This document shows positions 1 to 64,000 of a stretch of DNA of 64,000 nucleotides, piece by piece (position 1 is the first letter of the stretch; each line of letters starts with the position of its first letter). The stretch spans positions 837,501-901,500 of the forward strand of contig NZ_AP026867.1 of the NCBI RefSeq assembly GCF_026000115.1, in the 5' to 3' direction. A program made the position numbers and the translations under genes. This DNA is from Aureispira anguillae. Its GTDB lineage: Bacteria; Bacteroidota; Bacteroidia; Chitinophagales; Saprospiraceae. The notes under the pieces were generated by a model that did no database searches, had not been told where the DNA came from, and worked only from the letters and a program-made list of their open reading frames with translations.

Positions 1-2
1 AA

Positions 3-101
3 AAAAAGGTAATTACCCATAGTTGTAATTCATTGACAATGAGTAATAAATGGGAGTGGCTAGTTTTGGATGGTACAACGGTTAAAATACAGTTGAAGTA
101 A
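3..101 (+). CDS. possible C-terminal end of a gene entering from the left edge
   Basis: A frame stays open from base 3 to a TAA at 99-101 and would encode about 32 residues ending in KWEWLVLDGTTVKIQLK. An internal ATG lies at 39-41. It may be the tail of a gene that begins outside the window, because the residues look like ordinary protein and the next gene starts about 75 bases downstream on the same strand. The stretch is too short to name, and chance is a fair alternative. Confidence 0.3.
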   Translation, partial: KKVITHSCNSLTMSNKWEWLVLDGTTVKIQLK

Positions 102-174
102 TTAATAGAATATTTATCAAAAAAGCTAATCTTTGAGGGTAAATTTGGAAAATCTAACACAACATTCAAGCACT

Positions 175-3100
175 ATGAATTATTTAATGTTCTTGTTCGC
201 TCTAGTTGGGCTATTATCTTTTAATTGCTGTCAAGCACAAAATTCATTCCCATCTAAGGTCGATTCAACGCTTTATGATACGCTTCAGTGGCGAAATATT
301 GGTCCTTTTAGGGGAGGGCGTTCTTGTGCGGTAACAGGCGTAGAAGGCGACCCTAATTTGTTTTATTTTGGAGCAGCAGGTGGAGGAATCTGGAAAACAA
401 AAGATGGAGGGCGCAACTGGAACAATATCTCAGATGGTTTTTTTGGGGGCTCTGTAGGAGCAATTGCCGTGAGCAAGTCTGACCCCAATGTTATTTATGT
501 AGGAGGGGGAGAAAAGACCGTCCGAGGAAATGTATCCATTGGTTATGGGATTTGGAAAAGCGAAAATGCTGGAAAGACTTGGGTACAAAAGGGCTTAAAA
601 AAATCTAGACAAATTGCTAGGGTTCGGGTGCATCCCAAAAATCATAATGTTGTTTATGCCGCAGCAATGGGAAATCTATTTAAGCCCAATGCTGAGCGAG
701 GAGTTTTTAAAAGCATAGATGGTGGTGATACTTGGAAAAAGGTACTTTTTGTTAACGATGAAGTGGGCGCTGTAGATTTGGTGATAGACCCTAGCAACCC
801 TAGGATTTTATACGCTACTACTTGGCGAATTCAGCGAACGCCCTACAGCATGTCTAGTGGGGGAGAAGGTTGTGGAATTTGGAAAAGTACAGACCATGGA
901 GAAACTTGGAAAAATATCACCAAAAACAAAGGGTTACCCAAGGATACTTTAGGTATTATAGGAATTACGGTGTCCCCTGCCAACCCAGAGCGAGTGTGGG
1001 CCATCATTGAATCTAAGACAGGAGGAGTCTTTCGATCCGATAATGGTGGTGATACTTGGGTGAAAACCAACGATAAACGAAATTTACGCCAGCGTGCATG
1101 GTATTATAGTGTTATTCAAGCAGATCCAAAGGATGCAGAAGTGGTTTATGTACTAAATGTACGTTACCACCGTTCAGAGGATGGAGGTCGAACGTTCAAA
1201 CCATTTAGTGCACCTCATGTTGACCACCACGATCTTTGGATTGATCCAGAAAACCCCAAACGCATGATTATTGGGGACGATGGAGGGGCGCAAGTAAGCT
1301 ATGACAGAGGAACCACTTGGTCCACTTATCACAATCAACCGACCGCACAATTTTATAGAATAACCACCGATAACCATTTTCCTTATCGAATCTATGCCGC
1401 ACAGCAAGACAACAGCACCGTTCGCATTCCGCATCGTACTAGAGGTTGGGGAATTTCAGACAAAGATTGGGAGCCTACAGCAGGCTGTGAATGTGGGCAT
1501 ATTGCTGTTGATCCACTCAATTCGGATATTGTTTATGGAGGCTGTTACGATGGTTATTTGCAACGCAAGAATCACAAAAATGGTCAGACTAGGGCTATTA
1601 ATGTATGGCCAGATAATCCAATGGGGCATGGAGCCGAAGCTACAAAATATCGTTTCCAATGGAATTTCCCTTTGTTTTTTAGCCCACACGACCCCAAAAA
1701 GTTATACACTGCTTCCAATCATTTGCACGTCACTTATAATGAAGGGCAAAGCTGGGAAACCATTAGCCCAGATTTAACAACCAATGATTCTACCAAGCAG
1801 AAATCTTCAGGTGGTCCCATTACACAGGACAATACTTCGGTAGAGTATTATTGTACCATTTTTGCTGCCTGCGAATCGCCACGAGTAAAAGATTTGTTGT
1901 GGACAGGTTCTGATGATGGTTTAATCCATATTTCTAGGGATGGAGGAAAAAATTGGGATAATGTAACGCCTTCTAAGATGCCTAAATGGATGCAAATAAA
2001 TAGTATAGAAGCCGACCCCTTTAATGATGGAGGACTTTATGTTGCTGGGACTCGATACAAACTAGGAGATTTTAAACCCTATCTATATTACACAAAGAAC
2101 TATGGTGCAGATTGGGTGGAAATAACAAATGGTATTGCCGCAGAACACTTTACCCGTGTGATTCGTGCGGACCCTAAGCAGGAAGGCTTGTTGTATGCAG
2201 GTACAGAAAGTGGCATTTATATTTCTTATAATAATGGAAAAAAATGGCATTCTTTGCAACTTAATTTGCCAATTGTGCCAATTACAGATATGGTTCTCAA
2301 AGAGAATGATCTGATTGTAGCAACACAAGGGCGTTCCATTTGGATACTAGATGACATTCATATTATTCGTCAAGCGACAACGGTTCAATTACCAGAGTTA
2401 GCGCATTTGTATACGCCTTCTAGTACTTATCGTATGGGAGGAGGGCAAAATTGGAATGTCAAAGGTCAGGGAATCAATCATAGAGGAGGGGTAGTTTTGC
2501 ATTATTACTTAAATGCACACCCTGATAGTGTCAGTACTCAGTTGTACATTGTTACAGAAAAGGGCGATACTTGCCGTACATTTGATCATAAGGCAAAGAA
2601 GAAAGAAAATCTGATAAAATTGCACCAAGGGGCAGGTATTTGGGCTTGGAATATGAATTATCCTTCTGCTAAAACTTTTCCTGGAATGATTAACTTTTGG
2701 GCTTCTATGGCAGGACCTAGAGCTTTGCCAGGACAGTACAAAGCTATATTGACAGTAGATAGCAACAGTTATGAGGTGCCTTTTGAGATTATAAACGATC
2801 CTGATTCTGAAGCAACATTCGATGATTTGAAAAAGCAGTTTGATTTTGTTGATGCGATTCGAGATAAATTGACAGAAACGCATCAGACCATTTTGGATAT
2901 TCGAACCATTCGAAAGCAACTCAATTCATACAACAAACGGTTAACAGGTGACACGACCTTAACGGATTTATTGGCGTTGTCAAAAGAAATTGATTCTACC
3001 ATGACCGTAATAGAAAAGGCATTGTATCAAACCCAGAATAAAAGCCCACAAGATCCTCTTAATTTTCCAATACGTCTGAATAACAAGTTGGGGCATCTGA

Positions 3101-3282
3101 ATGCTTTGTCTTATGGGGATTATCCGCCTACCGATCAGGCGCTTGCCGTCAAAGCAGAATTATTTGCCAAAATTGATGCTCTAATTACGCAATTTAAAAC
3201 CATTAAATCCACGCAGATAAAAACATTTAATCAGTTGTTTAGAGCTAAGATGGTTGAGGCAATATGGATTGAAGAAGATTAA
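175..3282 (+). CDS. exported sortilin/VPS10-like Asp-box (BNR) repeat protein
   Basis: This is a 1035-residue exported protein. At least ten Asp-box motifs (S/T-x-D-x-G-x-x-W, such as TKDGGRNW, SIDGGDTW, STDHGETW, SRDGGKNW) run from about residue 75 to 690, which indicates one or two beta-propellers of the VPS10/sortilin or BNR 'glycosyl hydrolase' family common in Bacteroidota. The last 150 residues are charged and probably helical. The frame opens further upstream at a TTG (133), but the ATG at 175 is chosen because it starts directly with a signal peptide (MNYLMFLFALVGLLSF...CQAQ). The motif TAAATTTG at 140-147 fits the Bacteroidota -7 box, although no matching -33 box was found. Catalytic activity is not implied; such propellers bind or process extracellular substrates. 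The name of the fold is well supported and the function is unknown. Confidence 0.85.
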   Translation: MNYLMFLFALVGLLSFNCCQAQNSFPSKVDSTLYDTLQWRNIGPFRGGRSCAVTGVEGDPNLFYFGAAGGGIWKTKDGGRNWNNISDGFFGGSVGAIAVSKSDPNVIYVGGGEKTVRGNVSIGYGIWKSENAGKTWVQKGLKKSRQIARVRVHPKNHNVVYAAAMGNLFKPNAERGVFKSIDGGDTWKKVLFVNDEVGAVDLVIDPSNPRILYATTWRIQRTPYSMSSGGEGCGIWKSTDHGETWKNITKNKGLPKDTLGIIGITVSPANPERVWAIIESKTGGVFRSDNGGDTWVKTNDKRNLRQRAWYYSVIQADPKDAEVVYVLNVRYHRSEDGGRTFKPFSAPHVDHHDLWIDPENPKRMIIGDDGGAQVSYDRGTTWSTYHNQPTAQFYRITTDNHFPYRIYAAQQDNSTVRIPHRTRGWGISDKDWEPTAGCECGHIAVDPLNSDIVYGGCYDGYLQRKNHKNGQTRAINVWPDNPMGHGAEATKYRFQWNFPLFFSPHDPKKLYTASNHLHVTYNEGQSWETISPDLTTNDSTKQKSSGGPITQDNTSVEYYCTIFAACESPRVKDLLWTGSDDGLIHISRDGGKNWDNVTPSKMPKWMQINSIEADPFNDGGLYVAGTRYKLGDFKPYLYYTKNYGADWVEITNGIAAEHFTRVIRADPKQEGLLYAGTESGIYISYNNGKKWHSLQLNLPIVPITDMVLKENDLIVATQGRSIWILDDIHIIRQATTVQLPELAHLYTPSSTYRMGGGQNWNVKGQGINHRGGVVLHYYLNAHPDSVSTQLYIVTEKGDTCRTFDHKAKKKENLIKLHQGAGIWAWNMNYPSAKTFPGMINFWASMAGPRALPGQYKAILTVDSNSYEVPFEIINDPDSEATFDDLKKQFDFVDAIRDKLTETHQTILDIRTIRKQLNSYNKRLTGDTTLTDLLALSKEIDSTMTVIEKALYQTQNKSPQDPLNFPIRLNNKLGHLNALSYGDYPPTDQALAVKAELFAKIDALITQFKTIKSTQIKTFNQLFRAKMVEAIWIEED

Positions 3283-3424
3283 GAAGGGACTTGAAACGAC
3301 AATTCTTGATGGTTTAAGAAGAAAAAGCCCAAAAAATAAGCAAATCATTCTGATTATAAATTCTTTATCTTATTTTAAAGAACAGAACAAACGTAATTTT
3401 TCTTTTTCATCAAATACAAGAATT

Positions 3425-4036
3425 ATGAAATATGTTTTACTCTTTTCGTTTTATTTCTTTTTTTTCGGAGGAAGCTTTGCACAGACAAAAATCGCTAAAA
3501 CATTAGATCCCCAAAAATCGTCTAAGGTCAATATTATCATCCCAAATCATTCGATGGAGCATCAAATATGGGAGGAAGGGGCTGTGCAGATTGATATTCA
3601 GATTAGTGTCAATTTGCCAACAGTTGCCTTAGAAGGTTGGATTGCGGCAGGGCGTTATGAATTATTGGGAAAAAAGGTAGAGGATGATTATTTGATTTCT
3701 ATGCCCAATTTAAAAATTCCTGTATCGGTGGCCAACAAAACGATCGAAGAGTCTATTGTTGTAAAAATAACGAGCCCTCAATATTTTGCAATGAACGATC
3801 AGAATATTTTGTATAAAGACGTGAATGAAGAGGCCATTCGTGGTCGTTCAGATACAAGGGAAGAGATAGAGGCTATTATTAAAAAAATGAAGGAAATTAG
3901 GGAACCATTAGATGTCCAAATTAAGGTTGTTTCTACTGCAACAAATCAAACGATAGATTTAGCTACTTTTTTGCTAACCGTTAGAGGAGAAGCACTAACA
4001 ATAGATCAGGTAGTTTTCCCTAGTTTAGAGGATTAA
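3425..4036 (+). CDS. hypothetical exported protein, 203 residues
   Basis: The open frame extends upstream to 3254 and overlaps the previous gene, but the ATG at 3425 begins a clear signal peptide (MKYVLLFSFYFFFFGGSFAQ), so that start is used. The mature part has alternating beta-type segments. In the middle is an acidic/basic helical stretch (about residues 135-155, rich in E and K) that includes REEIEAIIKKMKEIREP. I recognise no family. The gene follows the Asp-box gene by 142 bases on the same strand and ends at a strong convergent terminator hairpin. It is probably periplasmic or outer-surface, by inference from the signal peptide alone. Confidence 0.7.
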   Translation: MKYVLLFSFYFFFFGGSFAQTKIAKTLDPQKSSKVNIIIPNHSMEHQIWEEGAVQIDIQISVNLPTVALEGWIAAGRYELLGKKVEDDYLISMPNLKIPVSVANKTIEESIVVKITSPQYFAMNDQNILYKDVNEEAIRGRSDTREEIEAIIKKMKEIREPLDVQIKVVSTATNQTIDLATFLLTVRGEALTIDQVVFPSLED

Positions 4037-4059
4037 ACAACTTACATACTGTTATTAAT

Positions 4060-4115
4060 TGGCAATTTGATAATTTGAAGATGAAACGAATCATTATCAA
4101 ATTATCAAATTGCCA
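4060..4115. terminator. 19-bp perfect hairpin between convergent genes
   Basis: TGGCAATTTGATAATTTGA (4060-4078) is perfectly reverse-complemented at 4097-4115, with an 18-base loop. It sits between the stop of the exported protein gene on the plus strand (4036) and the stop of the T9SS adhesin gene on the minus strand (4136). A bidirectional terminator is the simplest reading. There is no long T run on either side, so an AT-rich processing or insertion-related hairpin is the alternative. Confidence 0.6.
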
Positions 4116-4135
4116 TAAATAGCATCAAGATCAAT

Positions 4136-7100
4136 TTATCGCTTAACAAACTGATGTTGCGTAATAGCGCCTGTTTGTGTATTTTCTATTTTTAGAATAT
4201 AGGTACCATTACTTAGATTTTGTGTAGAGATACCAAATGTTTGTATACCTGTATTGGTACTGGTTTCTTGTTGTAAAATCGTTCTGCCCAATAGATCTGT
4301 AACCGACCATTTTAACGTAGTGATCTCTTCTAAATACAATTGAACATTCAGATGGTCATGAGTTGGATTAGGATACAAAACAGGTCGAGCATCACTCGTA
4401 ATATGAACCACTTTCCAAGCAGAATAATGAACGCTTCCATCTCGATCAATGGTTTTGATTCGATAATAATTTTCTCCCACATAGGGTTTGTTATCCATAA
4501 AGCGATAGCTCAATTTTCCTTGAACTGGCGAGACTTCTCCTAGTTGATTGATGTTTTGATAATTGGTCGTATGTTCAACAACAAAGGAGGCAACTTGATC
4601 CATCCGTTCAACCGTCCAATCCAATTTAGTAGAACCTTTTTGATGCAATTGAGCCGTAAAACTTAGCAAATTAGAATTATCCAATAAGGCATCTTGGGTG
4701 GTAACAATCGCAAAATGAGAAAAAGAATTTACCTCAAATTCAATGGCAATAAGGTCTGTTGTAGTAGAAAATGGTGTTGCTGCATTAGGATTAGCTGCCC
4801 AATCGGCTGCATCTTTAGCAACGACACTAAAAGGCACTTCTACAACATCAGGGCTAGTGGTTGAGGTTAAGAAGGTTCCATCTCTGTATTTTAAGACTTT
4901 GAGCTCAGTAGCCACATCCAAACCTCCATTATAGATGCCTGCAAAAGTATTGGCACCTAAAGCAGTAAGCTCTTGTTGTGTAAAATACAAACGGACTTTG
5001 GTCATGGTGTTATTGGTTGGAGTAATTTGCCAATGTCTTTGCAAGTAAGGATAAACCAAACCATTGTAGACCAAGGTTTGTACAGTAGGCTCAAAAAAGA
5101 CTTCTGTATTGACCAATTCCAATGAGTCGGGACTTAGGGTAGAATCTAATAAAGAAACAATTGGACGCTCGTCAATATCATCCAAAATAGCATACCATTC
5201 TCCCTCGTTGTAAAAGGTACAACTACCCGTTCTATTGTTGGCTACCAAAGGATTGGAAACAGGAATAACAACATGCGTTTGTACAGGAGTACTCAGGATT
5301 CGTTCTCCACAACGAGAGGTAGCAATTTCTACCGTGTAATCAAAGGAATTAACAATTGGATTTAAGGGAACATTGTACGTATAAGGTGTATTGGGATTGT
5401 TATCATTATCATAGACTACAATACCAGATTGTCCGCCACTGGTAGCGGGGTTGGTGGCATCTACCCAATTATAATCAATGATATAAGGAGAAGTACCAGT
5501 TATCTGGATCGGGTAGAATAAATTGGAGCCTGTTTTACAAATAATAACGGTATCTGCTCCAAAAGAAGTTGGATTTACCAAAGGAGGTAACTTGAATTGC
5601 CAAATTCCCCAATCGTTGTTTTTGATGCTGATGCTATCGCTGTTCTGATCTGTTTCAATCGCCAACAAAGACCAACAATCTGGCTGAGTACAAGCAGCGG
5701 GCTGTGTTGCTGCCTTAGTTGCTTTTACATCTCTTACTTTTACATAATTGATGCAAAAACTATTGCCATATTCCTTATGAATATAAGAAAGCCCGACATT
5801 AGCAGCAGCATTATTCTCTATTGTAACAAAACTACCAGGACCCACATTTCTAGAAATAATTTTTCCATGAGGAGCAGTGAGTTCTAATGTTAAGTTATTG
5901 TCCAATAGGTAGGTGTTTCCGCCATAAACAGAAATGGAATCTACCTCCATATTATTTTTGATATTAACATTGGTGGCTAGGTCTGCATATTGGATATGGG
6001 CATTGTTTCCTCTCAACTGTATCGTTTGAGTGGTGTTATAAATATGAAAAAGTTGGTAAGACAGGTCATCTCCCAAGTAAAACTGTACGTCCATAGAACT
6101 GGTAATTGGACTGCCATCTATATCTAAATCACCTGCTTGTAAAGTAAAGGAGGTTGTATTATCTATTCGCCAAGGAAAATGAATGACACCACTACTATTT
6201 CTATAATAGCTTTTCATGGAAAGAAAAATAGTAGAATTGCTAAAATCAAAAGCACGAGTCTTATTTGACATCGACAAAAAGGCATTTTCTATGCTTATGT
6301 TGTGCCCATTGCTATTAAAAGAACCTGCATTTAGTCTGAGGATACCAGAATAATTATTGGTTGCTGTTTGAGCTAAATAGATTGGATTTAGTAAATTAAA
6401 TGTATTTCCTTCACTATCCAATACCAACTCTTTAACCCTCAAGTTTGAACCATCTGTATTGATGTTGCCTCCTCCCACTAAGAAAATGGTTCCAATAAGA
6501 TTGTTAATATTGACAGCGCTGGCACTATTATCAAGTATAAAATCTCCACCAACATAAAGTTTTTGAAGAAAAGCAGCACTTAAAACGATTCCATTGCTCG
6601 CTAATAAATTATTGCAAAAAGCACTGCCATCTATGGTACAACCATTGCTAGTAGCACTACTAGAATTAACGTCAAAAATTACATTATCGGCTAAGGTAGG
6701 AATACACAAGCTATCTCCTTGCGTATTGCCAATACTGGTAGTCCAGTGACCAGGATCAGACCAATTGCCTACAAAATCGGTTGGGTCACTAGAGTGTGCA
6801 CGCCAATAATACGTTTGAGAAACGGTTGCCGTTGAAAAATTAATTCCACTGTTACCACCTGCATCAACACAATTGACCACATTGATTGGATTGACTCCTG
6901 TTTGGTTGATGTTGTTAAAGGCAACATTGTTAACATTGGCAACTCCATCTACTTTTATATTGGTTGTTCCAATATCAGATTGGATGAGCCCATAATTTCG
7001 ACAATCTCCAGAAGCGTTTAGATTTTGACCAATATTAAGGGTGCCGCCCCTTGTTGAAAGAGTTGCTCCAGTTGCAATATAAACTGAACTGTCTACCGTA

Positions 7101-9184
7101 AGCGTTGTTGTATTATAACTTCCTGGTCGGTATAATTGAGCATCTCCCAAAAAGTGCAAATCGCCTTCTATTCTACCTGCTAAACGAACATCCCTTGCTC
7201 CATCAGCAATATAGACATTGGGCAAGTGCCCACTAATTGTTTTGGCACCACCACCTGAATGATCAAAATGAAAACTAGTATTTCCTGTGTAAGCAACCAC
7301 ACTGCTCCCTGATTGGTAGCAAATGGGCCAACCTGTACCTCTAAAATGGACTTGTGTATTGTCCATATAACGGTTGGCAACTCCCCATAAATGGCTAATG
7401 CTCATTCCTATATTTTGTGTGCGAATGGTGCTACCACTTTGCATTTTTATTTGATTGCCATAAAGCGAATCTGCAAAGGTATAATCTGCACTAGGACTAA
7501 AGGCAATACCTGTTTTTACAGGAACTGTATTGGAGGTGAAGGTATTGCTATTACCATACAAATGTAGTCCTCTAATCAGTAAATACCCAGCCGTTCCACC
7601 TAATATTTCCGCTCCACCATTGTTGGTTAAATTTACATTACCCATGACTCCTAAAGGATAATAAACAATCATTTTGAAATTAGTTGGAACCGTTGTCCAA
7701 TTCATGTTGTTGCAATTGCCAACAATCGTATTTAAAGTAACATTGGTACCAGATGCTGCATCAAAATGAACATTGGTAAAAGGACTTGGTACTTGATTGG
7801 CGGCAATGCCTGCTGAATTAAACCAGTTGGCAGGATCGTTCCAAGCAGTAGGAGCGGTCGTCGAAGTAGGTCTAAAATAAAGATCGCTAGGACAGCCTGT
7901 TGGGGTAGAAATACTAATGTTTGTATTGTTGCCTGCGTCTTTACTATTGGTAGCAATATAAGAACTACCTGCTCCTATGTCTCCACTGACACGGCTCAAT
8001 ATTAAATTATTAAGGGCAAGTGTGCCAGCTGTTTTTTTGCGTATAACAATGGGGCTAGTTGGCGATAAACCTTGAATATAGGCATATTCTGAACAGCCTG
8101 TAGGGCCAAAGAAGTTATCAAATTCTAAGACTCTACTAGCGCCAGAAAATAGCATGGTTCCATTGTGGAGTACCAGGGTATTACAAGAAAAATTGGCGTT
8201 TTGCAAAACACTATTGGAGGCAATGCTTAAATAGTTACAGTTGATTTTACCCGATAGGTTTCGGTGAGCATACCCCAAATTGAGAGAAATAGAATCAAAT
8301 ACCAAGGTAGATTGAAAGGTTGTAATTTCTGTCAACCCCCATTGGCTTGCTGTTTCTAAGTGAATGTGAGAGCCTGTGGCACTTAAATTACTTGCAGGAG
8401 AAAAATTATTGAGGTTGAATAAACCAGGATACCAACCTGCTACTCTCAAATGAATACTAGAATTGTCTAAGGTTAATTTTCGACTGCTACCAATATAAGA
8501 TCTTAATCCATCGGCATTAACCGTTTGTCCATTGGTATTAAAATGCCCCTCTTGATGTTCTATAATTCCTCCACGAAGGCTATAAGAATAATTGTGGTTG
8601 TTATTATTAATATTGTTAAGTACTAAATCAGACAATAGACGCAACTCTGCGATGGGATCTAACGAAATGAGAAAAGATTGCAACTTTAAGTTGTGTCCTC
8701 TTGTATCGAGCGTATAAACATTGGCTCCTGTGCCAAAAAAGGTAAGGTTTCCATTAAAATTAACATCCATTTTACCAATATCGGTTAAGGTCAAATTCCC
8801 AAAAATGTTGAGATTAACAGCAGTAGATGCACTCGTTAACTGGGGCTTATTAGCTGGTAAAATAGCATTGTCCCAGAGCATATTTTTACAATTTGAGTTC
8901 TGATCAATATGAACTACTTTATTAGGACTAGCAAAGGCTGCTGCACTAAAAAATACATTGTCATTGGATCTAGGGGCTTGACAGGGAACATCTGTGTTGG
9001 AAAATGCGCCTACTCGCCAATTACAGGGGTTGTTGTAATTGTTGTCAACGTCTCCTACCCAGTACAAATCGAGGTTCTGGGCACCTCCTACCAAGGTGTT
9101 GCAGCTACATTGACCATAACTATAGTGGCTAAAGAATATCGTATTAAAAAAAATAATACTGATGATTGTTGAAATTTTTTTCAT
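4136..9184 (-). CDS. large T9SS-secreted adhesin-like protein with three repeated blocks
   Basis: This 1682-residue protein has a signal peptide (MKKISTIISIIFFNTIFF...SYGQ) and a C-terminal T9SS type A sorting domain from about residue 1600 (VLYPNPTHDHLNV ... LSNGTYILKIE), ending in basic residues. Three long blocks start near residues 40, 434 and 791. Each opens with Y-W/F-x(8-12)-NW-x-x-P-x-x-W, then P-x-x-x-D-N-V-x-F-D and a C-x-N-M/L motif, and continues as parallel-beta-helix-like sequence rich in N, T and L. A further beta domain (about 1190-1560) precedes the sorting signal. These are features of cell-surface adhesins or matrix proteins of gliding Bacteroidota. The ATG at 9184 directly precedes the signal peptide. 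It is transcribed alone. Adhesion is inferred; secretion by T9SS is well supported. Confidence 0.85.
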   Translation of the reverse strand: MKKISTIISIIFFNTIFFSHYSYGQCSCNTLVGGAQNLDLYWVGDVDNNYNNPCNWRVGAFSNTDVPCQAPRSNDNVFFSAAAFASPNKVVHIDQNSNCKNMLWDNAILPANKPQLTSASTAVNLNIFGNLTLTDIGKMDVNFNGNLTFFGTGANVYTLDTRGHNLKLQSFLISLDPIAELRLLSDLVLNNINNNNHNYSYSLRGGIIEHQEGHFNTNGQTVNADGLRSYIGSSRKLTLDNSSIHLRVAGWYPGLFNLNNFSPASNLSATGSHIHLETASQWGLTEITTFQSTLVFDSISLNLGYAHRNLSGKINCNYLSIASNSVLQNANFSCNTLVLHNGTMLFSGASRVLEFDNFFGPTGCSEYAYIQGLSPTSPIVIRKKTAGTLALNNLILSRVSGDIGAGSSYIATNSKDAGNNTNISISTPTGCPSDLYFRPTSTTAPTAWNDPANWFNSAGIAANQVPSPFTNVHFDAASGTNVTLNTIVGNCNNMNWTTVPTNFKMIVYYPLGVMGNVNLTNNGGAEILGGTAGYLLIRGLHLYGNSNTFTSNTVPVKTGIAFSPSADYTFADSLYGNQIKMQSGSTIRTQNIGMSISHLWGVANRYMDNTQVHFRGTGWPICYQSGSSVVAYTGNTSFHFDHSGGGAKTISGHLPNVYIADGARDVRLAGRIEGDLHFLGDAQLYRPGSYNTTTLTVDSSVYIATGATLSTRGGTLNIGQNLNASGDCRNYGLIQSDIGTTNIKVDGVANVNNVAFNNINQTGVNPINVVNCVDAGGNSGINFSTATVSQTYYWRAHSSDPTDFVGNWSDPGHWTTSIGNTQGDSLCIPTLADNVIFDVNSSSATSNGCTIDGSAFCNNLLASNGIVLSAAFLQKLYVGGDFILDNSASAVNINNLIGTIFLVGGGNINTDGSNLRVKELVLDSEGNTFNLLNPIYLAQTATNNYSGILRLNAGSFNSNGHNISIENAFLSMSNKTRAFDFSNSTIFLSMKSYYRNSSGVIHFPWRIDNTTSFTLQAGDLDIDGSPITSSMDVQFYLGDDLSYQLFHIYNTTQTIQLRGNNAHIQYADLATNVNIKNNMEVDSISVYGGNTYLLDNNLTLELTAPHGKIISRNVGPGSFVTIENNAAANVGLSYIHKEYGNSFCINYVKVRDVKATKAATQPAACTQPDCWSLLAIETDQNSDSISIKNNDWGIWQFKLPPLVNPTSFGADTVIICKTGSNLFYPIQITGTSPYIIDYNWVDATNPATSGGQSGIVVYDNDNNPNTPYTYNVPLNPIVNSFDYTVEIATSRCGERILSTPVQTHVVIPVSNPLVANNRTGSCTFYNEGEWYAILDDIDERPIVSLLDSTLSPDSLELVNTEVFFEPTVQTLVYNGLVYPYLQRHWQITPTNNTMTKVRLYFTQQELTALGANTFAGIYNGGLDVATELKVLKYRDGTFLTSTTSPDVVEVPFSVVAKDAADWAANPNAATPFSTTTDLIAIEFEVNSFSHFAIVTTQDALLDNSNLLSFTAQLHQKGSTKLDWTVERMDQVASFVVEHTTNYQNINQLGEVSPVQGKLSYRFMDNKPYVGENYYRIKTIDRDGSVHYSAWKVVHITSDARPVLYPNPTHDHLNVQLYLEEITTLKWSVTDLLGRTILQQETSTNTGIQTFGISTQNLSNGTYILKIENTQTGAITQHQFVKR

Positions 9185-9570
9185 ATTAAAATTAAATTTA
9201 GATAGATGTTAATAATTGAGATTGCTAAAGTAAAACACCTAGGTTAGGGGAATACAAACAAAATACCTGCTGGTAAGACACAGGAATCCTGTAATCAAAA
9301 TTATTGACTAGCAATAACTTTAATTTGTTGGCAGGACAAGCTCTTTTATGAACTTGGGGAATCTAAATAATTGATTTTTTAAAATTTCTTAAAAAAAGTA
9401 ATTTATAGAGTTTGTGTATCTTACTTATTGTTAAGTCTGTGTGTGAAGAATAGGAACTTTGGACGGGGGAACACAATAAGAACTTAAAGCTATACTTTTT
9501 TTATAAAAAAAACAAGCTTTTTTGATACATCATTGAATAGAGGCAATATTAATTTTTTGTGATTAACAAT
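9185..9570. other. intergenic region upstream of the adhesin gene
   Basis: This 386-base AT-rich region must hold the leader and promoter of the minus-strand adhesin gene. I found no exact TAnnTTTG box near its start. A short palindrome ACAGGAATCCTGT lies at about 9281-9293. Nothing else stands out, and no small reading frame is credible. Confidence 0.4.
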
Positions 9571-11310
9571 TTATTCCCAAGCAATTGAGCAATGAGGCAA
9601 GGTCATTTCGATGTGGTTTCGATTTTCTAAGGGGATAGAATTATTATGGAGCTGCAAATTGCGTAAAGTCGCTAAATCAGGGAATGATTTAGGCAGCTTA
9701 GAGAGTTGGTTGCCTTCTAAATTTAAATCACTAAGCTGTGTTAATTCACCAATTGACTCAGGGAGTGCTTTAAGTTGATTGTTGCTAAGGTCCAACTGAA
9801 TCAATTCTTTTAGGTAGCTAATATTTTGAGGAAGGTGGTGGAATTGGTTATTGCCTAGATGCAGTGTTCTCAGTAGATTTAGTTTTTCAAAAGATTTCGG
9901 TAACGTGGATAAGTTATTTAGTTGCAAATTCAAATGTTGTAACTGCTTTAGTTTTCCAATGGATTCGGGAAGCTCAGAAAATAAGTTAAATCCTATATTG
10001 AGGCTAGTTAATTGCGTTAGGTTCTCAAAAAATAAAGGGACAGTAGACAATTGATTGTTGCTGAGATCTAATTGCTTTAAGGTAGTTAACAGCGCAATAC
10101 TAGGAGCTAATTGACGAATCTGATTGGAGCTTAAATCTAAGACTTCGAGTGTTTTTAGGGAACTAATTTCGCTCGGAATAGTTGTTAAACGATTATGACT
10201 TAGGTTGAGTTTTTCTAAATGAATAAAATAGCCAATCCAATAGGGCAGCTCGGTTAAGTTGTTAAAACTAAGATCTAGCTGTCGCAATTGAGTAATATTC
10301 TCAATGTTTTTGGGAATGTAATTAATCTCATCCCAATCCAAGTTCAGTTGTTGCAGATTTAATAGTTCTCCAAAGGATTCAGGCAAAGAAACTAGTTCTG
10401 CTCCTCTTAAGTCCAAAGATACTAACCCCGTTAACTCCCCAAAAGAGGAGGGCAATCGTTGAATGTTATTCCATTGAAAATTTAATGTTGTTAGATTGGA
10501 TAAATTGCCAAAAGATTCGGGCAGTTTTGTTAAGCCACAGGCGGATAAATGGAGCGTTAGTAATTGGGTCAAATTTCCAAAAGAAGAAGGCAGTTCAAAA
10601 ATTTTGTTTCTGGACAAATTTAGGAACTTAAGCTGTTTTAGATTCCCAAAAGATGGAGGTAGGGTTACAATCTGATTGCCTTCTAGGTCAAGGTGTTCTA
10701 ATTGGGTAAGTTGTTCAATGGCAGTTGGGATTGCGTCAATGTTATTTTTGGCAAGGAGGAGTATTTTTAGTTTAGGAAAACGAAAAATATCCGTAGGAAA
10801 TGCTTTGAGGTTGGTTTGTGTTAAATCTAGTATTTCTGTTTTGGTACTCAATTCTTTGATGGATGTAGCCAAGGGATGTTGATCGCCAAGGGTGTCAATC
10901 CAATAGTTGTTTTTTCCTTTGCTAACGCTGGCGTAATTGGTTTGCAAATCAAAAGGGAGTGCCTGTGTGTATTGGTAGGGAATTACAGTAGTACCTTGAG
11001 CATTAATAAAACCAAATTTTTCATTTTTATAGTCTAATAAGAGGTGCGGGTTGCCAAGAGGATAAATACCTTTTTTGCGTTTTTGACGAAGTACTTCAAA
11101 CATAGCGGCAATCTTTTGATTGACAAAATCAAAAAAGTTAGGGTCGCAGTGTTGAATGGATAAATAGTCGTGAAGGGCTAAGCTATATTCTCCTTGGTCT
11201 TGATAATATTGGGCATTTTCTAAAATTTCTTTACACGTTTGGGGTGGCACCTCTTGTGCAAGAGAAAATAAGGGGGAGCATAAAAGGAAAATGAGGAAGA
11301 ATATAGGCAT
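9571..11310 (-). CDS. exported WG-repeat plus leucine-rich-repeat protein
   Basis: The 579-residue product starts with a signal peptide (MPIFFLIFLLCSPLFSLAQ); the ATG at 11310 is preferred over a TTG at 11331. The next 130 residues include a short TPR-like helix pair and one WG repeat (FGFINAQGTTVIPYQY ... NYWIDTLG). From about residue 165 to the end there are roughly 17 tandem leucine-rich repeats of 23 residues with the consensus LxxLxxLxLxxNxLxxLPxSfGxL, the plant-like/bacterial LRR type. LRRs bind proteins; the partner is unknown. No sorting domain follows the last repeat, so the protein is probably periplasmic or outer-membrane associated. The domain calls are secure and the role is not known. 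Confidence 0.85.
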   Translation of the reverse strand: MPIFFLIFLLCSPLFSLAQEVPPQTCKEILENAQYYQDQGEYSLALHDYLSIQHCDPNFFDFVNQKIAAMFEVLRQKRKKGIYPLGNPHLLLDYKNEKFGFINAQGTTVIPYQYTQALPFDLQTNYASVSKGKNNYWIDTLGDQHPLATSIKELSTKTEILDLTQTNLKAFPTDIFRFPKLKILLLAKNNIDAIPTAIEQLTQLEHLDLEGNQIVTLPPSFGNLKQLKFLNLSRNKIFELPSSFGNLTQLLTLHLSACGLTKLPESFGNLSNLTTLNFQWNNIQRLPSSFGELTGLVSLDLRGAELVSLPESFGELLNLQQLNLDWDEINYIPKNIENITQLRQLDLSFNNLTELPYWIGYFIHLEKLNLSHNRLTTIPSEISSLKTLEVLDLSSNQIRQLAPSIALLTTLKQLDLSNNQLSTVPLFFENLTQLTSLNIGFNLFSELPESIGKLKQLQHLNLQLNNLSTLPKSFEKLNLLRTLHLGNNQFHHLPQNISYLKELIQLDLSNNQLKALPESIGELTQLSDLNLEGNQLSKLPKSFPDLATLRNLQLHNNSIPLENRNHIEMTLPHCSIAWE

Positions 11311-11782
11311 AAAAAAAGGGGCAGTGAACAAAGAAATACTAAATTAGTCTAATAATCTTAGATGAAAAACGAGAAAAATAGTTTTTTTGAGTGCTAAAAA
11401 GCCTTTTTTTAACATTTTATTATATTACTTACCTCCAAGCTAAGTTAGCTGCTTTTAATTACTTTAATTTAAGACCAATTAGAATTTTTAGAAATAAAAT
11501 GTTAAGCTTTTTAAATAGAATATTATTTGGATATTATTAATACACTTTAAGTTTTTCAAAATTAAAGTATGTACGGATGAACTATACATTCTTTCTATTT
11601 GGCGAAATAGATCGAAGCTTGCTATGTAAATTCAAGTTCTAGTCGTATATTTGTACATTATTTTTGTTTAGAAAAGTATTGAAAATACAAACAATATAAC
11701 ATTTATAATTGTTTATGACAGTTGTAAAAAAAACACTTTATATAAAGAATCCTCTTAAGTCCTAGAAATTAATAAAGAAAAT
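11311..11782. other. divergent intergenic region with a candidate -7 box
   Basis: This 472-base gap separates the divergent LRR and deacylase genes. It is strongly AT-rich. TATATTTG at 11646-11653 matches the Bacteroidota -7 consensus TAnnTTTG in plus orientation. The nearest upstream TTG is 24 bases away, which is slightly too far for a canonical -33 box. No small gene or strong hairpin was seen. Confidence 0.4.
11646..11653 (+). promoter_or_regulatory. candidate -7 element of the deacylase gene
   Basis: TATATTTG matches TAnnTTTG exactly and lies 129 bases upstream of the deacylase ATG. It would give a leader of about 120 bases. The -33 box is not convincing, so confidence is low. Confidence 0.3.
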
Positions 11783-12763
11783 ATGCATAATAGTATTAAT
11801 AAAGATAGAATTATAGGCGAACGTGTAGGTAGTCAGTACGGTCCTTTAATGATTGTTTTTGCTCAGATTCACGGCAATGAACCTGCTGGTTTTAAAGCCG
11901 TAGAAGAATTATTTAAGGCAATAGATGCAGAGTATATCAAAAATCCAAAGTTTGAATTTTGCGGAAGGATAGTGGCTTTGCAAGGAAATGTGAAAGCGGC
12001 CAAAGAAAAAGTTCGATTTATTAAGAAAGATTTAAACAGAAGTTGGTTGCCCAAAGAAATTGAACGGATCCAAAATACAGCGAATTTGGAAGATTTAGAT
12101 CCTGAAGATCAAGAAATAAAAGAGAGTCTAAATTTGGTTGATTATTATATCAACCTGTGCCAACCTCCACGTGTTGTTGTGCTAGATTTGCATACAACAA
12201 CTGCTCATGGAGGAATCTTTACCATTCCTGCTCCTAATGAAGAAGCACGTAGAATTGCTTTGAGCATGCATGCACCTGTATTGCACGGCTTTTTAGAAGG
12301 ATTGAAGGGGACAACTCTGCATTATTTTACAAAAGAGAACTTTAATGTCGATATGACAGCCGTTTGTTTTGAAGCAGGGCAACACGAGAGTGAAGATTCT
12401 TATAAGCATGCTGTCTCTGCCATTATTCAATGTTATAAGGCAATAGGGGGATTTTATGCCAAGGATATTGAGAGCAAACACGATCAATTGTTAGAAGAGC
12501 GGTCGAAAGGGCTTCCCCTAGAAGCAAAATTAATGTACGTTCATCGGGTGCGTCCTGAGGATGATTTCAAAATGGTTAATCAGCCTATCTATAATAATTT
12601 TGACCCAATTAAGGAGGGGGAAATATTAGCTTACGATAAAAATGGAGCGATAAAGTCTCCTTGCGCAGGACTCATTTTGATGCCTTTGTACCAAAATCAA
12701 GGAGACGATGGTTTTTTTGTAGTGCAAGAAATTACTTCTCGTACTCCTAGTCAGAGTGCTTAG
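11783..12763 (+). CDS. succinylglutamate desuccinylase/aspartoacylase (AspA/AstE) family zinc deacylase
   Basis: This 326-residue soluble enzyme belongs to the M14-like zinc deacylase family that removes acyl groups from N-acyl amino acids. The zinc ligands are visible: H30 and E33 in AQIHGNEPAG, and the later His in LDLHTTTAHGG (about residue 138). The probable catalytic Glu lies in CFEAGQHES. Its length is close to AstE/AspA proteins. The exact substrate (N-acetylaspartate, N-succinylglutamate or another acyl amino acid) cannot be read from the sequence, and no arginine-catabolic genes stand nearby. The gene appears to be monocistronic, with long non-coding DNA on both sides. Confidence 0.85.
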   Translation: MHNSINKDRIIGERVGSQYGPLMIVFAQIHGNEPAGFKAVEELFKAIDAEYIKNPKFEFCGRIVALQGNVKAAKEKVRFIKKDLNRSWLPKEIERIQNTANLEDLDPEDQEIKESLNLVDYYINLCQPPRVVVLDLHTTTAHGGIFTIPAPNEEARRIALSMHAPVLHGFLEGLKGTTLHYFTKENFNVDMTAVCFEAGQHESEDSYKHAVSAIIQCYKAIGGFYAKDIESKHDQLLEERSKGLPLEAKLMYVHRVRPEDDFKMVNQPIYNNFDPIKEGEILAYDKNGAIKSPCAGLILMPLYQNQGDDGFFVVQEITSRTPSQSA

Positions 12764-12911
12764 AATTAGGGACTTTCAGGAGTAAAACAAATGTATTTGT
12801 CCTAGTATATTTGCTACTATTCTTGCAACGAAACGTTTGACAATGAGCTTTTTTTGAATCATTTTCTAAGCATCACATAACCCATTTTTAGAGTTTTTTT
12901 TTGGTGGGCAT

Positions 12912-13047
12912 ATGACTGATTGGGAACAAAGTACGCCGCAGAAAGCTGCTATTTTTCTGTAAGAAAAATAAGGTTTTCAGGTGTCTGAGCGAAGCGAGTT
13001 TCTGAAAGCCTAAGCTTTCAAGAAGATACTTTGTCCAAGAAGTCATC
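12912..13047. repeat. imperfect long inverted repeat (non-coding element)
   Basis: The outer arms are ATGACTGAT...AACAAAGTA (12912-12933) and its imperfect complement TACTTTGTCC...AAGTCAT (13028-13047). Inside are smaller palindromes: AGAAAGCTGCTATTTTTCT, GAGCGAAGCGAG and GAAAGCCTAAGCTTTC. The whole could fold as one branched RNA or single-stranded DNA structure. It resembles a small non-autonomous repeat, and its inner GAGCGAAGCGAG-type module recurs in other gaps of this window. Confidence 0.55.
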
Positions 13048-13065
13048 CAGTCCTAGCGTTTTTGG

Positions 13066-13092
13066 TTCTTTTTGGGCAATGCAAAAAGAACA
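13066..13092. repeat. 9-bp hairpin next to the palindromic element
   Basis: GTTCTTTTT (13066-13074) and AAAAAGAAC (13084-13092) form a perfect stem with the loop GGGCAATGC. It directly follows the longer inverted repeat and may be part of the same element. It could also stop transcription, but it is about 300 bases from the nearest upstream stop codon. Confidence 0.5.
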
Positions 13093-13599
13093 ACAGATAT
13101 TGATTACCCTGCTTTTTGCTATTTGCCTCTAAAATGGGGGCTAGATTAAAACTTCTAATGTTTACTTTCTTAAAAAGAAACAATTATGTTTGCTATTATA
13201 GCCTTAATAAACAATTTTTTATAAAATAATAAGATTGCTAAAATGTATTTTTGTTTTACTACTGAATCACCCTAATTAAAGTTCTATCCAAGCATTAGAA
13301 TAATTTGATACAATATTAGATAGGGTTTTTAACAACTTCTATGTTAAAAAATGATATTCGATTGAATATGTGGGCAAATTTTATTTTTTTTAGAAAAAAA
13401 ACAGACTGAACAAAATAGAAACAATCTCCACAAAGATAGTGAGTTCATAGGCTTACTAGTAGTATAAGTAACGAAGCAGAATTAATTATGCGTTAAATTT
13501 ACAATCATTGGTTCTGCGTAGTTACTTAAGTAATAAGGTAGCACAGCAAAATTCAACTGATTTACCAATTATCAATCTCATTTTTTAATCAATTGTAAT

Positions 13600-14175
13600 A
13601 TGGAAAATCCTATATCTAAAGAAATAAACGTAGCTGATTGGGTTAATGCGTATGGCGATGAATTATATCGTTATGCTTATTCAAAAACAGGAGATAGCCA
13701 TGTATCAGAAGATTTGGTGCAAGATGCTTTTTTAGGCGCTTTGCAAAATACAACCGATCAAAGTGAAATCAAAAATCAAAAATCTTGGTTGTTTTCTATT
13801 TTGAGAAATAAAGTGGTTGATTATTATAGAGAATTAGAACGGAAAAGTAAAAAAGAAAACAATTGGGATACCAATTTGGAGTTAGATGTACATTTTACTT
13901 CTATGGGAATGTGGCGGACCAGTGAGAAAGCAATGGTTTGGAATAACACTGAAAATTTAGCAACGAACAAAGAGTTTAACGCAATCTTAGACGCTTGCTT
14001 GACCAAATTGCCCAAACATTATCAAGCTGTAGTTCGCTTAAAAATTATGGAGGATGAACGCACCGATTGTATTTGTGAAGATTTAGGTATTAGCACTTCT
14101 AATCTGTGGCAGATCATTCATCGTACTAAATTGCGACTTCGAAAATGCATTAACAAACATTGGTTTCAAGCCTAA
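13600..14175 (+). CDS. ECF-type RNA polymerase sigma factor
   Basis: This 191-residue protein has sigma-70 region 2 (about residues 15-85: LYRYAYSKTGDSHVSEDLVQ then WLFSILRNKVVDYYRE) and region 4 (about 130-185: a helix-turn-helix ending LWQIIHRTKLRLRKC). Regions 1 and 3 are absent, as expected for the extracytoplasmic-function group. It redirects RNA polymerase to a small regulon. The start of the downstream zinc-finger gene is 20 bases after its stop, so the two are probably cotranscribed and work as a sigma/anti-sigma pair. The regulon probably includes the cytochrome genes that follow, by inference from position. Confidence 0.9.
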   Translation: MENPISKEINVADWVNAYGDELYRYAYSKTGDSHVSEDLVQDAFLGALQNTTDQSEIKNQKSWLFSILRNKVVDYYRELERKSKKENNWDTNLELDVHFTSMGMWRTSEKAMVWNNTENLATNKEFNAILDACLTKLPKHYQAVVRLKIMEDERTDCICEDLGISTSNLWQIIHRTKLRLRKCINKHWFQA

Positions 14176-14195
14176 GCCTAATCAATCCTATAATT

Positions 14196-14447
14196 ATGTA
14201 CACCTGCAAAAAGGCAACTGAATTAATCGAAAAAGAACAAAGCGAGGCGCTCTCTTTAATGACTAGAATGCGCCTAAAAATGCATTTAATGATGTGCGGA
14301 GCTTGTGCTGCTTATCGGAAACAAAGCAAAAATTTATCAATTTGGTTAAAAAATAAAAAGGGGGCTAGTGTCGATAAAATCGAGCTTTCGGAGGAATCAA
14401 AACAACAAATGATAAAAAAAATAGAAAAAAAACGTTCGGAATTGTAA
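14196..14447 (+). CDS. short zinc-finger anti-sigma-like protein
   Basis: The 83-residue product starts at ATG 14196, after the sigma-factor stop. It contains the H-x3-C-x2-C zinc motif of ZAS anti-sigma domains (HLMMCGAC) preceded by an N-terminal Cys (MYTCKKA), giving the pattern C...H-x3-C-x2-C. Unlike most anti-sigma factors it has no transmembrane helix; the rest is a charged, Lys-rich helical tail. It is therefore likely a soluble, possibly redox-sensing, partner of the adjacent ECF sigma factor. Zinc or thiol sensing is an inference from the motif. Confidence 0.75.
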   Translation: MYTCKKATELIEKEQSEALSLMTRMRLKMHLMMCGACAAYRKQSKNLSIWLKNKKGASVDKIELSEESKQQMIKKIEKKRSEL

Positions 14448-14544
14448 GGATTTGGTCATTTGTGCGACTATAAAGGTAGAAAGACAGTTCAAAGTGATTT
14501 TTAGATCACTGTTATCTCATCCTTTATCTTATAATTACAACATT

Positions 14545-15054
14545 ATGAAAAAGACTAAATTATTTTTTGCTGCCATTGCAATTTTTTCTATTGCTTATAC
14601 AACACAATCTTGCCAAGATCCAACACCAGAACCGACTGAATTTATTGCAGACAATAGTACCTTTGCTAATTTTACCAATTGGGAATTGGCCGCAACGAAT
14701 GTAGGTCCTAGCCCATCTTTAGGTGCTGCTCATGCTGGCAATGATAGTACTGTTACCCGTAAAATTTATTACAAAGATGCCCAAGCTCCTGTTGATGGGG
14801 TTTATCCTGTAGGAACTGTTATTGTTAAGCACAGTGCAAATCCAGCAGGAACAGTAGCAGAATATACGGGCATGGTAAAAAGAGGCAATAGCTTTAATCC
14901 TTCTCATAATGACTGGGAGTGGTTTATGTTGGAATCGAACGGAAATATTGCAACGGATTCTAGTGGAGCTGAAATGCGTGGCGCTAATTTAATGAATGGC
15001 ATGTGCAACAATTGCCATAGCGTTGCAACAACCGATTATAGTTTCTCAAAATAA
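14545..15054 (+). CDS. cytochrome P460-family lipoprotein with one c-type haem motif
   Basis: This is a 169-residue lipoprotein: the signal MKKTKLFFAAIAIFSIAYTT is followed by QSC. The mature domain matches the cytochrome P460/c'-beta pattern, with a beta-rich body that ends in a CXXCH haem motif (CNNCH, residues 154-158) close to the C-terminus. Family members are periplasmic haem enzymes or NO/oxidant-binding proteins. The frame is open upstream to 14452, but ATG 14545 gives the signal peptide. It lies 98 bases after the zinc-finger gene and just before a terminator. The lysine that P460 proteins cross-link to haem cannot be assigned by eye. Confidence 0.8.
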   Translation: MKKTKLFFAAIAIFSIAYTTQSCQDPTPEPTEFIADNSTFANFTNWELAATNVGPSPSLGAAHAGNDSTVTRKIYYKDAQAPVDGVYPVGTVIVKHSANPAGTVAEYTGMVKRGNSFNPSHNDWEWFMLESNGNIATDSSGAEMRGANLMNGMCNNCHSVATTDYSFSK

Positions 15055-15080
15055 GTTTGGTTAAATAAATGAAGTGTGTC

Positions 15081-15109
15081 TAAAGCAAGCATTTAGCTTG
15101 CTTTAGTTT
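15081..15109. terminator. terminator between cytochrome P460 and peroxidase genes
   Basis: TAAAGCAAGC (15081-15090), loop ATTTA, GCTTGCTTTA (15096-15105), then GTTTT. This is a perfect 10-bp stem between two convergent genes. The T run serves the plus strand, and the TTTA/AAAT flank may serve both. Confidence 0.75.
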
Positions 15110-15139
15110 TAAATTCTTCGTTTTTAATGCTTGTTGATT

Positions 15140-16075
15140 TTATTGTTTTTGAAAACGACGATCCGTTAAGGCCTCTAAAAATTGAATCAAATCCTGTTTT
15201 TCGTTGACGGTTAGGTGTAGCGGCTCTTGCAATAAGGTATCTCTATTGATAGAACCATGTACAAATTGGCTAGGGTCATCGTAATAATCCACGACTTCTT
15301 CTAAGGTGGTAAACTGACCATTGTGCATATAAGGCGCTGTGATGGCAATATTGCGCAAACCAGGAACCTTTAATTTGCCCAAATCGCTTGAATCTTGACT
15401 AATGGCAAATCGACCAACATCACCTAAGGTATCACTTCCATTAAACAAGCCAATGTTTCTAAATTCATCTCCTGTAAAATCTGGACCAAAATGACAATCA
15501 AAACACTTGGCTTTTTCATTAAAAATCTCTCGGCCTCTAATTTGCGCTGAACTCATTGCTAAGGTATCTCCTTGCATCCATTGATCAAAGGGAGAATCTC
15601 CAGGAGATTCTAACGAAGAAACAAAGGCAGCTAAAGCCATGCTTAGATTGCTAGAATCTGCTGGGCTGCCATAAATGGTTTGAAACCATTGCAGGTAAGG
15701 TCCATTGTTGAGGCGATCCAAAAGGGTAGGAATCGGCAAATCCATTTCAATGGGATTGTGAATGGGCATCAGTACTTGTTCTTCTATGGAAGCCGCTCGT
15801 CCATCATAAAAAAAATAAGGACGAGATAGCATGTTCATAGAAGAAGGCGTATTTCTAGTCCCTAGCTGACCGTCTACCCCCAAGCTGAAGCTAGTGGTAT
15901 CGGCAAAGGCAAATTGGGGCTGATGACAGGAGGCACAACTAATGCTATGGTCTCTAGAGAGCAAAGGGTCAAAGAATAATTTTTCGCCCAATTCTAGTTC
16001 TGTACTGGGGGAATCTATCGAATTAAAGGAAATCATAAGAAATCCCAAAAAAAGGAGGAAAATGATATATTTCAT
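15140..16075 (-). CDS. di-haem cytochrome c peroxidase (MauG/CcpA family)
   Basis: This is a 311-residue periplasmic enzyme with an N-terminal signal (MKYIIFLLFLGFLMI). It has two CXXCH haem sites: CASCH (residues 47-51) in the N-terminal domain, followed by the family motif QPQFAFADT, and CFDCH (about residue 190) followed by GPDFTGDEFRNIGL. Near the C-terminus, PGLRNIAITAPYMHNGQFTTLEEVVDYY is the classic conserved region carrying the distal-haem Met/His ligands. The reaction is reduction of H2O2 with electrons from small cytochromes, or MauG-like protein oxidation. It is convergent with the P460 gene, so a shared oxidative-stress role is suggested only by position. Confidence 0.9.
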   Translation of the reverse strand: MKYIIFLLFLGFLMISFNSIDSPSTELELGEKLFFDPLLSRDHSISCASCHQPQFAFADTTSFSLGVDGQLGTRNTPSSMNMLSRPYFFYDGRAASIEEQVLMPIHNPIEMDLPIPTLLDRLNNGPYLQWFQTIYGSPADSSNLSMALAAFVSSLESPGDSPFDQWMQGDTLAMSSAQIRGREIFNEKAKCFDCHFGPDFTGDEFRNIGLFNGSDTLGDVGRFAISQDSSDLGKLKVPGLRNIAITAPYMHNGQFTTLEEVVDYYDDPSQFVHGSINRDTLLQEPLHLTVNEKQDLIQFLEALTDRRFQKQ

Positions 16076-16177
16076 CGCTGTTATTCTAGATGATATGGAA
16101 TTAAATTAGAAGGTGAAAATAACCTTTTTTTTGCAGAAAAAACAGACAATATATATTTTAATGCATCCCCTCTGCGC

Positions 16178-18613
16178 TTATCTTTTTTTTAAGACAATCT
16201 CAAAACTTTGCTCAATTCTAATTCCGTCCTCATCCACCAATACAATCTTGTGTTTTCCTGCATTGGGTTTAAGCTCCATTTCATGAAAGTCTTTGGTCAT
16301 ACCTAGATAGGTATTGTCTAGATGCCAATAAATAACCTTTTCGGGGTTTTGATGTGCTACTCGAAAGACCGTGCCATTAATTCTACCATCATAGTCAATG
16401 GGAATAAAAATTTTTGTTGGATTTTTGGGATAGATAAACTGCATAGAGCGCTGTTCAGAATTAAGGCGACAATCGTCTCTAAATCTTGGTGGCAAGCGAT
16501 AAGAAGGATTGCGGTGCTTGTAATAATATTCTTCTAATGGGGGCAACAAAAACCAGGTCTGATGCACCATGTTATGAACAGATTCGCAGTTGCCATTCAC
16601 TTGATAAGTGCCTGTACTGTCTAGGTGTAATTGTTGATGAAATGGACAAGACTTCACTTGGCGTGCATGACGACCGACTAAAACCGTATCGATTGTTTCA
16701 CAATGGATGGAAGGTCGGAAGCCGCTTTTTTTACAAACAGGTAGTTTTAAGAGCTCTTCTTTGGGGGGATTGAACCAAGTTGTATGCGGCAATTGGTTGA
16801 ATACATCAAAGAGTATAGGAGCCGCTGCTTTGACCCCAACTAGCCCTTGTCTACCTTCTCCATTCGCATTGCCAACCCAAACCCCAATGGTGTATTCTGG
16901 TGTTACACCAATAGCCCAAGCATCCCTAAAACCAAAACTAGTTCCCGTTTTCCAAGCAATATCTCTAGACGATTCAAAATATTTCCAACCTCCTTCAGTA
17001 TTGGGGCGTTCAAGTTGGCGCATAATTTCAAATGTATTATAAATACTAGCAGCACTTAATATAGGAGCTTCTTTGAGAAAATTTTGAGGGCTAGGGGTAC
17101 TGTCTTTTAATAGATAATGCAAAGGGCGAAAGTCAGTAGGACTATAGCAATGTTGTTGTTGCTGGGTTCGTTGGTTATAATTTAATAGCGTCCTCCCCAT
17201 ACTAGCATAGGCTCCACACAAATCCCAAAGGCTAGCTTCTGCGCCTCCCAAGATAAGCGAAAGACCATAGTGTTTTGGGGATTGGGTGATTGTGCTGATG
17301 CCTAATTTTTGTAATTGTGTACAAAAATTGGCCGTGCCATATTCTTGCAACATACGAACCATTGGAATATTTAAAGAACGAACTAGGGCACGACTAGCAG
17401 GAACAACACCATCATAATTTTCATAAAAATTTTTGGGGCGATACCCTCCCATATACATTGGAATATCGGGGACTAGACTATGTGGAAGTATATCGCCATT
17501 GTGCAACATAGAGGCATACAGAAATGGTTTTAGAATAGACCCTGTGCTTCTTGGAGAAGTAATGATGTCAACATTTTGCCCTTGATCCTCTTTGCTATGT
17601 GGAGGAATGACATTGCCCCAATACGACAGTACTTCGCCAGATTTTGTATCGGCTACCAAAACAGCAATATTGTGTACACCATTGGTTTGTAAGTGCTGAT
17701 ATTGTTGTAATAACAGTTGTTGAATTCTAATTTGTAAATCAGAAGCTAAGGTAGTCTGAAAATAGGCATACTTTTTTTTGTTGATCCCCAATTTTTGCTC
17801 TTTTTGAATGCGTCCTACCAAATGGGGAGCTAATTGGGGAAGTGGGAGCGGAGCGGCTGGAATTTCTTCTTCTTGTGCTAGTGTGGTGGTAATGGAGTCA
17901 ATTAGCCCTCGTTCTCTAAATTTGGAGAGCAATAAATTGCGTTTTTCTAGCAGGCGTTTTCGATTTCTGCCTGGATGAACGAGCCCAGGACTATTGGGCA
18001 AAACGGCAAGCGTAGCAGCTTCGCCCCAAGATAACAGGCTAGGGGCTTTGCCATAGTATCGCCACGCTGCGGCATCCAAACCAACAACATTGCCACCAAA
18101 GGGAGCATTAGACGCATACAAGGCTAAGATTTGAGCTTTGGAATAAGCCATCTCCAGACGAGTTGCCATCATCATTTCATGCATTTTTCTATAAAAGGAA
18201 CGCCCCCTGCGTTGGGTAGACATTCGCATGACCTGCATGGTTATCGTACTAGCGCCACTCGTGATTTTTCCATCTTGATAATTATCTCGGATAGCTCGCC
18301 CAATCCCTTTAATGTCTACTCCTATGTGATGGTAAAAACGTCGATCTTCATACTCCGTAATTGCAATGGCAAATTTAGCGGGAACCGAATCATTATGAGG
18401 AAAACGCCATTGCCCATCGCTCGCAATTCTAGCTCCTAATAAATAACCCGTCCGATCGACTAAAACAATACTGGTAGGCGTATCAAATATTTTTTTGGGA
18501 AGACAAAACCAATAGATTAGACCAATCGACAGAAAGATCAAAATGGTCTTTTTGAGGTGACGAACGCAAAAAAAGTAAATTATATTTTTAAGACTATTTT
18601 TTAAACGACTCAA
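16178..18613 (-). CDS. pbpC: penicillin-binding protein 1C, bifunctional peptidoglycan glycosyltransferase/transpeptidase
   Basis: This is an 811-residue inner-membrane enzyme with one N-terminal transmembrane helix (about residues 22-40). The glycosyltransferase domain has EDRRFYHHIGVD (from 89) and GASTITMQ. The transpeptidase domain has SILK (S-x-x-K, about 357), S-x-N in SLNIP, and KTG in KTGTSFGFRDAWAIG (about 551). The C-terminal about 90 residues match the BiPBP_C domain typical of PBP1C. It polymerises and cross-links peptidoglycan. The only credible start is a TTG at 18613. The usual enterobacterial neighbour, an alpha-2-macroglobulin gene, is absent. The gene lies 77 bases downstream of a small unknown gene on the same strand. 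Confidence 0.93.
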   Translation of the reverse strand: MSRLKNSLKNIIYFFCVRHLKKTILIFLSIGLIYWFCLPKKIFDTPTSIVLVDRTGYLLGARIASDGQWRFPHNDSVPAKFAIAITEYEDRRFYHHIGVDIKGIGRAIRDNYQDGKITSGASTITMQVMRMSTQRRGRSFYRKMHEMMMATRLEMAYSKAQILALYASNAPFGGNVVGLDAAAWRYYGKAPSLLSWGEAATLAVLPNSPGLVHPGRNRKRLLEKRNLLLSKFRERGLIDSITTTLAQEEEIPAAPLPLPQLAPHLVGRIQKEQKLGINKKKYAYFQTTLASDLQIRIQQLLLQQYQHLQTNGVHNIAVLVADTKSGEVLSYWGNVIPPHSKEDQGQNVDIITSPRSTGSILKPFLYASMLHNGDILPHSLVPDIPMYMGGYRPKNFYENYDGVVPASRALVRSLNIPMVRMLQEYGTANFCTQLQKLGISTITQSPKHYGLSLILGGAEASLWDLCGAYASMGRTLLNYNQRTQQQQHCYSPTDFRPLHYLLKDSTPSPQNFLKEAPILSAASIYNTFEIMRQLERPNTEGGWKYFESSRDIAWKTGTSFGFRDAWAIGVTPEYTIGVWVGNANGEGRQGLVGVKAAAPILFDVFNQLPHTTWFNPPKEELLKLPVCKKSGFRPSIHCETIDTVLVGRHARQVKSCPFHQQLHLDSTGTYQVNGNCESVHNMVHQTWFLLPPLEEYYYKHRNPSYRLPPRFRDDCRLNSEQRSMQFIYPKNPTKIFIPIDYDGRINGTVFRVAHQNPEKVIYWHLDNTYLGMTKDFHEMELKPNAGKHKIVLVDEDGIRIEQSFEIVLKKR

Positions 18614-18690
18614 GAATGGTATCTATTTAATAGGGAGTACAATGTTAGTTTCTCTACAAAGCTACTTTGATGCGTTAAAAAAAGCAAAAA

Positions 18691-19107
18691 TTAATTAAAA
18701 TTTTGTATCAATACAGGAATGATTTGCTTTATATTCTCTAAAAGATGGTGATGATAAGCGGCTAATAGTTTGGATTCTTGCTCTAGATAGTCTGTTTTAT
18801 ATAAGAGCGTTTTTTTTTTATCTAGAATAAGATAATATCGAATGATAATCCGATAAGTATGCCCCAAAATGAGTTGCTTTTCATCCATTAAACGGGATTG
18901 ACTGCTCACTAATGCTAACCCAACATTGCCAAAATAAAAGGAAATGGTAGAGATTTGTTCTAAGGAAGAGACAAAATGCTCCAAAATCCACTGCAAGGCT
19001 TTTTCTGTAGACCATTTTTGCTGGCTTATCAACAATTGGAGTACCAATAGGTTATTGTGCGCATCATTTTCTTTTAATAAAGCTAAATATTGGGATTTAT
19101 GTTGCAT
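18691..19107 (-). CDS. hypothetical protein, 138 residues
   Basis: This is a soluble, mainly helical protein without a signal peptide or transmembrane segment. It contains several Leu/Ile-rich helices and a Lys/Tyr-rich centre (RIIIRYYLILDKKKTLLYK). I recognise no family. It starts 22 bases after the TPR gene and ends 77 bases before pbpC, all on the minus strand. It may therefore be cotranscribed with both. Confidence 0.65.
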   Translation of the reverse strand: MQHKSQYLALLKENDAHNNLLVLQLLISQQKWSTEKALQWILEHFVSSLEQISTISFYFGNVGLALVSSQSRLMDEKQLILGHTYRIIIRYYLILDKKKTLLYKTDYLEQESKLLAAYHHHLLENIKQIIPVLIQNFN

Positions 19108-19129
19108 AATGCTAGTTTAGAAGAACCAA

Positions 19130-20200
19130 TTAATCCGTTGTTTTTTCCTCTTTTTCCAATCTATTTTGTACTGTTTTTATGGCTTCTTTAAGTCCTTCCA
19201 GATAACGATTTAATGCCAGTGCTTTTTCATAATCTTGTAAGGCAGCATCGTATTGTTTCGAGTGAAATTGTATCAAACCTCGATAATAATAAGCCGTCGC
19301 ATGATTGGGAGCTAATTCTAGCGCTTTATTGATGTCATCGTGAGCACTTAGTAACTGATCTGCATGCAGTTTTGTCCAAGCTCTATTCATGTAGGCTAAA
19401 CTATTTTCTGGGTCTATTTTAATAGCGTTAGAATAAGCAATAATAGCTTTGGTATATTGTTGATAGGCTTTGTAAGAATTTCCCTTGTTGAGATAAAAAA
19501 GACTAGTAGTAGGTTGGAGTTCAATGGCTTTGTCAAAATCTTTTATAGCATCCCAATAGCGTTTGATCGCATGTGAGGTGAGCCCTCTATTGTTATAGGC
19601 CACTACAAAATTAGGATTGAGTTCAATGGCTTTACTGTATAATTTTAAGGCATCTTTATATTGTTCTAAGCTAAAACGAATATCTCCCATATTGTCATAA
19701 GCATCTGCAAAATAGGGATCCCAATAAATCGCCATTCTATAATCTTCTAGTGCTAATTTTAAGTTTTCTTGCGCACTATAAGCCAAGCCACGGTTGTTGT
19801 ATGCTATGGCCATTTTTTTGTCCAATTCGATCGCCTTGGTATAATGCTCAATGGCTTTATCGTAGTTACTATACAAAAAGTTAATCCACCCCATATTGTT
19901 GTAGACAATGGCATAAGTTGAATTTAGTGCAATTGAAAATTGATAATCTTCTAAGGCTTTTTCATACTCCTTTAATCGCTCGTAAGTAACTCCTCTATTG
20001 ATATAAGCTTCTACGAATTGTGGATTCTTTTGAATGGCATTGGTATAGTGTTCAACGGCCAGATCAAAGGCTTCGGCATCAAAACTAGTTTGCCCCAATT
20101 GGTAAAATTCTTCTGCTGTATTTTGAGCCAAAAGAGACCAAGGACGGAAGCTAAGAAGTACTAAAAAAAGGAATAGGAATACTTTAGATGTAAATTGCAT
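19130..20200 (-). CDS. exported TPR-repeat protein
   Basis: The 356-residue product begins with a signal peptide (MQFTSKVFLFLFLVLLSFRPWSLLAQ). About nine tandem 34-residue tetratricopeptide repeats follow, with the typical pattern A-x3-N-N-R-G/M-G ... Y-x-x-A-I-x-x-Y-x-K-A-I-E-L (for example YNNRGLAYSAQENLKLALEDY). TPRs make a protein-binding superhelix. Location is periplasmic or outer-membrane. It is the first gene of a probable minus-strand group with the 138-residue protein and pbpC, which suggests a link with the cell envelope, though the partner is unknown. Confidence 0.85.
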   Translation of the reverse strand: MQFTSKVFLFLFLVLLSFRPWSLLAQNTAEEFYQLGQTSFDAEAFDLAVEHYTNAIQKNPQFVEAYINRGVTYERLKEYEKALEDYQFSIALNSTYAIVYNNMGWINFLYSNYDKAIEHYTKAIELDKKMAIAYNNRGLAYSAQENLKLALEDYRMAIYWDPYFADAYDNMGDIRFSLEQYKDALKLYSKAIELNPNFVVAYNNRGLTSHAIKRYWDAIKDFDKAIELQPTTSLFYLNKGNSYKAYQQYTKAIIAYSNAIKIDPENSLAYMNRAWTKLHADQLLSAHDDINKALELAPNHATAYYYRGLIQFHSKQYDAALQDYEKALALNRYLEGLKEAIKTVQNRLEKEEKTTD

Positions 20201-20327
20201 AAGTAAGGTTACAAATTAATGCTCAAAAATGGGATGTACAACTGCTCGTAAGAAATGGTAATCATAACCCAAAATATCGTTCCAAATGTATGGATAATAG
20301 AAAGAAAATCATCACGACCAAAATCAT

Positions 20328-21986
20328 TTAACCAATTTCCTGAAAAAGAATAGTATAAGAAGTACCCTCTTTTTGGGGGACTTTTTTGATAGATCCATTC
20401 AATTGACGGGCGAGCTGATGGATTAACTTAAGCCCTAAAGACTTTGTTGTTCTGTGATTTATTTCATCAGAAAATCCTAGACCATTATCACCTATTAACA
20501 ATTGAAAATTAGGAGCAGTCAACGGAATGATTTGGATATGAATGGTACCTTTTGTCTGTTTGGGAATACCATATTTTAGTGCATTGGTAAGAATTTCATT
20601 GATCAACAAGCCCAAAGGTATAGCGGTATCAAGATTTAGTTTTAAATCCTTAGGTGCCTTAATATCCAAGGTAATGTTATGGTTATTACCTTTTATAGAA
20701 ATAATAAGATAATCAACTAGCTTTTTAAGGTATTGACTGTATCCTATTTTGGATAGGTTATCAGCTTGATAAAGTTCCTCATGTAAAATGGCCATGGTGT
20801 TGATCCTATATTGGCTAACACTAAAGATCTCTTTTATTTTAGCATCGTCAATATTAGAGGATTGCAAACTTAGCAAACTCGTAATAACTTGTAGATTGTT
20901 TTTTACACGATGGTGGATCTCTTTGAGCAAAACAGCCTGTTCTTGGTTGGATTGATCCAATTCTTGTGTTCTATCTTTTACTTTTTGCTCTAGCGATAAT
21001 TGAGAATTAAAGTTCATATAAACCATTAAGGTTAACAAGAACGTAATAAAAACCCCTGAAATTAAAAAGGTATAGGATAGTGGCAAATGAGGATAGTCCG
21101 TTAGTGCTGCTTTGGGCATATAATAGACCGACCATACTCGGTTACTAATGGTGATCTCAAAATGATGCGACCATTTTTTTTTGTCAAAACTAATTGTAGA
21201 CCAATCTACATCCATGTTGGTGTACAATGTTTTATAATCAGCAGTTTTGTCATAGATCAATAGATCTAGCAATTTTAATTCTGACTTTAGCGCCGTATTA
21301 ATAAAACTAGCCATATTATAAACGCCTAAGATCACGCCCTTTGTTTCTTCTGCTTGTTGAACGGATTTTAGGACTAAAAAAGAGCGAGAATTAGAGGCAT
21401 TTTGAAGTAATTGAAGGGGAGGAGAAACGATAATTGTTTGCTTTTCTTGACTACTTTTGATGCAAGCCAAACGGTCAGGGTTAGAACTTAAATCGTAACC
21501 CACCGCAAATGAACTCAGCCTAATTGGAGCAATGAATTGAATTGGAAAATAAGCCGCTTTTTGTTTTGCTGGAACAAGTTTTTTAGTTTGAGAATCAGCT
21601 TCTGTAATCGTATGCTCATGAAATCCCTCTGCCTGCAAAGAATGGTTGTAAACCTCTCTAAATTCATCCGATACTTTGGGAGCCCATTCTAAGGCCCTCA
21701 CTCCAGGAAGGTTTTTGATAAAAGGCATTGTGAAATTATCAAAGATCTCTCTATTAATGGTATCGGCAGTTTCAAACAATACTTGTAATGAAGAAATAGC
21801 AAGGGTAATTTTTCCTAATTCTTGATCTAATTTTTTTTGGGTTTCAGTAATGGCTTGCTCTATGCATTTTTTATTACTTGTTATTTGAGTATGATTAATA
21901 TAATAAAAATTACTTATTGATATACAGACTCCTAGAAGGGGGATAAGAAAGAGGCTTGTAGTTCTATTTGGTTTCGTATACGGCAT
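20328..21986 (-). CDS. sensor histidine kinase with CHASE domain (HisKA_2 type)
   Basis: The 552-residue membrane kinase has a transmembrane helix near residues 12-32, an extracytoplasmic CHASE sensor domain (about 55-270; note PGVRALEWAPKV), a second helix near 300-320, a short coiled coil, and a HisKA_2 dimerisation/phosphotransfer domain whose His lies in EIHHRVKNNLQVITSLLSLQ. A HATPase_c domain follows, with the N box NEILTNALKYGIP and G box GDNGLGFSD. The ATG at 21986 is chosen over an upstream TTG at 22070 because it places the membrane helix at the N-terminus. CHASE domains sense small molecules such as cytokinin-like or peptide ligands. No response regulator gene is adjacent, so the partner is elsewhere. 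Confidence 0.9.
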   Translation of the reverse strand: MPYTKPNRTTSLFLIPLLGVCISISNFYYINHTQITSNKKCIEQAITETQKKLDQELGKITLAISSLQVLFETADTINREIFDNFTMPFIKNLPGVRALEWAPKVSDEFREVYNHSLQAEGFHEHTITEADSQTKKLVPAKQKAAYFPIQFIAPIRLSSFAVGYDLSSNPDRLACIKSSQEKQTIIVSPPLQLLQNASNSRSFLVLKSVQQAEETKGVILGVYNMASFINTALKSELKLLDLLIYDKTADYKTLYTNMDVDWSTISFDKKKWSHHFEITISNRVWSVYYMPKAALTDYPHLPLSYTFLISGVFITFLLTLMVYMNFNSQLSLEQKVKDRTQELDQSNQEQAVLLKEIHHRVKNNLQVITSLLSLQSSNIDDAKIKEIFSVSQYRINTMAILHEELYQADNLSKIGYSQYLKKLVDYLIISIKGNNHNITLDIKAPKDLKLNLDTAIPLGLLINEILTNALKYGIPKQTKGTIHIQIIPLTAPNFQLLIGDNGLGFSDEINHRTTKSLGLKLIHQLARQLNGSIKKVPQKEGTSYTILFQEIG

Positions 21987-22075
21987 GTTTTGGTGTAAAT
22001 AAGGACATAATTGTAAGTATTCAATAGCTAGGTAAAAAGAGAAGTGGGATAATAATAATGAAGGTAGCAATTTGA

Positions 22076-22114
22076 AAAAAAAAACTTTAACTCCTAGAAG
22101 CTAAAGTTTTTTTT
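22076..22114 (-). terminator. terminator downstream of the PorE-like gene
   Basis: Read on the minus strand, AACTTTA...TAAAGTTTT forms a stem within A-rich and T-rich flanks (plus-strand arms CTTTA near 22085 and TAAAG near 22102). The minus-strand transcript ends in a long U run. It sits 33-71 bases past the stop of the PorE-like gene. Confidence 0.6.
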
Positions 22115-22146
22115 CTGTAAAAATAATGAGTTAATAAAGCCGTCGA

Positions 22147-24858
22147 TTAATTGACAACATCACTAATTTTCACTCGAACACCATTTTTGAAGGCAACAAT
22201 AAAAGGAGCAGGTACACCACCTTCTTTTGCTTTCGTTCTTGCAACACGTGCTTCATCTAAGGTATTAAAACTAGAGATATAAAAATAAGTTAAGCCATTT
22301 GATTTTTTCTCTTTTTCAATCATTCCTAAATGGCTAATATTTTTAAATGATGTATTGTTAGCGTCTTTAAATGCACCAAGTTGTACCTTGAAGGCTACTG
22401 TTGGTTTCGATAAATCTGCAGTGCCTCTAGGAGTTACCCCTTCAGGCAAAGTCTCATTGGTCCAAGAATTTAATTCTTTTTCTTTGATAACAGGAGGTTG
22501 CTCTACTGCCAAAGGTGTTTCTTGGATAGGAGTTTCATCCAACACAGGCAGTGGTTTCTGTTCAGGAAGTGGATAAATTACTTGAGAGCTCAAGGCAATG
22601 CGCCCTCCCAAATGGTTATTATCTAGCTCTACAGGAACCTTAAAGGCATCTCTGTAGGTTGCCTTAATAGCTGTCAATGCTTTTTCTAGATGCGCTTGAT
22701 CCGCAAAAATTCCTACTCTAAACGCTTTTTTATTGCCTCTTGCTTCGGTGATAATGTTACCGTATTTGCTCAATTCTAGGCGCTCTGCAGCGGTTAGGTT
22801 CGTTGCAACTAGTGCTTGGATTAAATACCCTGTTTTAGGCATTTTAATACCGTTGGATTCGTACGAAAATGTTTTTCCAGTAGATTTTATAGGATTAACT
22901 AATTCATCTTCCGTTGGTTTGTTGTTCGTAGTAAGTGCTGTTTCTGAATTGATAATACTGCCGTATTTATCTCGTTGCAACATAGGGGAAGCAATCATAG
23001 AACGAGTACCTAATAGCGTTTTTTTGCCTCCATTTCCTGTATTTACATCAAAAACTAGATTTTTGAATCCAGATTTTGAAATGGCAATGGTATAATCGTG
23101 TAAAGGATCCAAAATGACAGAATATTCACCATAATGATTGGTCGGATCTTTTATTTTATTTTCAAGTCCTGTTTTGCGGTTTTTGATATAAACAGTAGCT
23201 CCTTTTAGCGGGCGTTTAGTTTCTTGATCGATGACGGCACCAATATAAAAGTTCATAGCGCAGGGAATTGTATTTCCATTGCCTGTAGGACTAATCGTGG
23301 GTTTGTTACCGATTGTTGGTGTATTGGTATTGATGTTCGTGTTGGTATTCGTAGTTGTATTATTGTAACCATCAATAGGAGGCTCTGTTGTTTTATTGGC
23401 TGTTGGTTTGTATCCTCCTGTATTGGTTTGAGTTACTGACCCACTTGTTCCTGTAAGTGTAGATGAAGTATTGGGTTTGGTGCCCCCTATCTTGTCTACT
23501 TTGTCAGTGGTGGTAGTGGTTGTATTGGTCTTATTAGGATCTACAACAACAATGGTTTGTTCCTGCTCATTAACCAATGGCATTAAGGTTTCTGAACCCT
23601 TCATCAAAGCATTGTAAATGTTATAAAAGCCATCTCTATTAGAAGAAAAGTAACCGATGCGGGTAACGGCATCAAAAACAAAGTACAAATCGTCAAAAGA
23701 AGAGTTTACTTGATTGCCCAAGTTTCGGACATCTTTCCAAACATTGCCGATTTTTTTAGATCTAAAAATATCAAATCCTCCAAAACCTTTGTGGTGGTCA
23801 GAAGCAAAAAACAGATGACCATTATTCGCAATACTAGGACTCACCTCATCGCCAGAAGTATTTACATTGGGACCCAAGTTTTGAGGTCTTGACCAACCTT
23901 GCCCTTGTTGGTGAATGACCCAAATATCAAACCCTCCATAACCGCCAGGTAGATTATAAGCTGCAAAATAAATGGTTTTTCCATTGTTGGCAAAACAAGG
24001 AAAAGAAGCCGAATGCTCTTCACCGATTTGAGGGAAAGCATCACCTGCGGGAATATAAGCCAACTCTTTCATGCCATGTTTGGGCGAGGTAAGCTCCATT
24101 CCGATATTAATAAAAGCAGACTCATACAAATGCCTTACTCCATTGTCAAATTGATTGAAGGTGGTTACCGCCGTTTTCTCATCTAGCGTAACGGCAAAAG
24201 GCGTTAAGTTATTTTGAGGAGCAATTTCAATGGCATTTTTTACAATCTTTAAACCAGACAATTGCCCTGTCGCTCCTCTAGTCGCTTGATAGACATAATT
24301 ATCTGTTGTAGAAGAAACCCCACTTCCAATTTTAATTTTTCGAGCAGAGGTAAACAATAGTTTTCCTTTGTGCAAAACAGGAGCATAATCATCATAAGCA
24401 ACGTGGCTAACACCCGTTTCTTTGGTGACAACAAAAGCCGATTGAAGACTGCGTTGTGTTTTGGCAAAGCGGCAAGCTGCTTGTGCTTTTTCGGCACGAG
24501 CCTTATTTTCTATCGCATATTTACCAAACCATTCTATTGCCTTATCGTATTTTTTATTGGCTTGAAGAACAGTACCATAATTGAAAAAATTGATTGGAGA
24601 GGTATTCGGGTTTTTACAAACCAAAGCATATCTTTTCTCTGCTTCGTTCATTTTATTCAAATAACGATAACAGTTGGCCAACTTCATTTGCAAATTTGTG
24701 TTGCCAGGGTTGTCCATAATGGCACGACCGTAATGAAATGCAGCATCTTTAAAATTTCGAGCTCCATAAGCAGCATCACCTTTGTCCAAAGGTGTTTGAG
24801 CATTTAAGCTCAGTCCGAATATCAAGAAAAGCACTATTGATAGACTAGGCTTCTTCAT
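22147..24858 (-). CDS. PorE-like envelope protein: TPR, PD40 propeller, CarboxypepD_reg and SPOR-like segments
   Basis: The 903-residue exported protein (signal MKKPSLSIVLFLIFGLSLNAQ) has TPR-type helices (about 25-130) and a WD40-like/PD40 beta-propeller (about 165-420; FPCFANNGKTIYFAAYNLPG and GGFDIWVIHQ, GGFDIFRSKK). A Thr/Asn-rich linker (about 440-535) and a carboxypeptidase regulatory-like domain (from about 540; GAVIDQETKRPLKGATVYI) follow. This order matches the T9SS component PorE, but the expected C-terminal OmpA peptidoglycan-binding domain is missing. Instead there are two SPOR-like segments (about 680-750 and 825-900; VAFKVQLGAFKDA ... YFYISSFNTLDEARVARTKA). SPOR domains bind glycan strands lacking stem peptides, so the protein may still tether a complex to peptidoglycan. 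Role in T9SS or gliding is inferred. Confidence 0.8.
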   Translation of the reverse strand: MKKPSLSIVLFLIFGLSLNAQTPLDKGDAAYGARNFKDAAFHYGRAIMDNPGNTNLQMKLANCYRYLNKMNEAEKRYALVCKNPNTSPINFFNYGTVLQANKKYDKAIEWFGKYAIENKARAEKAQAACRFAKTQRSLQSAFVVTKETGVSHVAYDDYAPVLHKGKLLFTSARKIKIGSGVSSTTDNYVYQATRGATGQLSGLKIVKNAIEIAPQNNLTPFAVTLDEKTAVTTFNQFDNGVRHLYESAFINIGMELTSPKHGMKELAYIPAGDAFPQIGEEHSASFPCFANNGKTIYFAAYNLPGGYGGFDIWVIHQQGQGWSRPQNLGPNVNTSGDEVSPSIANNGHLFFASDHHKGFGGFDIFRSKKIGNVWKDVRNLGNQVNSSFDDLYFVFDAVTRIGYFSSNRDGFYNIYNALMKGSETLMPLVNEQEQTIVVVDPNKTNTTTTTTDKVDKIGGTKPNTSSTLTGTSGSVTQTNTGGYKPTANKTTEPPIDGYNNTTTNTNTNINTNTPTIGNKPTISPTGNGNTIPCAMNFYIGAVIDQETKRPLKGATVYIKNRKTGLENKIKDPTNHYGEYSVILDPLHDYTIAISKSGFKNLVFDVNTGNGGKKTLLGTRSMIASPMLQRDKYGSIINSETALTTNNKPTEDELVNPIKSTGKTFSYESNGIKMPKTGYLIQALVATNLTAAERLELSKYGNIITEARGNKKAFRVGIFADQAHLEKALTAIKATYRDAFKVPVELDNNHLGGRIALSSQVIYPLPEQKPLPVLDETPIQETPLAVEQPPVIKEKELNSWTNETLPEGVTPRGTADLSKPTVAFKVQLGAFKDANNTSFKNISHLGMIEKEKKSNGLTYFYISSFNTLDEARVARTKAKEGGVPAPFIVAFKNGVRVKISDVVN

Positions 24859-25047
24859 AGTTTTGTGTTTTTAGTAATAATAACCTAATACATTTTGATC
24901 TTAGGGGTACTTGTATAGGTACATTTTTGATCTATATGGATATGAGGTATAATAAAAGCTAGGATTTTACCCAAGTTAAACATACAATTTTACAAAAAAA
25001 TACGCAAATTGCCTACAACAAGACCAAAAAATAAGCTTTCTAATGAT

Positions 25048-25278
25048 ATGATAAAGTTAGAAATATCGCTTAGTAATTTAATTTTAGGTGAGCTGGCATT
25101 TTTTGTAATGGTAGAACCAAAGATTCTATATACAATAATAGTGCTAATCCCTAGCGGTATTGGAGCGTTTGGAGAGATAATTAAGGAGCATAAGCGCCCC
25201 TATAAAGAGAAAAGGACTGACAATCTGAGCGATAGAATGGATCAATTTATTTTTTTAATCCCAAAAGTAGCAATATAA
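25048..25278 (+). CDS. doubtful small membrane protein, 76 residues
   Basis: The frame begins at ATG 25048 (an in-frame TTG lies at 25009) and encodes a peptide with a hydrophobic central segment (ILYTIIVLIPSGIGAFG) between charged ends. It would be a single-pass or two-helix membrane protein. It stands alone on the plus strand between minus-strand genes and has no clear ribosome or promoter signal. It may be a chance frame. Confidence 0.3.
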   Translation: MIKLEISLSNLILGELAFFVMVEPKILYTIIVLIPSGIGAFGEIIKEHKRPYKEKRTDNLSDRMDQFIFLIPKVAI

Positions 25279-25322
25279 AAAGGTATTTATGCTTAGCATC
25301 TATATTCCGATTTTAGAAGATG

Positions 25323-25376
25323 TTAGCGATTAGATCCGATTAAGCTATTAGAGGATCTAATCGCTAAAAGTGCAAC
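25323..25376 (-). repeat. hairpin repeat, copy 1 (constant leader GTTGCACTTTTAG)
   Basis: TTAGCGATTAGATCC (25323-25337) pairs perfectly with 25353-25367 around a 15-base loop. Read on the minus strand, the stem is entered from GTTGCACTTTTAG (25376 down to 25364). The copy at 57584-57637 has the same leader and a related loop but a different stem sequence. Confidence 0.65.
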
Positions 25377-25481
25377 ACAATAATCTACTATTTAAGGTTG
25401 GTCTGTACTTAAATTTTCAACGCTAAAAGCCTCGCAAAGTTAGCACAGCGAAATGAAGAAACAATTTATAATAGAGGATAG

Positions 25482-26006
25482 TTAAAAGCCTCCCTCATAT
25501 TTAAAAACAGCTTCCTCTTTTTGTTTGGTATAAACACCACGAGCGACAACGCCTTGTCCAAAGCCACAAGAAAATTCACTGCCTTTCTCTTGAGAAATTG
25601 TAATGGTATTGTGTTGAAAGGTAAAGGTTATTTTACAAGGATCTTCTTCCGAAAATTCAGTTGTTGTAAATATGGCAACGTTATCTTTTAGTGCCATCAT
25701 GCCTGTAGCAGACCCCGAATGATAATTAGGAGCACCATTGTTGAGGTCTAACTCAAATTTTAAGGAGTCATTCTCCTGTTGTTCTATGGCTAGATAACCA
25801 CCACCTTTGGCACTTTCCTGATCTCCAAAAATATAAGTTCCCGTTATACTAGGTGGCGTATTGGGAATGTTTTCTAGTTGTGGGCTATCAACTGTTGTGG
25901 TTGTTGAGTCAGTAGGATTATTGTCTACTGTATCGTTGGTATTACCAGTACAAGCAACAAAAGAAAAAATAGCTAAGGTTATAACAAGATGAATAAAAGG
26001 TTTCAT
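25482..26006 (-). CDS. hypothetical lipoprotein, 174 residues
   Basis: A lipoprotein signal (MKPFIHLVITLAIFSFVAC, Cys 19) is followed by a Thr/Asp-rich linker and a beta-rich domain of about 120 residues (TGTYIFGDQESAKGGGYLAIEQ ... FSCGFGQGVVARGVY). The body looks like a small beta-barrel of lipocalin/META size, but I cannot assign a family. It is a single minus-strand gene whose product should be anchored to the periplasmic face of a membrane. Confidence 0.7.
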   Translation of the reverse strand: MKPFIHLVITLAIFSFVACTGNTNDTVDNNPTDSTTTTVDSPQLENIPNTPPSITGTYIFGDQESAKGGGYLAIEQQENDSLKFELDLNNGAPNYHSGSATGMMALKDNVAIFTTTEFSEEDPCKITFTFQHNTITISQEKGSEFSCGFGQGVVARGVYTKQKEEAVFKYEGGF

Positions 26007-26091
26007 TGATTGAAAATTTTTGATGAAGAAGTTGTTTTAGAATAGGATTAGCGAATCCTCGCTTGTTTGTTGTTGGATCGCAAACAACTTC

Positions 26092-26136
26092 AAAAAAAAA
26101 GACTTGTTTCTAATGTACAAAATTTAGAAACAAGTC
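26092..26136 (-). terminator. terminator of the cysteine desulfurase gene
   Basis: GACTTGTTTCTAA (26101-26113) is perfectly complemented by TTAGAAACAAGTC (26124-26136), with a 10-base loop. On the minus strand the hairpin is followed by nine T residues (26092-26100). This is a textbook intrinsic terminator 30 bases past the stop codon. Confidence 0.88.
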
Positions 26137-26165
26137 CTTATGAAAAGAAATGAAATCTATCTTAT

Positions 26166-27287
26166 TTAGATAATTTCTTTCAATTGAGCAATGGTATAAT
26201 CCACTTCTGCTTTGGTATTAAAATGAGAAAAAGAGAAGCGAACAGCATGATAGCCTTCAGGTACCCCCAAGGTAGCCAAGACTCTAGAAACGGTAACGGC
26301 ACCAGAGTTGCAGGCAGAACCACCAGAGGCACTAATTCCTTTTAGATCTAATTTGAACAAGAGCATATTTACAGGAGTATCCGTTTTGAAAGAAACATTT
26401 AATACCGTAAATAAATAAGCACCAGCATAATCACCATTAATTTTTATAGCTGGAAAATTAGCTTGTAGCTCGCTTATGAAATAACTGCGAACGAGTTCTA
26501 TTTGCGTTTTTCGTTCTTCTATATATTTAACAGCCTGTTCTAATGCTTTTCCTAAACCAATGATACTGGCTACATTTTCTGTCCCAGAGCGCACTTTACG
26601 TTCTTGTCCTCCTCCGTCAATATAAGCATCAATGCTATTTTTTTTGTTGACATATAAAAAGCCAACTCCTTTAGGACCATGCAGCTTGTGACCAGAACCA
26701 GACAAAAAGCTAATGTTGGTTTTAGATACATCAATGGGAATATGGCCAATTGATTGTACGGTATCTGTGTGGAAAAAAGCGCCATATTGGGTGCACAGGT
26801 CGGCTATTTCATCAAGAGGATTGAGCGTGCCAACTTCGTTATTGGCATGCATTAAAGAAACCAATGTCTTTTTATCATTCTTTTGAAGCAAACGCTCCAA
26901 ATCTTTAAGGTCTGCACGGCCATTCTCATCCAGTTGTACCAGTTCTATTTCTATGTTTTCTTCCCGCATTCGATTAACGGTATTAAAAACACAAGAGTGC
27001 TCAATAGAGCTAGAAATAATACGTGTAACTCCCAAATCACGAACAGAACATTTAATAGCAGTATTATTGGCTTCTGTTCCTCCTGAAGTAAAGAAGATTT
27101 CAGAATTAGAAGCATTGATAGATTGTGCAACAATTTTGCGAGCACGTTCTATTCCTGCACGGGCAGTTCTACCTTCTTGATGCGTAGAAGATGGATTACC
27201 ATAATTATTTTTAAGATAAGGAAGCATTGCTTCAAGCACATCATCACACAAAGGCGTGGTAGCTGCATTGTCTAAATAAATACGCAT
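26166..27287 (-). CDS. cysteine desulfurase (NifS/IscS family)
   Basis: The 373-residue PLP enzyme takes sulfur from cysteine to form a protein persulfide for Fe-S cluster and thio-cofactor synthesis. Visible motifs are MRIYLDNAATTP at the N-terminus, the aldehyde-stacking region GGTEANNTAI, HTDTVQSIGHIPIDV, the PLP lysine in SGHKLHGPKGVGFLY, RSGTENVASIIGLG, and the catalytic Cys in GGSACNSG (about residue 327). The active-site loop is short, as in the group II (NifS-like) or compact IscS proteins of Bacteroidota. No iscU/suf genes adjoin it, so the partner is elsewhere. A -7 box candidate lies 29 bases upstream, and a strong terminator follows. Confidence 0.93.
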   Translation of the reverse strand: MRIYLDNAATTPLCDDVLEAMLPYLKNNYGNPSSTHQEGRTARAGIERARKIVAQSINASNSEIFFTSGGTEANNTAIKCSVRDLGVTRIISSSIEHSCVFNTVNRMREENIEIELVQLDENGRADLKDLERLLQKNDKKTLVSLMHANNEVGTLNPLDEIADLCTQYGAFFHTDTVQSIGHIPIDVSKTNISFLSGSGHKLHGPKGVGFLYVNKKNSIDAYIDGGGQERKVRSGTENVASIIGLGKALEQAVKYIEERKTQIELVRSYFISELQANFPAIKINGDYAGAYLFTVLNVSFKTDTPVNMLLFKLDLKGISASGGSACNSGAVTVSRVLATLGVPEGYHAVRFSFSHFNTKAEVDYTIAQLKEII

Positions 27288-27315
27288 GATATAAATGATT
27301 ATGAAAGAAAATCTA

Positions 27316-27323
27316 CAAAACTA
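27316..27323 (-). promoter_or_regulatory. candidate -7 element of the cysteine desulfurase gene
   Basis: On the minus strand TAGTTTTG matches TAnnTTTG and lies 29 bases before the ATG (27287). No TTG box lies at the right distance, so this is only a candidate. Confidence 0.35.
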
Positions 27324-27366
27324 TAGGTTCAATGAAACTAAATAATTATAAAAATGCTAAGTCATT

Positions 27367-27642
27367 ACTCCGTTGAAAAATCGCACCGCATTGATTATTA
27401 GCATCATATATTTTTACGATTTAAAGTGTTAAAACACTGATAATCATTGTGATGCATGAATCCAGTGAACTGGGCATGCTTGTAGCCAAAGCTATACCAC
27501 GCAGTAGCACCGTAGGTAAAAGCGAAGGCACTGCTTTTTTATTAACTATTCTCATGAGCATAGCGAACTAAAAAACTATCTCATGACCGTAGGGAATAAC
27601 TAAGCGCAGCGCTCATGACCACAGGGAACTAATCAACGGAGT
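27367..27642. repeat. non-coding element bounded by inverted ACTCCGTTGA
   Basis: ACTCCGTTGA (27367-27376) is repeated in inverted orientation as TCAACGGAGT (27633-27642). The interior holds GCTTGTAGCCAAAGCTA (27478-27494), several CTCATGA words and CTAAGCGCAGCG (27600-27611), which reappear in the element at 57.4 kb. It looks like a small non-autonomous repeat or a structured RNA region. Confidence 0.5.
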
Positions 27643-27953
27643 ATTACTAAGTACAACATAACATAAATTTTCTGTCAATTTGAAAATGTAATCATCGGAT
27701 GCTTTAGAAATGATCCATTTTATTTTCAAAACACCCAATTAACTAACCGATAAAAACCCTAAAATTAGCTAGGTGATCTTACAAGAAACTTTCAACATTG
27801 GCAAATCAAATTAGTACTATCTTATACTTAATCCTGTAAAGAACCCATTTGTATTTTGAATAAAGAAGCTAACTTAAGTGGCTTTGAACACTTCTAATTC
27901 CATTTTATAGCTCATTTGGGATTAATACTTTTTGATGCTTCTCCTAACCAATG

Positions 27954-29342
27954 TTAGATGTCTCCTTTTAAGATTGCGCTCATGTCCATTTTAATCTTGT
28001 TGGCTAAGGTTTCTGCGGTTGTAATAGATTGACTTTCTGTATAAATTCTAATAATAGGTTCTGTGTTGGAACGACGCAGATGCACCCAGTTTTCATTGAG
28101 GTATATTTTTAGACCATCAATTGTATTTTGTGGGTATTGTTGATATTTTTCTTGGAGTTTGTCTAATAATTCTATGATATTGATCTCAGGAGTAAGCTGT
28201 ATTTTATCCTTAATAATAGTATAGTTAGGATATTGTCTTCTGATATGAGAAACAGGTTTTCCTGATTCGGCCATAAAAGATAAGAACAAGGCAACACCAA
28301 CAAGCGCATCCCTTCCATAGTGCAATTCTGGATAAATAATACCTCCATTGCCTTCTCCTCCAATGATTGCATTCGTCGCTTTCATTGTCGTTACCACATT
28401 CACTTCACCAACAGCCGAAGCGGTATAAACACCACCATGTTTGAGGGTTACTTCATTGAGTGCTTGCGTAGATGATAAATTAGAAACCGTGTTTCCTTTT
28501 TGGTGTCTAAGGATATAATCAGCAATGGCAACCAAAGTATATTCTTCTCCAAACATTTCTCCTTCTTCCGTTACAAAGGCTAAACGGTCAACATCTGGAT
28601 CAACTGCTATTCCCAAATCAGCTTTGTGGAATAGCACCTCTCTAGCCAAACCAACAAGATTTTGGGGGAGTGGCTCTGGATTATGAGCAAAACGTCCATG
28701 CATTTCATCATTGATGGCGATTACCTCGCAACCCATTTGCTCCAAAAGAGGGATAATTGATAACGTTCCTGTAGAATTGATGCAATCTACGACAACTTTA
28801 TACTGTTTTTCAACGACTTGCTCTGTATTGACCAATTCGAGGTCAAAGATAATATCAATATGTTTTTGGATGTACCCAACCGCTTTTTCGTAACTGCCTA
28901 GTTTATCAATTGTAGCGTACTCAATTTCTCCAGAAGCCGCAAAATCTAAAATTTCTTGTCCATCCTCTGCCGAAATAAACTCACCAGCACTATTCAAAAA
29001 CTTAAGCGCATTCCATTGTTTGGGGTTGTGGCTAGCTGTTAGGATGATTCCTCCGCCAGCACCTTCAATAGAAACGGCGATTTCTACGGTTGGAGTTGTC
29101 GATAATCCCAAATCCATTACATTAATCCCCATCATACGCAAAGTGCCAGATACTAGTTGGTTGACAATATTGCCAGAAACCCTTGCATCTCGACCTACTA
29201 CAACTAATGGATTTTGGGTGGTTTTTAAGACCCATTGGGCATAAGCAGCAGTACTTTCTACAATGTCTTGCGCAGTAAAATTATCGCCTGTATTACCTCC
29301 AATGGTACCTCTTGTTCCTGATATAGATTTTATTAAAGCCAA
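27954..29342 (-). CDS. glmM: phosphoglucosamine mutase/phosphomannomutase family (GlmM-type)
   Basis: This phosphohexomutase interconverts hexose-6-phosphate and hexose-1-phosphate; in Bacteroidota this family supplies glucosamine-1-phosphate for peptidoglycan. Motifs are IKSISGTRGTIGG at the N-terminus, the catalytic phosphoserine loop TASHNPKQWNALK, the metal loop DPDVDRLAF, the sugar loop GEGNGGIIYPE, and the phosphate-binding RRSNTEPIIRIYTES near the end. The frame opens at ATG 29396, but family members start one residue before LIKSISG; the TTG at 29342 gives MALIKSISG and is preferred, making 462 residues. The 18 extra residues from the ATG look unlike family members. Phosphomannomutase activity is a possible alternative. 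Confidence 0.88.
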   Translation of the reverse strand: MALIKSISGTRGTIGGNTGDNFTAQDIVESTAAYAQWVLKTTQNPLVVVGRDARVSGNIVNQLVSGTLRMMGINVMDLGLSTTPTVEIAVSIEGAGGGIILTASHNPKQWNALKFLNSAGEFISAEDGQEILDFAASGEIEYATIDKLGSYEKAVGYIQKHIDIIFDLELVNTEQVVEKQYKVVVDCINSTGTLSIIPLLEQMGCEVIAINDEMHGRFAHNPEPLPQNLVGLAREVLFHKADLGIAVDPDVDRLAFVTEEGEMFGEEYTLVAIADYILRHQKGNTVSNLSSTQALNEVTLKHGGVYTASAVGEVNVVTTMKATNAIIGGEGNGGIIYPELHYGRDALVGVALFLSFMAESGKPVSHIRRQYPNYTIIKDKIQLTPEINIIELLDKLQEKYQQYPQNTIDGLKIYLNENWVHLRRSNTEPIIRIYTESQSITTAETLANKIKMDMSAILKGDI

Positions 29343-29489
29343 TCTTCTTAGTATTAAATGTGATAATAAAGATGTAATGTATGTTTTGCATTCCATTTAT
29401 ATCTAAAAGATATGTATGAATATCTCTTGAAAAAGATTAAAATGTATGAAATATTACGGCATGAGTATAGATTTTATCTGAAATGCGCA

Positions 29490-29517
29490 CAAAAATACGC
29501 TTTTTTTCTCGTATCAA
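29490..29517 (-). promoter_or_regulatory. candidate promoter of the glmM-like gene
   Basis: On the minus strand TTG (29517-29515), a 17-base spacer, and TATTTTTG (29497-29490) fit the Bacteroidota -33/-7 pattern, with the spacer at the lower end of its range. It would give a leader of about 90-140 bases, depending on the start codon. Confidence 0.45.
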
Positions 29518-29792
29518 TAGGATATTTTAATTAAAAGAAAATTATCTAATGTTAAAGAACCGTCCAAGTGGCTTGTTTTTAGTGGGTTAAGCTGTGTTTG
29601 ATAATTTGTTAGCTGTATTTCTATACTTTTAAAATGGACTTTTGAAGAATGTTTTGAAACAGGTAGGAGAAAGAGGAGTTGAGTTGACTAGTTGTTGGCA
29701 GATTAACTTAAAACAACATCATATTAAGCAATCCATTTTTTTTGAAAGCATTATTTTTTGTAAAAAACTGCGTTTTATTGTCTGAGTTTCGT

Positions 29793-29800
29793 TAATTTTG
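29793..29800 (+). promoter_or_regulatory. candidate -7 element of the lipoprotein gene
   Basis: TAATTTTG matches TAnnTTTG and lies 104 bases upstream of the ATG at 29904. No well-spaced -33 TTG was found. Confidence 0.3.
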
Positions 29801-29903
29801 AAAGGGTGATTACCACTTTGACAATTAGTTGATTAATTTGATACAGGAAAAACATTAAGGGGATTGGTAAAGTACCATTTAAGTTAAAATTAATACATAT
29901 ATA

Positions 29904-30701
29904 ATGCGTAATAATTCACGTTCTTTATTTCAAGTTGTAACATTATCATTAATACTCGTTTTTTTCTTTGCTTGTGAACGAGTGATTGATACTTTAAACC
30001 CGATTACATTTGAATATTACCCCGTAGAAGAGGGCAAGTACAAGATTTATCAAATAGATTCTATTGTATACGATGAATATAATTGTACAGTTCAAACCAA
30101 CAGTTATCAGATAAAAGAAATCACAGGACCAAAAGGAACTGATGGGGAAGGAGATGTTTTTCACAGCATTCAACGTTATTATCGAAAAGATAGCACAGAG
30201 GCTTGGGCATTACAACACATCTGGACAGAAAAAATCGAGGACAACCAGTTGCAGCGAGTGGAAGATAACCAACGAATGATTAAGATGGTTTTTCCTGTAC
30301 AAGAAGATCGCCATTGGGATGGCATTGTATACATTCGTAGAGATACTTTAGTGCCTATTCGTGGTGGAGCTATTGATATGTTCAAAGATTGGGATGATTT
30401 TGTTTGCCAAGATGTAGGAAAAACGTTTATTGATACCTTGGCTAATATTGTTTACCCTGATGCTGTTAAAATTATGCAAGTGGACAAAACGAATAATATT
30501 GAGCGCCGTTTTTCAGTAGAAGTTTATGCCAAGCATATAGGAATGGTATACAAAGAAATGAGAATACTAGATACCCAATGCCGCCCTCCTGGAACTTGTA
30601 CGGGGAATAGTGATATTGCTTCTTGTATTCTCAAACCTTGGCACATCAAAGCAGAAAAAGGATTTATTCTCAAACAATCCTTGCTGGAGCATAACTATTA
30701 G
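29904..30701 (+). CDS. hypothetical lipoprotein, 265 residues
   Basis: The N-terminus has a lipoprotein-type signal ending FFFACERV (Cys near residue 24). The body is beta-rich and begins FEYYPVEEGKYKIYQIDSIVYDEY, a pattern shared by many Bacteroidota lipoproteins of unknown role; Cys residues near the C-terminus (DTQCRPPGTC, ASCILKPW) may form disulfides. The next gene starts 9 bases after its stop codon on the same strand, so the two are probably cotranscribed. No catalytic motif was seen. Confidence 0.75.
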   Translation: MRNNSRSLFQVVTLSLILVFFFACERVIDTLNPITFEYYPVEEGKYKIYQIDSIVYDEYNCTVQTNSYQIKEITGPKGTDGEGDVFHSIQRYYRKDSTEAWALQHIWTEKIEDNQLQRVEDNQRMIKMVFPVQEDRHWDGIVYIRRDTLVPIRGGAIDMFKDWDDFVCQDVGKTFIDTLANIVYPDAVKIMQVDKTNNIERRFSVEVYAKHIGMVYKEMRILDTQCRPPGTCTGNSDIASCILKPWHIKAEKGFILKQSLLEHNY

Positions 30702-30710
30702 GATTCATTT

Positions 30711-32195
30711 ATGAAAAAGGATAGTCTTTATATGCTTATTGAGGGAATGACAAAACAAGAAAAAATTTTTTTTAACCGTTTTGCTCAAATTGCCAACAAT
30801 AAAAAAAATAAGCACTATCTGACCTTGTTTAAACTAATCGAAAAGCAATTAAAGAAGAACAAAGCAATTGATGAAGAACAGCTAAAAAAGAAATTCCCTT
30901 ATTTGTCGGTAGAAAAGCGATACTTGATGAATATTTTGATCAAATCGCTTACTGCTTTTCACGAAAATGATGAAGGGTTTTATGCTGTTAAGACATTAAT
31001 TAAGCAGATTTATATATTGGTTGATAAAGGTATTTATCTAGAAGCTCAAAAATTACATGCCAAAGCGGTGAAAATCGCAGAACGATATAATCTATTTGAA
31101 GATTTAATGAGTTTAAACAATATAAGGGTAGCGTTAAGGGGGCATAGAGATATTTTATCAGATCTAAATATAATGAAAGCGATTATTGACGACCAAAACA
31201 AGAAAATAGGGCAGCTTCTTAACTATGACCAGTATCGCTTGTATATGTATCAACTTCAGGATTGGATTCGTACAAATGGTTATATCGATACTCCTCAAAA
31301 AGAAGCAGAATTTAATCAATTGATCGCTTCTCCTCTAATTGACAATATTAGTGAAGCAAAATCAGATAGAGCTATAGAGCTTTTTTACAATGCTAGAATC
31401 TATATCTGGGGATTGCAGTATAATTTTAGAAAAAAGTACGAAGAGTTTCAACAGCGGATTGCTTTTATGAAGGAGCACCCTCATCTGTATAGCCCCTACA
31501 ATAAAATTATTTTTACCAACAACTATTTAATGTGTTGTATTCGGGTGGGGGCAATAGAAGAATGCGAAGAACAGCTTTTAGTTTTGGAGGAATATATCCA
31601 ACAATACCCCTTAAGTTTGGAGCGGGTTATGGTCTGTTTATATACTAGAAAGTTAGAATTTTATTCTCATATCGGAGCGTTTGAAAAAAATAGAGCTTGG
31701 CTATTGGAGGTAGAAAAAGGACTGTATTTGTGTCAAAACCTTACTCCTTTGCAAAGTGAGTACCTTTATTTGTATTTGGGAAGAGCTTATATGGAATTGG
31801 GAGACTATGAAAAAGCATTGGAGCACTTGTATAAAGTAGGAGCGTTTAAAATTTTTGACAAAACCTCTGTTACCTATTCGGCGGCAAAATTATTAGTTCT
31901 TATCTGTTACTATGAATTAGGTTGGTACTCCAATTTAGAATCTGCACTCATCTCTTTTTATCGGCAAATTCGAAAAGCCAAGGTGCAATATAAACTCTAT
32001 GAATCTTTGCTTAAGTATTTAAAGTTGGGCATTGCGAATAGGGATTTGACCAATAAAAATACACTCTATTTTTTCTCTTCAGAATGGGAAAATATTAGCC
32101 CTGATTCTAGAGAAAGTATACCTTTTCAATTTTTTCATTATAAAAAATGGCTGAGAAGTAAAATCGAAAATAAGCCACTTGATACCTATTTTTAA
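30711..32195 (+). CDS. helical-repeat protein of unknown function, 494 residues
   Basis: This is a soluble, almost all-helical protein without a signal peptide. The N-terminal region (LIEGMTKQEKIFFNRFAQI) resembles an N-terminal 'TK-x-E-K-x-x-F' motif I associate with a family of uncharacterised Bacteroidota proteins. The rest reads as degenerate TPR-like helix pairs (for example YLYLGRAYMELGDYEKALEHLYKVG at about 350-375). It follows the lipoprotein gene by 9 bases. A scaffold or regulatory role is possible. I cannot assign a function. Confidence 0.75.
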   Translation: MKKDSLYMLIEGMTKQEKIFFNRFAQIANNKKNKHYLTLFKLIEKQLKKNKAIDEEQLKKKFPYLSVEKRYLMNILIKSLTAFHENDEGFYAVKTLIKQIYILVDKGIYLEAQKLHAKAVKIAERYNLFEDLMSLNNIRVALRGHRDILSDLNIMKAIIDDQNKKIGQLLNYDQYRLYMYQLQDWIRTNGYIDTPQKEAEFNQLIASPLIDNISEAKSDRAIELFYNARIYIWGLQYNFRKKYEEFQQRIAFMKEHPHLYSPYNKIIFTNNYLMCCIRVGAIEECEEQLLVLEEYIQQYPLSLERVMVCLYTRKLEFYSHIGAFEKNRAWLLEVEKGLYLCQNLTPLQSEYLYLYLGRAYMELGDYEKALEHLYKVGAFKIFDKTSVTYSAAKLLVLICYYELGWYSNLESALISFYRQIRKAKVQYKLYESLLKYLKLGIANRDLTNKNTLYFFSSEWENISPDSRESIPFQFFHYKKWLRSKIENKPLDTYF

Positions 32196-32446
32196 AGAAG
32201 TAATTGGGGTTAGCCCAATGCTTGGAGGGGTATGTAACGCTTTTTTCCAGAAGATAATTAATATTTTTTTAGTTTTGATGTTAATTTGTTGTTTATTAGT
32301 TTGTTGTGTATGATTTTTGTAGTGTTCTTTTTTTCAAAAAGAAAGTTGTTTTTATTAATTCTGCCTTAAAAAAGGCTTGCAAAATAAGTTGGATTGCTCT
32401 AGTTTTAGCTTCTCATAAATTTCTTATCCCCTACAATAGAAAAGCT

Positions 32447-33847
32447 ATGGCATCTTATTATTTTACATGTTGTTTTTTATTCCTTACGTTGTCTCTAAAT
32501 GCTCAAACGGTTAATATTTTTATTCATAGTAGTTTTTCAGGGTTTCCTGATGCTACGGCAATTAATACAACTTATACCAATATAGGCTTCTCTAGTGTGA
32601 ACATTACATCAAGTGTTGTTGATGCTACGCTCACCACTGCTAATTACCAAGTTGCTTATATTGTAGAATATTATAATTATAGTACAGCGTCTCCTGTTTT
32701 TCTAACCAACACACAACGCCAAGTTCTAGAAGATTTTATTAGCGATGGCGGTCATGTGGTCTGGATTGCTGAAAGTATCGATAACTATATATCTAGTTCT
32801 GTTACTCCTCCTGTAAATGCCAATGCAATTACGACCATTAACTCCATTTACGGAACAAGCTTAAGTTATGGACCATTCTTTAATAATGGGGGAATGGGAT
32901 CTCCTAATATGCCTAGAATTCACCCCAGTTCAGGACCAGGAGGCTTGTCTCAACAAACTTCTGTCTTATCATCGGGTAGTTATGCTACTTTGCTCAATGT
33001 TCCAGCAGAAAGCAAGGTCTATACTTCTGATTTTTTTGATAATTTCACTTTTTTTGATGCCTGCACGCATACGACGCTTGCTCTGTTTCCTGCCTACCCA
33101 ACAGCGACAGATGGAACGGTTATTATTAGTACAGAATTAGGCTTACCATTCCATAGCACATCAACAGGACCTTTTGGTGGGCCACCCTTTGTTTTTAATA
33201 CAGGTTTAGACGATGGCATTGCCAATTTACACTTTAGGTTGCTTACCAATACCAGCATGACAACCATCAACAGTTGGGCTAATATTGCTACGAATACCAA
33301 TCCTAACTGCCCGCCTACAACCCTGTTGCCATTAAATTTTCTATTGAATTTTGATGTTGTAACGACTCAAAAACAAGCAGTTCGACTAAATTGGACGATA
33401 AAAAATGAGCATACAATTCAGTTGTTTACAGTAGAGCATTCTCCAAATGGAATAGATTGGACACCTATAAATACTCAATTGGTAACAGACCTTGAGCATT
33501 ACAACGCATTAGATCAGGATCCCTTCTTGGGTATTTCTTATTATCGATTAAAATTAGTAAGCCATAATGAGGACATTTATTATTCTGCAATCAAAGCGAT
33601 AAATCTAGAACAAGAAAATGGCTCAAAATTGTTGCTTTATCCCCAGCCTGTATTAACTACGCTTACGGTTGAAAATGCTGTATTAACGCCCCAAAATTGG
33701 AGCTTGTGGACGATGACAGGAAAAGAAATTCCCTTATTGTTTTTAGATCAAAGAAAAAATAGCGTTGTCATAGACTTTTCTCATTTAAGTGCAGGAGTAT
33801 ATTTCTTAAAAACTAGTTTTGGAACTAAAAAAATACACAAACATTAA
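32447..33847 (+). CDS. T9SS-secreted protein, 466 residues
   Basis: The frame is open upstream to 32306, but ATG 32447 begins a signal peptide (MASYYFTCCFLFLTLSLNAQ) and is chosen. The first domain (about 20-300) resembles a ThuA/glutamine-amidotransferase-like fold that reads time- or gap-like intervals (VNIFIHSSFSGFPDATAIN ... LEDFISDGGHVVWIAE, a typical GGxVxxI/VxE segment). A linker and beta domain (about 315-385) follow. The protein ends with a T9SS type A sorting domain (LLLYPQPVLTTLTVENAV ... LSAGVYFLKT). It should be secreted through the outer membrane and anchored or released. No enzyme activity is claimed. Confidence 0.8.
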   Translation: MASYYFTCCFLFLTLSLNAQTVNIFIHSSFSGFPDATAINTTYTNIGFSSVNITSSVVDATLTTANYQVAYIVEYYNYSTASPVFLTNTQRQVLEDFISDGGHVVWIAESIDNYISSSVTPPVNANAITTINSIYGTSLSYGPFFNNGGMGSPNMPRIHPSSGPGGLSQQTSVLSSGSYATLLNVPAESKVYTSDFFDNFTFFDACTHTTLALFPAYPTATDGTVIISTELGLPFHSTSTGPFGGPPFVFNTGLDDGIANLHFRLLTNTSMTTINSWANIATNTNPNCPPTTLLPLNFLLNFDVVTTQKQAVRLNWTIKNEHTIQLFTVEHSPNGIDWTPINTQLVTDLEHYNALDQDPFLGISYYRLKLVSHNEDIYYSAIKAINLEQENGSKLLLYPQPVLTTLTVENAVLTPQNWSLWTMTGKEIPLLFLDQRKNSVVIDFSHLSAGVYFLKTSFGTKKIHKH

Positions 33848-33928
33848 ACGTGTTACATCATAACTTATTAAATGGAGGACCAATTAATTAGTGATTTGTT
33901 AGGGCATATAGATTCCCCCATTTGTTGA

Positions 33929-33965
33929 GAGTGCCGTTCTTTGAAACGAATGGCACTCCTTTTAT
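33929..33965 (+). terminator. terminator of the T9SS protein gene
   Basis: GAGTGCCGTTC (33929-33939) pairs with GAATGGCACTC (33948-33958) with one G-T wobble and an 8-base loop, followed by CTTTT. It lies 82 bases past the stop at 33847 and before the convergent cupin gene. Confidence 0.7.
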
Positions 33966-33999
33966 GTTTTATGGAAAACATTGTAGTGTTTGCTGTAAG

Positions 34000-34359
34000 C
34001 TAAAAAATATCTTCTTCATCTTCTTGCCAATAAGGTTCTACAATGCACAAAAATACCAAATCTATATCGCCTGTATTTTTGATATATTGGGACGCATTGG
34101 CAGGCACTAAAAAAACATCATCTTTACCCACCTCCAATGAGGTATCATCAATATACATTTCGCCTTTTCCCTCCAAAATATAGTAGGTTTCTGAACTTTT
34201 GAGTCGATGGGGTAAAGAGGCTTTTCCAACCTCTACTTTGGCATGTGCTAGGCTATAACCGATCTTTAAATGATCCTGTAGAGGGTGCATAAGCTCTCGT
34301 AGTTTGGTATGATCGCCTGCTACAAATTCTGGTGCTTGTGCTAATTTTTTGTGAAACAT
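34000..34359 (-). CDS. cupin-domain protein
   Basis: This is a 119-residue single-domain cupin. The second half has the cupin order: YYILEGKGEMYIDDTSLEVGKDDVFLVPANASQYIKN. Motif 1 is atypical: the metal-binding His positions are largely replaced (SSETYYILEG), so metal binding is uncertain. Small cupins of this kind include sugar-isomerase-like and mannose-6-phosphate-isomerase-like proteins. No neighbour indicates a substrate. The start ATG at 34359 gives a normal N-terminus. Confidence 0.8.
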   Translation of the reverse strand: MFHKKLAQAPEFVAGDHTKLRELMHPLQDHLKIGYSLAHAKVEVGKASLPHRLKSSETYYILEGKGEMYIDDTSLEVGKDDVFLVPANASQYIKNTGDIDLVFLCIVEPYWQEDEEDIF

Positions 34360-34769
34360 AAAAGTAGTATTTTTTTTAATTTAGGAATTAAAATAGAACG
34401 ATTAAGAGGGCACATATGTTATTTTTAATCAATGAATGTTCCATAAATGCTTTCTTTTTGTTAGCTTTATTTTTAGTTAATACTCCGCTTATTTAACGGC
34501 GTTGCTTTGTTAGTTAGTTGCACTCCTGAGCTAGCAAGTTAGGTTGTTAGAGGTTTTAACAAAAAATATAAAAAGCGCTTTGTATTTAGTTGATAATCCA
34601 TGTTTTAGTGTTTTGGTTTGCAAAAGCCTAATTCCATTTAATGCGGTTTTTAGCGGAGTAATGTTTAGTGTTAAAATGAGGTTATTCCTATAGTTAATCA
34701 TTCACCTTTTATTTTAGAACACTGAAAAATAGAGTGCTTTCTCAAACTACTAATTAATAAAAGCCCTTA
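34360..34769. other. 410-base divergent intergenic region with an ACTCCG-bounded element
   Basis: The gap between the cupin gene and the oxidase fusion gene has no reading frame of note. Its centre is bounded by inverted ACTCCGCT words (listed separately). The promoter of the fusion gene should lie at about 34670-34760, but no exact TAnnTTTG was found. Confidence 0.45.
34477..34663. repeat. non-coding element bounded by inverted ACTCCGCT
   Basis: TTAATACTCCGCTT (34477-34490) and AGCGGAGTAATG (34652-34663) are inverted, with ACTCCGCT as the perfect core. The ends resemble those of the 27.4 kb element (ACTCCGTTGA), but the interiors differ. It may be a second member of one family of small repeats. 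Confidence 0.45.
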
Positions 34770-37382
34770 ATGAAACCAAAAAAAATCCAACAAAAATTGC
34801 CCGTTAGTTACTTGATGTTTACTTACTGGGGGCGAATCAATAGATTGACCTATTGGCATGCTACGCTATTTATTTGGCTTGCATTTTATGTGTTGTACAA
34901 TCTTATTGAATATGTGTTTGGGACAGCAGCCACTATTGTTTTATACCCTTTTCTGTTTTGGACGTTACTGGCAACGGCTAGTAAACGGCTGCACGATGTT
35001 GGAAAATCTGCTTATGCGATTGGGTGGATTGTCGTACCAATTGTAGGGCCGCTTTGGTTAGTATACCAACTGGGATTTAGAAAAGGAACCGTAGCGACCA
35101 ATTCGTATGGAAATAATCCAAGGTTTGCCGATGATTATTTACAGGTGACCGATGAAAAGGAAATCCATCATCTAAAGACAAAGGAGCGCATCATCAATGA
35201 TGTAACCACCTTAAATCCTATTATTGTTGCCCAAGTAAAAGTTCCCAAAACAATACAAGAAGTTCAACAGATTATCCAGCAAACAACGGGAACGATTTCT
35301 ATCGGAGGGGGGCGTTTTAGTATGGGAGGACAAACCGCAAGTACCCAAAGTACTCATTTGGATATGCGACAACTCAATCAAGTTGTTGCTTTTTCTAAAG
35401 AACATAAGACGATAACAATACAGAGTGGAGCACGTTGGTGCGATTTGCAAGCTTATGTAGATGCCCATGATTTGAGTGTTATGATTATGCAAACCTATGC
35501 CAATTTTACGGTAGGAGGTTCTGTAAGTGTAAATGTACATGGTCGATACATGGGCTTAGGGCCTATTATTTTATCCATTTTATCGGTTGATGTTGTTTTG
35601 GCAGATGGTCGCTTGGTACATGCTAGTAGAACGGAGCAAGCCGATTTATTTTTTGGAATTGTTGGTGGTTATGGAGGATTGGGAGTATTGGTGCAGGTTG
35701 AATTTTCTCTGGCAGATAATATTCCAGTCAAACGAATTCACCAAAAGATGGATCGTAGTGAATACTGGGCATTTTTTGATAAACAGATACGTTTTAATCA
35801 AGAGGCGGTTTTTCACAATGCAGATATGTATTTGCCATCTATCCAGAAAATTAATGCCGTTACTTGGGTCAAAACAGACGAACAGCCCAATGTAAAACAT
35901 CGATTGATGCCTTTAAAGGCTTCTTATCCTTTGGAGCGTTATTTTTTTTGGATGACTTCAGAGTCGCCCTTTGGAAAGTGGCGAAGGGAACACATTATTG
36001 AGCCCTTGTTTTATAGAAATAAACGAATTCATTGGAGAAATTATGAGGCAGGTTACGATGTGGCAGAGTTGGAGCCCAAATCAAGAAAGAATAAAACCTA
36101 CGTATTGTTAGAATACTTTGTTCCTGTGGCAAAATTTGATGCCTTTTCAGTAACCATGAATGAAATCTTTTTGCGGCATAACGTAAATGTAATCAATATT
36201 TCTATCCGACATGCTATTCCTGATACAGGAGCCTATTTGGCTTGGGCGAGAGAAGAGGTGTTTGCTTTTGTTGTCTATTACAAACAAGGAACAAGCCCTG
36301 CTGCAAAAGGAGGGGTAGCTGTTTGGAACCGAGAATTAGTAGATGCGGTTATTGCAGTAGGAGGAACTTATTATTTGCCCTATCAAGCCCATGCAACCAA
36401 GGAACAATTCTTAAAAGCTTATCCCAATGCGCCTCAATTATTTGCTTTAAAAACTCAATTAGATCCTGATTTTAGATTTAGAAATGTCATTTGGGATCAT
36501 TATTATCAGCCTAAAAAAGAACCAACAATGCCAACCAATAGTGAATTTCAACAAGTGTTTTCAGATACAAAACAAAGAGATGCCTTTTTTCATTTTTTGC
36601 AAGTGGTATACAATCTTTATCCAGAAGAAAAATTTCACCATCTAATTGTAGAGGCTTGTAAGGAAGAGACATCTGACCAAGCTATTTACAAATGGGTACA
36701 AAGTCGTTTGCCTAGTATTAAGCCATTTTTGGCAGATTTGCGGTATGGATTGCCTGCGCTCAAGAAGCAAAAACAAGAAATGTCAAGGCAAACCTTGGAA
36801 TTATTGGATGGGCAAAAAACAATTGATGGTTATATAGAAATCGGAGCCCCTGCACGTTATGTTTCGGATTTAAGGAAGCATATAAACCTAAAAGGGGATT
36901 GTTACATTATTCATGATAGTGAGCCAGATTACTCGATTCCGTCTATGCTAGAGCGGGGACAAATTAGAAAATTAGGAAAATACATTCCTTTAGACTATAA
37001 ACCAATTGATCCTGCTGTTGTTGCCAACGAAAGTATTGATGTGGTGACCTGTTTTATTGGCTTGCATCATTGTCCAATCGATCAACTAGTGCCTTTTGTC
37101 CAATCGATTCATAGAGTTTTACGCAAAGGAGGAAAATTTATACTTAGAGATCACGATGCTGGAAACGAGCAAATGGCAACCTTCTGTTCTTTGGTGCATA
37201 CTGTATTTAATTTAGGGCTGAATGAAAGTTGGGAGTTTGACCAAGCCGAGTTCAGAAATTTTAAATCTATAGAAGAGTGGTGTAGCTTTATAAGTAGCGT
37301 AGGATTTAGAGATGCGGGTAAGAGAATCTTGCAACACAAGGACCCTTCTGATAATACATTGGTCTCATTGATAAAAGAATAG
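34770..37382 (+). CDS. triple fusion: DUF805 membrane domain, FAD-linked oxidase, SAM methyltransferase
   Basis: This 870-residue protein joins three domains that are normally separate. Residues 10-120 are a DUF805 membrane domain (YWGRINRLTYW ... KRLHDVGKSAYAIG ... FRKGT, two or three helices). Residues about 145-560 are an FAD_binding_4-type oxidase: SIGGGRFSMGGQTAS and GGSVSVNVHGRYMG form the FAD site; the position that holds a covalent-flavin His in related enzymes is Phe here, suggesting non-covalent FAD. Residues about 690-870 are a class I SAM methyltransferase-like domain (IEIGAPARYVSDL ... SIDVVTCFIGLHHC ... VLRKGGKFILRDHD). The linker at about 590-680 is helical. The next gene starts 2 bases after the stop. 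The substrate is unknown; membrane-bound oxidation plus methylation of a lipid or polyene is an inference. Confidence 0.85.
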   Translation: MKPKKIQQKLPVSYLMFTYWGRINRLTYWHATLFIWLAFYVLYNLIEYVFGTAATIVLYPFLFWTLLATASKRLHDVGKSAYAIGWIVVPIVGPLWLVYQLGFRKGTVATNSYGNNPRFADDYLQVTDEKEIHHLKTKERIINDVTTLNPIIVAQVKVPKTIQEVQQIIQQTTGTISIGGGRFSMGGQTASTQSTHLDMRQLNQVVAFSKEHKTITIQSGARWCDLQAYVDAHDLSVMIMQTYANFTVGGSVSVNVHGRYMGLGPIILSILSVDVVLADGRLVHASRTEQADLFFGIVGGYGGLGVLVQVEFSLADNIPVKRIHQKMDRSEYWAFFDKQIRFNQEAVFHNADMYLPSIQKINAVTWVKTDEQPNVKHRLMPLKASYPLERYFFWMTSESPFGKWRREHIIEPLFYRNKRIHWRNYEAGYDVAELEPKSRKNKTYVLLEYFVPVAKFDAFSVTMNEIFLRHNVNVINISIRHAIPDTGAYLAWAREEVFAFVVYYKQGTSPAAKGGVAVWNRELVDAVIAVGGTYYLPYQAHATKEQFLKAYPNAPQLFALKTQLDPDFRFRNVIWDHYYQPKKEPTMPTNSEFQQVFSDTKQRDAFFHFLQVVYNLYPEEKFHHLIVEACKEETSDQAIYKWVQSRLPSIKPFLADLRYGLPALKKQKQEMSRQTLELLDGQKTIDGYIEIGAPARYVSDLRKHINLKGDCYIIHDSEPDYSIPSMLERGQIRKLGKYIPLDYKPIDPAVVANESIDVVTCFIGLHHCPIDQLVPFVQSIHRVLRKGGKFILRDHDAGNEQMATFCSLVHTVFNLGLNESWEFDQAEFRNFKSIEEWCSFISSVGFRDAGKRILQHKDPSDNTLVSLIKE

Positions 37383-37384
37383 CC

Positions 37385-38476
37385 ATGAATCGATTAAGAC
37401 TATTTATTGTTGTATTAGCGTTGATTGCAGGCTGTATTCACTATGCCAAAGAACAACGTATGCCATCTACCTACCCAGAAGGGGAAGGCTTGCTTATTGA
37501 TAAAGCATGGTTAAAAAGTACTGAAAAATCAATTGTACCTGCTCCAAATAAGAGAGCCGCAGACAATACATTTTGGGTATATCCCGAATGGTATTTAGTG
37601 CATAGTCCTGCTGAGCAAGCCGATTATTTCAAGCATCACACAGCCACAACTTTATCTTATGTAACCCATCACGAACAGTTTTGGGACAGTTACCGTATTC
37701 TATCAGAGCAGATGGAAGGCAATTTTAAGTTAAATAGTGAGTATCAAACCATGGTGATGGTAATTGGATGGAGTACATCGACCGAATACTTAATGAAAGC
37801 TTGGTATGAGAAAGTTATTGGACGAATGACAGATACAGGAGTACCCCTCACAGAAGAAGATCAATTTAATGCAAAATACATGCAGGATTATGTTGATTTT
37901 ATTCGAAAAGAACCTTGGTTTAATTTTGATTATTGGAACCAACTTCAACGTTTATGGACAAGCACTGCTTGGTTTGGAGCCAACTTTTTTCGGAAGTGGG
38001 AACGAAAATATGTTCTAACATCTGAATTTTTGTTCAAAGCAGCTTATGGCAAATTGATGAAAATGGGGTCAGAATCTGTTTTTGGGGAGGAGTTGCTAAC
38101 AACCGTTGTGGTGACGGATCAACTGCCTCAAAATTTAGATGCCAATACTCAACTCATAGAGCAGTTGCCAAATGGTTCGGCAATTGTTAGTTTGCCTCGT
38201 TATGCGGCATTTGTTCCAGCTATAACCACTTTGGCAAAACAAGGGATTCAAGTAACCGAAATTGCAGGAAATCGCAGCGCTATTTTGGTAAGTGTTTTAG
38301 CTGAAAATGATTTTGATTTTGCATTAGAGCATTGTCAAGTGCTATTTCGACAGCCCATCACCTCTAAAGAAAATGAACAGCGCATTGTTTTTGTAACGCC
38401 TGTACCACAACTTTGCAATACACTCAATACCTTAACCCAAAACAAGATTAAGGTAGAGCATATTTATGATTTTTAA
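37385..38476 (+). CDS. lipoprotein-type partner of the oxidase/methyltransferase fusion
   Basis: This 363-residue protein starts 2 bases after the fusion gene and must be cotranscribed with it. The N-terminus MNRLRLFIVVLALIAGC carries a good lipobox (IAGC, Cys 17), or alternatively a short membrane anchor. The body is rich in Trp, Tyr and His (TFWVYPEWYLVHSPAEQADYF, TTLSYVTHHEQFWDSYRI, WFNFDYWNQLQRLW), suggesting a helical domain binding a hydrophobic ligand or a cofactor. The C-terminal 100 residues read as two beta-alpha units (TQLIEQLPNGSAIVSLPRY; FALEHCQVLF). I do not recognise a family; its pairing with the fusion protein is the best clue. Confidence 0.8.
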   Translation: MNRLRLFIVVLALIAGCIHYAKEQRMPSTYPEGEGLLIDKAWLKSTEKSIVPAPNKRAADNTFWVYPEWYLVHSPAEQADYFKHHTATTLSYVTHHEQFWDSYRILSEQMEGNFKLNSEYQTMVMVIGWSTSTEYLMKAWYEKVIGRMTDTGVPLTEEDQFNAKYMQDYVDFIRKEPWFNFDYWNQLQRLWTSTAWFGANFFRKWERKYVLTSEFLFKAAYGKLMKMGSESVFGEELLTTVVVTDQLPQNLDANTQLIEQLPNGSAIVSLPRYAAFVPAITTLAKQGIQVTEIAGNRSAILVSVLAENDFDFALEHCQVLFRQPITSKENEQRIVFVTPVPQLCNTLNTLTQNKIKVEHIYDF

Positions 38477-38511
38477 GGCTAGTTACAAGCGTTAATTTTT
38501 AGAAGAATGGA

Positions 38512-39999
38512 TTAAAAACGTTTATAGTGCTTAGATTTACTTTGATGAATAAGCTTAATCGCATTCTTTTCTATTTTAAAATATTGAGAACCCACTTTGA
38601 ATGCTTCGCCATCTTCTTTGTTGGCTAAGTCTGTAATATCATCGTCAATAGTGTGAATAGAGCCTTTGGTATAACGAGCCAAATAAATATAATCTAGATT
38701 AACCACATCCCCTTTGGCAATGCCACAAACAACTACCCGTACAGGTTTGCCCAATTTCATTAATCTAGGAATCAAGCGGAAATCTCTAACTCTAGAAAAA
38801 TTGTCAGCAATTAGAACCACCCCTTTGCAATTAGGGAATTTTTTTATCCCATAAAGAATAGCCTCAATGTCGTTTTCAGAGGCTTTGCCCCCTTGTCCAT
38901 TTCGCATAGCTTCAAAAGCCATTTCCTCGATTTCTTTTACATTGTCGGCACTGGTATAATAGCAACCACCAGAGTAACCCAAAGGACCATCAGGCTGGTC
39001 GTCTCCATCGTTAAAAAAGACAAACTTTTCGGTTGTGTTTTTTTGTATATGCCCCTTTAAGAAAAGTAAAGTTTGAGTAAGATAAGGATGCATACTGCCT
39101 GTTACGTCTTGTACCACAACATGATCTTCCCACCTTCCTAATGTTCGATTCATAACAGCATAAACCACAGAGTCTGAAGTGATTTCAGCGATAACTTTTT
39201 CAGGTTCAGGAGCGGCATCTAAATCGGGAACTTCACGCTCTGTAACGGTCATGATTTCTTCATACTTGGTTCGGTATTCTTTAGGGCGTTTAGGACCTTT
39301 GGTTTTAAATTTTTTGCCTTTTTTGCGTTTGTTTTTATTTTTAGCCAAGTACATTCCTGTCCAAAATCGTTTTTTCTTTTTGGTATAAGTCGTATCTAAA
39401 ACAATTTTGGTCGCTGTTGATTTATTGAGCAAGGTTTTGATTTTAGCTACTTCCTCATTGGTTTCCAATGTTCGAGTTTCTGGCTCATCCACCCGTAAAT
39501 CCATGGCTGTTCCAATCGTAATTCCATTTTTGGTCGTTACTCGATGAGGTTTGAGATAAATCACAAAACCATGAAAATAAGTTTGCGCTTCACCATAATC
39601 CATGGTTCCGTTTTGCGCCATCAAATTCCAGTCAATTAAGTTGTTGTTAAAGGCTTGTGGAAAGAATTTTTGGAACATCTCATAACGCTCTTTATTGAGT
39701 TTGACTTGATCAAAAGTCTTACTTCTTCTAAAAACAGTATAAACCAAGTCAATTCGTTCTATTAGCGTATCTCGCAAGGTATGAAATAAGGCTTTGTCCT
39801 CTTCTGTAAATAAGAATTTAGAATAGTTCATGGGCAGATAAATAATGTATTTACTCTGTCGTGAAGTATCGTATTGAGGGAGTTCAAATTCTTTTGCCTT
39901 AGATAGCAACTCAGGAGTAACAACAATGCTATCCATTTCCTGGCTGTGTGCAAATTGTCCAATGAACAATAATAGGAATATAAGCGCCTTAATCTTCAT
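38512..39999 (-). CDS. exported VWA-like domain protein
   Basis: The 495-residue product begins with a signal peptide (MKIKALIFLLLFIGQFAHSQ); the ATG at 39999 is chosen over an upstream start at 40110. A central very basic tract (about residues 210-240, many Lys) follows a helical domain. The C-terminal half is a von Willebrand A-like fold with a MIDAS-type motif DVTGSMHPY (D-x-T/S-x-S) and further loops KFVFFNDGDDQPDG and GVVLIADNF. Metal-dependent protein binding in the periplasm is likely. It is convergent with the oxidase operon, with only 35 bases between the stops. No known operon partner is visible. Confidence 0.78.
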   Translation of the reverse strand: MKIKALIFLLLFIGQFAHSQEMDSIVVTPELLSKAKEFELPQYDTSRQSKYIIYLPMNYSKFLFTEEDKALFHTLRDTLIERIDLVYTVFRRSKTFDQVKLNKERYEMFQKFFPQAFNNNLIDWNLMAQNGTMDYGEAQTYFHGFVIYLKPHRVTTKNGITIGTAMDLRVDEPETRTLETNEEVAKIKTLLNKSTATKIVLDTTYTKKKKRFWTGMYLAKNKNKRKKGKKFKTKGPKRPKEYRTKYEEIMTVTEREVPDLDAAPEPEKVIAEITSDSVVYAVMNRTLGRWEDHVVVQDVTGSMHPYLTQTLLFLKGHIQKNTTEKFVFFNDGDDQPDGPLGYSGGCYYTSADNVKEIEEMAFEAMRNGQGGKASENDIEAILYGIKKFPNCKGVVLIADNFSRVRDFRLIPRLMKLGKPVRVVVCGIAKGDVVNLDYIYLARYTKGSIHTIDDDITDLANKEDGEAFKVGSQYFKIEKNAIKLIHQSKSKHYKRF

Positions 40000-40216
40000 A
40001 ACCGTTTTAATTTTTAGGGAGCAAGGTACATAAGATTTTAGGAAATTATGCACGTTTAAAATGATTATTTTGCAATTTGCTTGTGCCTCTTGCTCCGCAG
40101 ATGATTCCAATAAATTTAATTAAGGAACTGCTATCCAGTTTTTGGGGAACAGCGAAAAGACCTATCCCTGCGTTATAAGAGTAGGCAGGCATGCTAAACC
40201 ATAAAACCGCCCTTTT

Positions 40217-40242
40217 AACTAGTAGACCTTTATCTACTAGTT
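40217..40242. other. 10-bp hairpin at the end of the serine hydrolase gene
   Basis: AACTAGTAGA (40217-40226) and TCTACTAGTT (40233-40242) form a perfect stem with a 6-base loop, followed on the plus strand by TTTTTTC. It overlaps the stop codon of the minus-strand hydrolase gene. The T run is on the plus-strand side, so it would stop antisense transcription more readily than the gene itself. Confidence 0.45.
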
Positions 40243-41315
40243 TTTTCTTTTGGGGAAACATCAGCGATCTTTTTCATCCATTCAAAAGCTAAACGATCTA
40301 TATTGCCCGTCTGAGAATGAAAAGCAGATACATTGGATAGAATGACAATCCCTTTTTGATTGGGAACATCCATTATCATAGAGGAGGTATAGCCTCCAGT
40401 GCCCCCATTGTGCCAATGGTAGTTTGCCCCACTTTTAGCGTGGATGATATGCCAACCCAATGCAATATCCATCTTTTCTCCAATCGTATGAGTTTTGGTT
40501 TGTTGCAAGGCAAAAACTTTGTTTTTTATTTCAAAATTGGCTCGTACAAATTTAGACAAATCACGTACAGACGAAAGAATATTGCCAGCAGGAGCTAAAA
40601 CTTCTAAATCCCAATTACTAGTAACAGAACCAGTCGGATCAAGTCCTTTGATGAACGTACCTTTGACAGAATCTCTGAGTGTTGTAGAATGGTTCATTTG
40701 GAGCGGCTCAAATACGATTGTTTGCAATAAATCTTCGTAAGACTGCTTCGTTTTTTGGCATAAAGCATAACCCAATAAACCTGCACCCAAGTTCGAGTAA
40801 GCATACTGCTCCCCGATGGCTGAACTTAGTGTAAGTTCTTTGGCACAATATTCTTTTAATTTTTGAGCATTATAACCTTTGTATGGGTTATCGGGATTGT
40901 TTGCCATCATGGCGAATAGATTGTCGGGAAGGCGAGGCAAACCAGCAGTGTGGTTAGCCAGTGTTTTGAACGTTATTTTGGGTCTGCCTTTTAACTTAAA
41001 GGGGAGTGATTTTTTGATCGTTTGTTCTAATTTGATTTTACCTTTAACGACTTGGTCTGCCAACAGAGTTGACGTAAAAACTTTGGTAATAGAACCAATT
41101 TCAAAAATAGAGTTTTTGTTTTCTTTGGGTTCAAAACCCGTTTCTTTTTTGATAAAGCCATAAAAGGTAATTTGTTCTCCATTAATCACCGCAATAGAAA
41201 GCTCTGTATAGGTGGGAAAATTGCTGCCATATTTTTTAACGAATTCTAATGGCGATTGAGCTGTACTTATTTTGAAAAAGAATAAGGGGAATAAAAACAC
41301 TAAAAGATACTTCAT
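40230..41315 (-). CDS. serine beta-lactamase-like hydrolase (class C/PBP4* family)
   Basis: This 361-residue exported protein (signal MKYLLVFLFPLFFFKISTAQ) has the three active-site motifs of the S12 family: SITK (S-x-x-K, in EIGSITKVFTSTLLADQ), Y-S-N (YAYSNLGAGLLGYAL) and H-N-G-G (HWHNGGTGGYTSSM). The KTG box is replaced by HxG, which is usual for this group. Members act as D-amino-acid peptidases, esterases or beta-lactamases, and the substrate cannot be read from the sequence. It stands alone, with 278 bases of plain AT-rich DNA upstream. Confidence 0.88.
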   Translation of the reverse strand: MKYLLVFLFPLFFFKISTAQSPLEFVKKYGSNFPTYTELSIAVINGEQITFYGFIKKETGFEPKENKNSIFEIGSITKVFTSTLLADQVVKGKIKLEQTIKKSLPFKLKGRPKITFKTLANHTAGLPRLPDNLFAMMANNPDNPYKGYNAQKLKEYCAKELTLSSAIGEQYAYSNLGAGLLGYALCQKTKQSYEDLLQTIVFEPLQMNHSTTLRDSVKGTFIKGLDPTGSVTSNWDLEVLAPAGNILSSVRDLSKFVRANFEIKNKVFALQQTKTHTIGEKMDIALGWHIIHAKSGANYHWHNGGTGGYTSSMIMDVPNQKGIVILSNVSAFHSQTGNIDRLAFEWMKKIADVSPKEKTSR

Positions 41316-41593
41316 AATGCAGTTGATTGAGTTCGTAATTGATGTCGTGTAAATTAAGCTTGTTTTTGAAGGATTGGTTCCTTCCTAGGAGGAGAACTTT
41401 TTGAAAAGCTAGGGGATTAGAATAGATATTTATACCATTTTTTTGTTTTAACTAAAAAGTTGATTTTTTATTTTATTCTAATAATTGGCAACTTTTTTGC
41501 TTATCATGTGGGCACTTCCCCTTAACTCAAAAAGATATTTAATCGTCCTATTAGGTAGCTGCTGGCTACTTAATGTTAACAAAATGAAAATTC

Positions 41594-44350
41594 ATGCGAA
41601 TAAAAATGTTGCTTAATCAGTTGTTGCCTCAAACTAAAGAGTCAATTGGTTTTATTGCGTTCAAAGCTTTTTTTAAGAAAGAACTCAATCGATTAAGAAA
41701 AAGCAAAAAGCCAACCAACTGTTTCATTATTCACGATTTTGTTTATCCTGATAAGCCTGAAAAAAAATTGCCTATTGTTGTTTTTGGAAAGCCAGAGGGA
41801 GAATGGAAAAAATTTATGCTAGGCAATGAAGGAATTAAGAGAAAGCAACGAGATGCTGTTATCGGAACCTGTGAACTACTCGCAGGAAAAGAAGGGGAGA
41901 CATTAGCATTTACCCTAAAAAAGGGAAAGGCTAGACCTAAAATGTTGACCCGAAAAATTAATAAATTTTTGATGCCCCAAGCAAAGGGATTTTGTATTGT
42001 TAATGGAGAACAACCAAATGAAAGGCTCTACGAAAAAGATTCCGATGTCGATACGGTTATAGAAGAATTGGACAAGAATAAATCCATGAAAACCTACCTG
42101 AAATTGGAGCGTGCTTATGGGAAAATACTTGCAATTGTAGCGGTTAAACCAGAAGCAGCAAGCATTAATATTTTAAAAATGTTAGAACAAATTGGAAGCT
42201 GGTATGAAGGGTATAAGCAGCTTCCTGAAAACATAAAAAATAAGCATCAAAAAGAATATGGTTTAATTGAAGAAATTGAACGTAAATTTGAAAAGCTACT
42301 CCACCAAGTTCAGGAATCAGAAACGCTAATAAAAGGAACCTTTGTAGAGGAAAACGATGAAGATTTGGAAGAGGTGGATGCAGCAGAGACTTCGATTGAT
42401 AATTCGGAGGATTATAATGACTATGATGATGAGCAGCTAGGGAGTGATATGGGCTTGTTAAGCCAAGAAGAAGCGGTTGAGATTGGTCATAGCTTTGCAG
42501 AGACCAAACGGGAGTTAGCGGTCGTTGCTATTGAGTTGAAAAAACTCAAAACTAAGCGCAACTTATCCGCTAAAGAACAACAACAACTTCAGGACTTAAC
42601 CGCAAAAGAGGCAGCATTGGCTCAGGAAAGAGCTCAGGAAACTCATAGCTTATTTGAATATTGGAAAAAAGAAATGGGCTGGGCTGCTAGTTCCCCAAGA
42701 GAGATTTTACAGCATTATGATAACAACTGGTTCAAGTTTAAAGAAGCATTGGCTTATTGGGATCAATCCAATCCTAAAGAAGATTTTTATTCAATTCAAT
42801 TGGCCGCATTAGAGGAACTGTTGCATTACCGAAAAAAGGTAGTGGATCAACTGTTGGAAGAGACCAAGAAAGTGGTTTATCAACAAATAATGGCAAAGCC
42901 TACTGTTGATACCTTTGACCAAAAAGAAATCAAAGCTTTTGCTTTTGGTAGTACAACTCCAACCTCTGATTATGATGTAACCTTCCAAATTGATCGCTAT
43001 CCTCAATATGAATATTTATGCGTTAAGTATTTTAACGATACTTTTGTGCAGCGATTTGGAGTTAATGCAGGGATGTTGTTTGATACCAATGTTTATACCA
43101 CTGGTTTTATGCCCACCACGACAAAAGAGGGAACACAGGCTTATAAGGATAAATTGAATCCTTTTGGTAAAGTTTCGGAATTGCCTGCCAGCGAAAAATT
43201 AATCTTGGATAAGACTAGGCGCAAAAAAGGACAGATAGAACTGGCTTTGTCTTTGTCTGCGGTGCTGCAATATGTTACCACTAAAAAAGAAATACAGACC
43301 TTAAAAGGTGAAACGGTAAATGCTGTGATTGCTAATGTTAAAAAGCTAAAACCCCAACCCACCCATTGGGAAGGAAAAGAATGGGCTACGGCGGCGATCC
43401 AAAAAGAATTAATAAAGGTGGCAAGGGAAGATATGGTCGAAATTTTTAAATTGGCAGAGGGCTATGTCAAGAAGGTTGAAGAAGGGATTAAAGAAAAAGA
43501 AGTACAGTTGGCTGCTACTCAAAACTCAACCGTTGACCCTAAGCATTTAGAAGCGCAGGCGAAGGATTTATTGTATGTGGAAACGCTGGAAAAAGTATCT
43601 GTTCTACTAGAACAAATAGAAGCCAATAAACAGGAAATAGGAAAGGCTAAAGAGGCTGGTCTTGAGGTGCCTCAATTGTTTCAAGAACGGGCTCAATTTA
43701 TATTGGACTTCAAAGAGGCACAAGGCAAGGCATTGATGTATGCCAATGAGGCTTATTTTAGTGGAGGACCTGCTTTGCATGTCGTAAAAGGAATGCAAGG
43801 AGGGGGAGCTATAAAATTAGGTCGTCAACAAAAAATGCAGTCCATGTTGATGAACATCGGTTATCAATTGCAACATTTTAACGAGCAAGCAGAGGAACAT
43901 GGTTTGGGTAGAGCTGTCCTTGGAACCTCTAAGTATGGGCAACGGGTTGCCAATCTAACAGAGCGTTCTTCTAAGCAAGAGCAAGAAGTAAAAGAGAGCA
44001 TCAGCGGAATTCATGGCAAGGCATCTACCAATATGGAAGATTTTATGAAAGGAGAACAAGCTGGTTTTAATTTAAATACATTTATGGCTTTAGAAGATCA
44101 AATTGTCTCTGATTATAAGAAAAATGATTTGGATTATCCTACACCTTCTAGTAAGGACAAAGGAGCAGAAGAGGCTGTAAAGGCTCATTTCCCGAATCAA
44201 TCAAATGAAGAAATACAAGCCAGTATTTTGGCAACCTTTACTCGATCTGCTGCTAGGGTTTTTGGTCCTTATTATGTGGATAAATATCAAGAAAATGAAA
44301 AGCGCCGCCAAAAAGATGGGGCGTTGATTAGCCCTTTGACTTTTTGGTAG
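41594..44350 (+). CDS. large protein with nucleotidyltransferase-like motif and coiled coils; candidate effector
   Basis: This 918-residue protein has no signal peptide or membrane helix. Residues 1-150 form a basic domain (FFKKELNRLRKSKKP ... LPIVVFGK). An acidic linker (about 260-285, many D/E) is followed by a long coiled coil (about 300-360). At about residue 450 there is FGSTTPTSDYDVTFQID, which resembles the G-S...D-x-D core of nucleotidyltransferases, but with a shorter spacing than usual. The C-terminal 400 residues are charged and helical, with the segment SGGPALHVVKGMQGGGAIKLG. The gene is isolated and ends at a perfect 15-bp hairpin. Possible roles are a toxin or effector domain protein. 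I cannot tie it to a named family. Confidence 0.7.
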   Translation: MRIKMLLNQLLPQTKESIGFIAFKAFFKKELNRLRKSKKPTNCFIIHDFVYPDKPEKKLPIVVFGKPEGEWKKFMLGNEGIKRKQRDAVIGTCELLAGKEGETLAFTLKKGKARPKMLTRKINKFLMPQAKGFCIVNGEQPNERLYEKDSDVDTVIEELDKNKSMKTYLKLERAYGKILAIVAVKPEAASINILKMLEQIGSWYEGYKQLPENIKNKHQKEYGLIEEIERKFEKLLHQVQESETLIKGTFVEENDEDLEEVDAAETSIDNSEDYNDYDDEQLGSDMGLLSQEEAVEIGHSFAETKRELAVVAIELKKLKTKRNLSAKEQQQLQDLTAKEAALAQERAQETHSLFEYWKKEMGWAASSPREILQHYDNNWFKFKEALAYWDQSNPKEDFYSIQLAALEELLHYRKKVVDQLLEETKKVVYQQIMAKPTVDTFDQKEIKAFAFGSTTPTSDYDVTFQIDRYPQYEYLCVKYFNDTFVQRFGVNAGMLFDTNVYTTGFMPTTTKEGTQAYKDKLNPFGKVSELPASEKLILDKTRRKKGQIELALSLSAVLQYVTTKKEIQTLKGETVNAVIANVKKLKPQPTHWEGKEWATAAIQKELIKVAREDMVEIFKLAEGYVKKVEEGIKEKEVQLAATQNSTVDPKHLEAQAKDLLYVETLEKVSVLLEQIEANKQEIGKAKEAGLEVPQLFQERAQFILDFKEAQGKALMYANEAYFSGGPALHVVKGMQGGGAIKLGRQQKMQSMLMNIGYQLQHFNEQAEEHGLGRAVLGTSKYGQRVANLTERSSKQEQEVKESISGIHGKASTNMEDFMKGEQAGFNLNTFMALEDQIVSDYKKNDLDYPTPSSKDKGAEEAVKAHFPNQSNEEIQASILATFTRSAARVFGPYYVDKYQENEKRRQKDGALISPLTFW

Positions 44351-44377
44351 GAAGGGGCTAAAATAAAATTTATAAGG

Positions 44378-44413
44378 TAGGGAGCAAGAAATATTTCTTG
44401 CTCCCTATTGTTG
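44378..44413 (+). terminator. perfect palindromic terminator of the large effector-like gene
   Basis: TAGGGAGCAAGAAAT (44378-44392) is followed directly by its perfect reverse complement (44393-44407), then TTGTTG. The stem is 13-15 bp and lies 28 bases past the stop codon. Confidence 0.8.
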
Positions 44414-44475
44414 TTTTGGTGGCTATTTTAATACCTTTAAAAAAGATAGAAATTCAACACTAAATCTACATTTTA

Positions 44476-45426
44476 ATGAAAAATCGCTCCTTGTTAGTAA
44501 TCGCTTTATTCCTCTTGGTGACTTACGTTATCTCTGCTCAAGAACAGCCCAAAGCGCTCAAAGTTGTTTGTTACAATACGCATTTATTTGGCGGAACCAT
44601 CCCCGCATGGTTTGGAAAAACTTTTTATCTCGATAATAAAAGGCTAAAAATAATAGCGGAGCGACTGAAAGCTTCTAATGCAGATGTTATTGGACTTTCA
44701 GAGGTATGGGCAACGAAGAATAAATGTCGATTAGCCAAGGTCTTAGGGGAGGAGTATCGCTATCAATTTATTGATAAACGGTATTCAGGGCTAGTTTTAT
44801 ACAGCAAATATCCAATAGAAAATAAAGAGTTTATTCCATTTACAAATCTTTGTAAAGCAGATAAGTTGAGCAAAAAAGGCTTTTTATCTTGTAGAATTAT
44901 TGTTCCTAATCAGGGGGCTGTGCATCTTATTATGACGCATCTACAAGCCGATTATGATAAGGATTATTACCAAACAAAAGAGGCTCGTACGGCTAATCTT
45001 TGGCAAATCCGAAGAAAAATTGCTGCTATTTGCGACAGTATTCCTGTCATCTGCATGGGGGATTTTAATGTGATTGGTGAATACGTTGAGACGGAATATG
45101 AAACAGAGGAATATCGAGCAATGAAAGAGGCATTTGAAGCCGTTCATTTGGTGGATGCTTTTAGAAGCCTTCATCCCAAAGAGGCAGGATATACTTATTC
45201 CAAAGAAAATTGTTTGATTAAGCGGTTCTATGCCAAAGAGGCAAATAGTCAATGGCGACTCGATTACATTTTTTGCAGCGGCGTCCACCACTTAAGCCCG
45301 CTTGAGGTAAAAGTATTGAGGGATTATCAGTTTCCAAAGGAAGAACAAGCTAAGTTGCCCAAAAAATACACGTGTTTTGAGCTATCCGACCATTACCCCT
45401 TGATGGCTACTTTTAAGTTTAAGTAA
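44476..45426 (+). CDS. exported endonuclease/exonuclease/phosphatase (EEP) family phosphodiesterase
   Basis: This 316-residue protein has a signal peptide (MKNRSLLVIALFLLVTYVISAQ). EEP motifs are visible in order: VVCYNTHLFGG (metal-binding Asn), LSEVW (Glu), MTHLQADYD (His), MGDFNVIGE (Asp/Asn), WRLDYIF (Asp) and LSDHYPLMA (Asp-His). This is the fold of sphingomyelinase, DNase I and inositol phosphatases; sphingomyelinase-like phospholipase is the closest by motif, but nuclease activity is possible. Being exported, it should act outside the cytoplasm. It lies alone downstream of the effector-like gene's terminator. Confidence 0.88.
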   Translation: MKNRSLLVIALFLLVTYVISAQEQPKALKVVCYNTHLFGGTIPAWFGKTFYLDNKRLKIIAERLKASNADVIGLSEVWATKNKCRLAKVLGEEYRYQFIDKRYSGLVLYSKYPIENKEFIPFTNLCKADKLSKKGFLSCRIIVPNQGAVHLIMTHLQADYDKDYYQTKEARTANLWQIRRKIAAICDSIPVICMGDFNVIGEYVETEYETEEYRAMKEAFEAVHLVDAFRSLHPKEAGYTYSKENCLIKRFYAKEANSQWRLDYIFCSGVHHLSPLEVKVLRDYQFPKEEQAKLPKKYTCFELSDHYPLMATFKFK

Positions 45427-45538
45427 TGAATCTTAAGAATTAAATCTTGTTTTTAGAGGATAAAAAGGATTATTGATTACTTTTTGAGTAAGAAGGTATT
45501 AATAAATATTATTTTAATGTTTACAATACAATGAACGA

Positions 45539-46771
45539 ATGTTGCAGTTAAAAAATACCTTTGTTTTATTAATAGTTTTATGCTCTTTTTCCACTCTGTC
45601 TCAAACAATGATTCAGACTTCTTACTTGGAACGCAAATTAACTCCAAAGCAAATAGAAGGATATAAGCTTTTATTTATAGAAGGTGGCACATTTAATATG
45701 GGGCAAGGAGTCGATGAGGATATTTTACGTAGAGTTACTGTCAGTAGTTTTTATATTAGTGCTACAGAAGTGACTAATCTAGAGTACCGTGAATTCTTGA
45801 CTTGGATTCAAGAATATCGCCCCCAAACGGCTCTTGATGATTTGCTGCCTGACCAAACAATTTGGCAGCGATATATAGGTGGAAACGTAGGAGATAAATT
45901 AGCCAAGGATTATTTTAATCTTCCAGCATTTGATTACTATCCTGTGGTAGGCGTTAGTTGGATTCAAGTTCAGTTATTTTTGGAGTGGAAAACCGATAGA
46001 ACAAATGAACAGATTGCTATTGCTAATGGAGATTGGACACTAGCAATGCGGAAGAAATTTATCTTTTCTACAGATTCTTTTTTAAGGGATCTTTACCCCA
46101 ATAAAAGTGAAACACCCCAGCAGAAGAAAGTTAAAAATTATATATTACCTTCTTATCGACTGCCTACTGAGGCGGAATGGGAGTTTGCGGCTTGGGCTTT
46201 ATTGGGCAAACAAAACAGTACAGATCAAGAGGAACAAGGTATTCAATCCTATACTCATGTCCCGACTACTTCTACAAGACCTCGACATGCCATTTCATTT
46301 GTTAATCAATATCGTAAAAAGGTGATTAAACATACAAAGAAACACCCTGTTCCTGCTTATTATGACCACAATAAATACCAATTGCCTAAGCATGTCTTTG
46401 AAGGAGATATTAATCGTTATGGAATCTATAATATGAATGATAATGCTTCAGAATGGGTGGTAGATGCTTATCGTCCTATTTCTAAGGTGGTTCCAGATGT
46501 TTCAAGTAGTGATCTTAATCCAGTTATAAACTTAGATACGGTAAAAGAAGGGGAGATAAATGCGATTAGAGAATTTGACTATAAAAAGGTTGAAAAGCCT
46601 AGCTTGAATCCTGTTGAGATTGCTGCTATAAAAAGGGTTTATAAGGGCGCTAATGTTGCACAAGAAACAGGCAAAAGGGGACCTGGATATCGTTATTCGG
46701 AAAGAGCAAAAGGAGAATATACGACACTAATCGGATTTAGGTGCGCTATGACAAGAGTTTCACTTAAGTAG
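45539..46771 (+). CDS. formylglycine-generating-enzyme/SUMF1-domain exported protein (GldJ/GldK-like)
   Basis: The 410-residue product has a signal peptide (MLQLKNTFVLLIVLCSFSTLSQ). The FGE/SUMF1 fold shows in GGTFNMGQGVDE, ISATEVTNLEYREFL, YPVVGVSW, SYRLPTEAEWEFAAWALLG, YGIYNMNDNASEWVVDAYRP and LIGFRCAMT. In Bacteroidota this domain occurs in the gliding/T9SS lipoproteins GldJ and GldK, but the rest of the Gld cluster is not adjacent and there is no lipobox Cys, so it is a distinct homologue. The active-site Cys pair of true formylglycine enzymes is not evident, suggesting a structural role. Confidence 0.85.
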   Translation: MLQLKNTFVLLIVLCSFSTLSQTMIQTSYLERKLTPKQIEGYKLLFIEGGTFNMGQGVDEDILRRVTVSSFYISATEVTNLEYREFLTWIQEYRPQTALDDLLPDQTIWQRYIGGNVGDKLAKDYFNLPAFDYYPVVGVSWIQVQLFLEWKTDRTNEQIAIANGDWTLAMRKKFIFSTDSFLRDLYPNKSETPQQKKVKNYILPSYRLPTEAEWEFAAWALLGKQNSTDQEEQGIQSYTHVPTTSTRPRHAISFVNQYRKKVIKHTKKHPVPAYYDHNKYQLPKHVFEGDINRYGIYNMNDNASEWVVDAYRPISKVVPDVSSSDLNPVINLDTVKEGEINAIREFDYKKVEKPSLNPVEIAAIKRVYKGANVAQETGKRGPGYRYSERAKGEYTTLIGFRCAMTRVSLK

Positions 46772-46807
46772 AATTGTTATAAATTTCTGTATTCATTTTT
46801 TTTTAGA

Positions 46808-46867
46808 CAGTTGCTTATCTTAGATTTGATCGTGTACCAAATTCAGAGATAAGCAATTGTTTTTTTA
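46808..46867 (+). terminator. terminator of the SUMF1-like gene
   Basis: CAGTTGCTTATCT (46808-46820) pairs with AGATAAGCAATTG (46847-46859) with one G-T wobble and a 26-base loop, followed by TTTTTTTATT. It lies 37 bases past the stop codon. Confidence 0.75.
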
Positions 46868-46925
46868 TTCAACAAAGAGACCAATTATTAAAAAAATAAG
46901 CAGAAGCAAATTGTGTATATAAAAT

Positions 46926-46943
46926 ACCAAACGAACGTTTGGT
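46926..46943. promoter_or_regulatory. palindromic operator candidate 1 of the TetR regulator
   Basis: ACCAAACGAACGTTTGGT is an inverted repeat with arms ACCAAACG/CGTTTGGT and a 2-base spacer. This fits a TetR-dimer site. It lies 131 bases upstream of the TetR start codon and may mediate autoregulation. Confidence 0.65.
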
Positions 46944-46968
46944 AGAAAAATGGCAAAAAATTTGGTTT

Positions 46969-46986
46969 TCAAACAACCGTTTGGTA
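46969..46986. promoter_or_regulatory. palindromic operator candidate 2 of the TetR regulator
   Basis: TCAAACAACCGTTTGGTA shares the CAAAC...GTTTG half-sites of the first site, with a 4-base spacer. It lies just upstream of a possible promoter (TTG-N17-TTACTTTG). Confidence 0.6.
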
Positions 46987-47074
46987 AGTTTACTGTTGTT
47001 ATGATTGAAACTTCTTTACTTTGCTGTTTTTAGAAGAGAAGGATTGGAGTAAGAATAAAATAGAGAAATAAAAT

Positions 47075-47638
47075 ATGCCAGTTCAAAAGACGACAAAAGA
47101 CGAGATTATTGCAAAATCAATAGAAGTATTCCGAAAACAGGGGTATTACAAGACGTCTATGAGTGATTTGGCAGAAGCATGTGGCTTGCAAAAAGGGAGC
47201 TTTTATTATCATTTTAAAAGCAAGGAGGAGTTGATGCAAGCAGCTTTGCAGATGGTACATAGTTATTATACCAAAAAAGTATTTTCGATAGCGTATGAAA
47301 AGGACTTATCTGCTGAGGAACGTTTTGTGAAATTGTTTAAGAAACAAGAACCCATCATAACGCAAGATTTAGCAGGCTGTTTATTTGGTAATATGACCTT
47401 GGAAAGCATCAGTAATAAAATGGAGTTTAAGAATTTTCTAAAAGCCTTTTTTTCAGACTGGATTGCTGCTTTTCAGCATTTGTATCAAGAAAATCATACA
47501 GAAGAAGAAGCCCTAGTTTTAGCCAAACAAAGTGTCATGGAGATAGAAGGGGCTTTGATGATGATGCGTTTATACGATGATATGGATTTGTTAAAATCAG
47601 CATGTGTTCGGGTTTTAGAACGCCTAAAGAAGCAATAA
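47075..47638 (+). CDS. TetR-family transcriptional regulator
   Basis: The 187-residue repressor has the N-terminal TetR HTH (KDEIIAKSIEVFRKQGYYKTSMSDLAEACGLQKGSFYYHFKSKEELM). Its C-terminal helices (65-187) should form the ligand and dimer domain. It is translationally tied to the alpha/beta hydrolase gene, which starts 1 base after its stop. Palindromic sites lie upstream of this gene and just before fadN, so it may control both transcripts and sense a fatty-acyl-CoA. The ligand is inferred from the neighbours. Confidence 0.9.
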   Translation: MPVQKTTKDEIIAKSIEVFRKQGYYKTSMSDLAEACGLQKGSFYYHFKSKEELMQAALQMVHSYYTKKVFSIAYEKDLSAEERFVKLFKKQEPIITQDLAGCLFGNMTLESISNKMEFKNFLKAFFSDWIAAFQHLYQENHTEEEALVLAKQSVMEIEGALMMMRLYDDMDLLKSACVRVLERLKKQ

Positions 47639-47639
47639 A

Positions 47640-48515
47640 ATGATTGATACCGTAGCACATTCAATACATACAGAAACAGGCAAAAGTCTAGGAGTGACGG
47701 CTTATGCAACTTCTGATGTGCCTCTTAAAGCTGTTTTGGTACTCTGTCCTGCAATGGGAGTAAAACAGTCGTTTTACAAAGATTTTGCAAGATTTATGGC
47801 AGCGAAAGGCTTGGCTACTTATACCTTTGATTATAATGGAATAGGGGCTTCAAGTAAGGGGGCAATTAAAGATTGTACAACGGATTTAAAAGAGTGGGCG
47901 AGCGATATAGAAAGAGTTGGAGAGTATGCAAAAAAAGAGCATAAAAACTTGCCTTTGTTTGCAGTTACCCATAGTGTTGGTGGGCAATTATTAGGCTTAT
48001 CGGCCTCCGCAGGCAACTGGGATGCTATTGTGACCGTCGCTTCTCAAAGTTGTTATTGGAAGTATTGGTCAGGAATACATCGGTTGAGAATGTGGTTCTT
48101 TTTTCATGCTTTATTGCCTGGGCTGGCAAAGGTAGTTGGTTATTTTCCTGCTAAAAGGCTAGGTTTGTTCGAAAACTTACCCAAAGGGAGTGCTTTGCAA
48201 TGGAGCAAATGGGCTAAACAGCCTTTGTATATGAGGGGAGAATTTCCTAAGGCACATTTCCAAGCAATAACTTGCCCTATTCATGCTTATAGCTTCTCAG
48301 ATGATGAAGAGTTTGCCCCAAAATCTGCTGTGGATTGGTTGCATCAACAATTTAACAAAGCAACTGTTCAACGCTTTCATATCGCCCCCAAGGAAGTTAA
48401 TCTTAATAAGATTGGGCACTTCAGCTTTTTTCGGGCATCCATGAAGCCCATTTTCTGGGATCGTGTCTATTCCTTTTTTGAAAAGGAATCAAACAAACGT
48501 TTGATAAAACTATAA
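47640..48515 (+). CDS. alpha/beta hydrolase
   Basis: The 291-residue enzyme has the alpha/beta-hydrolase fold: the Gx(S)xG-type nucleophile elbow is THSVGGQ, an oxyanion-type segment LCPAMGVKQSFYKDFARFMA lies near the N-terminus, and GHFSFF supplies the catalytic His. It resembles the COG4757 group of predicted esterases. It starts 1 base after the TetR gene stop. A role in hydrolysing acyl esters or thioesters related to the neighbouring beta-oxidation genes is inferred. Its last codons overlap a third palindromic CAAAC...GTTTG site at 48489-48504. Confidence 0.85.
   Translation: MIDTVAHSIHTETGKSLGVTAYATSDVPLKAVLVLCPAMGVKQSFYKDFARFMAAKGLATYTFDYNGIGASSKGAIKDCTTDLKEWASDIERVGEYAKKEHKNLPLFAVTHSVGGQLLGLSASAGNWDAIVTVASQSCYWKYWSGIHRLRMWFFFHALLPGLAKVVGYFPAKRLGLFENLPKGSALQWSKWAKQPLYMRGEFPKAHFQAITCPIHAYSFSDDEEFAPKSAVDWLHQQFNKATVQRFHIAPKEVNLNKIGHFSFFRASMKPIFWDRVYSFFEKESNKRLIKL
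48489..48504. promoter_or_regulatory. palindromic operator candidate 3, upstream of fadN
   Basis: TCAAACAAACGTTTGA has arms TCAAAC/GTTTGA and matches the half-sites in front of the TetR gene. It lies at the end of the hydrolase gene, 178 bases before the fadN start, as expected if TetR also controls fadN. Confidence 0.5.
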
Positions 48516-48681
48516 ATTATCGTAATATTAATGTAGTAATGAGAATAACAGAGTTAGGGATTAATTATATATTATAGTTGTTGTAAAACAGGCCTCGTAC
48601 AAAGGCTTATTATGGCAACAGACCTAACTTAAGAGATAGAATTCCCTTTTTTAACAACCATTCTAAAATTATTAAACAAGG

Positions 48682-51090
48682 ATGAGTAGAAGAATCAAAA
48701 AAGTAGCTGTATTGGGATCTGGAGTCATGGGCTCTGGAATTGCAGCACACTTTTCTAACATTGGTCTTGAAGTATTGTTGTTGGACATCGTACCATTTGA
48801 CCTAAAGGAAGAAGAAAAAAATAATCCAGCAGCACGCAATAGAATTGTTAATGCTGCCCTAAAAGCTTGTATTAAAAACCGCAAACCTGTATCTGCATTT
48901 TATGATACTAAAACTGCGGCACAAATTACTACGGGTAACTTTACCGATGATTTTGAGAAAATTAGTGATTGCGACTGGATTATTGAAGTTGTTGTAGAGC
49001 GTTTAGACATTAAACAGCAAATCTTTGAGAAAGTAGATCAATATCGTAAGCCTGGTTCTTTGGTAACCTCCAATACTTCTGGGATTCCAATTCACATGAT
49101 GTCAGAAGGACGCAGTGAGGATTTCCAAAAGAATTTCTGCGGAACGCACTTCTTTAATCCTCCTCGTATCTTGCGTTTGTTTGAGGTAATCCCAGGTCCT
49201 AAAACAGATCCAGCTGTATTGGATTTCTTTATGATGTATGCTGATCGTTATTTGGGTAAGCGTGCGGTAATGTGTAAAGACACTCCTGCATTTATTGCCA
49301 ATCGAGTAGGGGTTTATGCAATGGCTAAGATTTTTCAATTGACCGAAGAATTAGAATTGCCAATTGAAGCTGTTGATAAATTGACAGGAGATGCGATTGG
49401 ACGTCCTCGTACAGGAACCTTTGCTTTGGGCGATTTGGTAGGCTTGGATACTGCTGAGAAAGTAATCAAGGGAATTGTTAACAATTGCCCTAATGATGAA
49501 CAAGCAAGTGCCTTTAAAATGCCAGCATATTTGAATTTTATGTTGGAAAACAAATTCTTAGGAAACAAGACTAAGAAAGGATTTTATGAGCGTACCAAAG
49601 AAAAAGATGCTAGTGGTCGTAAAATCAAACTAGGATTGAATCTAAAAACATTGGAATATGCACCTACACAGCGAGTAAAAATGCCCGTGCTAGATGCTGT
49701 TAAACAGGTCGATACGTTAAGAGGAAAAGTACGTACGTTCTGCAATGAAAAATACAGTGCAGACCCAGGTGCTCAATTGGTTAAGCGTTCTTTGGCTGGT
49801 TTGTTTGCTTATGTTTCTAACCGAATTCCTGAAATTGCAGACCACTTATATTCTATAGACGATGGCTTACGCTCAGGTTTTGCTTGGAAGGTAGGTCCTT
49901 TTGAGTACTGGGATATGGTAGGTATAAAAGAAGGAATTGCCATGGCTGAAGCAGATGGTCAATCTGTTGCACAATGGGTAAAAGATATGGTTGCTGCTGG
50001 GCATGAGAGCTTCTACAAGTTGGAAGACAATGTTCAAAAGTATTATGATATTGCTTCTCAGTCTTATCAAGTTGTTCCTGGAACAGAAGAGTTTATTATC
50101 TTGGACAATATCCGTTCTTCTTCTATTGTTTGGGAAAATTCGGATGCAGCCTTGCATGATATTGGCGATGGAGTACTTTGTTTTGAGTTCCGTTCTAAAA
50201 TGAATTCATTGGGTGAAGGCGTTATTAGAGGGGTACATCAAGCCATTGAAATTGCCGAGGAAGGCGATTGGAAAGGTTTGGTAATTGGTAATAATGCAGA
50301 ACATTTTTCTGTTGGTGCCAACTTGATGGCTATTGCTATGATGGCATACGAGCAAGATTGGGATGAGTTGAACATGGCAATTGACGTATTCCAAAAAACA
50401 AGCATGCGTATTCGTTACTCTTCTATTCCTGTTGTTATTGCTACACAAGGATATGTATTTGGTGGTGGTTGCGAATTCTCTATGCACTCTGATGCTGTTG
50501 TTGCTTCTGCGGAATCTTATATTGGTTTGGTTGAAGTTGGAGTTGGTCTGATTCCAGGTGGTGGTGGAACCAAAGAATTTGCTTTGCGTGCTAGCCAAGA
50601 ATTTGGTCCTGGTGATGTTCAAATTCCTACCTTGATTGAAAAATTCAAAACGATTGCGATGGCTTCTGTTGCTACTTCTGCTGGTGAAGCATTCAAGCAA
50701 GGGTATTTGCGTCCAGGTATTGATCAAGTGAGTGTAAATGTATCTAGAACATTGGGCGAAGCCAAAAAGAAAGTATTGGAATTAGCGCCTAATTATACAC
50801 AGCCTGCTCCTAAAAACGAAATCCTTGTCTTGGGTCGTGGCGGATTGGGTGCCTTATACGTTGCTGCCGAAAGCTTGAGATTGGGTAAATATGCCTCTGA
50901 ACACGATATCTTGATTGCTAAAAAAGTTGCCTCAGTACTATGTGGTGGTGACTTAACAAGTGCACAAAAAGTATCTGAGCAGTATTTATTGGATATTGAA
51001 CGCCAAGAATTCTTGAGCTTGTGTGGTGAACAAAAAACCTTGCAACGCATTCAGCATATGCTGGAGAAAAATAAACCACTTCGTAACTAG
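48682..51090 (+). CDS. fadN: 3-hydroxyacyl-CoA dehydrogenase/enoyl-CoA hydratase (FadN-type)
   Basis: This 802-residue bifunctional beta-oxidation enzyme has the dehydrogenase domain first, with an NAD-binding motif VAVLGSGVMGSGIAAHF and KDTPAFIANRVG, followed by an enoyl-CoA hydratase/isomerase domain from about 490 (VIGNNAEHFSVGANL, VEVGVGLIPGGGGTKEF). This order and length match Bacillus FadN rather than E. coli FadB, whose hydratase domain comes first. It works with thiolase FadA to shorten fatty acyl-CoAs. A FadA-type gene lies 485 bases downstream, separated by an inserted four-helix-bundle gene. The ATG at 48682 follows a good AT-rich leader. Confidence 0.92.
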   Translation: MSRRIKKVAVLGSGVMGSGIAAHFSNIGLEVLLLDIVPFDLKEEEKNNPAARNRIVNAALKACIKNRKPVSAFYDTKTAAQITTGNFTDDFEKISDCDWIIEVVVERLDIKQQIFEKVDQYRKPGSLVTSNTSGIPIHMMSEGRSEDFQKNFCGTHFFNPPRILRLFEVIPGPKTDPAVLDFFMMYADRYLGKRAVMCKDTPAFIANRVGVYAMAKIFQLTEELELPIEAVDKLTGDAIGRPRTGTFALGDLVGLDTAEKVIKGIVNNCPNDEQASAFKMPAYLNFMLENKFLGNKTKKGFYERTKEKDASGRKIKLGLNLKTLEYAPTQRVKMPVLDAVKQVDTLRGKVRTFCNEKYSADPGAQLVKRSLAGLFAYVSNRIPEIADHLYSIDDGLRSGFAWKVGPFEYWDMVGIKEGIAMAEADGQSVAQWVKDMVAAGHESFYKLEDNVQKYYDIASQSYQVVPGTEEFIILDNIRSSSIVWENSDAALHDIGDGVLCFEFRSKMNSLGEGVIRGVHQAIEIAEEGDWKGLVIGNNAEHFSVGANLMAIAMMAYEQDWDELNMAIDVFQKTSMRIRYSSIPVVIATQGYVFGGGCEFSMHSDAVVASAESYIGLVEVGVGLIPGGGGTKEFALRASQEFGPGDVQIPTLIEKFKTIAMASVATSAGEAFKQGYLRPGIDQVSVNVSRTLGEAKKKVLELAPNYTQPAPKNEILVLGRGGLGALYVAAESLRLGKYASEHDILIAKKVASVLCGGDLTSAQKVSEQYLLDIERQEFLSLCGEQKTLQRIQHMLEKNKPLRN

Positions 51091-51092
51091 TA

Positions 51093-51112
51093 GTAAGTTG
51101 CAAGTCGTATGT
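51093..51112. repeat. left inverted flank of the four-helix-bundle gene
   Basis: GTAAGTTGCAAGTCGTATGT is an imperfect inverted copy of the right flank ACTTATGACTTTCTACTTATAACTTAC (51531-51557): the outer GTAAGTT/AACTTAC is exact. It begins 3 bases after the fadN stop. Confidence 0.5.
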
Positions 51113-51140
51113 GTTATGTTACTTGTGGTTTAATCAAAAA

Positions 51141-51509
51141 ATGAAGCGAATGCAAAATAATTTTAGAGACTTAAAAATATGGAAGGTGGCAATGGATTTA
51201 GCCATTATAATTTACGACTTAACGGCTAAGTTGCCCAATACTGAAAAGTTTGGTTTAACTAGTCAGATGCGTAGAGCTGCTGTTTCTATATCCTCTAATA
51301 TTGCAGAGGGTTCGGGGAGAGGATCATCTCCTCAATTCGCTCAATTTTTAGGATTTGCGCAAGGTTCTGCATTCGAATTAGAAACGCAATTGTTATTAGT
51401 TGAAAAAATGAAGTTATTGTCATCTGAAGAAATAAAGGAAGCGATGGATATGCTACATTATATTCAAAAGATGAATTTTAAATTGAAACAATCATTATCA
51501 AAAAAATAA
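51141..51509 (+). CDS. four-helix-bundle protein, 23S rRNA intervening-sequence (IVP) family
   Basis: A 122-residue all-helical protein with the family's typical N-terminus (MQNNFRDLKIWKVAMDLA) and helix-2/3 motifs (MRRAAVSISSNIAEGSGRG, QFLGFAQGSAFELETQLLL). Related proteins are encoded in 23S rRNA intervening sequences and as the accessory Avd protein of diversity-generating retroelements; the function of free-standing copies is unknown. It sits between fadN and fadA, in the same direction, flanked by inverted GTAAGTT-type sequences, so it looks inserted. ATG 51141 and 51150 are both possible. Related protein families are often mobile. Confidence 0.88.
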   Translation: MKRMQNNFRDLKIWKVAMDLAIIIYDLTAKLPNTEKFGLTSQMRRAAVSISSNIAEGSGRGSSPQFAQFLGFAQGSAFELETQLLLVEKMKLLSSEEIKEAMDMLHYIQKMNFKLKQSLSKK

Positions 51510-51530
51510 TCGTGAGGTTATGATAGAAAG

Positions 51531-51557
51531 ACTTATGACTTTCTACTTATAACTTAC
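51531..51557. repeat. right inverted flank of the four-helix-bundle gene
   Basis: ACTTATGACTTTCTACTTATAACTTAC contains repeated ACTTATAA-like words and is inverted relative to the left flank at 51093. It lies 21 bases after the four-helix-bundle stop and 17 bases before the thiolase start. Confidence 0.5.
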
Positions 51558-51574
51558 GTCTAAAAAATAAAAAA

Positions 51575-52744
51575 ATGGAAGCATATATTGTTGCAGGTTA
51601 TCGTTCTGCAGTAGGAAGAGCCAAAAAAGGTGGTTTCCGTTTCTTCCGCTCAGACGATTTGGCGGTAGAAGTAGTTAAGTATTTGGCTGATAAAGTCGAT
51701 TTTGATCCACACACAGTAGATGATGTTTTTGTGGGCTGTGCCAATCCAGAAGGAGAGCAAGGGCTACAAATTGGTCGTCAAATTTCACTGCGTGCATTGG
51801 GCAAGCCAGTTCCAGGGGTTACGGTTAACCGTTATTGTGCATCAGGATTGGAGACAATTTCGATGGCAGTGGCTAAAATTAAAGCAGGAATGGGACATTG
51901 TTATGTGGCAGGTGGAACAGAGAGCATGAGTTTGATCCCAATGACTGGATATAAGTTGTCTCCAAGTTATGAAGTAGGGTTGAATAACCCTGATTATATC
52001 GTGGGAATGGGCTTGACAGCAGAAGCAGTTGCCAATAAGTACGGCATTAGTCGTGAGGCACAAGATGAGTTCTCTTACAATTCTCATGTAAAAGCAGCAG
52101 CAGCTATTGATGCAGGGAGATTTAAAGATGAAATTGCTCCTGTTAATGTAAAGGAAGTAAAAGTAGTAAATGGTAAACGAGTAGAGAACGAATGGACGGT
52201 AGATACAGATGAAGGCGTTCGTAGAGAAACAACCGTTGCAGGGCTAGGAAAATTGCGTGCTGTATTTGCACAAGGTGGTTCTGTAACAGCTGGTAACTCT
52301 TCTCAAATGTCAGACGGAGCTGCTTTTGTTTTGGTAATGAGTGAGCAAATGGTTAAAGATTTGAATTTAACGCCAATTGCTCGTATGGTATCTTGTTCTG
52401 TAGCAGGGGTTGATCCATTGTATATGGGAATTGGTCCTTGTGCGGCTATCCCAAAAGCATTGAGCTATGCAGGTTTAAAATTATCTGATATCGATCAGAT
52501 AGAATTAAATGAAGCATTTGCAGCGCAGTCTTTGGCTGTTATTCAAGAAGCAGGTCTAAATCCTGATATTGTCAATGTAAATGGTGGTGCAATTGCTTTG
52601 GGGCATCCACTAGGATGTACAGGAGCTAAATTGAGCATCCAATTGTTCAACGAAATGCGTAGACGCAACCAAAAATACGGTATGGTTACTGCTTGTGTAG
52701 GTGGTGGGCAAGGTATTGCTGGTATCTATGAGTTGTTGAACTAA
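51575..52744 (+). CDS. fadA: acetyl-CoA C-acyltransferase (3-ketoacyl-CoA thiolase)
   Basis: The 389-residue thiolase catalyses the last beta-oxidation step, cleaving 3-ketoacyl-CoA to acetyl-CoA. The active-site Cys is in NRYCASGLET (C88), the His in GGAIALGHPLGCTGAK, and the second Cys in TACVGGGQGIA. Other signatures are DDVFVGCANPEGEQG and NEAFAAQS. Its length matches the FadA/AtoB family. It forms a beta-oxidation pair with the fadN gene upstream; the four-helix-bundle gene between them may be carried on the same transcript. A strong terminator follows. Confidence 0.95.
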   Translation: MEAYIVAGYRSAVGRAKKGGFRFFRSDDLAVEVVKYLADKVDFDPHTVDDVFVGCANPEGEQGLQIGRQISLRALGKPVPGVTVNRYCASGLETISMAVAKIKAGMGHCYVAGGTESMSLIPMTGYKLSPSYEVGLNNPDYIVGMGLTAEAVANKYGISREAQDEFSYNSHVKAAAAIDAGRFKDEIAPVNVKEVKVVNGKRVENEWTVDTDEGVRRETTVAGLGKLRAVFAQGGSVTAGNSSQMSDGAAFVLVMSEQMVKDLNLTPIARMVSCSVAGVDPLYMGIGPCAAIPKALSYAGLKLSDIDQIELNEAFAAQSLAVIQEAGLNPDIVNVNGGAIALGHPLGCTGAKLSIQLFNEMRRRNQKYGMVTACVGGGQGIAGIYELLN

Positions 52745-52780
52745 TATAGATTAATGGTTACTTAATAATATGTGTATAAG

Positions 52781-52817
52781 AAGCTGCTTAAAATTAAATT
52801 TTAGGCAGCTTTTTTTA
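52781..52817. terminator. terminator of the fad locus
   Basis: AAGCTGCTTAAAA (52781-52793) and TTTTAGGCAGCTT (52799-52811) pair with G-T wobbles around a short loop and are followed by TTTTTTA on the plus strand. It lies between the thiolase stop and the convergent methyltransferase gene. Confidence 0.78.
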
Positions 52818-54383
52818 TTTACTAGGATGGGAGGCGACAGGAGCAAATTTTTCCACAAGCATTGCTAAGTCTTTATTTTCTGGATTGTGTTTTTTTAGTT
52901 CTTCTATAATCGGTAACGCATTAGAATATTCGTCTAATAAGCAATAAGATAAAGCGATATTATACAATACAATTGCTGATAAACCGTAGATTTTGAGTGA
53001 AAAATCATAATAGATAATGGCTTCTCTATAAAAACGAAGTTGGAAGAGTAGGTTACCTAATTCAAACGCTAATTTATTATCCTCTCCCAAAGGGTAATAA
53101 CTGTCCCAGATTCGATGGATGGCTTGATACAAGACCCAGCGTTCATGATCGGTTATCGAATCAATTAAGCCCTGTAAATGGGGAGAAATTTGAAGAAAAA
53201 TTTGAGCATCATAAGCACTTAACCTTAGGGTTGCTATAATATCTCGAAAGGATAAATCCTCAATATGTTGCTCTACAAATTTCTTTTGGATAAAAAAATC
53301 ATCAGGACCATAATCATTGACAAAGCGCTCATAAGCATTATTCGTTTCTAGATAAGAACTAGCTTCAGGAAGGAACAGCAGGCAGCCCAAATTTAGGCTT
53401 AGATGTTGATGAAGCGGAAAGAGTGCCAATCCTTGTTCTTGGGTACAATACGTTTTAAAAGCATGATAATTGACCGCTAAAGAAAAACTTCCATGGATTG
53501 CCCTCGTAGGCAATGGTTGCGCCTCCAATTTAGACCAATGATGTTCGCCTCTATCTGCACTTAATAAGAGCAGACCTTTTTTAGATAATTTCCTTAGGCG
53601 TTCGATGCATTTTAGCCCAACTTTTGGGAATAAAAAATGTGTATTGGATAACTTTTTTTGATATTCTTCTAGTAATTTTTTGATGGGAGGACTTGCTTGA
53701 TAAGCATCAAATTTTGTTGTTTGATACTCATAGACTAATTCTAAAGTAGCCAACAATTCTGTCGAATCTTGTTCAGCAGGGTCAGATGCTGTATGCAAGC
53801 TAACTAAGCAATCAAACAATTGCTGATTTTGAACCTTAAATAAATCTTGAGGAATACTGTCAAAAAAATAATTGGCAACTACGATCAATGGTTGTTCTAA
53901 GCTGTTAATTCCAAGTACTTTATTTTGATATTCAAGCTTAAGTTCAGTATCTTTTTCGGCATCAAAAAGTGCTAAATCCAACCAACCTTTTTCCAAGTAA
54001 GGCCCTAATCTAGGGTGAGTTTTCCAGAATTCAAAATTGGAAGTTGTAAAATCACTTAAAACATAACAAAAGGGAGGAAGTTTAAGGGCACTTTGCGTAT
54101 AAAATTTTTCAAAATGCTTAAAAAAATGATAACAAAATCTACCATGTCCTGCACCCAATTCTAACAAATAGACGGTCTGAGTACTTTGTTTTTTGAGGGA
54201 TAAATCTCGCAAAAAAGCAAGTACCAATTCTGCATAGGTTTTACCAACAACAGGATTACTTGTAATATAATGGGGAACGGTTCCACTGCTCCAAGCTTCT
54301 ACTCCTTTTTGCTCATAATAAGCTCGTTGAAGTGCCCAAAGCTGGCTATCGGAAAATTTTGTTTTTTCTTCTAGTAAAAACAT
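52815..54383 (-). CDS. SAM-dependent methyltransferase with C-terminal TPR-like region
   Basis: This 522-residue cytoplasmic protein has SAM motif I in YLLELGAGHGRFCYHFFKHF (about residue 75) and an acidic loop following (VLSDFTTSNFEFWKTHPRL), followed by a long middle region. TPR-like helix pairs lie near the C-terminus (YREAIIYYDFSL ... LYNIALSYCLLDEYSNALPIIEEL). It resembles large SAM-dependent methyltransferases of unknown substrate. It stands alone on the minus strand between the convergent thiolase and the DUF4157 gene. Substrate and pathway cannot be read. Confidence 0.8.
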   Translation of the reverse strand: MFLLEEKTKFSDSQLWALQRAYYEQKGVEAWSSGTVPHYITSNPVVGKTYAELVLAFLRDLSLKKQSTQTVYLLELGAGHGRFCYHFFKHFEKFYTQSALKLPPFCYVLSDFTTSNFEFWKTHPRLGPYLEKGWLDLALFDAEKDTELKLEYQNKVLGINSLEQPLIVVANYFFDSIPQDLFKVQNQQLFDCLVSLHTASDPAEQDSTELLATLELVYEYQTTKFDAYQASPPIKKLLEEYQKKLSNTHFLFPKVGLKCIERLRKLSKKGLLLLSADRGEHHWSKLEAQPLPTRAIHGSFSLAVNYHAFKTYCTQEQGLALFPLHQHLSLNLGCLLFLPEASSYLETNNAYERFVNDYGPDDFFIQKKFVEQHIEDLSFRDIIATLRLSAYDAQIFLQISPHLQGLIDSITDHERWVLYQAIHRIWDSYYPLGEDNKLAFELGNLLFQLRFYREAIIYYDFSLKIYGLSAIVLYNIALSYCLLDEYSNALPIIEELKKHNPENKDLAMLVEKFAPVASHPSK

Positions 54384-54586
54384 ACTAAAGCTGGGATTAA
54401 AATAGGCGTAAGGAGTTATCTTATTGGGGGAGAGAAACTAAGTAAATTAATGACGTAGGAAATTCTCCTTTAGTGTACTATTGCTTATGGTCTTAGTTTG
54501 CTGTATAAAGGCTAAAAAATACATTACAATAAACCAATGGCAAGACCCTCACAGAGTAATCTACTCTTTTGTCCACCCATTTATGC

Positions 54587-56161
54587 TTATAACATCAATG
54601 TATCACTGTCTAATGCTTCTAGTAATAATGGTTTTAAGAATTTATCAACTTGTTCGGGACCATCTATTCTCCTTTCTATTAATAAATTAGATATAAGAAT
54701 CATTAAATCTTCCTCATCAAAACTTTTTTTAATAGGCTGATTAGGGATGTAATCATTTACAATTAGCAAGTTAACTGCTTTTTTTGCGTCATCTGGATTA
54801 GTGATGTAATGACTAACAACGCCATCAGTCATAGCGTAATATGTTTCTTCAGAAGTTATTTTTGTAGTGCTAGATGCTAATTCACCTGAAGAGTGTCCTG
54901 TACTCTTATAAGTAACACTCCAGTTTTCAACACCAGGAATACCAGATCTTGGACCTAAGTTAATAACTGTATTTTTTTGTACTTTATTATTGCTGTCTTT
55001 CCAACCTGCATTCATTTTGGAAGCTAGCCCATCAATGGTATCATTAGTACCTTTATGGACTAATGTTGCTCGTTCTGTAATGACTGTCCAATACTCTTTT
55101 AATTCCCCATTCGCAAATGCTTCTTTGGCACTTCTTTCAACCTGAGAATGGTGGGCGCTATTATCGGCGCTAGAGATAGCCGTTATATTCTCCCAATTAG
55201 TTCCTGAGCCTCCTAGATGCTTATTTAGCATGTGTCCAGCTACCCAAGTTCCTCCAATGAGATTTTGTACCGCACTAGATACTGCTCTAACATCACCATT
55301 GGTTGGAGAACCTTTGGAGGCATCTAATTCCGCACCACTCCACTTTCCACCATTGGATTCGTTGGGCAGTTTTTCATCGTTTATTTTTGTTGTATGAGGA
55401 GTTACAAAAGCACCTTGCAAAACTTCATTTTTGGTGCCTAATTTTTTGCCCTTTTTCTTTTTATTGCTATTTGCAACTTGTTGTATTTTATCGTTTCCTA
55501 CAGGAACTTGTTGATGGATCTTCTCTGCCTCACTTTCCAAATCCTTTCTTTGGTTGACATCTACCGAATTTCCCTCTACCTCCATTTGCAGCGTTGGTTT
55601 TACTCGACCTTGTTTTTGTTGTATTACGTGCCAAGCTTCATGAGCAAGGTGCTTTTTTTGTCCAGGACCAATGTAAATATTGGTACCTTGCGCAAAGGCA
55701 TGTGTGTTGTATAAAGCAGGCAAAGGAGAGTTGTAATAAACCTTTACATCATCTAAACTAATCCCAGATAAAGCCTCCAAGCCAGATTTGAGATCATCGG
55801 GAAGACCTGTGGTATTTTCAGTTGCTGTCATTTCACTGTTATCGTCTTCTGATTCGTCGTGTTCACGCTGCCATTTTTCAATAAAATTGCGCAAATTAAT
55901 ATCTTGTTCAGAAGGCGTAGCTGCTGTATCTGTTGGCAAAATATCTTGCAAACCAGCCTGAAAATCCGAAGAATTACGCCATTTTTCTAGGGCTAACTGT
56001 TCCTCTTTAGATGCTTTAGGGGGAGCTTCTTGTTGAATGGAATTAGCTTCCGTTATTTCTTTTTCGTGGGGGGCTTGAGTAGTTAGATTAGAGGAATCTT
56101 GCCAAGTTTTTGCATTAATGTTATGTTTTTCTTCTTCTTGGATATAGTCTCTTTCGGGCAT
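54587..56161 (-). CDS. DUF4157 metalloprotease-type effector with nuclease-like C-terminus
   Basis: The 524-residue protein has a disordered acidic N-terminus (1-130), then a DUF4157 domain with the HExxH motif LAHEAWHVIQQKQG (about residue 173) and PALYNTHAFAQGTNIYIGP just before it. The C-terminal part contains GHMLNKHLGG followed by NWENITAISSADNSAHHSQVE, reminiscent of DNA/RNA non-specific endonuclease-type or HNH toxin cores. DUF4157 proteins are effectors of extracellular contractile injection systems. There is no signal peptide, in keeping with loading into such a particle. The baseplate/sheath genes are not in this window, so it is an orphan. No immunity gene is evident. Nuclease activity is inferred. 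Confidence 0.82.
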   Translation of the reverse strand: MPERDYIQEEEKHNINAKTWQDSSNLTTQAPHEKEITEANSIQQEAPPKASKEEQLALEKWRNSSDFQAGLQDILPTDTAATPSEQDINLRNFIEKWQREHDESEDDNSEMTATENTTGLPDDLKSGLEALSGISLDDVKVYYNSPLPALYNTHAFAQGTNIYIGPGQKKHLAHEAWHVIQQKQGRVKPTLQMEVEGNSVDVNQRKDLESEAEKIHQQVPVGNDKIQQVANSNKKKKGKKLGTKNEVLQGAFVTPHTTKINDEKLPNESNGGKWSGAELDASKGSPTNGDVRAVSSAVQNLIGGTWVAGHMLNKHLGGSGTNWENITAISSADNSAHHSQVERSAKEAFANGELKEYWTVITERATLVHKGTNDTIDGLASKMNAGWKDSNNKVQKNTVINLGPRSGIPGVENWSVTYKSTGHSSGELASSTTKITSEETYYAMTDGVVSHYITNPDDAKKAVNLLIVNDYIPNQPIKKSFDEEDLMILISNLLIERRIDGPEQVDKFLKPLLLEALDSDTLML

Positions 56162-56312
56162 AGTGAGGATTTATTAATTGTACAAAGGGATTTTTGAAAA
56201 GTTTTAACATTCAATTACTTATTGAAATGATGCATTAATATACGGAAATTTTTTTATATAAAAAAGATATCTTCTTCTGTAGTCAATAGATATAAGCTCT
56301 TTTTTAGTAAGT

Positions 56313-57149
56313 TCAATCCTCAATCTGTGCTTTTTCCCAGCCAATCATAGCAACCTTTCTAGCCTTATTCCATTTGTAGTCACTAATTGCACCAATAGAT
56401 CTAATCACCCGATGACAAGGGATCAAATAAGCAATATGATTTTGACCAATTGCAGAACCTACTGCTCTGCTCGCTTTGGGCTTGCCAATAAACTGGGCAA
56501 TCTGTTGATAGGATTGGAGGTTAGCAAAAGGAATATTGATTAAGGCTTCCCATACTTTAAGTTGGAAGGGAGTTCCCGATAACAACAAAGGTATAGGGCT
56601 TGATGCTGTTGAGCTAGGGCTGAATATCTGTTCTACTTTAGCTCCAGTGGCATTATTGTCTTCTATAAAAGTGGCTTTGGGAAAACGGCTTTTTAGATTT
56701 TTGAGGGCAGCTTCTTCAGAGTTGGTAATAAAATCTAGGGCGCAAATACCTCGTTTTGTTTGCGCTAGAAAACAAGTGCCAAAAGGACTAGAATGACTAC
56801 CGTATTGTATTGTTATTCCATTCCCTTTCTGTTGATATTCTCCTGGACTCAAGGCTTCTATTTTGACAAATAAATCATAGGTTCTGGAAGGAGTAGATAA
56901 GCCTACTTTTTCCGTCAATTCAAGTAAATTTTTAGAAGCCTCAATTTCTTTTTTGAGATTTTGTAAGGTTAAAAACTGTAGAAATTGTTTTGGAGAAATA
57001 CCTGCCCATGCTTTAAATATGCGCTGGAAGTGATGCTTGCTCATATTTAAATGAGCAGCAATATCCCCAACTTTTGGTTGGGCAGGTACATTATTGGCAA
57101 TAAAATGCAATGCCTTTTCGATTCTCTGATAATTAATTGTTGTTTCCAT
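56313..57149 (-). CDS. Ada-like AraC regulator with O6-methylguanine-DNA methyltransferase domain
   Basis: The 278-residue protein combines an N-terminal AraC-type HTH (about 1-105: VGDIAAHLNMSKHHFQRIFKAWAGISPKQFLQF) with a C-terminal methylguanine methyltransferase domain (about 110-278) whose acceptor Cys is in IPCHRVIRS (about residue 244). The N-terminal Ada zinc-binding methylphosphotriester domain is absent. It removes methyl groups from O6-methylguanine and may regulate transcription; without the Ada domain its activation signal is unclear. It has a well-formed promoter (TTG-N20-TATGTTTG) that would make the transcript almost leaderless. Confidence 0.9.
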   Translation of the reverse strand: METTINYQRIEKALHFIANNVPAQPKVGDIAAHLNMSKHHFQRIFKAWAGISPKQFLQFLTLQNLKKEIEASKNLLELTEKVGLSTPSRTYDLFVKIEALSPGEYQQKGNGITIQYGSHSSPFGTCFLAQTKRGICALDFITNSEEAALKNLKSRFPKATFIEDNNATGAKVEQIFSPSSTASSPIPLLLSGTPFQLKVWEALINIPFANLQSYQQIAQFIGKPKASRAVGSAIGQNHIAYLIPCHRVIRSIGAISDYKWNKARKVAMIGWEKAQIED

Positions 57150-57153
57150 TGTA

Positions 57154-57184
57154 CAAACATACTAGATTCAAAGAAATCAGGCAA
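57154..57184 (-). promoter_or_regulatory. canonical Bacteroidota promoter of the Ada-like gene
   Basis: On the minus strand the -33 TTG (57184-57182), a 20-base spacer and the -7 box TATGTTTG (57161-57154) fit the consensus exactly. Transcription should start about at the ATG (57149), giving a leaderless or nearly leaderless mRNA. Confidence 0.75.
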
Positions 57185-57384
57185 CCCGAAACGTGCTATT
57201 CCAAAAATAGATGGGGTAAATGAAAGATAGCTAACTTATATTAGTTAAGATTAAAATATCAACTTGCATCTAAGGATGGAATAGTTTATCTTTGCTATTG
57301 AATAAAAAGTATAAATAGAAATTATTTTTATTTTTTGCTGGTTTTCTATGCGAACAGACATAAAGCTTTTTAAGAAAAATCTGT

Positions 57385-57738
57385 GTACAAGACAAACTAT
57401 ATCACGAGCAAAGCGAACTATAAGTATGAACGAAGTGAACGATGTAAGCTTGTAGCTAAAGCTACAAAGGCAAAGCCCGCTCATGAGGAACGAACTAAGC
57501 GTAGCGACCTCACGAACGAAGTGAGCTAGTAGCTAAACAATTGGACTTAAATAAAGTAAGGGATTAATGGAATTATTTAGATCGTTGCACTTTTAGATTC
57601 TAGACCCTATTAGGCTGTTATAGGGTCTAGAATCTAAGATCGAAACATAGTTTTAGCTTAAACTGTACTTTATAAGTATCCTTTACCTGTTTAGCTCGCT
57701 TTGCTCGTGAGCACTTCGTTTTATAGTTTGTCCTGTAC
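57385..57738. repeat. MITE-like element with terminal inverted repeats
   Basis: GTACAAGACAAACTATA (57385-57401) is repeated inverted as TATAGTTTGTCCTGTAC (57722-57738), with CACGAGCAAAGCGA (57403-57416) inverted as TCGCTTTGCTCGTG (57696-57709). The interior contains GAACGAAGTGAAC, GCTTGTAGCTAAAGCTA, CTAAGCGTAGCG and a hairpin repeat with leader GTTGCACTTTTAG. No target duplication is evident. It looks like a non-autonomous element or a large structured RNA. Confidence 0.55.
57584..57637 (+). repeat. hairpin repeat, copy 2 (constant leader GTTGCACTTTTAG)
   Basis: After GTTGCACTTTTAG (57584-57596) the stem TTAGATTCTAGACCCTAT (57593-57610) pairs perfectly with 57620-57637 around loop TAGGCTGTT. 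The 18-bp stem differs from copy 1 at 25.3 kb but is equally perfect. Confidence 0.65.
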
Positions 57739-58038
57739 TCAGAAGAAAAATACTAAATAACTTTTCCAGTTAGAAAAACTTAAAGAGCTGTATTCTAAAT
57801 CTCCCCAACGATTTAGTGGATGTATATAAAATCAGGGCTTTTTAGAGCTATCTAAAAGCGAATAAAAAATATAGTTTATTTATCATTTCTATAAAACCAA
57901 TTATACGTTTTATGCGGGAATAATCAATGGATTTATTTTACCCTCTTCAAAACTAAATTTATCTGTTTTTTGACCATGTTTTTGATACTTGTATTGAGAA
58001 AGTTGTTAAAAAATGATTGCTATTAAACCATTAAACCT

Positions 58039-60132
58039 ATGTTTTTGACCAAAAGGATCTGGTCGCTTTGTTTGTTGCTTTTACCATTAATTATGATTAA
58101 TGGATTAATAGATACAGTAACAATACCTCGGATTACTTTGCTCTTAGTTGGCATTCTTCTTACTGTAAGTCTTTTATTATTTAAAGAGCGACAAGCTTTT
58201 CATATCCATAGCCATAAATTTATAACTAGCCCATTGGGAGTTAGTTTGATTGCTTATTTATTGTTGGGGCTGTTTTCTTTGACCAATGCATTAAGTTTAT
58301 CAGATGGTATTTTAGAATGGCTAAAGCTTTTTTGTTGGTTTAGTACGGTTCTTTTGACGACCTTTTTGTTGAAGGAAAAAGGAAGTTCTGTGCTGTTTAT
58401 GAAAGCAACAACGGTGGCGGCTCTAATTGTCGGAGGAATTGGCTTGTTTGAATTTGTGTCTATTGTCAATCAATTGGATCAAGATAAGATTCTATATGTT
58501 GTCAATTCGACATTTGAACACAAAAACCTCTTAGCTACAGGGCTATTACTGAGTGTGCCTTTGAGCTTTTTGTTGTATGCTAATAGCACAGAAAAAATAT
58601 GGAAAGGCATTGCCATTGGAGCGATTGGGCTAGCACTCTTTTTAATTTTAGTGACCCAGAGCCGTGCAGCATGGTTAGGAATGGGCGTAGGAATTTTGGT
58701 TGGCGTGCTGTTGTTATTGGCAAAACCTTCTGAACGCAAAAAAATAGTAAGCCCCAAGTATTTGGGAATGATAGGAGGGTGCCTAATTTTAGGAGGAGGG
58801 CTTGTTTGGTTTTTGAGTAGTCAAGAAATTATAGCCAATGCACCTGTGCAACGAGTACAAGCTATATTTACCTATGAAGACACCAAAAACGAACATACAG
58901 AGACGATCAAAGAACGTTTAGTATTATGGGAAAATACCATAGAAATGATAAAAGAACACCCTTTATTGGGGGTGGGCTTAGGCAATTGGAAAATTCATTT
59001 TCCAAAGTATAGTATAGATGGTTTGCGATCCGAACAAGGGCAGATATTTTTTCAACGACCCCACAATGATTATTTATGGGTAATGAGTGAACTGGGCTTG
59101 TTAGGAGGTCTTACTTATTTATTTATTATCGGGATCGTTTTATACTACAATCTTCAATTACTCCTTAGAAAAGAGGTGCAAGGAACAGAGGAGTATTATT
59201 CTACCTTGGCAATAACAGGGGGAATAATTGCTTTTGCTGTATTTAGTCTGGTTGATTTTCCTAAAGAACGTCCTGTTCATTTGCTTTGGACGGGAATTTT
59301 GATGGCTTATAGTTGGCATTACCATCAATTGTTTATCGCCAAGGAAAAAGGAGATCGCATATCAGCAGCAAACCTAGTCTATTTTATTCCTCTTATTGCA
59401 GCGTTTGGACTGTTTTTTATGGGGCAGCGTTGGCAAGCCGAAACGCATTGCAAAAAAGCATTGACGGCGAGAAGCCAAAAGCAATACCATGGCGTTCTCA
59501 CAGAATTGGCATTGGCCGATCATTGGAGCTATCGTCTAGATCCTGCTGCTACGCCAATTAGTTGGTACAAGGGCGAAGCATTTTATTTTCAACGGCGATT
59601 GCCAGAAGCGTTGGAGGCATTCAAACAATCTAACGCATTACATCCTTATCATCTTCATACCCTTAATAATCTAGGAGCAACTTATTTTGAATTAAATCAG
59701 TTGTCAGATGCTCAAAAATATTTTAAACAGGTACTCGAATTTGCTCCTCATTTTCCCGATGTCAATATGAATATGGCGGCAATGAGCTACAATGAAGGCA
59801 AAACACTGGAAGCCCTCACATATTTAGGCAATTGTATTCCTGGCGATTATAAAGAGCAGCGTTTTTTGCAATTTTTGACTACAATTTGCAAGCGTTATGC
59901 CGAAGACTTATTAAAAATACCAGCATTAGAACCATTACATCAATTAATACGAGACTTTTCGACAAAGCAAGAATGGCAAATCACCATTCATCAGCAAGCA
60001 CAGGAATACCATAGAACATTAAGCGAACAAATTCATTTGGATTTGCTTTTTGTTGCCCAAGAACAGCAAAAGATAAGCGCAGAACAAACCGATTATTTTA
60101 CCTCGATATTAAATAATTCATCAAACCATTAA
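58039..60132 (+). CDS. O-antigen ligase-family membrane protein with C-terminal TPRs
   Basis: This 697-residue integral membrane protein has about ten hydrophobic helices (residues 8-470). The Wzy_C/O-antigen ligase signature is in SRAAWLGMGVGI and HPLLGVGLGNW ... RPHNDYLWVMSELGLLGG. The C-terminal 220 residues are soluble and TPR-rich (EALEAFKQSNALHPYHLHTLNNLGATYFELNQLSDAQKYFKQVLE). Such proteins transfer glycans from undecaprenyl carriers to lipid A or, in the PglL group, to proteins. The gene directly precedes the T9SS/TIG gene by 12 bases and is probably cotranscribed. A role in glycosylating the neighbouring secreted protein is speculative. Confidence 0.85.
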   Translation: MFLTKRIWSLCLLLLPLIMINGLIDTVTIPRITLLLVGILLTVSLLLFKERQAFHIHSHKFITSPLGVSLIAYLLLGLFSLTNALSLSDGILEWLKLFCWFSTVLLTTFLLKEKGSSVLFMKATTVAALIVGGIGLFEFVSIVNQLDQDKILYVVNSTFEHKNLLATGLLLSVPLSFLLYANSTEKIWKGIAIGAIGLALFLILVTQSRAAWLGMGVGILVGVLLLLAKPSERKKIVSPKYLGMIGGCLILGGGLVWFLSSQEIIANAPVQRVQAIFTYEDTKNEHTETIKERLVLWENTIEMIKEHPLLGVGLGNWKIHFPKYSIDGLRSEQGQIFFQRPHNDYLWVMSELGLLGGLTYLFIIGIVLYYNLQLLLRKEVQGTEEYYSTLAITGGIIAFAVFSLVDFPKERPVHLLWTGILMAYSWHYHQLFIAKEKGDRISAANLVYFIPLIAAFGLFFMGQRWQAETHCKKALTARSQKQYHGVLTELALADHWSYRLDPAATPISWYKGEAFYFQRRLPEALEAFKQSNALHPYHLHTLNNLGATYFELNQLSDAQKYFKQVLEFAPHFPDVNMNMAAMSYNEGKTLEALTYLGNCIPGDYKEQRFLQFLTTICKRYAEDLLKIPALEPLHQLIRDFSTKQEWQITIHQQAQEYHRTLSEQIHLDLLFVAQEQQKISAEQTDYFTSILNNSSNH

Positions 60133-60144
60133 AGTACAAAAATT

Positions 60145-62322
60145 ATGAAAAAAAACTTGCTAATATTCCTTCTCTGTTTTTGTGGAGGAATAGTACTACA
60201 GGCACAGTCAATTAGCACTGTAGTACCTTCTCAGAATCCTGTACCAGAAGGCGGAAGTCTGTCGGTCGGAATTTCTGGAACCAATACTCATTTTGCACAA
60301 GGGAGTGCTACCTATGTGACAGCAAATGTAGGCGGTCAAACGGTATATGGTTATGTCAATGGAGGAGTCACGAATACCAATATGACCGTAGACTTTTATT
60401 TACCCTGTGGTGCTTGTGGACCAGCAACTTTATGGGTCAACAATCCGATTGATGGGCAAATGTCTTATCCCAATGCCTTTACGGTTAGTTGTGCTCAAAT
60501 TACAAGTGTAGATCCAGATACGGTTACTGCTGGACAACTACTTCCTATTCAGATTTCAGGAACTGGGACAAATTTTCTACAGGGAAGCACAACGGTTTAT
60601 TTCCAGAATGCTTCAACAGGACAAACGCTTTATCCCCTTACTTACAATGTGATCAACAATGATTCTTTGAGCATATTGCTGCCTATTTCATCGAATATTT
60701 GTGAAGGTTCTTACAATCTTCATGCTTATTCAGGGGGCAATTGCCCGCTTTATTTTCCCAATGCACTTTACATTAATGGGTTAAATGGACAGATTACAGC
60801 CGTTAATCCAGGTGTGGCAAATGCAGGACAAACGTTACCAGTTGGTATTTCGGGAACAGGAGTTGATTTTACACAAGGTACGTTAACCGTCTATTTCAGA
60901 AATACAACAACTGGGCAAACCTTGTACCCTACAACTTACAATACCATCTTGGTAGATAGTGTTAATGTAGATTTATCCATTCCGAATTATTTTTGTTCAG
61001 GAGCCTACGATGTTTGTTATACAACTTCTGCCAATTATTGCCCGACTTGCTTGCCTGGTGGTTTGTTAATTAATGGACTTACTGTTAGTCCACAAATTGA
61101 CAGTGTAAGCCCCGATACCGCACAAGGGGGACGACCATTGTCTGTTAATATTTCAGGAACAGGCGTAAACTTCCAGCAGGGATCTTGGCTTTATTTCCAA
61201 TTGACGAATACCACTACTGGTGCAAGCACTAGTACCTATAATCACTCTGCTAGTTTGTCTGATCCTACACAAACAACAGTTTATTTTCCTTATATACCAG
61301 CTGTTTGTGGTAGTTATGACTTATCTATCTACGGAGCTGATCCTTGTGGAGGGGCGGCAGTTACTTATCCGAATGCTGTAACGGTTAATGCGACATTGGA
61401 TCCTCAGATTAGTTGGATATCTCCAACCACAGGATTAACAGGACAAACTCTATCGGTCGATTTATCGGGGTATGATATTAACTTTATGCAGGGATCTACT
61501 AGTTTTGTTATGCGTTTGGTACATGCTACTACGGGGGCTACACTTGCAGCCAGCAATTTAACGCCTGATCCTCTTTATCACTCACGAGCAACGGTTGATT
61601 TTAACCCATCGGCTAGTGATTGTGGATTGTACCATTTAGAGATTGACGGGGTTCCAACAGGATGTGGCGACACAATTACTCTTGTTGATTCCAATGCAAT
61701 AAATATCAATTCTCTGACGAGTCCGCATATTCAGTCTGTATTTCCGAATTATGGGCAATGGGGGCAAACGGTCACTTCAACAATTACGGCGCCAAATGTT
61801 GACTTTAACCAAGTTAACATAGCGGATCTGTATTTGTATAATAGTTCAAATGGTGCTTATATCTATGCAACGAACATAGTGCCTAATCCTTCTGATCCAA
61901 GTCAAGCCGATGTAACGTTTGCTATACCATCTTGGATTCCTTCAGTAGGTGGACATGATTTCTATGATGTTGTGATTAATAATATTACAAGTTGTGGTGT
62001 GCCTTCTTTGGTTTTGCCCAATGGATTTGAGATCTATATTCCTGTTGGAACAGCTAAAACTACTGCTAAATCAGCATTGGAGGTTCAAATATATCCTAAT
62101 CCAATGAATGAGCAAGCAACACTTAAGATAGTAGATGGAGAAGATCAACCCATGATCTTTAATCTTTATGACATTTTAGGTAAAAAAGTAGCATCTAGAG
62201 CCTTAAAAGGTAACACTACGATTACGATAGAACGCAACGATTTATCATCAGGTGTTTATTTGTATCGCCTTTCAGATGAGCAAGGCAATGCACTTCACGT
62301 TGGTAAATTAGAATTACGATAG
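60145..62322 (+). CDS. T9SS-secreted protein with TIG/Ig-like repeats
   Basis: The 725-residue product has a signal peptide (MKKNLLIFLLCFCGGIVLQAQ), then six tandem Ig/TIG-like repeats of about 95-105 residues, each starting I-x-x-V/I-x-P and containing GQxLxVxISGTGxxFxQGS. A T9SS type A sorting domain (LEVQIYPNPMNEQATLKIV ... LSSGVYLYRLSDEQGN) ends it. It should be exported by T9SS and displayed on the surface. It is in a probable operon with the O-antigen ligase-like gene, 12 bases upstream. Adhesion is an inference from Ig-type repeats. Confidence 0.86.
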   Translation: MKKNLLIFLLCFCGGIVLQAQSISTVVPSQNPVPEGGSLSVGISGTNTHFAQGSATYVTANVGGQTVYGYVNGGVTNTNMTVDFYLPCGACGPATLWVNNPIDGQMSYPNAFTVSCAQITSVDPDTVTAGQLLPIQISGTGTNFLQGSTTVYFQNASTGQTLYPLTYNVINNDSLSILLPISSNICEGSYNLHAYSGGNCPLYFPNALYINGLNGQITAVNPGVANAGQTLPVGISGTGVDFTQGTLTVYFRNTTTGQTLYPTTYNTILVDSVNVDLSIPNYFCSGAYDVCYTTSANYCPTCLPGGLLINGLTVSPQIDSVSPDTAQGGRPLSVNISGTGVNFQQGSWLYFQLTNTTTGASTSTYNHSASLSDPTQTTVYFPYIPAVCGSYDLSIYGADPCGGAAVTYPNAVTVNATLDPQISWISPTTGLTGQTLSVDLSGYDINFMQGSTSFVMRLVHATTGATLAASNLTPDPLYHSRATVDFNPSASDCGLYHLEIDGVPTGCGDTITLVDSNAININSLTSPHIQSVFPNYGQWGQTVTSTITAPNVDFNQVNIADLYLYNSSNGAYIYATNIVPNPSDPSQADVTFAIPSWIPSVGGHDFYDVVINNITSCGVPSLVLPNGFEIYIPVGTAKTTAKSALEVQIYPNPMNEQATLKIVDGEDQPMIFNLYDILGKKVASRALKGNTTITIERNDLSSGVYLYRLSDEQGNALHVGKLELR

Positions 62323-62342
62323 GTTTTTAATAGTTCCGAGGT

Positions 62343-62382
62343 AAAAAAAAAGATCATCCGTTAAGGGTGGTCTTTTTTTTTT
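62343..62382. terminator. bidirectional terminator between the T9SS and membrane protein genes
   Basis: The plus-strand run of A residues, GATCATCC, loop GTTAA, GGGTGGTC and a run of T residues form a hairpin with G-U pairs. The A run on the left and T run on the right make it work for both the plus-strand gene and the convergent minus-strand gene. Confidence 0.82.
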
Positions 62383-63589
62383 ATAAATTGAGAAATTCCA
62401 ACTGTTCCATAATCATTGGTAAATTTGTCTTGATCCAAGAACCTATACCAGCCAGCAATATGGCTAAAATTAGACCCGCCCAAACAAAATCTACTTTTTT
62501 GTACACCAACCAATAATATTTGTCTGCCGAAAACCAAATGGTAGACAACAAACCAATCCAAAACATACTGCCAATGCCATAGAGCAAAGCAATTACCAGA
62601 ACAGCTAATGCAAGAATTAATGCAATCGTTTCTAAGGCGATTTTTTTGAATAAATCATCACGGTAGGTGTAAATAAAATTGATGTAAAATAATCCTAAAA
62701 AAGCAACGAGTGGAATTAAGGAAACCATACCAGTCTCAAATACACGCAGATGAGGTTTTAGTGCACTTAAAACAGGCACATAATTGGTATAAAAAATTAA
62801 CCAAGATAATAAGGTGAGGACAAAGGTAAAAAGGGTTAATCGCAACAGAAAAAAGGTGTCGTCTTTCTTAAAACCTAGTAGAATTAACCCCGAATTCATG
62901 AAGAAAAAGAACCCAATGCTTGAAATAAAAGAAGCAACCGCCATAAATCCAACAAAGCTATTGTTGCCAAAATAAGCAATTAGCCCCCATAGAATAGTCA
63001 AGACCCAAGCGCCAATAGTACGGTAAACAGTTGCTTTAGTTTTTCCTTTGCGAAGGTAAATGCTATAAGAAACAAGTGATCCTAATGCAAAGGAGGTAAC
63101 TAAAGTGGCGTATTCATGTCGGAAAAAATAAAACAATAAAAATAAACTAATATAGGCTAAGGCTTCCCAAGTCTTTTTGATGACCGCAGTTGCTATTTGT
63201 ATAATTTTTTGGACAATTTTAGTGTTCATAAATTGCTTTATGAAGCGTACTATTGGCTTGAATAGTATTGTTAGTAAAGGTCCTAAAATAACCAATAACA
63301 ATAGAGCTGAGATGACATAAAAAGCAGAGCCAATCCAGTCAATCCGTTGTGCAGGAACGATTTGTTGAAGCCCTAAGCCTTCAATGTCTACCTGAAACTT
63401 ATTGATTGCGAGTTGTTCTAAATAGGTTGTTTTTTCTTCAAATACACCTTCTGAAATACTCCCTTCATTCCGTAGATCAATCAACAAATTGTATTGTGCT
63501 TGTAACTCAGCGACATCTTTAGGTTCGTAATTGTCAGCAAAACTTGAAAATGCGCAACACAATAATAAGCATAAGAATTGGTATTTCAT
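62381..63589 (-). CDS. exported/integral membrane protein of unknown function
   Basis: The 402-residue product has a signal-like N-terminus (MKYQFLCLLLCCAFSSFAD), a short helical periplasmic segment (residues 20-80, with a conserved-looking LQAQYNLLIDLRNEGSISEGVFEEKT) and about nine transmembrane helices. I recognise no family. The N-terminal soluble domain followed by a multi-helix membrane core could indicate a sensor, transporter or membrane enzyme. It stands alone upstream of a shared terminator. Confidence 0.72.
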   Translation of the reverse strand: MKYQFLCLLLCCAFSSFADNYEPKDVAELQAQYNLLIDLRNEGSISEGVFEEKTTYLEQLAINKFQVDIEGLGLQQIVPAQRIDWIGSAFYVISALLLLVILGPLLTILFKPIVRFIKQFMNTKIVQKIIQIATAVIKKTWEALAYISLFLLFYFFRHEYATLVTSFALGSLVSYSIYLRKGKTKATVYRTIGAWVLTILWGLIAYFGNNSFVGFMAVASFISSIGFFFFMNSGLILLGFKKDDTFFLLRLTLFTFVLTLLSWLIFYTNYVPVLSALKPHLRVFETGMVSLIPLVAFLGLFYINFIYTYRDDLFKKIALETIALILALAVLVIALLYGIGSMFWIGLLSTIWFSADKYYWLVYKKVDFVWAGLILAILLAGIGSWIKTNLPMIMEQLEFLNL

Positions 63590-63684
63590 TGGGAATATAT
63601 TTAGTGGGATTGCGAAGTTCTTATTACTGGTGGGTATTAGGAATATACTTAAATGAACAACTATTCAAGTTACCAATTTAATCG

Positions 63685-64000
63685 TTAATATTCAAACTCA
63701 TTAGGATGCTTTTGTAATACCTCATCAATAATCAAACAGGTCGAACACTTATGACAACGTTTTAATTCCCAATTGGCTGCACCTTCAGGATAACGACAAG
63801 ACCAAGTAAGTGCTAAGATAGCAGGAGGAATTGCTTTCATCACTTCATACTTAGGCATTTCTTTGAGTGGGAAGACAATTTTTAGGTTTTCTTTTGTTCG
63901 TTCACTAACTAGATAGAGTATTTTTTCGATTTGATCCAATCGATCTTGAAAGCCTTCTTGCAAATAATCATCGGCAATAGCTCCTTCTATCAATTCATAA
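63685..64000 (-). CDS. C-terminal part of a QueC-like PP-loop protein (partial)
   Basis: The frame is open to the right edge of the window; an internal TTG at 63993 lies within it, but the gene probably starts outside. The visible 102 residues end with a C...C-x2-C-x2-C-like zinc pattern (ALTWSCRYPEG ... RCHKCSTCLII), which is the hallmark of the C-terminus of 7-cyano-7-deazaguanine synthase QueC (TWSC ... CGKCGTC). QueC makes preQ0 for queuosine. It may instead be another zinc-binding PP-loop ATPase. Without the N-terminal PP-loop in this window the call is moderate. Confidence 0.5.
   Translation of the reverse strand, partial: YELIEGAIADDYLQEGFQDRLDQIEKILYLVSERTKENLKIVFPLKEMPKYEVMKAIPPAILALTWSCRYPEGAANWELKRCHKCSTCLIIDEVLQKHPNEFEY

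Follow-up and report, generated by a model that had tools for sequence, protein, structure and literature searches.

The DUF805–FAD oxidase–methyltransferase (MT) fusion of Aureispira anguillae belongs to a gene set that is real, conserved and undescribed in the literature searched, and that combines known domain families with an orphan partner protein. The window analyzed was a stretch of 64,000 nucleotides (positions 837,501 to 901,500 of contig NZ_AP026867.1), in which the features of the locus are as follows:

34770 to 37382, plus strand: the fusion, 870 aa, defined by its open reading frame (ATG at 34770, stop at 37380–37382), Pfam and Aureispira orthologues
34818 to 35111, plus strand: DUF805 membrane domain, residues 17–114 (Pfam PF05656, E 4.1e-15)
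35181 to 36512, plus strand: VAO/FAD_binding_4 oxidase domain, residues 138–581
35316 to 35318, plus strand: codon of Phe183, at the covalent FAD-histidine position by alignment with Alphaproteobacterial homologues and of a relative with cytokinin oxidase
36543 to 37379, plus strand: class-I methyltransferase domain with a helical lead-in, about residues 592–870 (Methyltransf_11; model helices and strands of 592–869)
36837 to 36860, plus strand: SAM motif I, residues 690–697, EIGAPARY (EIGSTGRY in most relatives)
37385 to 38476, plus strand: partner, 363 aa (ATG at 37385, stop at 38474–38476), with an N-terminal hydrophobic helix, a helical domain (61–232) and an alpha/beta domain (239–361), defined by its open reading frame, AlphaFold model and relatives downstream of MT genes
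37388 to 37456, plus strand: N-terminal helix predicted to anchor the partner, residues 2–24

All three domains of the fusion exceeded their own Pfam cut-offs, and the HMM search returned them in the order DUF805, FAD_binding_4 and SAM methyltransferase, as had been claimed in the original prediction. The DUF805 domain of the 870-aa protein scored 56.6 bits versus a gathering score of 25.7, and the AlphaFold model of the fusion places its helices at residues 25–50, 52–76, 81–88 and 92–103. The claim that the second gene starts 2 bases past the stop of the fusion was exact in the open reading frame check. Counting its own genome, the fusion is present in five of the nine Aureispira genomes searched: three others carry intact orthologues with 79–80% identity, and in the fifth copy (G004), with 75% identity, the frame breaks late in the MT part. 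Of the 51 genomes searched from elsewhere in the family or order, none had a full-length fusion, and among all 60 genomes the partner was found in the five fusion carriers, directly downstream of the fusion. Neither protein matched any PADLOC model of known anti-phage defence at E values up to 0.01. Upstream of the fusion is a divergent cupin gene (window positions 34000–34359), which is retained in three other Aureispira loci (L002–L004) and unseen in L005. Four further open reading frames of the window (29904–30701, 30711–32195, 38512–40110 and 41594–44350, the last of 918 aa) had no Pfam match at E 1e-4.

The fusion is no private architecture: the operon to which it belongs is found in several phyla, and the fused form is just one of its arrangements. 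Genome contigs were scanned with the partner alignment, which identified 130 relatives, 80 of which were analyzed as loci. Oxidase, MT and partner occurred together in 42 of these 80 partner-found loci, and by record titles the 42 span Bacteroidota, Pseudomonadota, Verrucomicrobiota, Spirochaetota and Acidobacteriota; DUF805 was detected in 39 of them. The arrangements among the 80 loci included the following: 11 triple fusions, 19 with a DUF805-FAD protein followed by an MT, 8 with DUF805 followed by an FAD-MT protein, one with every part separate, two with FAD-MT and no detected DUF805, one with an FAD piece followed by an MT, 28 with FAD in which MT and DUF805 were undetected, and 10 without FAD in the available stretch (two Aureispira paralogues, a Pedobacter sp. 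V48 remnant, contig ends and some Alphaproteobacteria). At the Pedobacter sp. V48 locus (L065:5768-6927) a DUF805 piece runs into the partner and no oxidase or MT was found; it looks like a decayed copy.

The tight coupling claimed for the partner was upheld from both ends of the operon. In every one of the 42 MT-bearing loci the partner lies downstream of the MT on the same strand, with a gap of at most 50 bases or an overlap in 37 (the larger overlaps being over-long ORF calls); the exceptions were L035, which has a frame break, the Spirosoma loci L039–L041, and L055. A small extra gene (cluster 27) separates MT from partner in the Spirosoma loci. When the scan was reversed and started from the MT profile, 12 of the 120 genomes surrounding a Mucilaginibacter and 5 of the 145 surrounding a Massilia gave matches, and in all 17 MT-found loci the MT is preceded by the oxidase and followed by the partner. 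Eleven of the 17 were already in the partner scan by exact sequence, and the six new ones (L118, L121, L128, L131–L133) concur, although the L132 genes are distributed over different frames. Across the wider phylum a single genome of 395, that of the window itself, matched the MT profile and likewise the partner. Since the MT profile is rare both in the phylum and around its carriers, the gene set is patchy, and this patchiness together with the mixture of phyla suggests horizontal transfer.

The oxidase part of the fusion has a FAD_binding_4 domain (residues 155–285, E 6.4e-21 in Pfam) and a VAO fold, which place it in the VAO/PCMH family, and in only part of that family is FAD covalently linked. 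The earlier reading of a Phe at the covalent-His position stood up in the alignments: Phe183 aligns with the His of the Alphaproteobacterial homologues, and the equivalent Phe of a relative (L058) aligns with the His of cytokinin oxidase, the alditol oxidase His being one place earlier in the same alignment of L058. Phe occupied this position in 40 of the 42 MT-type loci, the other two being fragments only; among these 40 oxidases, nine have a His one residue before the Phe and none has a Tat motif. The MT-type oxidase would bind its FAD non-covalently. The structure search identified DprE1, galactonolactone dehydrogenase and alditol oxidase as the closest solved relatives, with nearly equal fold scores for DprE1 and the polyol- and lactone-oxidising enzymes.

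The MT part matched Methyltransf_11 at residues 751–792 (E 1.3e-06, 29.4 bits versus a cut-off of 21.2) and was modelled by AlphaFold at high confidence, and the structure-search matches to the fusion span only about residues 129–581. One explanation of the pairing is that it tailors a lipoquinone or other isoprenoid ring, with a distant UbiE/COQ5-like C-methyltransferase acting beside a ring-hydroxylating or ring-dehydrogenating flavoprotein. UbiE/COQ5 did match 3 of the 21 MT members scanned (best E 6.8e-06), and there was a weak match to the rhodoquinone protein RquA (E 0.005). However, Methyltransf_11 matched all 21 members at E 0.01 or better with a better best value (4.2e-09), the RquA score of 16.6 bits is far under the 175-bit cut-off, and the nearest oxidase families are sugar and polyol oxidases, which makes this explanation improbable. 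A further consideration is SAM motif I, of which the family as a whole has a short form (EIGSTGRY in 32 of 43 rows) and Aureispira a degenerate one, EIGAPARY (4 of 43 rows), with Ala replacing the second Gly and Pro preceding it. These features could be explained if the domain, at least in Aureispira, no longer methylates and instead has a structural or regulatory role within a redox enzyme. We think this quite unlikely, as all 21 members, including that of the window, share the motif I Glu and Gly, a later Asp and numerous polar residues (HH, RDH) without variation, which suggests that the active site is kept.

The second gene had been described as encoding an uncharacterised, lipoprotein-like protein. 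The first part of this description was confirmed, as the partner matched no family of Pfam, PHROGs or PADLOC, its NCBIfam match was at chance level (E 0.17), and the structure search of its model (pLDDT 94.4, pTM 0.90) returned no clear PDB match. As to the second part, the Aureispira protein does contain a local lipobox-like string (ALIAGC), but a lipobox was recognised by pattern in only 4 of 59 partner N-termini, three of them from Aureispira, and the designation of a conserved lipoprotein family was rejected. The partner N-termini bear a hydrophobic helix, with a cleavable-looking signal in some Pseudomonadota, and the partner is accordingly an anchored or signal-peptide protein. Its invariant residues over 60 sequences include R272, Y273, N296, E358, H359 and D362 of the C-terminal domain.

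A paralogue of the partner occurs in 4 of the 60 genomes, all Aureispira (L030 / G000:C1:4002562-4003653), and in each of the four the next genes encode, in this order, an Lgt-family and a radical SAM protein. In the single genome whose neighbours were scanned, the Lgt-family neighbour matched PF01790 (E 9.6e-21), and the radical SAM neighbour scored 324 bits for TrsS and 288.5 bits for Tes, with cut-offs of 490 and 450, respectively. The gene upstream of the paralogue has transglutaminase-like matches below cut-off. Among the remaining 78 loci of the set of 80, phmmer (E 1e-3) gave no relative of the radical SAM and Lgt pair. Apart from the anchors, only this cluster, from a single genus, points towards membrane lipids.

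The 28 Alphaproteobacterial partner-oxidase loci, in which MT and DUF805 were undetected, are of another type: the oxidase retains the covalent-His motif in 27 and has a Tat signal in 23. A homologous small membrane protein (cluster 3) lies before or near the partner in 14 Alphaproteobacterial loci; the one member scanned is a DUF4383 protein (29.2 bits versus 27), with which the Ruegeria annotation agrees. On a Ruegeria pomeroyi megaplasmid (L113:5716-8659) the FAD oxidase, DUF4383 protein and partner genes abut one another, and the annotation gives none of the three a specific function. In a tree of 68 FAD sequences the MT-type (41 rows) and the Alphaproteobacterial type (27 rows) were separated with full support (100/100). 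Within the MT-type the triple-fusion label changes at least three times on well-supported branches, and thus the parts have been repeatedly fused or split; this recurrence of the fusion is evidence that oxidase, MT and DUF805 work together. A 48.6%-identical oxidase on a Legionella lytica plasmid (L114:5905-7350) adjoins a multidrug SMR transporter gene, and neither MT nor partner is among its annotated neighbours.

Some of these observations would suit a soluble small molecule (a sugar, lactone, polyol or aromatic pollutant) as the substrate of a membrane-tethered dehydrogenase and MT, in which case the anchor would serve only to let electrons reach the respiratory chain and the partner would be an exported sensor or binding protein. 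The substrates of alditol oxidase and galactonolactone dehydrogenase, relatives with nearly the same fold score as DprE1, are soluble polyols and lactones; the spread of the MT profile is patchy and accessory-like (1/395, 12/120 and 5/145 genomes); and the Legionella oxidase has no annotated MT or partner neighbour. Given that the repeated DUF805 fusion, the exported partner and the Lgt and radical SAM setting of the paralogue favour a membrane substrate instead, we regard a soluble substrate as unlikely.

The reading that we prefer, although tentatively, is of a self-contained inner-membrane tailoring unit, in which an anchored, non-covalent-FAD oxidase and an MT on the cytosolic face act on an amphipathic substrate with the help of an exported partner. 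The data themselves show which domains are present and in what order, the Phe in place of the covalent His, the linkage of the genes across phyla, the repeated fusing and splitting, and the N-terminal anchor or signal of the partner; from these we infer that FAD is bound, and non-covalently, together with the sidedness of the fused enzyme, the step order, the chemistry, the substrate class and the role of the partner, as follows. The DUF805 helices would anchor an FAD oxidase of the DprE1/galactonolactone-dehydrogenase/alditol-oxidase type and the SAM MT at the cytosolic face, where the oxidase would take a hydride from a hydroxyl-bearing (or similar) carbon of an amphipathic, membrane-embedded substrate, and the MT would next methylate the oxidised product or a neighbouring position. 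The partner, exported and membrane-anchored, would assist from the opposite side, where its most likely task is to bind that lipid-like substrate or the product. We put the enzyme at the cytosolic face, and the partner opposite, because five stand-alone FAD-MT proteins start only 5–14 residues ahead of the oxidase-opening motif, and because SAM is cytosolic; the DUF805 topology is a prediction argued from charges. The evidence is compatible with the candidate function in the original prediction, in which a hydrophobic compound is modified in two steps. Weighing against our reading are the Alphaproteobacterial oxidases, mostly Tat-exported to the side of the partner and with no MT detected, whose relation to the partner, in side and in role, may be a different one, the loss of a SAM-motif glycine from the Aureispira MT (EIGAPARY), and a link to lipids that comes from a single paralogue cluster in one genus. 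In broader terms, it is conceivable, if still doubtful, that the gene set represents a hitherto undescribed membrane-lipid or lipid-linked-sugar modification pathway scattered among at least five phyla, the partner being a new family that works with flavoenzymes of two dissimilar kinds, one a cytosolic non-covalent oxidase accompanied by an MT, the other a covalent oxidase, mostly Tat-exported, accompanied by a membrane protein of the DUF4383 type.

The statement that no pathway with this architecture is described was in agreement with the open PubMed Central literature, in which we found no description of DUF805 with an FAD oxidase (with or without an MT) or of DUF4383 with an FAD oxidoreductase; the fusion recurs in other genomes, yet no assigned function was found for the gene set. 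What was a single odd gene has become a four-part system that is defined, testable and naturally arranged in several ways; it gives DUF805 a concrete setting and exposes an orphan partner family, confidently modelled but with no clear match among known folds.

Among known systems, alditol oxidase has soluble substrates and covalent FAD, whereas the MT-type oxidase has Phe at the covalent-His position, and to our knowledge neither galactonolactone dehydrogenase nor alditol oxidase has a DUF805 or MT part. Lys418 matters in the active site of DprE1. In the profile alignment an invariant Tyr538 of the fusion stands at that position, and therefore the DprE1 substrate cannot be transferred to the fusion oxidase. 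Identity with DprE1 was rejected based on a score of 68.2 bits versus the NCBIfam equivalog cut-off of 500. The fusion oxidase is also joined to DUF805 and an MT, unlike DprE1 (described in PMC6128881). TrsS and the tetraether synthase Tes (described in PMC9433317) resemble only the radical SAM neighbour of the partner paralogue, at scores under their cut-offs. None of the 42 oxidase-MT loci yielded a relative of that neighbour (phmmer, E 1e-3). The oxidoreductase and methyltransferase pairs of the TmsA/TmsB and UfaA type make branched or furan fatty acids, and their MT is of the cyclopropane-synthase kind. Fatty-acid methylation of the TmsA/TmsB type was rejected, as no cyclopropane-synthase-type MT family was among the Pfam matches at E values up to 1. 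What these pairs share with the system proposed here is the combination of a flavoprotein and a SAM methyltransferase, which in their case works on membrane lipid chains, as it may do in this gene set.
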